NCBI GenBank assembly: GCA_015232395.1
Contig: JADFZT010000052.1
Coordinates: 1,523-35,574, forward strand
Length of the DNA: 34,052 bases
Direction of reading: 5' to 3'
Source of the DNA: Magnetococcales bacterium
GTDB lineage: Bacteria > Pseudomonadota > Magnetococcia > Magnetococcales > JADFZT01
In this document: piece after piece, positions 1 through 34,052 of the stretch
Position numbering within the stretch: the first letter of the stretch is position 1
Layout: the number at the start of each line of letters is the position of its first letter
The notes under the pieces: model-generated
The model's input: only the letters and a program-made list of their open reading frames with translations
Database searches by the model: none
Told to the model about the DNA's origin: nothing
Position numbers and translations under genes: made by a program

Positions 1-1
1 G

Positions 2-151
2 CAGTTTGGATTCCAGCGGGGAGCCTTTCCCATTGCCGAAAAGATCGGCGATCAAACCCTCTCCCTGCCCCTCTGGGTGGGGATGAATGAAGAGCACGTG
101 GCTTATGTGGCAGATACCGTCAAGAAAACTGTCGGGCCGTTGGTCTGCTGA
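2..151 (+). CDS. DegT/DnrJ/EryC1/StrS-family sugar aminotransferase, C-terminal fragment
   Basis: Only the last 49 codons are in the window; the gene begins upstream. The visible tail contains FPIAEKIGDQTLSLPLW followed by a helix ending KKTVGPLVC. This matches the C-terminal signature of PLP-dependent DegT/DnrJ/EryC1/StrS aminotransferases, where a 'P.AE......LSLP' segment precedes a helix of the type 'EEQ..YV...'. These enzymes transfer an amino group to keto-sugar nucleotides for surface polysaccharides. That fits the glycan-type operon converging from the right, but the catalytic lysine region is not visible and the substrate cannot be told. The reading frame ends in TGA. Confidence 0.72.
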   Translation, partial: QFGFQRGAFPIAEKIGDQTLSLPLWVGMNEEHVAYVADTVKKTVGPLVC

Positions 152-342
152 TACCTGTTTTGTTTCGAACCATACGCTGGCAGATTGAAAAATAAAGACA
201 AAATCAAATTTAAAACCTTGAAGAGGAAGAATCCCCCCCAACCATCATCCGGGTTGACAACCACCGTGCAACGATCCAGGATCCGGACCGGGGCAGGCCG
301 CCTGTCCATACCGACACCCAACCTCAAACAAGGTGACAGCAG

Positions 343-1350
343 ATGAAAAGAGTATTCGGCATTCTCTCGCTCCTGGCCTTCCTGGCGACAGGAGTTCCCT
401 CCGCCTGGGCAGCCAAAGGGATCGTAACCATGACCATCGAGCCGACGACCAGCGGCCAGATGGCAACCAGCCAGGTTTGGCTCCCCTACCCCATCTCCGG
501 CCCCTTCCAGAAAATCCACGACATCGACATTCAAGACAATGCGACGACATCCGCCGTATATGGCGATCCGGACAACGGTGCCACGCACCTCTACGCCGAA
601 TGGCGTGACCACACCCCCGGACAACGCCTGGTATTGCAATTCCTGGCTGATACCCGGGAGCGCCGCGTGGAAAAACTGGTGGACAAGGGACTGCCTGTGC
701 CGGCCGAGATTGAAAAATATCTTCAGCCAAACCACTGGCTGCCCACGGATGGTGCGGTGGGAAAAACCGCCGGGGAAATCGCCTCCGGCCGCAAGGGAAT
801 TTTGGAGAAGGCCCGCGCCGTCTACGACTGGGTGGTCGAAAACACCACCCGTGATCCCAACGTACGCGGATGCGGCCTGGGGATCGTCGAGGCAACCATG
901 AGCCAACGTAGCGGCAAGTGCGCCGACCTGAGTTCGGTCTATGTCGCCCTGGCTCGGGCCATCGGCGTGCCATCCCGTGAGGTGTTTGGTCTGCGCCTGG
1001 GCAAAAAGCCGGAGCAAGACATCACCGGCGGCTATCACTGCTGGGCAGAGTTCTACCTGCCCGGCACCGGCTGGGTGCCAGTGGACCCATCAGACGTCCG
1101 TAAAATTATGCTGGTGAACAAACTGACCCTGGAACAGGTCAAGGCTGAACGGGAATACTATTTTGGAGCCGTGGACGACGTGCGCATCACCCTGCGCCAT
1201 GGTGGCCGCGGTCTAACCCTGACCCCCCCGCAGAATGCCGGTCCGATCAACTATCTCATGTACCCCTACGCCGAAGTGAACGGCAAGGCACTGGACTATT
1301 TCGATCCTAAAACCTTCCGTTATACGGTCCACTTCAAGGCCGTCAACTGA
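343..1350 (+). CDS. secreted transglutaminase-like cysteine protease/hydrolase
   Basis: A 335-residue protein with a classic signal peptide (MKRVFGILSLLAFLATG, likely cleaved after AWA at about residue 23), so probably periplasmic. The central region holds a transglutaminase-like core: Cys193 in GKCADLSSVYVALARAIGVP, His232 in GGYHCWAEFYLP and Asp248 in GWVPVDPSD form the expected Cys-His-Asp triad. The N-terminal 120 residues look beta-rich and may be a binding domain. In this superfamily the fold serves as peptidase, amidase or cross-linker, so the substrate is open. A ribosome site AAGGTGA at 330-336 precedes the ATG. The gene follows an aminotransferase with a 191-base gap and converges on the glycosyltransferase operon; a hairpin at 1377-1416 closes it. 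Confidence 0.85.
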   Translation: MKRVFGILSLLAFLATGVPSAWAAKGIVTMTIEPTTSGQMATSQVWLPYPISGPFQKIHDIDIQDNATTSAVYGDPDNGATHLYAEWRDHTPGQRLVLQFLADTRERRVEKLVDKGLPVPAEIEKYLQPNHWLPTDGAVGKTAGEIASGRKGILEKARAVYDWVVENTTRDPNVRGCGLGIVEATMSQRSGKCADLSSVYVALARAIGVPSREVFGLRLGKKPEQDITGGYHCWAEFYLPGTGWVPVDPSDVRKIMLVNKLTLEQVKAEREYYFGAVDDVRITLRHGGRGLTLTPPQNAGPINYLMYPYAEVNGKALDYFDPKTFRYTVHFKAVN

Positions 1351-1376
1351 TCCCGAAAACCACCTGCAACCCCACC

Positions 1377-1416
1377 ATGACGGTGGCCCCCGCCATCTAT
1401 CGAGGGCCACCGTCAT
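1377..1416. terminator. 13-bp inverted repeat between convergent genes, probable bidirectional terminator
   Basis: ATGACGGTGGCCC (1377-1389) and GGGCCACCGTCAT (1404-1416) form a perfect 13-bp stem with a 14-base loop. It lies between two genes that converge here. A run of eight T starts 24 bases downstream on the plus strand (1441-1448), too far for a textbook intrinsic terminator, so the call rests on position and stem strength. Confidence 0.55.
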
Positions 1417-1474
1417 CTCTGTGCCCGGCATCCCCCCCTCTTTTTTTTAATCGTATAAAGTCAAAACCATTTGA

Positions 1475-2374
1475 TCACCTGAAATCCTTGAACAGAGGAA
1501 TCACCAACCTCAACACCTCATCCGAAAGAAAAAAAGGACTCGAAACCCGCTCTATCGATCCCCTCTCCCCTACCGGCGTCCTGCTCAACCGCCACCCCCA
1601 CTGCAACCAATTACCCGCAATATCCACCACCGTGCGAATCACCGTCCCAATCCGCGTCCCCTTCGCCTCCCCCTCACTCCTGGGAATAAAATTGATCGGC
1701 ACCTCAATAAAACGACTCCCACCATAATAGGAACGAATCAACATCTCCGGATTGACAAAAGGCGTCGTCCCCGACATCGGCAACCCCTGCACCGCCCGGG
1801 AACGATAAAAGGTGATGTTTTGAAAGTCGTGAAAGTTGGCCCCAAACAACATCCGCTGGGTATAATAATTGCCCAACGAAATCATCGCCTTCCACAAATT
1901 ATCCGAACGACCCCGAATGCGATAGATCGAACGAATCAACGGAATGTGACTCAAAATCCGCTCCGGCACCACCCGCACCCCCTGCACCACGTCATAATGG
2001 TTCAACAACTCCAAAAAAGTGCGCAGGTTGGTAATGTCATAAGACCAATCCACCGTCTGCCAAAAAAGATACTCCTTGCCCGCCGCCTGCACCGCCCTGC
2101 GACAGGAAAGCCCGACGTTTAAGTTTTTTTCGTTGTGAATCACCTTGAGCCTCGGCTCCCGCTTGGCCCAAGCATCCAAAATTTCCCCGGTACGGTCCGT
2201 AGAGCCGTCATTGACAAAGACGATCTCAAACTCCTCCACCGTCTCCTCCAAAAGCGCAATGGCCCGAGTGAGAAAACCATCCACCAACGCCTCTTCGTTC
2301 AATCCCCAAGAGAGAAGCGAAACGGAACGGTTGAACTTGGCACGCTCAAATGTCGGCCTGGCCAGATCGCTCAT
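1475..2374 (-). CDS. family-2 glycosyltransferase (polyprenyl-phosphate sugar transferase-like)
   Basis: A 299-residue GT-A fold protein without an obvious membrane segment. Near residues 14-60 are the GT2 opening strand (SVSLLSWGLNEE) and the nucleotide-sugar motif VFVNDGSTDRTGEIL. The usual 'DADLQ' metal site of dolichol-phosphate mannosyltransferase-like enzymes is replaced by QTVDWSYDI, so the acidic ligands would be the two Asp of DWSYD. It is the last gene of the seven-gene operon and overlaps the preceding membrane-protein gene by ATGA (2371-2374), suggesting translational coupling. GT2 enzymes of this type often charge a lipid carrier with a sugar, and the preceding gene is a flippase-like protein, so the two may act as a pair. 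Donor and acceptor cannot be deduced. Confidence 0.85.
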   Translation of the reverse strand: MSDLARPTFERAKFNRSVSLLSWGLNEEALVDGFLTRAIALLEETVEEFEIVFVNDGSTDRTGEILDAWAKREPRLKVIHNEKNLNVGLSCRRAVQAAGKEYLFWQTVDWSYDITNLRTFLELLNHYDVVQGVRVVPERILSHIPLIRSIYRIRGRSDNLWKAMISLGNYYTQRMLFGANFHDFQNITFYRSRAVQGLPMSGTTPFVNPEMLIRSYYGGSRFIEVPINFIPRSEGEAKGTRIGTVIRTVVDIAGNWLQWGWRLSRTPVGERGSIERVSSPFFLSDEVLRLVIPLFKDFR

Positions 2375-3456
2375 GAAGCCCCCCTCCCCCCTTCAGACAT
2401 CTTCCCGGTTTCCAAATGAGCATCCACCTCGTTGCGATAAATGAGATAAGCAAAAAAACCCGGCAACGCCGCCCCCAACGTCAAAATGCGATAAACAAAA
2501 AAGAGCGAACCATAGGCGATCATCGAAGGCATGGGCTCAATCCAACGACAGAGCTGATCAAAAGCCGCCTCCCCCACCCCAATCCCCCCCGGAGTCAGCG
2601 GAATGGTGTTGGCAATCAAAGTCCAGGCGGTAACAAAGGCATAATCCAGAAAAGCCAGCACCCCCCCCTCGGTAGAAAGCCCAATCAACACCACACTGGC
2701 AATCCCCAAAGCCTGGGACAATACCGAAAGCCCCAACGCCCCAAAAAGCAACGGAATCGCCCGACGATAGAGCTTCACCGCATCCGCCGCCCGACTCAAT
2801 ATCCGCTGAAGCAAACCATCAGGATTGGCCCAGACAAAACTCCGCAAGCGATCACTCTTCCACACCAACCAAAGCGTCAACAACCCCACCACTGGCCCCA
2901 CCACCAGCAAAAGCAAATTGATCATCGCCAAAATCCGCAACGGTGGATTGCCCATAATCGCCTCGGGATTGAGAAAAGCCGCCACCAACCCCAGCAACAA
3001 CAGCGCATAAAACCCAATCGCCCGATCCACCAGGACCGAAAGCGCCGCCCCCCCCCGATTGTGCTTGGTGGCCTGAATGGCATAAGCCACCCGCAAAGCA
3101 TCCCCCCCCAACAAGCCGCCCGGCAAAAAAAGACCGAAAAACATCCCGATAAAAGTGACCTGGATCGCCTTCATCCGGGAAAGGGGAATCTCCTGGGAAA
3201 CCAAAAGCAGGTGCCAGCGAAAACCCGCCAGCAAAAAGACCGTCATGGTCATCCCCACCACCCCAAAAACCAACCACGGCTCCAAAACCAGCTCCCCCAT
3301 CACCGCCAAATCCAAGCGATTTTGATGAAGCAAAAAGAGCAGCAACAGCACCGCAGAGAGGAGCTTGACCCAAAAAAGCCAACGCTTGCCCGGCTTCTTT
3401 TTCGGCTCGGAATTGGAATCGTGCCCCCCAACCATCTCCTTTCCCCCATCAGTCAT
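2371..3456 (-). CDS. UPF0104 / lysylphosphatidylglycerol-synthase transmembrane-type membrane protein
   Basis: A 361-residue multi-pass membrane protein. After a short charged N-terminus (residues 1-25) there are about eight hydrophobic helices. The family marks FLPGGLLGGDALR and LVDRAIGFYALLLLG, and later NTIPLTPGGIGVGEAAF, are typical of the LPG_synthase_TM/UPF0104 family, whose members sit in glycan and lipid pathways as putative flippases. The frame is open a further 111 codons upstream, but that stretch overlaps the WbqC gene and reads as low-quality Trp/Gly-rich sequence. I place the start at ATG 3454-3456, which follows a purine-rich GGGGAGGGG and overlaps the previous gene by 8 bases (ATGACTGA). 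It overlaps the next gene by ATGA. Confidence 0.85.
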   Translation of the reverse strand: MTDGGKEMVGGHDSNSEPKKKPGKRWLFWVKLLSAVLLLLFLLHQNRLDLAVMGELVLEPWLVFGVVGMTMTVFLLAGFRWHLLLVSQEIPLSRMKAIQVTFIGMFFGLFLPGGLLGGDALRVAYAIQATKHNRGGAALSVLVDRAIGFYALLLLGLVAAFLNPEAIMGNPPLRILAMINLLLLVVGPVVGLLTLWLVWKSDRLRSFVWANPDGLLQRILSRAADAVKLYRRAIPLLFGALGLSVLSQALGIASVVLIGLSTEGGVLAFLDYAFVTAWTLIANTIPLTPGGIGVGEAAFDQLCRWIEPMPSMIAYGSLFFVYRILTLGAALPGFFAYLIYRNEVDAHLETGKMSEGGRGAS

Positions 3457-4171
3457 GATTCCCCTCCCCGCCCCCCAAGGAAGCCCCCTTCCCAGCCAAC
3501 AGCGCCAAACTCTCCGGCCCCACGTTAAAAAGCAGATCCAGAGTCGAAAGATAGGGAACAAACCCCCCATGGAGCTGGGGATAGGTGGGGTGCTGATAAT
3601 TTTGCCACTCCACCCCAATCCCGGCCTCCGCAAAAAGATCCCCATCCAGATAATCCCGGGCGCTGTCCCCGGTGAGATAGGTATCGGCCCCAAAGTGCTG
3701 GCAAAGCGCCACCAACCGGCCACTTTGACCACCCCCAACACCCAGCTCGCTCGACCGATGAAGAGGCCGTTCAAGCCCCAGCCAGCCACACATCCTTTCG
3801 ATCAACGCCAAATCCAAATCCACCAGCCTCTGCCAAGGGTGTCGCAACACCTCCCCCAAGCCGGGCAGATAAAGATCCCGAAAGGGCGCCCGGGCGTAGA
3901 GTTGGGAGAGGGTGTTGAGCTGCTTTTTCCCCCAGGGGCGGCTGTTGTCGATGTCGATATCCATGATTCGCGGTTTGGCGAGACCCTTGTGACGCACCGG
4001 CACCGTCAGCCATACCGGACCTGAAGCTGACTTCACCCGGTTGCGGTTGCGCCAGCCGTTTTTGTCAAACTGCACATCGTCGTAAAAAACAAAATGGTCC
4101 GCCCGCTGCATCTGATCAAAAAATCCGAGCCAGGGGAGATAGCCCGGTTGCAGGACCGCCAGCGTGGTCAT
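3449..4171 (-). CDS. WbqC-like family protein
   Basis: A 240-residue soluble protein that opens with LAVLQPGYLPWLGFFDQM, then YDDVQFDKNGWRNRNRVK and VWLTVPV, the N-terminal signature of the WbqC-like family. The family is common in O-antigen and capsule loci, often beside DegT aminotransferases and acetyltransferases, and has been proposed to help acylate amino sugars; no activity follows from this sequence alone. A longer in-frame start exists 23 codons upstream, inside the acetyltransferase gene. I prefer ATG 4169-4171 because the conserved family start begins there and it forms an ATGA overlap with the upstream stop. Length agrees with the family. Confidence 0.85.
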   Translation of the reverse strand: MTTLAVLQPGYLPWLGFFDQMQRADHFVFYDDVQFDKNGWRNRNRVKSASGPVWLTVPVRHKGLAKPRIMDIDIDNSRPWGKKQLNTLSQLYARAPFRDLYLPGLGEVLRHPWQRLVDLDLALIERMCGWLGLERPLHRSSELGVGGGQSGRLVALCQHFGADTYLTGDSARDYLDGDLFAEAGIGVEWQNYQHPTYPQLHGGFVPYLSTLDLLFNVGPESLALLAGKGASLGGGEGNHD

Positions 4172-4782
4172 GACAGCCCCCCCTCCCGCCACTCCGCCGC
4201 CATCAAACCCAAAAGATGTACATTGTGATGGCTCCCCCAACGAAAGGCATGCTGGCGCAAAATCCCCTCATCCTGAAAACCCATCTTCCGATAGAGCGTC
4301 AGAGCCCGCTCGTTATAAGCCACCACCCGGATCCAGATTCGATTCAGCTCCAAGAGATCAAAGGCATAATCCACCATCAGCCCCAGCGCCTCTCTTCCCA
4401 GCCCCCGGCCCTGGCGGCTCTTCTCGCCGATGGTCAGCCCCAGCTGGGCGGTGCGGTCGTGGCGGTCGATATCACTGAGCTGGATAAAACCAACCAGCAC
4501 CCCATCGCTGAGATCCTCCACCCCCAACACCAACCGGTTGGACTCCCGCTCTTCCAAAATCCGCTGATACCACCGCTCCTCCTGCTCTCTGGAAACCGCC
4601 CCGGGATAGCCCAGGACGTTGTCCCGAATTTCCGGATCGTTGCGCCAGGGCAGGGAGCGATCCAGGTCGGTGATTTGAACCGGACGCAGGCAGACCCGCT
4701 GGCCGGTCAGATGTACGGGGGAGGCCAAGTCGGAAAGATCCCCGTCAGGAGCTGGAAAGCCCTCCCGGCTTGAATCACTCAT
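4168..4782 (-). CDS. GNAT-family N-acetyltransferase (RimJ/RimL type)
   Basis: A 204-residue protein with the Acetyltransf_3 layout. Residues 24-60 have LTGQRVCLRPVQITDLDRSL and WRNDPEIRDN. The acetyl-CoA pyrophosphate loop appears as RQGRGLGREAL, followed by the typical ELNRIWIRVVAYNERALTLY and YRKMGFQDEG ending. Within surface-glycan clusters such enzymes usually N-acetylate an amino sugar made by a DegT aminotransferase, and one such enzyme ends at the left edge of this window. It is coupled on both sides by ATGA overlaps (upstream with asnB, downstream with the WbqC gene). Protein-acetylating relatives cannot be excluded. Confidence 0.85.
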   Translation of the reverse strand: MSDSSREGFPAPDGDLSDLASPVHLTGQRVCLRPVQITDLDRSLPWRNDPEIRDNVLGYPGAVSREQEERWYQRILEERESNRLVLGVEDLSDGVLVGFIQLSDIDRHDRTAQLGLTIGEKSRQGRGLGREALGLMVDYAFDLLELNRIWIRVVAYNERALTLYRKMGFQDEGILRQHAFRWGSHHNVHLLGLMAAEWREGGLS

Positions 4783-6677
4783 GAAACGCCTCCCCGCCCC
4801 AAGCCATGAAAGCCACTGTGATTTTCAAAAAAACGGTTCCACCAGAGCTGAAACACCATCAAATTCCAGATCCGGTTTCCATGATTACCCCGCCCGGCAT
4901 AGTGATCGTCAATCAAGATCCCCACCCGCTCGGGCAGCAACAAGCCGTGCCTCTCCAGAGCGCCCGCCGACAGGGTCTCCCGCACAAACCCTTCCAGCTT
5001 TTGTAAAATCCATTCGTTGATGGGCATGATAAACCCCTCCTTGGGCCGATCCACCAGATCAGCTGGCAGGAGATCCTTCACCGCTTCCTTGAGGATATGC
5101 TTGACCCTGCCCCGTTTGATTTTCATCCCCCCCGGCAACTGCCAGGCATAAGCGATCATGCGGGGATCCAGAAAGGGGGGACGCACCTCCACGGAGTGGG
5201 CCATGGAGAGCCGGTCCACAAAGGGAAGCACCTGATCCGAAAGGATGGTCTTCGAATCGAGATAGAGCTTACGATTCAGAGGATCGGTGGTGTGGCTCTC
5301 ATGGAGGTATCGCGCCACCAGGGCTTCGGTGGAGACCCCCGCCACAGCAGCCCGCATCCGGGGGGTATAGAGATCCTGCTTCATCGCTTCATCGGCGATA
5401 TATTGCCCCATGCGCCCCGAAGCCTCCCCACCCCGATCAAGAATTGCTGCCAGCCACTCGGTTTGATCTTCAAAGGGAGCCAACCGCGCCAGATCTTCCT
5501 CGTCAAAATCCCCCATCCGCTGCCGGTGACGTTGCAGATAATCCAGCGGCTGGGCCAGACGGTGGGGAAGATAGCTGCCGAAGAGTTCATCCGCGCCATC
5601 CCCGGAGAGGGCCACCTTGACATGGCGGGCGATGGATTCGGTGACAAAATAGGTGGAGATCACCCCGGAAAAGGGTTCATCAAAAGCATCGATCACCGCT
5701 GGAATGGCATCGGTCAAATCCTGGCTGGTGATGGTGTGCTCGTGGTGGTGGGTACCATACATTTCAGACACTTGCCGGGCAAAGCGGCGGTCGGCATTCT
5801 TGTGGGGCAGCTCATCGCTGTAGGTGAGGGTAAAAGTCTCGATCGGTCTATCGTGCAAGCGGCTCATGAGGGCCACCACACTGGAGCTATCCAAACCACC
5901 GGAAAGGTAGGCCGCAAAGGGCACATCCGAGCGCATCTGCAAGCGGACGCTATCGGTCAAAATATCCCGGATGGTGGCCCCGGCACGCTCCTCATCGATC
6001 TGGTCGTCCTCCGCAAAAGCCCCCCTCCACCAACGCTCCCGGGTGATCTCCCCCCCTGCAAAAATCAAACACTCCCCCGGAGCCAGCTGCCCCATCCCCT
6101 TGAAGGCGGACCAGGGGGCGGGAATATTCTTGAAGCTGAAATAGTGGTGCAGGGCTGTCAGATCCGGCTCACGCTGAAATTTGGGATGGGCCAAAATCGC
6201 CTTCGGTTCGGAACCAAAGAGAAGCTCCCCATCCACCCGGGCAAAATAGAGGGGTTTGATCCCGGCATGATCCCGGATTAAAATCAGACGCTTGCGGGAT
6301 TGATCCCACAGGGCGATGGCAAACATGCCGTTGAGATGGTGGATGAATTCCAGCCCATGCTCTTCATAGAGGTGAACGATGGTTTCCGAATCGGCATGGT
6401 GGGAACGAAAGCGGTGGCCCCGGGCTTCCAGGGTGGTGCGGAGTTCGGGATGGTTGTAGATCTCGCCGTTGAAGACCGCCACGATGGAGCGATCCTCGTT
6501 GAAGACCGGCTGCTGACCGGAAGCCAGATCGATAATCGCCAACCGCCGCATGCCCAGGGCAATCCCCTCCCCCAGCCACATCCCCGCCTCATCCGGCCCC
6601 CGATGATGCAGGGTAGAGGTCATCCCTTCCAGGGTGCCCCCCTCCCCCGGCCCGGTAAATCCGCAAATACCGCACAT
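4779..6677 (-). CDS. asnB: asparagine synthetase B-type glutamine amidotransferase
   Basis: A 632-residue class II amidotransferase. The start is fixed by the catalytic cysteine: ATG at 6675-6677 gives MCGICGFTG, with Cys2 as nucleophile after Met removal, although the frame is open 45 codons further up. The glutaminase half shows HHRGPDEAGMW and NGEIYNH; the synthetase half has the ATP pyrophosphatase loop SGGLDSS (about 259-265) and SGDGADELFGSYLPHRLAQP. Its length is close to that of Bacillus-type AsnB. It could make asparagine, but AsnB-like proteins in polysaccharide loci (for example WbpS- or WbmI-type) amidate uronic acids. The operon context favours such a role, as an inference. No strong Shine-Dalgarno is seen in the 10-base gap upstream. 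Confidence 0.88.
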   Translation of the reverse strand: MCGICGFTGPGEGGTLEGMTSTLHHRGPDEAGMWLGEGIALGMRRLAIIDLASGQQPVFNEDRSIVAVFNGEIYNHPELRTTLEARGHRFRSHHADSETIVHLYEEHGLEFIHHLNGMFAIALWDQSRKRLILIRDHAGIKPLYFARVDGELLFGSEPKAILAHPKFQREPDLTALHHYFSFKNIPAPWSAFKGMGQLAPGECLIFAGGEITRERWWRGAFAEDDQIDEERAGATIRDILTDSVRLQMRSDVPFAAYLSGGLDSSSVVALMSRLHDRPIETFTLTYSDELPHKNADRRFARQVSEMYGTHHHEHTITSQDLTDAIPAVIDAFDEPFSGVISTYFVTESIARHVKVALSGDGADELFGSYLPHRLAQPLDYLQRHRQRMGDFDEEDLARLAPFEDQTEWLAAILDRGGEASGRMGQYIADEAMKQDLYTPRMRAAVAGVSTEALVARYLHESHTTDPLNRKLYLDSKTILSDQVLPFVDRLSMAHSVEVRPPFLDPRMIAYAWQLPGGMKIKRGRVKHILKEAVKDLLPADLVDRPKEGFIMPINEWILQKLEGFVRETLSAGALERHGLLLPERVGILIDDHYAGRGNHGNRIWNLMVFQLWWNRFFENHSGFHGLGRGGVS

Positions 6678-6687
6678 GAGCTGCCGA

Positions 6688-7863
6688 TCAGGAGCCGTCG
6701 GAGTGGGTTGGAGAGGAGGTGTGCGACGGAGAGAAAACCGCCCCCGGTGAGGAAGCGTCACCCTCTCCCGATACCCCCAGCTTTTTTTGGCGGCTCTCTT
6801 CCGCCTTGCCAATCACCTTCCAATAGTTGTGTTTCCAGCTGCGATAGCGCCAGTCGGGGCAGCTCGCACAGAGTTCAAGCTCCTTGCCCCGATTTTCCAG
6901 ATGAAGCGTCCGATAGTGTTCAAACCCCGCCCCATGCCAGATCCCGGCGATGGTATCGTCGTTGACGTTGCCCATGGAGGTTTTGGCGGCGATGTCAAAA
7001 CCGCACACCATGACGTTGCCCCGGGTATCGATGTTGAGGCGCTCGAACAAAAAGGGGCACGGGACGGTGTCGGTATCGATGTAGGGGGTATCGTCGGCAG
7101 AGCGATCACCATCCAGGGTGGTGTTTTCCCCCCAGGTGAGAAATTTCCGCTTGATGAAAGCATCGATACCGATCTCTTCCATCCAAAATTTTTCCGCCGC
7201 GTCCAGCACCACCCCCTTTTGATGCACCCCGGAAGCAACAATCCGGGAAACACCCCGGATCTCCTTGCGAATGGCCAGAAATCGCTTGACGTTGGTCACC
7301 AACGTGTCCCAATCGAGCCCCTTGCGCACCTCTTCGTAAACCGAAGCATCCGCCGCATCCACCGAAAATTCGATCATATCCACCCCGGCTGCCAGCAGCG
7401 CCCGGGAGTTCTCTTCATCAAAGAGGGAACCGTTGGTGATGAGGCCGATTTTGCAGCCTTGCGCCTTGGCGTAGAGAAACAGTTGCGTCGCCTGCTCGTG
7501 GAGCATGGGCTCCCCGCCACCGGAAATCCGCAGATAAGCCCCGTGGGGCCCCGCTTCGTCGGCGATTTTTTTAAACAGCGCCTCCCCCATGTAAGGGGCA
7601 TCCCGATAGCTTTGGCGAATGTTGGAGTTGGTATAGGGACAGTGGGGACATTTGGCGTTGCAGGGGTAGACCAGAGAGAGCACCAGCATCATGGGAAACG
7701 CCTGGGCTTCGGGGCGCAGGCCGTAATCGGACTGGGTGTGCTGAGGGGGCTGGTCAGGCTGGGGGGGCTGGTGTGGAGAGGCCTCTGACAGGTCGATCAT
7801 CCCCTCCTCCCGGGTCAACTCAAGAGGGGATAGGCTGGAGGGGGCCTCTGATGGGGGGCTCAT
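6688..7863 (-). CDS. radical SAM/SPASM-domain protein (second of pair)
   Basis: A 391-residue protein with the radical SAM cluster CNAKCPHC (Cys68, Cys72, Cys75), then YLRISGGGEPMLH and LITNGSL, the SAM-binding strands of the barrel. The C-terminal part has CPFLFERLNIDTRGNVMVCGFD and CASCPDW, the pattern of a SPASM domain carrying auxiliary iron-sulphur clusters. Both tails are Pro/Ser-rich and look disordered (residues 1-50 and after about 355). SPASM enzymes modify peptides, proteins or sugars such as aminoglycosides. Here it sits in a tight glycan-like operon, overlapping the first radical SAM gene by ATGA (7860-7863), so an unusual sugar or carrier modification is plausible but unproven. 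Confidence 0.85.
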   Translation of the reverse strand: MSPPSEAPSSLSPLELTREEGMIDLSEASPHQPPQPDQPPQHTQSDYGLRPEAQAFPMMLVLSLVYPCNAKCPHCPYTNSNIRQSYRDAPYMGEALFKKIADEAGPHGAYLRISGGGEPMLHEQATQLFLYAKAQGCKIGLITNGSLFDEENSRALLAAGVDMIEFSVDAADASVYEEVRKGLDWDTLVTNVKRFLAIRKEIRGVSRIVASGVHQKGVVLDAAEKFWMEEIGIDAFIKRKFLTWGENTTLDGDRSADDTPYIDTDTVPCPFLFERLNIDTRGNVMVCGFDIAAKTSMGNVNDDTIAGIWHGAGFEHYRTLHLENRGKELELCASCPDWRYRSWKHNYWKVIGKAEESRQKKLGVSGEGDASSPGAVFSPSHTSSPTHSDGS

Positions 7864-8888
7864 GGGTTGTTTTCCTGTTGTGGGTCAAACCAAAAAGGGC
7901 GGGTGCCAGCCAGGGTTTCCTCTTCATAATGCGCCCCGGCCACCTGCCAATCCCCACACCCCTGGCACAGCTCGGGCAGCTCCTGCCAGCGGTGTTCCCG
8001 GTGGAGCACCCGCAGCTTTTCGCCAAGAATCCCCCAAGCCTCTTTGACGGTCATCTCCCGAATGTTGCCCACCACAAAGCGTCCGTCATAGTCCACAGCA
8101 CAAGCAACCACCGTGCCGTCTTGATGGATGGCCATGGTGTTATTGGCCCAGGGGCAGGCAATGCGAAAATCGTCTCCATGGATGATGGTGTCACTGCGGA
8201 TCGATCCCTGAGCTCCCCACTCCAGCATGGGCCGCACCTTCACCTCCGCCCCCCGCTCCTGCCAATAGCGGCGATAGTCTTCCACCTCGTGGACATTTTC
8301 CTTCATGATGGAAAACTGTGCGGTAATCGATGGATAATCCTGCCCCCGCTCCAAGCGCCGGCGGCAAAGTTTTTCCACTGCGGGGTAAACCTTTGCCCAT
8401 TTGGCCGGTTTGCGGATTTTTTCAAAGGTCTCCTTGCTCAGGCCATCCAGGCTCAGGATAAATCGCTTGAGGGGAGAGTCGAGAATTTTTTCGATATTGT
8501 CCCAGCGATCCAGCAGGGTGCCGTTGGAGTTCAACACCAAATTTTCACACCCGACCTGATGGGCAAAATCCAGCCGCTGCCAGAGCTTGTCCTTGAGCAG
8601 AAAAGCCTCCCCGTAAAAGGTGGGCCACACCTCGCATTGGGGCATCTCTTGGGCCACTTCCGTGACGATTTTTTCCCAGAGATCCTGCGCCATGTGTTTC
8701 AATTCCCGGGTCATCTCCACATGGGCGCAGTGGCTGCATTTCAGATTGCAGTAAGAGGTGTTTTCCACCACCAACTGGGGGGGAAAGGGGTGCTCCACCA
8801 GGTCGCGCTCGATTTTGAGCAGCTCCTGGCGACGTTCAGGGTTGGATAGATGGGGGGTCAATCGGGAATAGTCCACCGGATCCCTCAT
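7860..8888 (-). CDS. radical SAM/SPASM-domain protein (first of pair, operon leader)
   Basis: A 342-residue protein with CNLKCSHC (Cys47, Cys51, Cys54) and the barrel strand NLVLNSNGTLL. Its C-terminal SPASM-type part has CPWANNTMAIHQDGTVVACA and CQGCGDWQ. It differs clearly from the next gene, so the pair is not a recent duplication. It is the first gene of the seven-gene operon. The ATG at 8886-8888 lacks a ribosome site, whereas a GTG four codons inside (8874-8876) is preceded by AGGG at good spacing, so translation may start there. The 725 bases upstream contain no gene and should hold the operon promoter, which I could not place. Confidence 0.85.
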   Translation of the reverse strand: MRDPVDYSRLTPHLSNPERRQELLKIERDLVEHPFPPQLVVENTSYCNLKCSHCAHVEMTRELKHMAQDLWEKIVTEVAQEMPQCEVWPTFYGEAFLLKDKLWQRLDFAHQVGCENLVLNSNGTLLDRWDNIEKILDSPLKRFILSLDGLSKETFEKIRKPAKWAKVYPAVEKLCRRRLERGQDYPSITAQFSIMKENVHEVEDYRRYWQERGAEVKVRPMLEWGAQGSIRSDTIIHGDDFRIACPWANNTMAIHQDGTVVACAVDYDGRFVVGNIREMTVKEAWGILGEKLRVLHREHRWQELPELCQGCGDWQVAGAHYEEETLAGTRPFWFDPQQENNP

Positions 8889-9613
8889 GGCAAAAGCCGG
8901 GGGGGCTGAAGAGTCCCCGCACTGGCTGGGAAGTCAACAGGAAAGAGTGCTCAAAACCGACAGGGATCGAGCCCCCTTTCCCAAACAGGCCACGCCGTTG
9001 AAAACAGATCCCGCGTAGCTTACGCATCCCAACCAGTTTATCACGTTTTGCCCAAAATCAGGATGGTGGATATGGGGCTTTAAAAAGAGAACGTGCTGCC
9101 GACAAAACAGGCCCGCCACAGCTTGCCCGCCTACCGGACTTTTTTTTCAGCTGGATCCACACCCTCCAAGGAATCATTGGGGGCCAACCGGCACCCTGGA
9201 AAGAGGAATCATCGGAGTCCAACCGACGCTCTGAAAAACCGATCCTTCAAAACCCTTTCAACAATCAAACAACATATTCTACAAATAGTGACGTTCCCCA
9301 ACGCCACCCCCATTCCACCATCAACATGTCGGAGAGCGGGCAGTCGATAAAAATCGGTTTTCAACGCAACATGTCAGCAATGAATAACCACGATCAATCA
9401 AATACATACTCATTATCGGACAGAAACAGTGGACATTCCACCCCAAAACCCATTTTTTTTTCGGTACTGGTTACAAAATGTTTGGAAATTTCGGTCTCAT
9501 GAGATATTCCTGTTACATGTACCATTTATAATCGCCTGCTGAAAATCAGTATTCACCCGGCATGGGAGGCTATCCCCCAACAGTTCATTTTTTTCAATTA
9601 TCCCAAGGTTGCC
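8889..9613. other. 725-base divergent intergenic region
   Basis: No convincing gene on either strand. It separates the minus-strand glycan operon from the FHA-phosphatase gene and should carry promoters for both. A degenerate 35-bp tandem pair lies at 9168-9237. The right half (about 9240-9610) is AT-richer; a TATAAT lies at 9527-9532, about 80 bases before the phosphatase gene, but no good -35 partner is visible. Confidence 0.6.
9168..9237. repeat. two degenerate 35-bp tandem repeats
   Basis: Copies at 9168-9202 and 9203-9237 share GGAATCAT, CCAACCG and flanking purines at a constant offset of 35 bases, with about ten mismatches. The function is unknown; the unit is not related by eye to the 35-bp repeat at 23570-23639. 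Confidence 0.5.
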
Positions 9614-11065
9614 ATGTCCCCTACCCTCAGCCCCGCAGATGTTGGTTTTTTTCAAAAACTCAAGACAGTTTTTGTTCGTCCCAAGACTTATGAGCTGGAC
9701 GATCTCCCTTGCGAAATCCACCTCATGGGAGATGAGATCAAGATTCCCCACAACGATCTGCCCATCCGGCTCCATCTGGGGCGGGAAAAGCGGGGCAAGA
9801 CCTTGTGGCTCTACCCTGAAAATCCATTGGATCTTGAAAATGTACCGGCTGAAAACAATTTTCTCATCTTTGACCCGGAACGCTATTTTTCAGAGTCCAG
9901 TGGCTTTATTCGGCTGGAGCCGGGTGAATCCGTGGTGCTGGGGCGAAAAAACAAACAGCAACAGGCCTTCTTTCACTTTCCCCGCACCGTCTCCCACCGC
10001 CACCTGACGGTCTGTCACGGGGGAGATTCGTTCGTCTTCAAGGATCTGACCAACGATTCCGGCACCTACATCGCCCCCCTGGGAGATCAACTGGAAGAAG
10101 AGCTGGCCGCCTCCAAACGCTTGAGCCGTCTGGCGCGGATCCGGGATATTTTTGGCGGCCCCATTGAGCTTTTACCAAATGCAAAGGCCCTGGACCTCAT
10201 CCGTCAGGTCAACACCATCCTGGAGACCGAAGCGAGCCGCCCCCTGGATGATCGGGGCTGCCCCGGGGGCATGGTCACCCCTCCGGAAGGCATCTCTCCC
10301 CTCATCATCGGCGATCTCCACGGTCAGGTGGACAACCTGCTCAAAGTCTTAAGCGAAAACCATTTCCTGGAACGGCTGGAATCGGGTGAGCTGTATGTGG
10401 TGCTACTGGGGGATGCGGTCCACTCGGAGATCGACGGCTGCCTGGAGGAGATGGAAGACTCCATGCTGATGATGGATCTGATCTTCAAGCTGAAGGTGCG
10501 CTTTCCCCACCAGATTTTCTATCTGCGGGGCAATCACGACAGCTTTTCCTCGGAAGTGTGGAAGTGCAACATTCCCCAGGGGGTGGTGTGGGAGCAGCAA
10601 ATCCGCAAAAAACGGGGAGCGGCTTACAAGGAAGAGATGGATAAAATGTACGAGCAGCTGCCGTGCGTGGTCTGCTCCGATCAGTTCGTCGCCTGCCACG
10701 CCGCCCCGCCCAAGGCCCATGTCACCCAAGAGCTGCTCATCAACACCTACCGCTATCCGGGCTTGGTGAAGGAGATCATCTGGAATCGCCTGCGCCGCCC
10801 CAACTATCCGGCAGGCTACACCAAAACCGACGTGATGCGATTTCGCAAAGGGGTGGGCGTAGCCCCTGAAACCCCCTTCATCGTCGCCCATAACCCCCTG
10901 TCACGGGATGTCAGCGTCTGGATGGATGTGGGTGAAATCAAAGACCATCACATTGTTTTCAGCGGTCTGGTCCATCAGGTGAGCGTTTTCAGCCCCATCA
11001 AAGGCAAACTCGTCCCCTTGATCTACACCACCGAACCCTTGATTGACCTGGTCAACCGGCTGTAA
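9614..11065 (+). CDS. FHA domain fused to PPP-type metallophosphatase
   Basis: A 483-residue, apparently soluble protein. Residues about 90-160 form a forkhead-associated domain, shown by the phosphothreonine-binding marks GRK (110-112), SHRH (127-130) and NDSGTY (147-152). Residues about 225-475 form a PPP-family phosphatase, with GDLHG (233-237), GDAVH (266-270, where classic PPP enzymes have GDxVDRG), GNHD (306-309), His362 in ACHAAP and His426 in VAHNP, enough for a two-metal site. The likely role is dephosphorylation of a phosphoprotein recruited through the FHA domain, or of the site the FHA domain recognises. No partner Ser/Thr kinase lies in the window. ATG follows AAGG (9605-9608). 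The N-terminal 85 residues are unassigned. Confidence 0.82.
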   Translation: MSPTLSPADVGFFQKLKTVFVRPKTYELDDLPCEIHLMGDEIKIPHNDLPIRLHLGREKRGKTLWLYPENPLDLENVPAENNFLIFDPERYFSESSGFIRLEPGESVVLGRKNKQQQAFFHFPRTVSHRHLTVCHGGDSFVFKDLTNDSGTYIAPLGDQLEEELAASKRLSRLARIRDIFGGPIELLPNAKALDLIRQVNTILETEASRPLDDRGCPGGMVTPPEGISPLIIGDLHGQVDNLLKVLSENHFLERLESGELYVVLLGDAVHSEIDGCLEEMEDSMLMMDLIFKLKVRFPHQIFYLRGNHDSFSSEVWKCNIPQGVVWEQQIRKKRGAAYKEEMDKMYEQLPCVVCSDQFVACHAAPPKAHVTQELLINTYRYPGLVKEIIWNRLRRPNYPAGYTKTDVMRFRKGVGVAPETPFIVAHNPLSRDVSVWMDVGEIKDHHIVFSGLVHQVSVFSPIKGKLVPLIYTTEPLIDLVNRL

Positions 11066-11170
11066 AAAATCGAATCATGGCAACCGACTGCAAAAAAGAT
11101 GGGAACCAATCACCCTGTTTCAGCCACCAATACTTAAAGTCGGCAACCCTTGACAGAACAAATTTTTTGA

Positions 11171-11199
11171 TTGACACAGAGAAAATTCGTCTGTATTCT
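11171..11199 (+). promoter_or_regulatory. near-consensus sigma-70 promoter of the small peptide gene
   Basis: TTGACA at 11171-11176 and TATTCT at 11194-11199 are separated by exactly 17 bases. An inverted pair ACAGA (11176-11180) and TCTGT (11190-11194) sits between and over the boxes, a possible operator. Two more TTGACA hexamers flank it at 11150 and 11199. Transcription would start near 11206, just ahead of the ribosome site. Confidence 0.72.
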
Positions 11200-11226
11200 T
11201 GACAGAGACAGGAAGGAGAATGTGCC

Positions 11227-11325
11227 ATGAAAACCAAAAAAATCTTAGCCGCTCTTTCAGCGCTTGTACTTGCCAGCCTACCGTCTCTGGCAATGGCCAC
11301 GGCCATGCTGATGAACGGGCTGTAA
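11227..11325 (+). CDS. 32-residue secreted-peptide-like small protein
   Basis: ATG at 11227 is preceded at ideal spacing by GGAAGGAG (11211-11218) and by a near-consensus promoter. The product starts MKTKKILAALSALVLASL and ends AMATAMLMNGL before TAA. That is a positively charged N-terminus, a hydrophobic core and an AMA signal-peptidase site. Cleavage there would free a peptide of only about eight residues (TAMLMNGL). The gene is followed by a hairpin and T-run, so the whole transcript would be about 200 bases. Possible roles are a short secreted signal, a membrane microprotein or a leader peptide. The frame stays open beyond the TAA to 11583, so a nonsense-mutated longer secreted protein is the main alternative. 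I do not recognise a family. Confidence 0.6.
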   Translation: MKTKKILAALSALVLASLPSLAMATAMLMNGL

Positions 11326-11347
11326 TACCTCCCCTTTTGCGAAAACT

Positions 11348-11416
11348 GCTGCGCCAGCCACCACCACGCTCTGGTGGGGGCTGAGCAGCCCATGCCCCCT
11401 TCCACATTTTTTTTGG
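11348..11416 (+). terminator. imperfect hairpin plus T-run after the small peptide gene
   Basis: CAGCCACCACCA (11355-11366) pairs with TGGTGGGGGCTG (11372-11383) with one mismatch and a five-base loop. The stem is extended outward by GCTGC (11348-11352) and GCAGC (11385-11389). A run of eight T (11409-11416) follows after about 20 bases. The gap is longer than in a standard intrinsic terminator, so this may instead be a structured 3' end. Confidence 0.5.
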
Positions 11417-11463
11417 ACTGGAATTGGCGTCAGCCCCACCAGACCCCTGCCAGTCTGTTTTCA

Positions 11464-13152
11464 TTAAAATCCTGCCAACCGTTTTTCAGCAGCCCGAATG
11501 TGATCCTTGATATCACGCATCACTATTCGATCGTAGGCGTTGTTAAAAACAAGTTCACCATTATTCTCCAAACGAATTCTTAAATGCAACACATCCAATG
11601 CATCATAAAAATAGGATCTAGCCAGCTTGGTATCCTTTTTTGAATCATACCCGAACCCAAACAAAACAAACCCCATAGTATCCAAAACAGCTGGCCTACT
11701 TCCCTGCAACTGTTGATTCCCAACCATCTCATTGATTGTTTTTATGTTTTCCTTGGCAAATTTTTTGGCCAGGTAGCGGTTGGACATGTCCATGGCAGAC
11801 ATAAATGCAAACCCATTCCTCCCGATTACCTTTGAGTAAACATATCTTTCTTTCAAAGACGCCAGCTGATCATCATCCTTACAAAGTTTGCTTTTAGAAC
11901 AATTTTCAAGCTCCACCAAAGCTGATTCTGCTTTTTTTATAATCCCATCATAAAAAGGAATGATTTCCTCAAAAGAGTAAAGATAGGTCCTTGTCTCCAT
12001 AATATTTGCAATCAGAAACTCATGATTCAAATTTCTTATTGTTGGATCAGATCCCAGCAAAAACTTGAAGGCATGATTTTGTTCATACCCTTCGCCCAGA
12101 ATCCACTCTAACATCGCCAAAAACAGATGGACATATGAGTCCTTATCCGCCTGTTTTCTCAATTCTTTCAAATTCATGATAGCGCTGGTCTCAGCGATCG
12201 GGCAAGAAGCTCCGGAAAGAGGAGGAGAGGCACCCATTCTGGCAATTTTCTTAAGCAGATTTTCTATACTGGCTGGAGCGCCCTGGTCTTCTTTAAAAAC
12301 AGACTCCACCCCTTCTCCAACCTTACCTCCATGACCTTCCCCACCCCCATGCTCACCACTTTCCAACCTCTCTTGCCACTTTTCATCAAACAGGTAACGT
12401 CGCAACTCTACACTAATTCTCCGCATATTATCTTTAAGCTCTACCAGCCCACCTTCTTTATAGGGCCTCTTTTTTACCTCAGAAACAATCGGCGCAATAA
12501 ATCTATTAAAAAAATGATAGGAAACACACAGCCTTTTAATCACACCCCCCACATCTTGGCCGCCATTCAGTTTTCTTTTGATATTATAATAATAAATGTC
12601 ATTCTGGATCGCCTTACCCATACTCCCCAACATATAAGGCATTTGTTGATCCAACAATTCTTTCCGACCTTCCAAGGACAACTCATAATTTGGCCTGACT
12701 GGATTTTGCTGACCTCTACTGAAATGCATATTACCTACTGATTCCACTCGACTGATCAAATCGTCAAAATAGGGTGCAACGGCAGCAATAATGATTATTA
12801 CCGGAAGAGTGGCAAGCTTTAGGTATCCCCAATCCACGATCCTAGTCCATGATTCATCAGTGACGACAAACCATACGGCAATGCCGAAGACTATCCCCAA
12901 ATAGACACGGATAGCTTCCTTGCCACCAACAGCGATCATGGCGATGGAAAGCCATTCCTGATTAAAATAGCCACTGAAAGCGACGGAAATAACGACGAAC
13001 GAAACAAGCGCTACGAGGACAATCAGGAGAAGGAACAGACAGATAAACCGGCCAATTTTATTGTTTTGGCAAAATCCAAACTGAAGTCCGGATTTATCCC
13101 ACAAAAAAACTGCCAGGAAAGAAAAAAAAGCCGCCGCAACGAAAATACCCAT
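11464..13152 (-). CDS. orphan membrane protein of unknown function, four predicted helices and large soluble domain
   Basis: A 562-residue protein I cannot place in a family. Four hydrophobic segments lie in the first 130 residues (about 2-18, 33-60, 82-100 and 111-128), followed by about 430 soluble, helix-rich residues with many charged and aromatic positions. A Gly-rich linker with a GEHGGGEGHGG stretch lies in the middle, and the C-terminal 100 residues (KLARSYFYDALDVLHLRI and following) resemble TPR-like helices, but weakly. A ribosome site GGGGGAG precedes ATG 13150-13152. The gene is visibly richer in A and T than its neighbours and uses many AT-ending codons, which suggests acquisition by transfer. 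It stands alone, converging on the small peptide gene. Confidence 0.75.
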   Translation of the reverse strand: MGIFVAAAFFSFLAVFLWDKSGLQFGFCQNNKIGRFICLFLLLIVLVALVSFVVISVAFSGYFNQEWLSIAMIAVGGKEAIRVYLGIVFGIAVWFVVTDESWTRIVDWGYLKLATLPVIIIIAAVAPYFDDLISRVESVGNMHFSRGQQNPVRPNYELSLEGRKELLDQQMPYMLGSMGKAIQNDIYYYNIKRKLNGGQDVGGVIKRLCVSYHFFNRFIAPIVSEVKKRPYKEGGLVELKDNMRRISVELRRYLFDEKWQERLESGEHGGGEGHGGKVGEGVESVFKEDQGAPASIENLLKKIARMGASPPLSGASCPIAETSAIMNLKELRKQADKDSYVHLFLAMLEWILGEGYEQNHAFKFLLGSDPTIRNLNHEFLIANIMETRTYLYSFEEIIPFYDGIIKKAESALVELENCSKSKLCKDDDQLASLKERYVYSKVIGRNGFAFMSAMDMSNRYLAKKFAKENIKTINEMVGNQQLQGSRPAVLDTMGFVLFGFGYDSKKDTKLARSYFYDALDVLHLRIRLENNGELVFNNAYDRIVMRDIKDHIRAAEKRLAGF

Positions 13153-13542
13153 ATGACTCCCCCACGTTCATATTTTTAAACGCGATCATGCAGCTCTGTT
13201 TTAGCCACCCGAATGGATCACATGTTTGATGATTGCAGGGAATAACTCAAGGCAAATCAGTCCACAACAATGATTCTTTGGTGTTTTTTTCGCCCCAACC
13301 TACAGCGAGGGAAAGACTCCCAGCCGATCTCAAAAAAACGGCATCATCGGCCAAGTGGGGGGGCCATAGTGGCTCCAGTAGTGGGGGGCGTGGAGGAACC
13401 AATGGCCGGGACAGATGGGATATTGGGGGAAAAACAGAGGCACGTGGCGTTTCCTTATGTAGGAGGAGAAACCAGGCCCGCTCTCCGTCAGGCTTGGCAG
13501 ACTATTTTTTCAGACGATCCCTGCACCTTTCAGACGATCTCT
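13153..13542. other. 390-base intergenic region between two minus-strand genes
   Basis: No supported gene. It is G-rich on the plus strand around 13350-13440 and ends in a tandem repeat (13508-13567) that runs into the 3' end of the histidine kinase gene. The promoter for the orphan membrane protein should lie near 13160-13260, but I see no clear boxes. Confidence 0.55.
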
Positions 13543-13567
13543 TCACCTTTCAGATGATCCCTGTACC
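13508..13567. repeat. three 20-bp tandem repeats across the 3' end of the kinase gene
   Basis: Copies at 13508-13527, 13528-13547 and 13548-13567 have the form TTTCAGACGATCCCTGCACC with one to three changes each. On the minus strand the innermost copy encodes the last residues of the kinase, and its junction with the next copy supplies the TGA stop. Because 20 is not a multiple of three, gain or loss of a copy there could alter the C-terminus. Confidence 0.85.
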
Positions 13568-15879
13568 CTGGGTAGAATCACCCGGAATTCAGCGCCGTCA
13601 TCGATATTTTCCACCTCAATCTGCCCCCCCATCTGCCGCTCAACGATCATCTTGGCCATGTAAAGACCGATCCCGGTCCCCTGCTTTTCGCTCTTGGTGG
13701 TAAAATAGGGCTCAAAAATCCGCTCCACCGAATCGGGATCCACCCCGCCACCATTGTCCCGCACGATCACCACCGCCCCCCGCTCATCCTCCAGCAGCCG
13801 GATCACCACCTCGGGATCTTCCCGTGCGGTTTCCTGGAGCACATCCCGGGCGTTGGTGAGCAGTACCAGCATCACCTGGGAAAATTCGTTGGGAAAACCG
13901 TAAGCGTGGATGGCTTCGGTGGGGGGGAGATAACGCAGCAGAATACCGTGTTGGGAAAAGGCGATATCCACCAGAGAGAGGGTGTGGGCCACCACCCGGT
14001 CCGGCTCGAAGAGAACCCGCTCCTTGTTGGGACGGAAAAAATGGCGAAAATCATCAATGGTGGAAGACATCTTTTCGATGATGGAGCGCCCTTTGGCCTC
14101 CTGTTCGGTCATGAGTTCAGCGGTGAGATCGCCAAACTGAAAGGCATCGTTGAGGTTGGCTAGAATCAGGGAGAGGGCGTTGATGGGCTGACGCCACTGA
14201 TGGGCGATATAGCTGATCATCTCCCCCATGGCAGCCAGACGTGATTGCTGAATCAAAAGCAGGCTGTTGCGACGGTTTTCCTCTTCCAGACGGTGACGCC
14301 GGGTAATGTCCTGGATGGTGCCCACCATGCGCAGAGGCTTGCCGGCCTCATCCCGCACCACCTCCCCCAGCTGATAGATCACCCGCTCCCCCGACTCTCC
14401 ACCACCATCCATGCGGTGGACAATGTCCAACTTACCCCCATCTGGCGCCATCGCCGCCTCCAGGGCCTCGCTAAACAGGGAACGCTCGGCCTCGGGTATG
14501 GTATTGCAGAAATGCTCACAGCTTTGGGGAGCGGTCTCCGGGGTTACATCCAAAATCCGGAAGCTCTCCTCACTCCAGACCAGCCGGTCGCTGGGGATAT
14601 CCCACTCATAGCTGCCCACCTGGGCGACCTTTTGGGCCTGGGTCAAACCATCCCGGCTGATGCGGAGCATCTCCTCCATCTGCTTGCGGGGAGTGATGTC
14701 CATGGAAATGCGGCAGATGCCGAAGAGGTTTCCCGAAATATCAATCATGGGAAAGCTGTTGGAAATAAAGGTGAGGGTTTCCTCCTCAAAGGCAAAAGTC
14801 TGTTCCGTCTGGATGTGATCCATTTTGCGGACCACCTCCCGGTCAAGATCCTCGATAATTTCGGCGATCCCCTGGCCGAAAAGATCCGAAGCCTTACGAC
14901 CGACGGCGAGCTCCCGGTTCACACTGAACCTTTTTTCGAACTGCTTGTTGATCAACAGATATCGGCCATCCAGATCCTTGAGGCAGACCAGCACCATGGC
15001 GTTATCGAGGATGGATTGCAGCTGAATTTCACTCTCCCCCAGAAGGTGGAGGGCCTTGGAGAGAGAAGTTTCGATCTGCTTGCGTTCGGAAATATCCCGA
15101 AAAATACCCTGCACCAGACGATCATCACCGATACTGAAAACCGTAGAGGAGACATCCACCGGCACCTTGGCGCCGTTGGGACGCACAATCTTGAATTCCC
15201 GATTAAACTGTCGCCCCTGATAGGGCTGATTGCGCAGCAGATCCCGATATTGTTCCGCCTCTTCAGGGGGATAAAGATCAACCTGGAGGCGTCCGATGAG
15301 TTCCTCCAGGGGGCGCTTCATCAGGCGAGCCGCCGCCTGGTTGGCGTCGATAATCTCGTCGGTCTCCCCATGAATAAGAAAAATGGCATCCTGGGAGTGC
15401 TGAAACAGATTGCGATAACGCTCTTCGCTCGCCTTCAGACGGGTTTCCAGACTGCGGTGGTGCTGCCGGGCCAGATAGAGGCTGGTGTGGTGGCGCAGGC
15501 GGGCAATCATCTCCACCTGATCGGGCAGCTTGATGAGATAGTCGTTGGCCCCCAGAGAAAAACATTGGGCCTTCAGGGTGGGATTATCCCGCACCGTGAG
15601 CATGATGATAGGCACCCGGCGCATCCCGGCCACCCCCCGAAAATGGCGCAAAAGCTCCAGGCCATCCATACCCGGCATCACCATATCCATCAACACCACT
15701 GCCGGGTCCACCTCCCTGGCCTGCTCCAGAGCCTCTTCGGGATTTTGGCAATAGAAGAGTTCAAAACCGGGTTGGCTCTCCAGCATCCGACGGATCAACA
15801 CCTCGGTGATCTTTTGGTCATCGACCAAAAAGACCCGCACCAACTCTTTTTTGGGCTTTTTATTTAAATTCGGATCCAT
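13543..15879 (-). CDS. hybrid sensor: response-regulator receiver, three PAS domains, histidine kinase
   Basis: A 778-residue cytoplasmic protein with no membrane segment. The N-terminal receiver (about 14-130) has Asp20/Asp21, phosphoacceptor Asp65 in LMDMVMPGMDG, Thr95 and Lys117. Three PAS/PAC units follow (about 150-268, 282-402 and 410-528), each ending in a 'DIS/DIT' PAC motif. The kinase has His560 in YIAHQWRQPINALS, then N-box Asn676 in LLTNARD, G1 DNGGGV, F-box FEPYFTTK and G2 GTGIGLYMAK. The receiver-first order implies that the protein is itself a phosphorelay target and passes the signal on to its own kinase. No cognate response regulator is adjacent. An AAGG lies eight bases before the ATG. 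The last codons fall in a 20-bp repeat array. Confidence 0.92.
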   Translation of the reverse strand: MDPNLNKKPKKELVRVFLVDDQKITEVLIRRMLESQPGFELFYCQNPEEALEQAREVDPAVVLMDMVMPGMDGLELLRHFRGVAGMRRVPIIMLTVRDNPTLKAQCFSLGANDYLIKLPDQVEMIARLRHHTSLYLARQHHRSLETRLKASEERYRNLFQHSQDAIFLIHGETDEIIDANQAAARLMKRPLEELIGRLQVDLYPPEEAEQYRDLLRNQPYQGRQFNREFKIVRPNGAKVPVDVSSTVFSIGDDRLVQGIFRDISERKQIETSLSKALHLLGESEIQLQSILDNAMVLVCLKDLDGRYLLINKQFEKRFSVNRELAVGRKASDLFGQGIAEIIEDLDREVVRKMDHIQTEQTFAFEEETLTFISNSFPMIDISGNLFGICRISMDITPRKQMEEMLRISRDGLTQAQKVAQVGSYEWDIPSDRLVWSEESFRILDVTPETAPQSCEHFCNTIPEAERSLFSEALEAAMAPDGGKLDIVHRMDGGGESGERVIYQLGEVVRDEAGKPLRMVGTIQDITRRHRLEEENRRNSLLLIQQSRLAAMGEMISYIAHQWRQPINALSLILANLNDAFQFGDLTAELMTEQEAKGRSIIEKMSSTIDDFRHFFRPNKERVLFEPDRVVAHTLSLVDIAFSQHGILLRYLPPTEAIHAYGFPNEFSQVMLVLLTNARDVLQETAREDPEVVIRLLEDERGAVVIVRDNGGGVDPDSVERIFEPYFTTKSEKQGTGIGLYMAKMIVERQMGGQIEVENIDDGAEFRVILPRVQGSSER

Positions 15880-15963
15880 AGGGATGCCTTAAGCTCTCCT
15901 GCCCCTGGTGGTTGGCTACATTGGACCTAACAATAAAGAGGGCCTGCTTCAGCAGGGACCGAA

Positions 15964-16386
15964 TCACCTCCAAATGAGATGGGACATCAGATAGATGGTC
16001 ACACCGGTAACAGAAACATAGAGCCAAATGGGAAAAGTCCATTTGGCCAACCGCCGGTGTATCTCAAATCGCTCCGAAAGGGCCAGCCAAGCCGTCACTG
16101 GTACCAACAGCAGAATCACTGCGGCTAAAACAACGTGGGTAGCCAGGATGGTAAAATAGACCGGCCTCACCCACCCCTCCCCCTGGAAAGGCTGAAAACC
16201 GACCTCAAAATGGTAGTAGAAGTAGAACACCAAAAAAAGTGCCGAAGCCCCCATGCCGATCATCATGAAACGTCGATGGGCTTCACGATTCCCGGCACGG
16301 ATGTGGCGGTAGGCGATAAAAATGGCTGTGGCAGCAGCGATATTCAAAAAGGCGTTGACGTGTACAAGAGCCAAAACCGAACCCAT
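15964..16386 (-). CDS. DUF420 family membrane protein (CtaM/YozB-like)
   Basis: A 140-residue integral membrane protein with four helices (about 1-24, 39-58, 76-101 and 116-138). The sequence follows the DUF420 pattern closely: LFLVFYFYYHFEVG, then GWVRPVYFTILATHVVLAA and a C-terminal AKWTFPIWLYVSVTGVTIYL. Conserved histidines at the membrane faces suggest metal or heme handling. The family member CtaM in Staphylococcus is needed for maturation of a heme-copper oxidase, so a respiratory-oxidase assembly role is likely by family knowledge. No oxidase genes are in the window. AAGGAAG precedes the ATG at good spacing. The 84 bases to the kinase gene downstream leave co-transcription possible. 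Confidence 0.85.
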   Translation of the reverse strand: MGSVLALVHVNAFLNIAAATAIFIAYRHIRAGNREAHRRFMMIGMGASALFLVFYFYYHFEVGFQPFQGEGWVRPVYFTILATHVVLAAVILLLVPVTAWLALSERFEIHRRLAKWTFPIWLYVSVTGVTIYLMSHLIWR

Positions 16387-16567
16387 GGCAGCACTTCCTT
16401 GATAGGGTTAAACGCTATCCCCCAAGATTCAGAACCACGCTCCCTGGAAAAAAAAACTGGGATCTGCCTCTTTTTAGGACAACGGATGGACGACAGACAT
16501 TAAAAAAAGCCCCCAGCCATGACCTGATGACAACAGCCTGAAGCCCGTCGCAACAGGTTACACACTA

Positions 16568-16583
16568 TGGCTGAATTCAGCCA
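16568..16583. promoter_or_regulatory. 16-bp perfect palindrome, possible operator
   Basis: TGGCTGAATTCAGCCA reads the same on both strands with no spacer. It lies 185 bases upstream of the DUF420 start and about 390 bases upstream of the coiled-coil start. One such palindrome is expected about every 65 kb by chance, so position is the only support for a regulatory role. Confidence 0.25.
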
Positions 16584-16770
16584 ACACGGCTAACAATGGT
16601 TTCCCATCAGCCCCAGAGATTTCACTGACCAGAATATTTTAAAGGGGCGGAAAAACAGACCTTTGGCTGCTCTGCTGAAAGAAACCCTGTTTCAGGTTCC
16701 AGGGAGCAACGTGCCATCCTGTTCAATTTTTTCACCCCCCGCAACACTTTTTTCCTGAATAGTGGCTGTT

Positions 16771-16798
16771 TTGACCAGATCGCGCTGGACAATATGCA
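16771..16798 (+). promoter_or_regulatory. possible sigma-70 promoter of the coiled-coil gene
   Basis: TTGACC (16771-16776) and TATGCA (16793-16798) are spaced by 16 bases, about 155 bases before the start codon at 16954. The -10 box is weak. Confidence 0.3.
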
Positions 16799-16953
16799 GG
16801 GCTGGGGGCACTATTATCGGGCATCTCTGTAGTCGCAGGAAAAAGTGATTATTGTCGTCCAAACCAGACTATTGGCGGGGGCGAAACCGGGCAGCGCCCG
16901 AAAATAGACCGATCGGGAGGAATAGCGATCCCTTCCGAGGCCAGGAGGAAATC

Positions 16954-17499
16954 ATGGGAAAAAAATCCAAGAAGGGGGATGAACCCAGCGGCAAGATTCT
17001 GGGACGTCTGGAAGATCAGACCAAAGAGCTTCTCGATCAGCTCTCTGCCCGCCAGGCAGCCTTACTGCGTAAAATCGCTGCCCAGGAGCAGGAAAACAAC
17101 GAACAGCTGGAACAACTCTCCAACCGCAACAGAGCCCTCCTGGGCAAGGTCGCCGAACAGGAAGGACAATTGGAGCAACTCGCAGGCCGCAACGACGCCC
17201 TGCGGCACAAGGTGGCTGAAGGAGAAGGAGAGACCGACCAGCTGTCCGAACGCAACGCGGCCCTCCTACGCAAATTTGCCGACCAGGAAAAGCAGCTGGA
17301 CCAACTTGCCGAACGCAACGCAGCCCTCCTGCGCAAAGTTTCCGATCAAGGCCAACAGCTCTCGGATCGCAACGATGCCCTGCTCAAAAAAGTATCCGCA
17401 CTGGAAGAGCACTCTCAACAGCTGGCTGATCGCAACGATGCCATTCTACGCAAGCTGAAATCGATGACACCTGCAGGCGATTGGGAAAACGAAAACTGA
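16954..17499 (+). CDS. coiled-coil protein built of 21-residue repeats
   Basis: A 181-residue, highly charged protein with no membrane segment and no signal peptide. The start at 16954 (MGKKSKKGDEP) has a consensus AGGAGG at 16943-16948; an upstream in-frame ATG at 16852 has none. After a basic N-terminus, seven units centre on QLxxRNxALLxKV, for example QLSERNAALLRKFADQEK and QLAERNAALLRKVSDQ. The usual spacing is 21 residues (three heptads), with one unit of 25 and one of 18. Leu/Ala/Val at heptad core positions predict a long parallel coiled coil, broken by the regularly placed RN pair. The function is unknown; a structural rod or scaffold is the modest inference. A strong hairpin follows at 17536-17567. 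Confidence 0.82.
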   Translation: MGKKSKKGDEPSGKILGRLEDQTKELLDQLSARQAALLRKIAAQEQENNEQLEQLSNRNRALLGKVAEQEGQLEQLAGRNDALRHKVAEGEGETDQLSERNAALLRKFADQEKQLDQLAERNAALLRKVSDQGQQLSDRNDALLKKVSALEEHSQQLADRNDAILRKLKSMTPAGDWENEN

Positions 17500-17535
17500 A
17501 ACCAAGGTTCGAAAAAAACGCACCCTGCAAACAAA

Positions 17536-17567
17536 GCCCCCCTGTTGGGCCCATCCCATCAGGGGGC
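17536..17567 (+). terminator. strong hairpin after the coiled-coil gene
   Basis: CCCCCTG (17538-17544) pairs with CAGGGGG (17560-17566). After a T/T mismatch, TGGG pairs with CCCA around a CCCAT loop, and an outer G-C pair closes the stem. No T-run follows, so termination would need Rho or another factor. Confidence 0.5.
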
Positions 17568-17758
17568 AAATGCATGATCTCACAGGGACGTGAGGTCCCC
17601 ACCACGCAAACCGGGATGTCGACGACCCAACGGCTTGGAGTCTTGCCGATTTTGCTCCAAGAAACCCCTGTTTTATCTCAAGAAAAATCGATCAAAAAAG
17701 CAGTTTCAGCCCAAAAATTCCCCGACCAACAGGCTCTTAAGACAGCGCAACCAAACCC

Positions 17759-18406
17759 TCACCAGCTCCGAGGGGTAAAATCCCCATCGTTGGCCAGGGC
17801 AACACTTTCTCCGGACTGAACAATCACAAAAAGCCCCTGACCCCGGGCGTAGGATTCGGCCTTTTCATCAGAAACAATCCCCGCCACCGCCCCCATCACC
17901 CGATAGCCATGGTATTGGGGGAAAAAGCCCTTGAACGCTTCGAGCCGTTGCAAATGGTCCCGCACATCAGCGACCGTCAGAGTGGATTTAACCTCCACCA
18001 GTACCACCGCTTCCCGATTGACAACCAGAATATCCACCTCCATATTGCTGCCGTCATCCCGCTTGCCCTTGACCCTTTGGGCAACCTGATGCACCGGAAT
18101 CCCCCACTGGGCAAACAGGGTTTCACACCCCGGAGCCACCAGATTTTCGACAAATTGACCCCACTTGCTGGTGAGCCCACCGATCTGACGGGCCAAATCT
18201 CCCAGTACCCGGTCGGTTTCCCTCCGGGATTCAAGGTTCATCCGCTCCATCTTTTCCTGGGATTCACGGAACATTCGATCCGTCTCCTGAAACTTCCGAT
18301 CCGTCTCCGCAAACTTCCGATCCGTTTCCGCACTCCTGAGGCGGTTTTCCTGGATCGTTTCCTGGAGTAATTTCCAAACACTTTCAAAAGTCGCCGTTTC
18401 ACTCAT
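17759..18406 (-). CDS. PD-(D/E)XK nuclease-superfamily protein with heptad-repeat arm (DUF3782-like)
   Basis: A 215-residue protein. Residues 1-75 form a coiled-coil arm with the heptad ETDRKF repeated (AETDRKFAETDRKFQETDRM); the C-terminal part begins GGLTSKWGQFVENLVAPG. The pattern EVDILVVNREAVVLVEVKST, with Asp and a following Glu-x-Lys, matches the core of the PD-(D/E)XK fold, and a conserved upstream Glu (FVENL) may complete the site. Such proteins are often multi-copy and uncharacterised in cyanobacteria and some proteobacteria. Nuclease activity is possible, but no DNA target or partner is visible. AGGAG lies eight bases before ATG 18404-18406. The heptads are also 21-bp DNA repeats. 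Confidence 0.8.
   Translation of the reverse strand: MSETATFESVWKLLQETIQENRLRSAETDRKFAETDRKFQETDRMFRESQEKMERMNLESRRETDRVLGDLARQIGGLTSKWGQFVENLVAPGCETLFAQWGIPVHQVAQRVKGKRDDGSNMEVDILVVNREAVVLVEVKSTLTVADVRDHLQRLEAFKGFFPQYHGYRVMGAVAGIVSDEKAESYARGQGLFVIVQSGESVALANDGDFTPRSW
18271..18333. repeat. three 21-bp tandem repeats inside the PD-(D/E)XK-like gene
   Basis: Units at 18271-18291, 18292-18312 and 18313-18333 have the form ACTTCCGATCCGTCTCCGCA plus one base and encode the ETDRKF heptads. Units two and three differ at two positions, consistent with recent in-frame duplication. Confidence 0.85.
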
Positions 18407-18616
18407 CGAAGGGGCTCCTGATCGTCAAAGTTCGGGCTCTCTACTATCCTACTGGATTCACGCCCATCTTGAAATAAGGAAATATCCTTGCATTTCAATG
18501 CGCAACGTCAAAACCCTCTCTAACCATCCCCAAATCGGATAAAAACCTGCTGACAACTAAATATCCTGTCCTTTTTTATTCCGAACGCCTACCATCAATG
18601 CTTCAATGCCCCCCTC

Positions 18617-19066
18617 TTACATACGACTACGCATCCGGGAGGTGGTTCGGTTCAGACGGTGGATGAGTATTTCAATGATGTGGTCCTTGATTTTTTCCCG
18701 AATTTCGGTCCCCAGGCGCTTCATCAAATCCTGATCCAATTCCAACACCACCACCTCACCATCAGCCACCACACTGGTACTTCTGGGAGAGTCGGTCAGG
18801 AAAGCCATCTCCCCGAAAAATTCTCCGGGGCCCAAGCGGGCAATTTCAGCGCGCCTTTTGAGAATGGTGACGTGACCGATCAAAAGAATGAAAAAGGAGG
18901 TGTCCCGGCTGCCTTCCATGATGATCTGGGAGCCGTTGCGGTAGGTATGAAAATTGGTGGAGTGGCCGGAGAGCCGCTTTTTTTCGTAACCGGAAAGACG
19001 CTCGAAAAATTCCAGCCCTGCCATCAAGGCGATCACTTTTTGTCGATCCAGCCTGGTTTGTGCCAT
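18617..19066 (-). CDS. cyclic nucleotide-binding domain protein
   Basis: A 149-residue protein that is essentially one cNMP-binding (CAP-type) beta-roll. After an N-terminal helix (KVIALMAGLEFFERLSGYEK), the roll has IIMEGSRDTSFFILLIGHV and the phosphate-binding cassette FFGEMAFLTDSPRSTSVVA. In that cassette Glu and the Arg-Ser pair are the expected ligands for cAMP or cGMP. There is no helix-turn-helix after the final helix, so it is not a Crp-type regulator. It may act as a stand-alone sensor or a partner of another protein. The C-terminus ends in a basic RTTSRMRSRM. AGGAGAGTGAGG precedes ATG 19064-19066. Confidence 0.87.
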   Translation of the reverse strand: MAQTRLDRQKVIALMAGLEFFERLSGYEKKRLSGHSTNFHTYRNGSQIIMEGSRDTSFFILLIGHVTILKRRAEIARLGPGEFFGEMAFLTDSPRSTSVVADGEVVVLELDQDLMKRLGTEIREKIKDHIIEILIHRLNRTTSRMRSRM

Positions 19067-19207
19067 TGCCTCACTCTCCTGGAATCTCCCGGATACCCAT
19101 CCCTCACGCCTTTATCAAAGCTCAACCCAGCCCGGCCTGACCAGATGATTTAGCCAACCTGCCCGGCCCGTGTCAATTGGCTCGACTCACCCGTGCATCC
19201 GAGAGTC

Positions 19208-19630
19208 TCAGCCGCCACCCAAAAGCCGTCGGTGCTCCACCATCAGGCAGAGATCCTGAACGCTACGCAGCCCCCCCCGCAGGGCGACCTTCATGGCATC
19301 TTCATTGACAATGCCTGATTGCAGCCACAACAGTCCGGCACCAATGGCCACAGCTCCATGGGCGATAGGGGGGGTCTGATCGGCACGGCGGAAAACATCG
19401 ACGATATCCACTGCGACATCTCCGGGAATTTCCTTCAGGGAGGGATAGCTTTTTTCCCCGAATATCTCCATTCCCCCCGGGCGAATGGGAATGATGCGGT
19501 AGCCGGCCTGTTGCAGATAGTGGGCCACCCGATAGGAGGCGCGACCGGGTTTGGGGGAGAGACCCACCACGGCTATCACTTTGGCCGCTTGTAGAATTCG
19601 GGTCATGGTCGTGTCATCGAGGGTATTCAT
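19208..19630 (-). CDS. CoA-binding domain protein (YccU type)
   Basis: A 140-residue Rossmann-fold protein. VIAVVGLSPKPGRASYRVAHYLQ is the nucleotide-binding strand-loop-helix; IIPIRPGGMEIFGEKSYPSL, then VDIVDVFRR, and a C-terminal LCLMVEHRRL complete the CoA_binding_2 pattern. Family members bind CoA and have no settled role. The frame is open to 19789, but ATG 19628-19630 is chosen because AGGAG lies about 11 bases upstream and the length equals that of the family. It forms a loose minus-strand series with the cNMP-binding gene. Confidence 0.85.
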   Translation of the reverse strand: MNTLDDTTMTRILQAAKVIAVVGLSPKPGRASYRVAHYLQQAGYRIIPIRPGGMEIFGEKSYPSLKEIPGDVAVDIVDVFRRADQTPPIAHGAVAIGAGLLWLQSGIVNEDAMKVALRGGLRSVQDLCLMVEHRRLLGGG

Positions 19631-19899
19631 GGAAGTTAATCTCCTGGGATTCGTGTAGATAGCCAAAAAAGACCGACTGGCAAGATCGTTTTGGCTTAAA
19701 CATCTCCACCGGAGGTCTCCCACCGATGGGGCTTTGCCAGAGATCTCATTGTGACGGCATTCCCGGCTTTGCTTTACGTTCCATGCCAACAGCCATCCTG
19801 GCTATCTGTCTGTTTGGCAAAAATGACAGGCCTTTTGGTAAAATGGAAAGCCCGCTGACAGGATGGCTGCCAGCTGCTCTCACGCCTTCCCTGTCACCG

Positions 19900-21036
19900 T
19901 CAATTGCACTCCTTGCGACCACTTTCCAGGCCTCCGATGGTCCAAAAAACCCGATCCTCCCCCGTGGGGGTATGGACCAGCCTGAATCGGCTGGAGACAC
20001 AGAGGGGGTGGCCATCACCGGTACGCAAGGGAAGAGAAATTTTCTCCAGGGTGCCGCAATTTTGCAGCAGCACCGTCACCGCATGCCACAGCTGTGGATC
20101 GGTGGAAAAGGCCGAAACACTCCGCCCCACCCAGCTCTCCGCATCCAGCCCCAACGCTTTGGCCCCTTTTTCGTTCAAAGCCAAAATCCGGTGCTCCCCG
20201 TCGGGCTCGAACCAGATGGCTGGTTGTTCGATATCCTCCGGGTTCATCACTGCCCGCCGGGAGTGGGCGGAATGGCTCATCTGTCGCAAAATATCGGTTT
20301 GAGTCAAAAGACCGATCAACGTCCCATCCGGGGTAAGAACCGGAACCCGTCTGTGTCCGGTTTTTTTGAAAAAATCCACCGCATAAAGCAGGTCCCGATC
20401 CGGCTCGATGGTGATGGGATCCGAGCGCATGATGGATTCAACACGCGCCTCGGGCTGCCAGTTGCCCGAGACCCAATGGCGCAAAACATCCCCCTCGGTC
20501 ACCATGCCCGCAAGCCCGGTCTCGCCCTCTTTTTGCAGCAAAATACAACCCAAATGGCGTGAGACCACCTCTCGGGCCGCCGCCATGCAGGTGAAGGGCA
20601 AGGTCACGATGGCGGATTTTTTTCCGAGAATATCCTGCACACGATAGTGGGAGAGCAGTTTGGAGCGGGGCAGCGCTGTGAGGATCTGCTTCTCCATGAT
20701 CCCGCCGGAGAGCAGTTCATCTTCGTTCATCACCGGAAAACGGCGAAAACGGCGCTGGTTGTAGAGTTTCAGGAGTTCCTGGCACTGGGTATCTTCATGG
20801 ACCACCTGGGGGGAAGAAATGGGCAGATCCCGAATGAAGGTGGTGTGGGGATCCCGGCCCCGGACCAGCCATTTGAGCAGATCAAACTCGGTCACCAGCC
20901 CGGTCAGGGCCATATTGTCGAGCACAACCGCAAAACCGGGAGCCTGCTGGACCATGCGGCGAGCTGCCTCCATGAGGGTCACACTGGGCGAGAGGGTGGC
21001 AACATCGGGGAACATGCATTGGCGGACGACGCTCAT
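19900..21036 (-). CDS. four-CBS-domain protein with C-terminal PAS-like domain
   Basis: A 378-residue soluble protein. Four CBS motifs follow one another (about 5-60, 70-126, 131-190 and 198-254), each ending in a pattern like GLVTEFDLLKWL, MVTEGDVLRHW or LIGLLTQTDILRQM. They would build two Bateman modules that usually bind adenine nucleotides. Residues about 270-370 (HRILALNEKGAKALGLDAES onwards) look like a PAS domain with LEKISLPLRTGDGHPLCVSS. No output domain such as a kinase, GGDEF or transporter is attached, so it may regulate another protein by contact. It is divergent from kdsD with 155 bases between. Confidence 0.85.
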   Translation of the reverse strand: MSVVRQCMFPDVATLSPSVTLMEAARRMVQQAPGFAVVLDNMALTGLVTEFDLLKWLVRGRDPHTTFIRDLPISSPQVVHEDTQCQELLKLYNQRRFRRFPVMNEDELLSGGIMEKQILTALPRSKLLSHYRVQDILGKKSAIVTLPFTCMAAAREVVSRHLGCILLQKEGETGLAGMVTEGDVLRHWVSGNWQPEARVESIMRSDPITIEPDRDLLYAVDFFKKTGHRRVPVLTPDGTLIGLLTQTDILRQMSHSAHSRRAVMNPEDIEQPAIWFEPDGEHRILALNEKGAKALGLDAESWVGRSVSAFSTDPQLWHAVTVLLQNCGTLEKISLPLRTGDGHPLCVSSRFRLVHTPTGEDRVFWTIGGLESGRKECN

Positions 21037-21191
21037 TTTTTCTAGAGACCTTTTTTGTCTGATTGGCAGATTTTCTCTGATTGGCGGTGGTAACCTGTCT
21101 GGAATAGACTATTATGTTGTAAATTGCTTCAAGTTTCCCTGTTTTTTTTTGAGGTTCGTCTTGACTCCCCTTTGAGTGACCACTGACCGGT

Positions 21192-22145
21192 ATGCTGGAA
21201 CAAGCCAAAAACACCCTGCGATTGGAAGCCCAATCGATACTCGCCATGGCCGAGCGCCTGGATGAACGATTCCTGCGTGCGGTAGAGATTCTTTTTGCCT
21301 GCCGAGGTCGTGTGGTCGTCACCGGCATGGGCAAGTCGGGACTCATCGGGGCCAAACTCGCAGCCACTCTCGCCTCCACCGGTACCCCGGCCTTTTTTCT
21401 CCATCCCGCTGAAGGGAGTCATGGGGATATCGGCATGGTGACCAACCGGGATGTGGTCATAGCCCTCTCCAACAGCGGCGAAACCTGGGAGGTCAACGCT
21501 CTCTTGCCGGTGATCAAACGTCTGGGGGTTCCCCTGATCGGCCTGGTGGGCCATATCCACTCCACCCTGGGGCGGATGAGCGAGGTGGCGTTGGATGTTT
21601 CGGTCGCCCAAGAGGCCTGTCCGTTGGGGCTGGCCCCCACCTGTTCCACCACGGCGGCCCTGGCCATGGGGGATGCCCTGGCGGTTTCATTATTGGAGCG
21701 TCGGGAGTTTCGCTCTGATCAATTCGCCCTCCTCCATCCAGGTGGCAGTCTGGGTAAAAGGCTCCTGCTCCGGGTCGCTGATGTCATGCATGAGAAGGAA
21801 AAAATTCCTTTGGTGGATCAAGCCGCCACCATGCACCAGGCGATCCTGGTGATGACGGCCAAACGCTTCGGCATGACCGGCGTGACCAACGGCCACGACC
21901 GGGTGGTGGGGATCATCACCGACGGCGATCTGCGCCGGGGGCTGGAAGGGGGCGAGGCTCTGCTCTCAAAACAGGCCCGTGAATTGATGACCCCCGACCC
22001 CAAAACCATCAACCCGGAAGCGTTGGCGGTGGAGGCGGTCAAATCCATGGAGGAGTCCCGCATCACCAGCCTTTTCGTCATGGATCAGGATAAACTGGTG
22101 GGGCTGATTCATCTCCACGATCTTTTGGCAGCGGGGTTGATGTGA
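21192..22145 (+). CDS. kdsD: D-arabinose 5-phosphate isomerase
   Basis: A 317-residue enzyme that converts ribulose 5-phosphate to arabinose 5-phosphate, the first step to Kdo for LPS. The SIS domain (about 30-165) has VVVTGMGKSGLIGAKLAATL, HPAEGSHGDIGMVT and ALSNSGETWEV. TCSTTAALAMGDALAVSLLE and FALLHPGGSLGKRLL follow, as in KdsD. Two CBS domains occupy about 195-317 (GIITDGDLRRGL, then a closing LVGLIHLHDLLAAGL). Length and order agree with E. coli KdsD. It opens the LPS block and is followed by kdsC after 37 bases. No clear ribosome site precedes ATG 21192. Confidence 0.94.
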   Translation: MLEQAKNTLRLEAQSILAMAERLDERFLRAVEILFACRGRVVVTGMGKSGLIGAKLAATLASTGTPAFFLHPAEGSHGDIGMVTNRDVVIALSNSGETWEVNALLPVIKRLGVPLIGLVGHIHSTLGRMSEVALDVSVAQEACPLGLAPTCSTTAALAMGDALAVSLLERREFRSDQFALLHPGGSLGKRLLLRVADVMHEKEKIPLVDQAATMHQAILVMTAKRFGMTGVTNGHDRVVGIITDGDLRRGLEGGEALLSKQARELMTPDPKTINPEALAVEAVKSMEESRITSLFVMDQDKLVGLIHLHDLLAAGLM

Positions 22146-22182
22146 CACTTTTCCAATCACCGAAATCCATCAGGAGGCCCCT

Positions 22183-22728
22183 GTGAGCTCCCCCTGGCCT
22201 GCGACATTGCTCAACCGCGCCCGTCGAATCCGCCTGGTAGCCCTGGATGTGGATGGGGTTTTGACCGATGGCGGTCTCTATCTCAACGATGACGGAGTGC
22301 AGATGAAACGCTTTTATGTCGGCGACGGCATGGGCATTCGCCTGCTGCTGGATGCGGGCATCTCCGTCGGTTTCATCACCGCCCGCCACTCCCGCCTGGT
22401 GGAGCTGAGAGCCCGGGAATTAAATCTCTCCTTCTGTCACCAGGACGTCAAAAACAAATGGGCCCGACTCAGCCATGAAATGAAACAACAGGGTATCGAC
22501 GCGGCCGATTGCGCCTATATGGGGGACGATCTGGTGGATCTCCCGGTACTCACCCGGGTGGGATTCGCCGCAGCCCCGGCAGATGCCCGGCCCCAGGTGT
22601 GCTCACGGGTCCACTGGGTCGCCAGCCTGGGAGGTGGACGGGGAGCGGTTCGAGAGATGGCCGAAGGCATTCTCCAGGCCCAGGGTGCCTGGGAAGCCAT
22701 TTTAAAGGCGATGGTGGAAAAGCGATGA
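22183..22728 (+). CDS. kdsC: 3-deoxy-D-manno-octulosonate 8-phosphate phosphatase
   Basis: A 181-residue HAD-family phosphatase that releases phosphate from Kdo-8-phosphate. LVALDVDGVLTDGGLYL holds nucleophile Asp22 and acid Asp24; FYVGDGMGIRLLLDAG, then FITARHS and YMGDDLVDLPVL, are standard KdsC elements, and the C-terminal GGGRGAVREMAEGIL covers the active site of the next subunit in the tetramer. The start is GTG 22183, with AGGAGG five bases before it (22172-22177). Its stop overlaps an ATG (ATGA at 22725-22728). Confidence 0.93.
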   Translation: MSSPWPATLLNRARRIRLVALDVDGVLTDGGLYLNDDGVQMKRFYVGDGMGIRLLLDAGISVGFITARHSRLVELRARELNLSFCHQDVKNKWARLSHEMKQQGIDAADCAYMGDDLVDLPVLTRVGFAAAPADARPQVCSRVHWVASLGGGRGAVREMAEGILQAQGAWEAILKAMVEKR

Positions 22729-22982
22729 CGGATACCGCTAAAACCAAGCCACCCCCCCACTTCCAAATGCGCCAGCAAATGCTCCGGGAGCCATTCAAGG
22801 GAAGTGCTGGAAGGGATGGTCGCAACAACGCGACTACAATCGAAAAAAGTGTGAACAAAAACGTGGATGGGGATACCCATACCTATCCCCTGAGCCATCG
22901 TTGCAGTCGGGTCCGGAGTTGCCATCACCGAGCCCTGCCCGCGTTACGAGGAGAGGAGAGACGGTGCAAGGCCACCATCTGA
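22725..22982 (+). CDS. possible 85-residue protein between kdsC and lptC
   Basis: An open frame begins at the ATGA overlapping the kdsC stop and ends 19 bases inside lptC. The product (MTDTAKTKPPPHFQMRQQML and onward) is basic, with no membrane segment, signal or recognisable motif and a poor second half. Only the coupling to kdsC and the otherwise empty 235-base gap inside a compact operon support it. It could be a decayed gene or chance. Confidence 0.25.
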   Translation: MTDTAKTKPPPHFQMRQQMLREPFKGSAGRDGRNNATTIEKSVNKNVDGDTHTYPLSHRCSRVRSCHHRALPALRGEERRCKATI

Positions 22983-23539
22983 AATATCTCTTTCTGGCCT
23001 TTTCTCTCGGCATTGCCCTGACCATCGGCTGGTATCTCCAACGGCCCGTGGCCCTGGAAGCCAGGGATGGTTTGGAGATCCAGGCCAAGCTGGGAATCGA
23101 CGGCCCTCAGGTGACCGATATCCGGCTGGTGCAGTATGACGAAGAGCAGCGGACCAAATGGACCCTGACGGCTCCCAGCGCCGTGGAAGAGCCTGGAAAC
23201 CGCATCGTGGTCCAGGATCCCAGGCTCTCCATCTTTCGCAAACAGGGGTCTGAAATACGGGTCAGCGCCCATCAGGGGATCGTCGACAAAGCGACCAGGG
23301 AGATGACCTTCAGCCAGGAGGTACTGGTGGAAGATGGTGATACGGGCCGCCTCTCCACGGAACAGTTGCGATTTGATCCCGCCCAACGCATGCTTTATAC
23401 CGATCATAAGTTTCGCTTCAAAGGCCATGGCATGCACTTGGCCGGGGAAGGATTGACCCTGCTACAGGATGAACGGCTTCTCAAGGTGAAACAGCGGGTC
23501 AAAATGGTTATCCCGAACGGTTTGGGGGGGGCCGTCTAG
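22964..23539 (+). CDS. lptC: LPS export protein LptC
   Basis: A 191-residue bitopic inner-membrane protein of the Lpt bridge. One N-terminal helix (YLFLAFSLGIALTIGWYL) is followed by a periplasmic beta-jellyroll with QVTDIRLVQYDEEQRTKWTL, then IRVSAHQGIVDK and GDTGRLSTEQLRFDPAQRML, typical of LptC. I choose GTG 22964 because a doubled AGGAG (22949-22958) sits five bases upstream and the helix then starts at about residue 8; an ATG at 22901 would add 21 unlikely residues. It is the third certain gene of the kdsD-lptB block. The next gene lies beyond a minisatellite. Confidence 0.87.
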   Translation: MQGHHLKYLFLAFSLGIALTIGWYLQRPVALEARDGLEIQAKLGIDGPQVTDIRLVQYDEEQRTKWTLTAPSAVEEPGNRIVVQDPRLSIFRKQGSEIRVSAHQGIVDKATREMTFSQEVLVEDGDTGRLSTEQLRFDPAQRMLYTDHKFRFKGHGMHLAGEGLTLLQDERLLKVKQRVKMVIPNGLGGAV

Positions 23540-23545
23540 CGGTTC

Positions 23546-23675
23546 GGGCGGTCTGATCATTTGGGTAGTGGGCGGTCTGACGGTCTGGGATGCTCTGGCA
23601 ATTTGAGCGGTGTGACGGTTTGGAATGCTCTGACAATTTGGGCGGTCTGACAACTTGGGCAGTCTGACGGTTTGG
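23546..23675. repeat. minisatellite between lptC and lptA
   Basis: The gap is filled by variants of GGGCGGTCTGAC and TTTGGG. The clearest copies are two 35-base units at 23570-23604 and 23605-23639 (five mismatches), flanked by a shorter unit at 23546-23569 and a rearranged one from 23640. The last unit ends in TTTGGGGAG, which supplies the likely lptA ribosome site. Confidence 0.85.
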
Positions 23676-23690
23676 GGAGTTGGTTTAACC

Positions 23691-24242
23691 ATGCAGACAT
23701 TAAAATACGATTCACAACAGCTACGCCTGCTTGTGGCACTCCTCTTACTGGTGCTGGGGTGTCAACCAGCGGCCGCTTGGGCCGAAGCGGGGGATCTCAC
23801 CATCACCTCCAACAGCCTGGAGATGGACGACAAGAGACAGACCGTGGTCTTCAAGGGCAGTGTCAAGGCGATGGATGGGGAGATGTGGCTTGCGGCTGAC
23901 AAAATGACGGTTCGCTACAACTCCGACACCCAGGCCCAAAAAACCGGTGAGCGCATTCGCTCCATTCGGGCCGACGGCAACGTGGTGATCAAAAATTCCG
24001 GCCACCACGGCATGGCCAGCGCCGCTGTGTATGAAATCAACGAGCGCACCCTGAAATTGCTGGGGGGTAAAAACAACGCGGTTATCAACAAGGGCAAGGA
24101 CCGGGTGGAAGGTAAAACCATTCTATTGCGCATCGGTCAGGATCGCCGCATCGAAAAATCATCGGTTCTGGGGGAAAAGGGTGGCCGGGTCTCGGTGCGC
24201 ATCTCTCCCAAGGGAACCTCGGGCTTTTCCGGAAAACCGTGA
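23691..24242 (+). CDS. lptA: LPS transport periplasmic protein LptA
   Basis: A 183-residue OstA/LptA-family protein that forms the periplasmic bridge for LPS. A signal peptide ([20 protein letters not shown], cut near AWA-EAG) precedes the beta-jellyroll: [20 protein letters not shown], then [19 protein letters not shown] and [23 protein letters not shown] 23691 is chosen because the signal peptide begins there and GGGGAG lies 11 bases upstream; a start at 23655 would lie in the repeat tract. The hydrophobic core ends in VLGC, an imperfect lipobox, so lipidation is a remote alternative. Its stop overlaps the lptB GTG. Confidence 0.9.
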
Positions 24243-25018
24243 CCCAATCCATGGCCAATCCTGATCCAAAAAACCACAAAGCCCCTCAAAACGATTCCCA
24301 ATGCCTGCGGGTGGAGGAGATCAAAAAAAACTATCGGGGCCGCAAGGTGGTCCGCAAGGTCAGCCTGGAGCTGAATCGGGGGGAGGTGGTGGGACTGCTG
24401 GGGCCCAACGGCGCCGGTAAAACCACCACATTCTATATGGTGGTCGGCCTCATCGCCCCGGATGGCGGCTCCATCTGGATGGATGAGTGGGATGTCACCC
24501 GGGAGCCCATGTATCGCCGGGCCCGGGCAGGCATCTCCTACCTGCCCCAGGAGCCTTCGGTCTTTCGCAAAATGACAGTACGGGATAACGTCCTGGCCAT
24601 CCTGGAGACCCTGCCACTCACCCGGGGACAGCGCCTGGAGCGCCTGGAAGAGCTACTGGTGGAGCTGGGCATCGCCCACCTCTCCCGCACCTACGGCTAC
24701 ACCCTCTCCGGCGGTGAGCGACGGCGGGTGGAAGTGGCCCGGGCGCTGGCCATCGAGCCCAAATATATTCTCCTGGATGAACCCTTTGCCGGCGTGGATC
24801 CTTTGGCGGTGGAGGATATTCAATCGATCATCCGCCACCTCAAAGCCCGGGGCATCGGCACCCTGATCACCGACCATAATGTTCGGGAAACATTGGGAAT
24901 CTGCGACCGGGCCTATATACTTTCCGAAGGTCGGGTGTTGGCCCAGGGCAATCCGGAGCAGGTGGTCCATGATCCGGGGGTACGCAAAATGTATCTGGGA
25001 GAAGATTTCCGAATGTAG
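24239..25018 (+). CDS. lptB: LPS export ABC transporter ATPase LptB
   Basis: A 259-residue ABC ATPase that powers LPS extraction with LptF and LptG, which are not in this window. Walker A is [20 protein letters not shown]; the Q-loop [17 protein letters not shown], signature LSGGERRR, Walker [14 protein letters not shown] and switch TDHNVRETL are all intact and match LptB closely. The GTG at 24239 overlaps the lptA stop (GTGA); ATG 24251 is the alternative and would remove four residues. A 25-residue hydrophilic extension precedes the usual LptB start ([15 protein letters not shown]). Confidence 0.94.
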
Positions 25019-25208
25019 GATTCCCGGGCTTGGCGCTGCGTTTTGATCCCTCCCCCCCGACAGAACATTCGCTGTTTCCGCCACCGCTGCCGCCATCGCT
25101 TTCCTATCACTGATGGGGGCTTTAAAATAGCGACTGGGTCGTTGCCAAGAGGGTGTTTTTTTCTGGCTATAGCAAGCCTACCTAAAAATCAGACACTCTT
25201 CTCTGACT

Positions 25209-25365
25209 CGTCATCCCCGCGAAGGCGGGGATCCAGTGAGCTGATGATTGCCCTCTAAGGAAAAACCAAATCTTCAGAAAGGCCGGAGTTTTGCTGATAA
25301 AGTGAAGCAAGATTTGGAAAGTTCCGTGCCAGGCACTCTGGATTCCCGCATTCGCGGGAATGACG
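25209..25365. repeat. inverted doublet of REP-like palindromes (REPIN-like element)
   Basis: Two 28-base palindromic units, at 25209-25236 and in opposite orientation at 25338-25365, have the form CGTCATyCCCGCGAAkGCGG followed by GrATCCAG. Between them a second inverted pair, CCAAATCTT (25266-25274) and AAGATTTGG (25309-25317), makes the whole 157 bases foldable as one nested structure. Such 'CGTCAT-CCCGC' palindromes are common intergenic repeats in proteobacteria and are moved by RAYT transposases; none is in the window. Confidence 0.85.
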
Positions 25366-25508
25366 AAACAAGGGCAACGGCATATGTCCAATTCTTGATT
25401 CGAATGACTATAGCGTGTCAGGCTTCATTCCGGCTGAAGCGTGGGGCTTGGGCGCTTGTTGAATCATCCAAACGGGTGTAGCTGGCGGATTTTTTTGGCA
25501 GGATGGCT

Positions 25509-25549
25509 CATTTAAGCAACAAATCGGCCATTTAAGCGAAATAATCGGG
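25509..25549. repeat. two 20-bp tandem repeats
   Basis: CATTTAAGC occurs at 25509 and 25529. Each copy continues into an A-rich stretch ending ATCGG, giving a 20-base period with a few mismatches. Role unknown. Confidence 0.6.
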
Positions 25550-25651
25550 TATTTCGACTTTAAGTAGCCGGTGCGGGATGTTAGGTTGTCTGGAGAGGCG
25601 GCCTGAAAGGATCATCAGGCTGGGTAACACCAAACACGCAAAGGACCGCAA

Positions 25652-27124
25652 ATGGCGCTGGGGTTGGAACTAAAGCTACGAATGGGAATGCAACTGGTGA
25701 TGACGCCCCAGCTGCAGATGGCCATTCGACTCCTGCAGATGTCCAGCCTGGAGCTGGCTGATTACCTGCAGGAGGAGCTGGACAAAAATCCCCTGCTGGA
25801 GCGGGCCGACGATGGCTCGGGGAGCAGCTCGGAGGTCCAGGAAGCCCAGGAAACCCCGACCCCCACCCAGGAATCTCCGCCGGAACAGTCAGCCAAAAAA
25901 GAAGAAGCCCCCACCGACAGCGCCACCAGCGAAACCCAGCTCAACGATGAACTCCCCGTGGATGCCGACTGGTCGGATGTCTATGGTGATTCGGGCCCCG
26001 GCACCTACGAAAATTCCGGCTCCACCGAAGCCCCTCCCCTGGAAAACACCCTGACCCGAGGGGAAACCCTGGCAGACCATCTCACCTGGCAGCTGGGTGT
26101 ATCCGCCATGAACGACCGGGAGCGGGAGCTGGGGCTGATTCTGATCGACGCCATCGACGACAACGGCTATCTCACCACCAGCCTGCAGGCGATGTCGGAA
26201 CTGACCAGAATTCCCGAAGAGGAGCTGGAAGATGTTCTAACCCTGGTGCACTCCTTTGAGCCTGCCGGGGTTGGTGCCCGGGATTTGGCGGAGTGTCTGC
26301 GATTACAGCTCAAAAATCTCAAGATGGCCCGCCAGCCCTATACCGGGCTTCTGGAACATCTGAACGACCTGGCCCGGCGGGATTTTCGCAAGCTGCGGCG
26401 GATTCTCAAACTCAACGAGGAAGAACTCGCCGAAGCGGTAGCGGTGATTCACTCCCTCAACCCCAAGCCCGGGCTCGCCTTTGGTCACGACCACGCCAAC
26501 TATGTCGCACCCGACGTTTTTGTCCGCAAACACGAAGGCAAGTGGGTGGTGGAGGTCAATCCCGACACCATGCCCAAGCTGCGCATCAACCGCTACTATC
26601 AGGATAACCTGAGCAGCCGGGCCTCGGCTTCGGACAAGCGTTTTTTAACTGAAAATGCCCGTTCCGCCCAGTGGCTGATCAAAAGCCTGGAACAGCGGGC
26701 CTCTACCATCTACCGGGTGGCGGAGTCCATCGTGCGTTTTCAGCAGGATTTTCTCGACCACGGCCAGGAATATCTGAAACCCCTGATCCTCAAGGATGTG
26801 GCCGACGACATCGGGGTACACGAATCCACCACCTCCCGGGTCACCAGCAACAAATATATGCACACCCCCCGGGGTATCTTTGAGCTGAAATATTTCTTTT
26901 CCTCCTCCCTCTCTTCCCCCACCGGGGATACCCACTCCTCGGAAGCGGTCAAATATAAAATCCGCAAGCTGGTGGACAGCGAACCGCCCAGAAGGCCTTT
27001 TTCAGACGAAAAACTGGCCCGGCTTCTCCAGGAGCAAGGGGTGGAGGTGGCTCGACGGACGGTTGCCAAATATCGGGATTCCATGGGAATACCCTCTTCT
27101 TCCAGACGCAAGCAACTCTCCTGA
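25652..27124 (+). CDS. rpoN: RNA polymerase sigma-54 factor
   Basis: A 490-residue sigma factor for -24/-12 promoters. Region I (about 1-50) is the Gln/Leu-rich activator-contact part (LVMTPQLQMAIRLLQMSSLE). An acidic, Glu/Pro/Ser-rich region II follows (about 52-125), then the core-binding domain, the helix-turn-helix VHESTTSRVTSNKYMHTPRG and the RpoN box ARRTVAKYRDSMGIPSS near the end. AAGGA (25641-25645) lies six bases before the ATG. It sits in the classic place after lptB. The next gene starts 260 bases on; in many relatives a hibernation factor gene fills that space, but none is seen here. Confidence 0.96.
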   Translation: MALGLELKLRMGMQLVMTPQLQMAIRLLQMSSLELADYLQEELDKNPLLERADDGSGSSSEVQEAQETPTPTQESPPEQSAKKEEAPTDSATSETQLNDELPVDADWSDVYGDSGPGTYENSGSTEAPPLENTLTRGETLADHLTWQLGVSAMNDRERELGLILIDAIDDNGYLTTSLQAMSELTRIPEEELEDVLTLVHSFEPAGVGARDLAECLRLQLKNLKMARQPYTGLLEHLNDLARRDFRKLRRILKLNEEELAEAVAVIHSLNPKPGLAFGHDHANYVAPDVFVRKHEGKWVVEVNPDTMPKLRINRYYQDNLSSRASASDKRFLTENARSAQWLIKSLEQRASTIYRVAESIVRFQQDFLDHGQEYLKPLILKDVADDIGVHESTTSRVTSNKYMHTPRGIFELKYFFSSSLSSPTGDTHSSEAVKYKIRKLVDSEPPRRPFSDEKLARLLQEQGVEVARRTVAKYRDSMGIPSSSRRKQLS

Positions 27125-27384
27125 CGCCAGGAATCCTCCCTTAAGAGGGGTGGGTAAGCCTGCTGTCCGGAAACACCGACGGCAACGGGACCGGCAAAAA
27201 AACGAAGAAAAACAGAACAGGAAACAACCCGAGGGGGGGCAGACTCAGGGGGAGCTTATCCTCCCTGCCGACGATGGTTATTACCAACCCTGGACGGGTC
27301 AAAAACAAAAAAACCAACCAGAGACCACTCTGGCGTTTATAAAACCAATCGGATCAGACTTTCAGCAACGAAGCTCAAACCATC

Positions 27385-27843
27385 ATGCAAATGCAACAGC
27401 TATTGGCTCCATCCCGGGTTATCGTCGATATGGCGGTGGATGACAAGAAGGCGGTCCTCTCCCAGATGGCCGAAATCCTGGCGGCAGACCTGCCCGACGT
27501 CTCTGCCGGAGAAATCTTGCAGGTCTTCAAAGAACGGGAACAACTGGGCACCACAGGCATCGGTCAGGGCATTGCCATTCCCCACGGCAAACTGGTGGGG
27601 ATCACCACGCCCATGGCCGCTCTGGCGCGGGTTTCCGGGGGGATCGATTTTGACGCCATGGATGGCAAGTCAGTGCACCTGGTGATGGCGCTGCTTTCGC
27701 CTTTGGGCTCCAGCGTTCCCCACCTGAAAGCCCTTTCGTCCATCTCCCGCCTGTTACGCAGCCAAGCCTCCCGGGATCGACTCCTGGCAGCCTCGGATGC
27801 CCAGGCGCTCTTTGAGGCCACTTTGGCGTTCAACGAGGAGTGA
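27385..27843 (+). CDS. ptsN: nitrogen-regulatory PTS EIIA protein
   Basis: A 152-residue EIIA-Ntr domain. Phosphorylatable His67 lies in GTTGIGQGIAIPHGKL, the family signature, and the C-terminal part (KSVHLVMALLSPLGSSVPHL, then [12 protein letters not shown]) completes the PTS EIIA type 2 fold. It receives phosphate from HPr and acts as a regulator, for example of potassium uptake in enteric bacteria, rather than in sugar uptake. No EIIB or EIIC is present. It overlaps rapZ at TGATG. Confidence 0.94.
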   Translation: MQMQQLLAPSRVIVDMAVDDKKAVLSQMAEILAADLPDVSAGEILQVFKEREQLGTTGIGQGIAIPHGKLVGITTPMAALARVSGGIDFDAMDGKSVHLVMALLSPLGSSVPHLKALSSISRLLRSQASRDRLLAASDAQALFEATLAFNEE

Positions 27844-28748
27844 TGGTGAAGCCCCCCCAAAAAATCCGTCGCTTGGTCCTGGTTGCCGGGATGAGTGGTG
27901 CGGGCAAATCGAGTGCTCTGAAATATCTGGAGGATCAGGGCTTTTACTGGATGGACAACCCGCCCATGCAGCTCATCATCCCCTTTGTGGAACACTTTTT
28001 CGATGAAGAGGACCATTTTCGTCAGGTCGCCATCGGCATTCATATCCGCAACCGGGACTGCCTGGCCACCTTTACCAGCTTTCATCAACGCCTGGCGGCC
28101 ATGGCCGAACGTTTTGAAATGATTTTTTTGGAGGCGGGTTTCGAACGCCTGGTCACCCGCTATCGGGAAACCCGTCGGCGCCACCCCCTGGCCCAGGGCC
28201 GCACCGTGCGGGAGGCGATTTTGCTGGAGGCTTCCTGGCTTGCAGGGGTGCGGGCCATGGCGGATCTGATCATCGACACCTCCCACATTACGGTCCATCA
28301 ACTCAAGGAGCGCCTGGACCAGCTGTTTCAAGAAGGTGAAGGCGACGATCTGCGGGTCTTCATCCGCTCCTTCGGGTTTAAATATGGCACCAACACCGAC
28401 GCGGACATGGTGCTGGACGGGCGTTTTTTGGCCAATCCCTATTATGACCCGCAACTGCGCCCCCTCACCGGTTTGGATGAACCGGTGAAAAATTTTTTGG
28501 AGCAGGAGGGGGAGGCGCAACTTTTTCTCGACCATCTCCAATCCCTCTTCACCTATCTGATCCCCCGCTATCGTCAGGAAAAAAAACGCTATCTCACCGT
28601 GGATATCGGCTGTACCGGAGGGCGTCACCGTTCGGTCTATCTGGTGGAGCGGCTGGTGGAACGACTTCGGGAGCAGGCGGGCTATCAAGTTTTGATTCAA
28701 CACCTGGATGTGGCCCGGGAGACCCCCCGGGGCTCCAGAGGCTCCTAG
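27843..28748 (+). CDS. rapZ: RNase adaptor / nucleotide-binding protein RapZ
   Basis: A 301-residue protein. The N-terminal Walker A RLVLVAGMSGAGKSSALKYL, then DLIIDTSHITVHQLKERL, and the C-terminal domain with FIRSFGFKYGTNTDADMVLD and VDIGCTGGRHRSVYLVERL are diagnostic of RapZ (YvcJ). In E. coli RapZ presents small RNAs to RNase E and senses amino-sugar supply. ATG 27843-27845 shares a base with the ptsN stop and follows GAGGAG; a GTG at 27840 is the alternative. It lies between ptsN and the HPr gene, as in enteric bacteria. Confidence 0.93.
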   Translation: MVKPPQKIRRLVLVAGMSGAGKSSALKYLEDQGFYWMDNPPMQLIIPFVEHFFDEEDHFRQVAIGIHIRNRDCLATFTSFHQRLAAMAERFEMIFLEAGFERLVTRYRETRRRHPLAQGRTVREAILLEASWLAGVRAMADLIIDTSHITVHQLKERLDQLFQEGEGDDLRVFIRSFGFKYGTNTDADMVLDGRFLANPYYDPQLRPLTGLDEPVKNFLEQEGEAQLFLDHLQSLFTYLIPRYRQEKKRYLTVDIGCTGGRHRSVYLVERLVERLREQAGYQVLIQHLDVARETPRGSRGS

Positions 28749-28757
28749 GAGTGCGCC

Positions 28758-29036
28758 ATGCCCCAACGGGAAGTGACCATCATCAACCGCCTGGGGATGC
28801 ATACCCGGGCTGCCGCCAAGTTTGTCAAGGCAGCGGCCCTCTATGAATCGGAAATCCGCTTGATCAAGGGCGATATTGAGGTGGACGGCAAGTCCATCAT
28901 CAGCATCATGATGCTGGCTGCAGCCAAAGGGGACCGGGTGATTATTCGCGCCATCGGATCGGACGAACAGAAAGCTTTGGAAGATCTCTCAAAATTGATC
29001 GGCAAAAAATTCGGCGAAGATCGCAAAGGACGATGA
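28758..29036 (+). CDS. ptsH: phosphocarrier protein HPr (NPr-like)
   Basis: A 92-residue HPr. His15 in NRLGMHTRAAAKFVK is the site phosphorylated by enzyme I. Ser46 in DGKSIISIMML is conserved at the position used by HPr kinase in other bacteria, although no hprK is in the window. With no sugar EII nearby, it most likely passes phosphate to PtsN (NPr role). Its stop overlaps the ptsI start by ATGA (29033-29036). The ten-base gap from rapZ places it in one operon. Confidence 0.93.
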   Translation: MPQREVTIINRLGMHTRAAAKFVKAAALYESEIRLIKGDIEVDGKSIISIMMLAAAKGDRVIIRAIGSDEQKALEDLSKLIGKKFGEDRKGR

Positions 29037-30928
29037 CCGGCCCTTCCGACACATCCCGGCCTGCTTCCCCCCCTGAACCAAAAAGCTCTTCTGGAGTCTT
29101 GAATGGTGCCCAAGCCCATGGCGAGCCGGGAAACAGTTCCCTGCCCGGCCCCGACCTCTCCCCGGAGTCCACCCTGCGGGGTATTCCCGTCTCTCCGGGG
29201 ATCGCCATCGGTACAGCTCACCTCATCGCCCGGGGCATGCCCGACTCTCCGGAATATTGCGTCACCCCCGACCACCTGGATGGCGAACGACAGCGTTTTT
29301 TCGATGCCGTCACACTCTCCTGCCAGCAGATTCAGGAAATCCGTGATCGCCTCAAAGGAGGCAAGCACAACCAGGAGATGCTCTACATCCTGGAAGCCCA
29401 TCTGCTGATCCTGGAAGACAACCAGATGCGCCAAGGACCTCTCGCCCATATCAACAACCAACGCTGCAATGCCGAATGGGCGGTGAAACGCTATCTGGGG
29501 GATATCATGGCGGTCTTTGACCGCATGGAAGACAGCTATCTGAGGGAAAAAAAGCGGGATATCGAAGAGGTCGGCAAGCGGATTCTCAACAACCTCATGG
29601 GCAACCGTTTCGAAACCTTTTCCGACTTTCCCGAGCCGGTCATCCTGGTGGCCCAGGAGTTTACCCCGTCGGACACCCTCCTGATGGATCAGGATAAAGT
29701 CCTCGGTTTTGTGACCGAAGTGGGGGGGCGCACCTCCCACACCGCCATCCTGGCCAAATCCCTGGGCATCCCTGCCATTGTCGGGGTAAAAGGAGCTACC
29801 AGCCAGGCCCGAACCGGTGACCGGTTGGTGGTGGACGGCCTCTCGGGCAAAATGGCCATCAACCCCGGGTTGGGGGCGATTGACCGTTTTGAAACCAGGC
29901 GCAACAGCTTCCGCTCCTACCGCAAGCAGATGATTCAGGAGAGCAGTGAGCCAGCCCTCACCAAAGATGGCCACCGGGTTCGTCTGAAAGCCAATATCGA
30001 ATTTTCCCACGATGCCAAAAAAGCCACCCTCGTCGGTGCCGATGGCATTGGACTCTATCGCACCGAACACCTCTACATGAACCGCACCACCCTGCCCAGC
30101 GAAGAAGAGCTTTATCAAGCTTTTCTGGAGGCGGGAAAAGTGATGACGGGTGGACCGATCACCATTCGCACCATCGATGTGGGGGGAGAAAAACAGGCGG
30201 ACGCCTTTCGCCTCAACCGGGACAGCTCCGGTATCAATCCAGCCCTGGGGCTGCAAGCGATCCGCCTCTGCCTGAGGCAGGAGAAGGCGGTTTTCAACAC
30301 CCAGCTGCGTGCCCTCCTGCGCGCAAGCGCCAAGGCGGACATCCGCATTTTGCTCCCCATGATCACCGGTCTGGAAGAGCTGGAAGAGGCTCTGGAACTG
30401 CTGGCGGAAGCCAAGGAAGCCCTGGTGCGGGAGGATATCCCCTTTGATCCCGGGATTCAGGTGGGGATCATGGTGGAGGTTCCTTCGGCGGCTCTGTGTG
30501 CCGACCAACTCGCCCCCCGGGTCGATTTTTTCAACATCGGCACCAACGATCTCATCCAGTTTGCTCTGGCCGTGGATCGGATGAACGAATCGGTCGCCTA
30601 TCTCTATGCCCCTTCCCATCCAGCGGTTTTACGCCTCATCGACATGACCGTACGAGCAGCCCGTTCCCACGGCATTTCAGTCTCCCTCTGTGGTGAAATG
30701 GCCGGTGATCCCCGTTTTGCGGTGCTGCTGGTGGGCATGGGTCTGGATGAGCTTTCCATCACCCCCAACTGCCTGCCCATGATTCGCAAAACCATTCGGG
30801 AGGTTGAACATAAAAAGGTCGTTGAACTAGCCCGATCGGTGATGGAGCGCAACTCCCACGAATCGATTACCGCTCAACTGGGGGAATTTCTCAACGATAA
30901 TCTGGGTTCTGACCACATCTTTCACTGA
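29033..30928 (+). CDS. ptsI: phosphoenolpyruvate-protein phosphotransferase, enzyme I
   Basis: A 631-residue enzyme I that takes phosphate from PEP and gives it to HPr. The core starts at LRGIPVSPGIAIGTAHL (about 48). Active His236 lies in GGRTSHTAILAKSLGIPAIV; the PEP-binding barrel has GADGIGLYRTEHLYM, then FFNIGTNDLIQFALAVDR, and Cys553 in SLCGEMAGDP. There is no N-terminal GAF domain, so it is not an EI-Ntr (PtsP) form. Instead, a 47-residue Pro/Ser-rich, probably disordered extension precedes the core. The ATGA overlap with the HPr gene supports the long start, but no good ribosome site or alternative ATG was found. Confidence 0.94.
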   Translation: MTGPSDTSRPASPPEPKSSSGVLNGAQAHGEPGNSSLPGPDLSPESTLRGIPVSPGIAIGTAHLIARGMPDSPEYCVTPDHLDGERQRFFDAVTLSCQQIQEIRDRLKGGKHNQEMLYILEAHLLILEDNQMRQGPLAHINNQRCNAEWAVKRYLGDIMAVFDRMEDSYLREKKRDIEEVGKRILNNLMGNRFETFSDFPEPVILVAQEFTPSDTLLMDQDKVLGFVTEVGGRTSHTAILAKSLGIPAIVGVKGATSQARTGDRLVVDGLSGKMAINPGLGAIDRFETRRNSFRSYRKQMIQESSEPALTKDGHRVRLKANIEFSHDAKKATLVGADGIGLYRTEHLYMNRTTLPSEEELYQAFLEAGKVMTGGPITIRTIDVGGEKQADAFRLNRDSSGINPALGLQAIRLCLRQEKAVFNTQLRALLRASAKADIRILLPMITGLEELEEALELLAEAKEALVREDIPFDPGIQVGIMVEVPSAALCADQLAPRVDFFNIGTNDLIQFALAVDRMNESVAYLYAPSHPAVLRLIDMTVRAARSHGISVSLCGEMAGDPRFAVLLVGMGLDELSITPNCLPMIRKTIREVEHKKVVELARSVMERNSHESITAQLGEFLNDNLGSDHIFH

Positions 30929-31199
30929 CCCTTTTTCAAAATCCTCTTTCCCTGGAACAAGCTATTTATCAATCACTTGATCTTTCATTCTTCCCCCGTC
31001 ACGACGCTTCCGACACCAAAATCAATGGACAAATTATCGATAGCGAAGAGGTTCTGCCTTGTGATATTCTGTGGAATGGTCATCAAGGACACTTGGCCAG
31101 GATCCACCTCCGACCCTTTTTCCCCTGGCCCTTTCGATTAATCCTTTTGAATGATCCTTCTTTTTTTCCATCACTTCATCCCCATTCGGAGCTTCATCC

Positions 31200-32366
31200 A
31201 TGAGCCGACAATTCCTCTTCACCTCCGAGTCCGTTTCCGAAGGTCATCCGGACAAGATGGCCGATCAGATATCCGATGCTGTTCTCGACGCCCTCCTCAC
31301 TCAGGATCCCAAAAGCCGCGTCGCCTGCGAAACCATGATCTCCACCGGCTTTGTCACCATCGCCGGTGAAATCACCACCGATGCGGTGGTGGACTATACC
31401 CAGACTGTCCGGGACACCGTTCGTGAGATTGGCTACACCTCCTCCGACATGGGCTTTGATGCCGACTCCTGTGCGGTGTTGGTCTCCCTGGACAAACAAT
31501 CTGTGGATATCGCCCAAGGGGTGAACGAAGGAGAAGGGATCGATCTCGACCAGGGAGCCGGTGATCAGGGACTCATGTTCGGCTACGCCGTCAAAGAGAC
31601 CCCGGTGTTGATGCCCGCCCCCATCCACTATGCCCATCGCCTGGTGGAAAAACAGGCCCAGGTCCGCAAGGCAGGTAAGCTGGCCTGGCTGAGACCCGAT
31701 GCCAAGAGCCAGGTGACCATCCGCTATGTGGACGGCAAACCCCAAGAGATCGATGCGGTGGTGCTCTCCACCCAGCACGACCCGGATGTGGACCACAAAA
31801 CCCTGGAAGAGGCGGTGATTGAAGAGATCATCAAGCCCACTCTGCCCCCCGAACTCCTCAAGGGGGATGCCAAATATTATATCAATCCCACGGGACGCTT
31901 TGTCATTGGTGGCCCGGTGGGGGATTGTGGCCTGACGGGGCGCAAGATCATTGTCGACACCTACGGCGGTACCGGCCACCACGGTGGCGGCGCTTTTTCC
32001 GGCAAGGATCCCACCAAGGTCGACCGCTCCTCCGCCTATATGGGACGCTATGTGGCGAAAAATATCGTCGCAGCCGGTCTCGCCTATCGCTGTGAGGTGC
32101 AAGTGGCCTACGCCATCGGTGTGGCCAATCCGGTTTCGATGATGGTGGATACGTTTGGAACGGGCACCATCCCCGATGCCAAAATCGAACAGCTGGTTGC
32201 CGAGGTGTTTGACATGCGCCCCAAAGCGATCATCCAGCAGCTGGATCTCTTGCGCCCCATCTACCGCCAAAGCGCCGCTTACGGCCACTTTGGGCGTGAG
32301 ATTGCTGATTTTACCTGGGAAAAAACCGACAAGGCCCAAGCACTCAAAGATGCCGCCGGCCTGTAA
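31200..32366 (+). CDS. metK: S-adenosylmethionine synthetase
   Basis: A 388-residue enzyme that makes S-adenosylmethionine from methionine and [23 protein letters not shown] begins the protein; [12 protein letters not shown], then [19 protein letters not shown] and [19 protein letters not shown], are the conserved signatures, with the P-loop-like GGGAFSGKD and the catalytic His in EGHPDK intact. The 271 bases before it contain no gene and no SAM riboswitch that I recognise. ahcY follows after 50 bases, so the two methyl-cycle genes are probably co-transcribed. Confidence 0.96.
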
Positions 32367-32416
32367 GCTTCAAACGCTAACCAAACACGACTCTCTAAGC
32401 TGGCAAGGATACTTTA

Positions 32417-33745
32417 ATGAGCTCCGCATCGAATCTACAACGGGCCGACGCCTCTTTTACCGACTACAAGGTGGCAGACATTTCCCTGGCCGAATGGGGC
32501 CGCAAGGAAGTGGCCATCGCTGAAACCGAAATGCCTGGATTGATGGCCCTCCGGGAAGAGTACAAGGGGAAAAAACCTCTGGCGGGCGCCCGCATTGCCG
32601 GCTGTCTGCACATGACCATCCAAACCGCCGTGCTGATGGAAACCCTGGTGGATCTGGGGGCTGAACTGCGCTGGTCCTCCTGCAACATTTTTTCCACCCA
32701 GGACCACGCCGCTGCGGCCATGGCTGCGGCCAATATTCCCACCTTTGCCTGGAAGGGAGAGACCGAAGAGGAGTTTTGGTGGTGCATCGACCAGACCATC
32801 AAAGGCCCTGACGGCTGGGTGCCCAACATGATTCTGGATGACGGCGGAGACCTGACGCTGGTGCTGCACCGCCCGGAATATGCTGAGCTTATGAAAGGTG
32901 TCCGGGGCCTCTCCGAGGAGACCACCACCGGGGTGCATCGTTTGAATGAAATGATGCAGGAGGGCTCCCTCAAAGTGCCCGCCTTCAACGTCAACGATTC
33001 GGTCACCAAATCCAAATTTGACAACCTCTACGGCTGCCGGGAATCATTGATCGATGGCATCAAGCGGGCCACCGATGTGATGATCGCGGGCAAGATTGCC
33101 GTGGTCTGCGGGTATGGAGATGTGGGCAAGGGGTGTGCTCAGGCCTTCCGGGGCATGGGTGCCACCACCTGGATCACCGAGATCGACCCCATCTGCGCCC
33201 TGCAAGCCTCCATGGAAGGCTACCGGGTGGTCACCATGGAGGAAGCCGCAAGCCAAGGGGATATCTTCGTCACCACCACCGGTAACGTCGATGTCATCAC
33301 CCGGGCCCACATGGATGTGATGAAGGATCAGGCCATCGTCTGCAACATCGGCCACTTTGACTCGGAAATCGACATCGCCGGTATCCGGGATCTCACCTGG
33401 GAAAACATCAAGCCCCAGGTGGATCATGTGATCTTTCCGGACGGCAAACGGATCATCGTGCTGGCAGAGGGACGCCTGGTCAACCTGGGCTGCGCCACGG
33501 GTCACGCCAGCTTCGTGATGTCCAACTCCTTCACCAACCAGGTGATGGCCCAGATCGAACTCTGGAACAATCCCGACCAATATCCGGTGGGGGTGTATGT
33601 GCTGCCGAAAAAGCTGGACGAAAAAGTCGCCCAACTGCACCTGGGCAAGCTGGGGGTCAACCTGACCAGATTGACTCCGAAGCAAGCGGAATATATCGGC
33701 GTCTCCCAGGATGGCCCCTTCAAGCCAGAGGCTTATCGGTATTGA
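32417..33745 (+). CDS. ahcY: S-adenosylhomocysteine hydrolase
   Basis: A 442-residue NAD-dependent enzyme that splits S-adenosylhomocysteine into adenosine and homocysteine, removing the inhibitor left by methyl transfer. [20 protein letters not shown], then [13 protein letters not shown], the NAD loop [31 protein letters not shown] and the C-terminal FKPEAYRY are all family hallmarks. It lies directly after metK, which makes the methyl donor, linking production and disposal. A 16-bp perfect hairpin follows 10 bases after the stop. Confidence 0.96.
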
Positions 33746-33755
33746 TACTCCCTTC

Positions 33756-33795
33756 CCGAGATGGTGCGGCCCTCACCAAGGCCGCACCATCTCGG
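33756..33795. terminator. 16-bp perfect hairpin after ahcY
   Basis: CCGAGATGGTGCGGCC (33756-33771) pairs without mismatch with GGCCGCACCATCTCGG (33780-33795) around the loop CTCACCAA. No T-run follows, so the release mechanism is unclear, but the position right after the operon fits termination or 3'-end protection. Confidence 0.6.
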
Positions 33796-33836
33796 ATATC
33801 AGAACCACACTATTACGCTTTATCAAGGAAAAACAG

Positions 33837-34052
33837 ATGTCTGTTGATCTTGAGACTGCTGCCAAAATAGCTCAAATTGTCATAGCGATCGCTGCTTCAA
33901 TCACTACAGCTAGCTTGATCTTGTTATGGAAACAGCTAAAGCAAACGCAAGAGCAGACCAGGAAAGAACATGAAAGAGTCTCCCGCAAAAAGTCGCTCTT
34001 TTGGAAACGTGATGCCGTGCCTGGATCCTGGATTTATGGTATGATTTTTCAG
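33837..34052 (+). CDS. membrane-anchored hypothetical protein, N-terminal part
   Basis: ATG 33837 follows AAGGA (33825-33829). The frame stays open to the window edge, giving 72 residues. Residues about 9-31 (AKIAQIVIAIAASITTASLI and three more) form one transmembrane helix, followed by a basic, Gln/Lys/Arg-rich cytoplasmic-type stretch (KQLKQTQEQTRKEHERVSRK). I do not recognise the family. The sequence is AT-richer than ahcY and is cut off from it by the strong hairpin, so it looks like the start of another accessory region. Confidence 0.65.
   Translation, partial: MSVDLETAAKIAQIVIAIAASITTASLILLWKQLKQTQEQTRKEHERVSRKKSLFWKRDAVPGSWIYGMIFQ

Follow-up and report, generated by a model that had tools for sequence, protein, structure and literature searches.

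The locus raises the question of whether two dissimilar radical SAM/SPASM enzymes and the genes that follow them encode a single pathway and, if so, what that pathway makes. The window (the whole 34,052-nucleotide stretch of DNA that was analysed) carries seven minus-strand genes, which the ORF check placed from position 8888 down to 1475, and the end of an aminotransferase gene at its left edge:

7860..8888, minus strand: rSAM1, radical SAM/SPASM protein, 342 aa (Pfam Radical_SAM and SPASM)
6688..7863, minus strand: rSAM2, radical SAM/SPASM protein, 391 aa (Pfam Radical_SAM and SPASM)
4779..6677, minus strand: AsnB-type glutamine amidotransferase, 632 aa, starting MCGICG (Pfam Asn_synthase and GATase)
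4168..4782, minus strand: GNAT N-acetyltransferase, PseH-like, 204 aa (Pfam Acetyltransf_3)
3449..4171, minus strand: WbqC family protein, 240 aa (Pfam WbqC, PF08889)
2371..3456, minus strand: UPF0104, flippase-like membrane protein, 361 aa (Pfam LPG_synthase_TM), accessory
1475..2374, minus strand: GT2 glycosyltransferase, 299 aa (Pfam Glycos_transf_2), accessory
2..151, plus strand: 3' end of a DegT/DnrJ/EryC1 sugar aminotransferase gene, the rest of which lies at contig C52:532-1442, outside the window

All seven products score above the Pfam cut-offs for their families in the profile search. The rSAM1/rSAM2, AsnB/GNAT, GNAT/WbqC and UPF0104/GT2 junctions are ATGA overlaps, the WbqC and UPF0104 genes overlap by ATGACTGA, and a 10-base gap separates rSAM2 from AsnB. 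These coordinates and overlaps bear out the seven-gene coupled operon described in the initial annotation, and the DegT C-terminus that it placed at the left edge is real. The window's DegT gene appears to carry a frameshift as well as a gap of N, and its remainder is located just left of the window on the same contig, across a run of 80 N. A scan for consensus promoters found 3 where chance alone predicts 3.6, and the terminator scan gave 21 against an expectation of 13.0 (SD 4.2), a modest excess; neither returned anything usable.

The two radical SAM proteins, singled out earlier as the unusual feature of the operon, are indeed dissimilar, with only 28% sequence identity. The SAM-cluster cysteines of rSAM1 are Cys47, Cys51 and Cys54 (CxxxCxxC) and its auxiliary cysteines are Cys245, Cys263, Cys308 and Cys311; the corresponding residues of rSAM2 are Cys68, Cys72 and Cys75 (CxxxCxxC) and Cys269, Cys287, Cys332 and Cys335. 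All seven cysteines are kept in 12/12 homologs of rSAM1 and in 11/11 homologs of rSAM2. The auxiliary spacing of 18/45/3 in both proteins equals that of BtrN (Cys169, Cys187, Cys232 and Cys235), a dehydrogenase of a sugar-like alcohol whose auxiliary cluster is ligated by four cysteines (PMC9012708). BtrN is the best match for both proteins among solved structures (E value of 2e-12 for rSAM2), and the second-best match for rSAM2 is the cytosylglucuronate decarboxylase BlsE. By motif and ligand spacing, rSAM1 and rSAM2 are most likely BtrN-type radical SAM enzymes. The likeness to BtrN comes from sequence, the predicted structure of rSAM1 being too poor for fold comparison (mean pLDDT of 58.8). 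Cys85 and Cys114 of rSAM1 were considered as epimerase-type hydrogen donors and rejected, as they are not kept in all homologs.

The arrangement is not due to chance, because the leading genes recur together across unrelated genomes. Nine genomes carry the genes for rSAM1, rSAM2, AsnB and WbqC side by side or almost so, at 41–71% identity: the window genome, G018, L052, L053, L054, G851, G884, G789 and G874, the last with its cassette divided between two contigs. Two carriers belong to the window's class, six are of Rhodospirillales type and one is deltaproteobacterial; Magnetospirillum sp. SS-4 is a named carrier. Gene order varies from genome to genome. Orthologs in the eight further genomes are 61–68% identical for rSAM1 and 55–63% for WbqC. 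rSAM1 homologs at the cassette-ortholog level are very rare (3 of the 398 sampled genomes of the phylum), the close relatives of rSAM1 all reside in cassettes rather than mostly outside them, and a plasmid search with rSAM1 as query gave zero matches. In G018 (rSAM2, AsnB, GNAT, WbqC and GT2), the deltaproteobacterial MAG, G851, G884 and G789, rSAM1 has four or more of the other six families beside it; the Rhodospirillaceae MAG and Magnetospirillum SS-4 reach four only when the count includes a distant UPF0104 or a GNAT that lies apart. UPF0104 is not conserved in the cassette and GT2 is conserved in G018 only (44%), and both are accessory and outside the cassette core, so the single unit of all seven genes first proposed is not supported.

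The sugar enzymes that accompany the cassette extend beyond the operon. An ortholog of an RmlB-like 4,6-dehydratase, which the earlier gene list lacked, occurs in all nine genomes with 52–69% identity, compared with ~38% for the next paralogs. The best model for these proteins is dTDP-glucose 4,6-dehydratase (327–331 bits, cut-off 365); in the window genome the gene is at the end of contig C62, not on the operon contig, and its linkage there is putative. DegT was correctly noticed at the window edge but wrongly left outside the gene set of the operon, as it is found in 8/9 cassette genomes. It scores 398 bits with PF01041 and 336 bits with the PseC model (cut-off 423), and the PseC, ArnB and WecE models all remain under their cut-offs. 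GNAT scores 73.6 bits with the PseH model (cut-off 93.1). The acylation step proposed for it finds support in the presence of GNAT in 8/9 cassettes and, in the ninth (L052), of a formyltransferase located between AsnB and WbqC in its stead. The cassette of L053 adjoins a GT4 glycosyltransferase and a Wzm/Wzt-like ABC exporter.

AsnB retains the catalytic Cys2. The cassette proteins form their own clade with 100/100 support, apart from E. coli AsnB and from six paralogs of the window genome, and the score with the housekeeping AsnB equivalog model is 299 bits (cut-off 499). The identity of a housekeeping asparagine synthetase is rejected on both grounds, and the cassette-specific clade supports the dedicated amidotransferase claimed earlier. 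WbqC, the sole copy in the window genome, scores 263 bits with its profile (cut-off 21.3). A fold search with WbqC gave nothing below an E value of 0.001; the weak matches above that value, to a cytidylyltransferase, pantetheine-phosphate adenylyltransferase and cryptochrome, were set aside. The divergence of WbqC does not follow that of the other cassette genes (r at most 0.15).

The recurring cassette with its sugar enzymes supports the earlier proposal of one glycan-type pathway, and the matching divergence of RmlB with DegT (r of 0.86) and of rSAM2 with AsnB (r of 0.77) points the same way. The genes assigned to it are rSAM1, rSAM2, AsnB, GNAT and WbqC, together with the neighbouring DegT and the RmlB-like gene on another contig, and we put at roughly 0.6 the probability that this set encodes a conserved route to an unusual nucleotide-activated amino sugar, which is used in a cell-surface glycan. 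The reactions, their order, the sugar and its destination can be conjectured as follows. The RmlB-like enzyme would make an NDP-4-keto-6-deoxyhexose, which DegT would convert by aminotransfer to an NDP-4-amino-4,6-dideoxyhexose. The 4-amino group would then be acylated. An aminoacyl group would probably be attached with the help of WbqC, and its amine would be capped with acetyl by GNAT or with formyl by the formyltransferase. AsnB would use glutamine to amidate a carboxylate that is probably part of the acyl group. Finally, rSAM1 and rSAM2, with an auxiliary [4Fe-4S] cluster bound in the manner of BtrN, would abstract hydrogen from a carbon of either the sugar or the attached acyl group, a two-electron oxidation being the likeliest outcome for rSAM2. 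In the window genome only, GT2 and UPF0104 may act in transfer to the membrane or across it. The glycopeptide and the specifically lipid-linked product suggested at first are not supported.

The proposed pathway resembles several known systems in part. The O-antigen locus of E. coli O123/O186 reads rfbB-rfbA-DegT-WbqC-GNAT, so that RmlB, DegT, WbqC and GNAT occur together with WbqC directly after DegT, and its product is an aminoacylated 4-amino-4,6-dideoxyglucose of the dTDP-Qui4N type; the O123 glycan contains Qui4N bearing N-(3-hydroxybutyryl)-D-alanyl (PMC10609480). By analogy, this locus is the best support for the putative aminoacylation through WbqC. However, neither radical SAM nor AsnB occurs in the stretch read, and its proteins are 27–36% identical to those of the cassette. 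BtrN, a 2-deoxy-scyllo-inosamine dehydrogenase with a twitch domain, shares the CxxxCxxC motif and the auxiliary spacing, but it is ~250 aa long, acts on an aminocyclitol in an antibiotic pathway and has no DegT/WbqC/AsnB cassette. In the DesI/DesII pair, too, a radical SAM enzyme takes as its substrate what a DegT-type aminotransferase has made, a TDP-4,6-dideoxy sugar (PMC11434129), whereas DesII is a deaminase in a TDP-desosamine pathway that lacks WbqC, AsnB and GNAT. Both window enzymes have an auxiliary or SPASM cluster, which the text of that paper does not name for DesII (PMC11434129). BlsE also acts on a nucleoside-linked sugar, yet it decarboxylates a uronic acid in an antibiotic pathway and has another auxiliary motif (PMC3715490). 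The pseudaminic acid enzymes PseC and PseH are the best or near-best counterparts of DegT and GNAT, but the scores are under the cut-offs, the cassette dehydratase is RmlB-like and not of the PseB type, and PseG, PseI and PseF were not noticed in the cassettes. No published description of such a two-rSAM cassette was found in the open-licence literature, a scope that makes the absence a weak one.

The closest competing explanation retains an ordinary N-acylated 4-amino-4,6-dideoxyhexose and has the rSAM pair and AsnB build an exotic acyl group before WbqC attaches it, the group being an amino acid-derived acid that is oxidised or rearranged by radical chemistry and then amidated. Sugars of the Qui4N type do bear N-acetylglycyl, N-acyl-D-alanyl and modified pyroglutamoyl groups (PMC10609480), and divergence correlates between rSAM2 and AsnB (r of 0.77) apart from RmlB and DegT (r of 0.86), as if there were two sub-modules. 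On a 6.6-kb contig of G067, likewise, homologs of rSAM1 and AsnB neighbour an rSAM2 homolog that is fused to a weak cytidylyltransferase-like domain, and the contig has neither DegT nor RmlB. That fused domain nevertheless speaks against an acyl-building role, as do the carbohydrate or sugar-like substrates of the closest solved radical SAM enzymes and the rSAM1 homologs of G597 and G564, which accompany DegT without AsnB nearby. We regard this explanation as rather unlikely.

SPASM enzymes often modify peptides and AsnB-type cyclases exist, so the radical SAM pair could instead be maturases of a ribosomal peptide, AsnB serving as its lasso-type cyclase; with the lasso cyclase model AsnB scores 196 bits. 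This score is far under the cut-off of 525, a RiPP recognition element (PqqD-like) is absent from both rSAM proteins, which have only Radical_SAM and SPASM domains by Pfam, and none of the small ORFs noticed is common to every cassette, the one for a 116-aa protein lying next to five of them but missing from the window genome, G018, G399 and G789. As the sugar-enzyme partners are also constant, peptide maturation is extremely improbable. Independent surface-glycan genes that lie side by side and share no pathway are very unlikely too. Glycan loci are mosaic, the order of the cassette genes differs between genomes, and the window genome alone has 11 full-length AsnB-type and 43 radical SAM matches. 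Nonetheless, it is the same orthologs, beyond mere families, that recur in nine genomes from at least two phylum-level groups, despite the rarity of rSAM1 homologs.

Within the preferred reading of a conserved amino sugar pathway, a more specific version is offered tentatively, in which the BtrN-type pair and the dedicated AsnB tailor an N-aminoacylated 4-amino-4,6-dideoxyhexose, WbqC represents a novel type of enzyme that transfers amino acids, and the whole constitutes an undescribed surface-sugar pathway. It is chiefly in antibiotic pathways that sugar-modifying radical SAM enzymes have been described (BtrN, NeoN, DesII and BlsE). If true, the proposal would extend radical SAM sugar chemistry to bacterial surface glycans, with two such enzymes per cassette, and would provide a handle on the unassigned WbqC family. 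It would also single out a handful of enzymes open to testing, with Magnetospirillum sp. SS-4 as at least one host known by name.

The seven genes that the initial annotation assigned to one coupled operon were confirmed in order, strand and junctions, and their families by Pfam matches.

Genes of the operon (window coordinates, strand, product, Pfam result)
7860-8888, minus, rSAM1 (radical SAM/SPASM protein), above cut-off
6688-7863, minus, rSAM2 (radical SAM/SPASM protein), above cut-off
4779-6677, minus, AsnB, above cut-off
4168-4782, minus, GNAT, above cut-off
3449-4171, minus, WbqC, above cut-off
2371-3456, minus, UPF0104, above cut-off
1475-2374, minus, GT2, above cut-off

Four junctions overlap by ATGA and a fifth by ATGACTGA; at the remaining one, rSAM2 and AsnB stand 10 bases apart. 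The DegT end noticed at window 2-151 is genuine, the bulk of the gene lying just beyond the window on the same contig, C52. This gene (C52:532-1673, L058) contains an apparent one-base frameshift at a C-run near C52:811 and is also interrupted by an 80-base N run, both probably assembly errors. A transglutaminase-core protein with a signal-like N-terminus is encoded between DegT and the operon (window 343-1350), convergent with the latter; none was found in the other cassettes examined. The genes for S-adenosylmethionine synthetase and S-adenosylhomocysteine hydrolase adjoin each other on the same contig (window 31200-33745), and their nearness to a SAM-using operon is probably coincidence.

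Relatives were sought with rSAM1 as the query. Public contigs representing one genome per species yielded matches of 61-66% in a Rhodospirillaceae MAG (L052), a groundwater deltaproteobacterium (L053) and Magnetospirillum sp. SS-4 (L054), and 48 sampled genomes of the window's class yielded one more (G018). Orthologs of rSAM2, AsnB and WbqC surround rSAM1 in all four, and the 297 genomes searched from the Magnetospirillum order included four further carriers of the same set (G851, G884, G789 and G874). Otherwise rSAM1 is nearly absent from a phylum sample of 398 genomes, a sparse and scattered distribution that suggests horizontal spread. Searches of the open-licence literature found no description of such a cassette. 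The earlier proposal of a lipid-linked sugar or glycopeptide altered by radical chemistry, then amidated and acetylated, was right in kind and incomplete in detail. rSAM1, rSAM2, AsnB and WbqC recur together, and two cassette members, an RmlB-like dehydratase and DegT, lie outside the operon.

The RmlB-like gene is found within or near the cassette in every carrier other than the window genome, where the ortholog (61%) is located at the end of contig C62 and DegT at the start of C52. Simple AT-rich repeats occur at both of these ends, and the two contigs are possibly adjacent. DegT lies inside the cassette or on its contig in eight genomes; none was seen on the stretches of G874 examined. GNAT is also present in eight genomes, only weakly similar in L053 and G789, and in Magnetospirillum SS-4 positioned ~5 kb beyond the cassette behind transposase-like genes. 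In L052 a formyltransferase occupies the exact GNAT position between AsnB and WbqC, an acetyl/formyl exchange as would be expected of an amino-sugar N-acylation step. UPF0104, whose sole relative is a 30% match near L052, and GT2, with a 44% relative in G018, are therefore both accessory.

Beside the L053 cassette lie a GT4 and an ABC-2 exporter pair, as in exported polysaccharide loci. B12-binding radical SAM proteins are encoded close to several cassettes, L052 and G018 among them (L052:5910-7433, L056:3459-4982, L057:4494-5963), and may be additional enzymes for C-modification of these glycans. A ~116-residue protein starting MSLKI, with no Pfam match, is encoded beside five of the nine cassettes (L052:12011-12361, L054:8514-8858, L109:4651-5001, L110:5165-5521, L112:5285-5635); the window genome, G018, G399 and G789 lack it.

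WbqC, presumably named from a locus of the Shigella dysenteriae type 7 kind, is single-copy in the window genome. Searching with a back-translated conserved segment of WbqC recovered genes annotated as WbqC from ten E. coli genomes. Two of these regions were examined, and both are O-antigen loci of the O123/O186 type, in which the gene order is rfbB, rfbA, wzx, DegT, WbqC, hypothetical protein and GNAT. The 4-amino-4,6-dideoxyglucose (Qui4N) nitrogen of the O123 repeat unit bears an N-(3-hydroxybutyryl)-D-alanyl group (PMC10609480), so that WbqC there accompanies 4-amino-sugar aminoacylation; S. dysenteriae type 7 contains N-acetylglycyl-Qui4N (table in PMC10609480). DegT, a radical SAM protein, a methyltransferase and WbqC are consecutive on a Solidesulfovibrio plasmid, and a formyltransferase-like protein directly precedes WbqC in a pseudaminic-acid-type region of a Mariluticola plasmid. 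Both loci agree with the E. coli pattern; all of this is correlation rather than proof of function. Magnetospirillum SS-4 carries a second WbqC copy, immediately upstream of which are encoded a further radical SAM/SPASM protein and a 640-residue protein that has no Pfam match; the two proteins have an N-terminal domain of ~90 residues in common (L054:3502-6773).

The initial annotation had also raised the question of whether AsnB groups with housekeeping asparagine synthetases. This grouping was not seen: the cassette proteins, including the copy at the distant G067 locus, form one clade with 100/100 support, from which E. coli AsnB, six of the paralogs of the window genome (which has 11 full-length matches) and two AsnBs of other glycan loci are excluded. 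The clade is clear, but where the long-branched outgroups attach at deeper levels is uncertain. All rows of a five-sequence alignment retain the catalytic Cys2.

Each radical enzyme has a CxxxCxxC motif plus four additional cysteines, all conserved in 12/12 rSAM1 and 11/11 rSAM2 homologs examined, and neither has a peptide-recognition domain in Pfam. Two extra cysteines of rSAM1, C85 and C114, are common among homologs, not universal. The best solved match to both is the 2-deoxy-scyllo-inosamine dehydrogenase BtrN, which shares their auxiliary cysteine spacing of 18/45/3; the cytosylglucuronate decarboxylase BlsE follows for rSAM2. BtrN performs a two-electron oxidation of an aminocyclitol alcohol and ligates its auxiliary cluster by four cysteines (PMC9012708). 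Because of this likeness and chemistry, a dehydrogenase-type reaction would be a first guess for rSAM2. At the G067 locus a 607-residue fusion of a weak cytidylyltransferase-like domain (E 0.002, below cut-off) with an rSAM2 homolog (L077:466-2289) is followed by rSAM1-like, AsnB and rSAM1-like genes.

In the proposed pathway the RmlB-like enzyme would dehydrate an NDP-glucose and DegT would aminate the product, whose nitrogen may then be acylated by WbqC with GNAT or the formyltransferase; AsnB would amidate and the two radical enzymes would alter carbon, and acylation, amidation and the carbon step may come in any order. In an alternative reading, the acyl group would itself be made by the radical enzymes together with AsnB. 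Divergence across eight genomes agrees for RmlB/DegT (r 0.86) and for rSAM2/AsnB (r 0.77) and poorly for most other pairs, in a comparison whose 28 pairs are not independent and in which the divergent L053 copy weighs heavily. These separate pairs hint at two sub-modules and so keep the acyl-group alternative alive. The products and reactions of the cassette rest on inference; the operon itself is real and coupled, and lies at the centre of a cassette that is conserved but rare.
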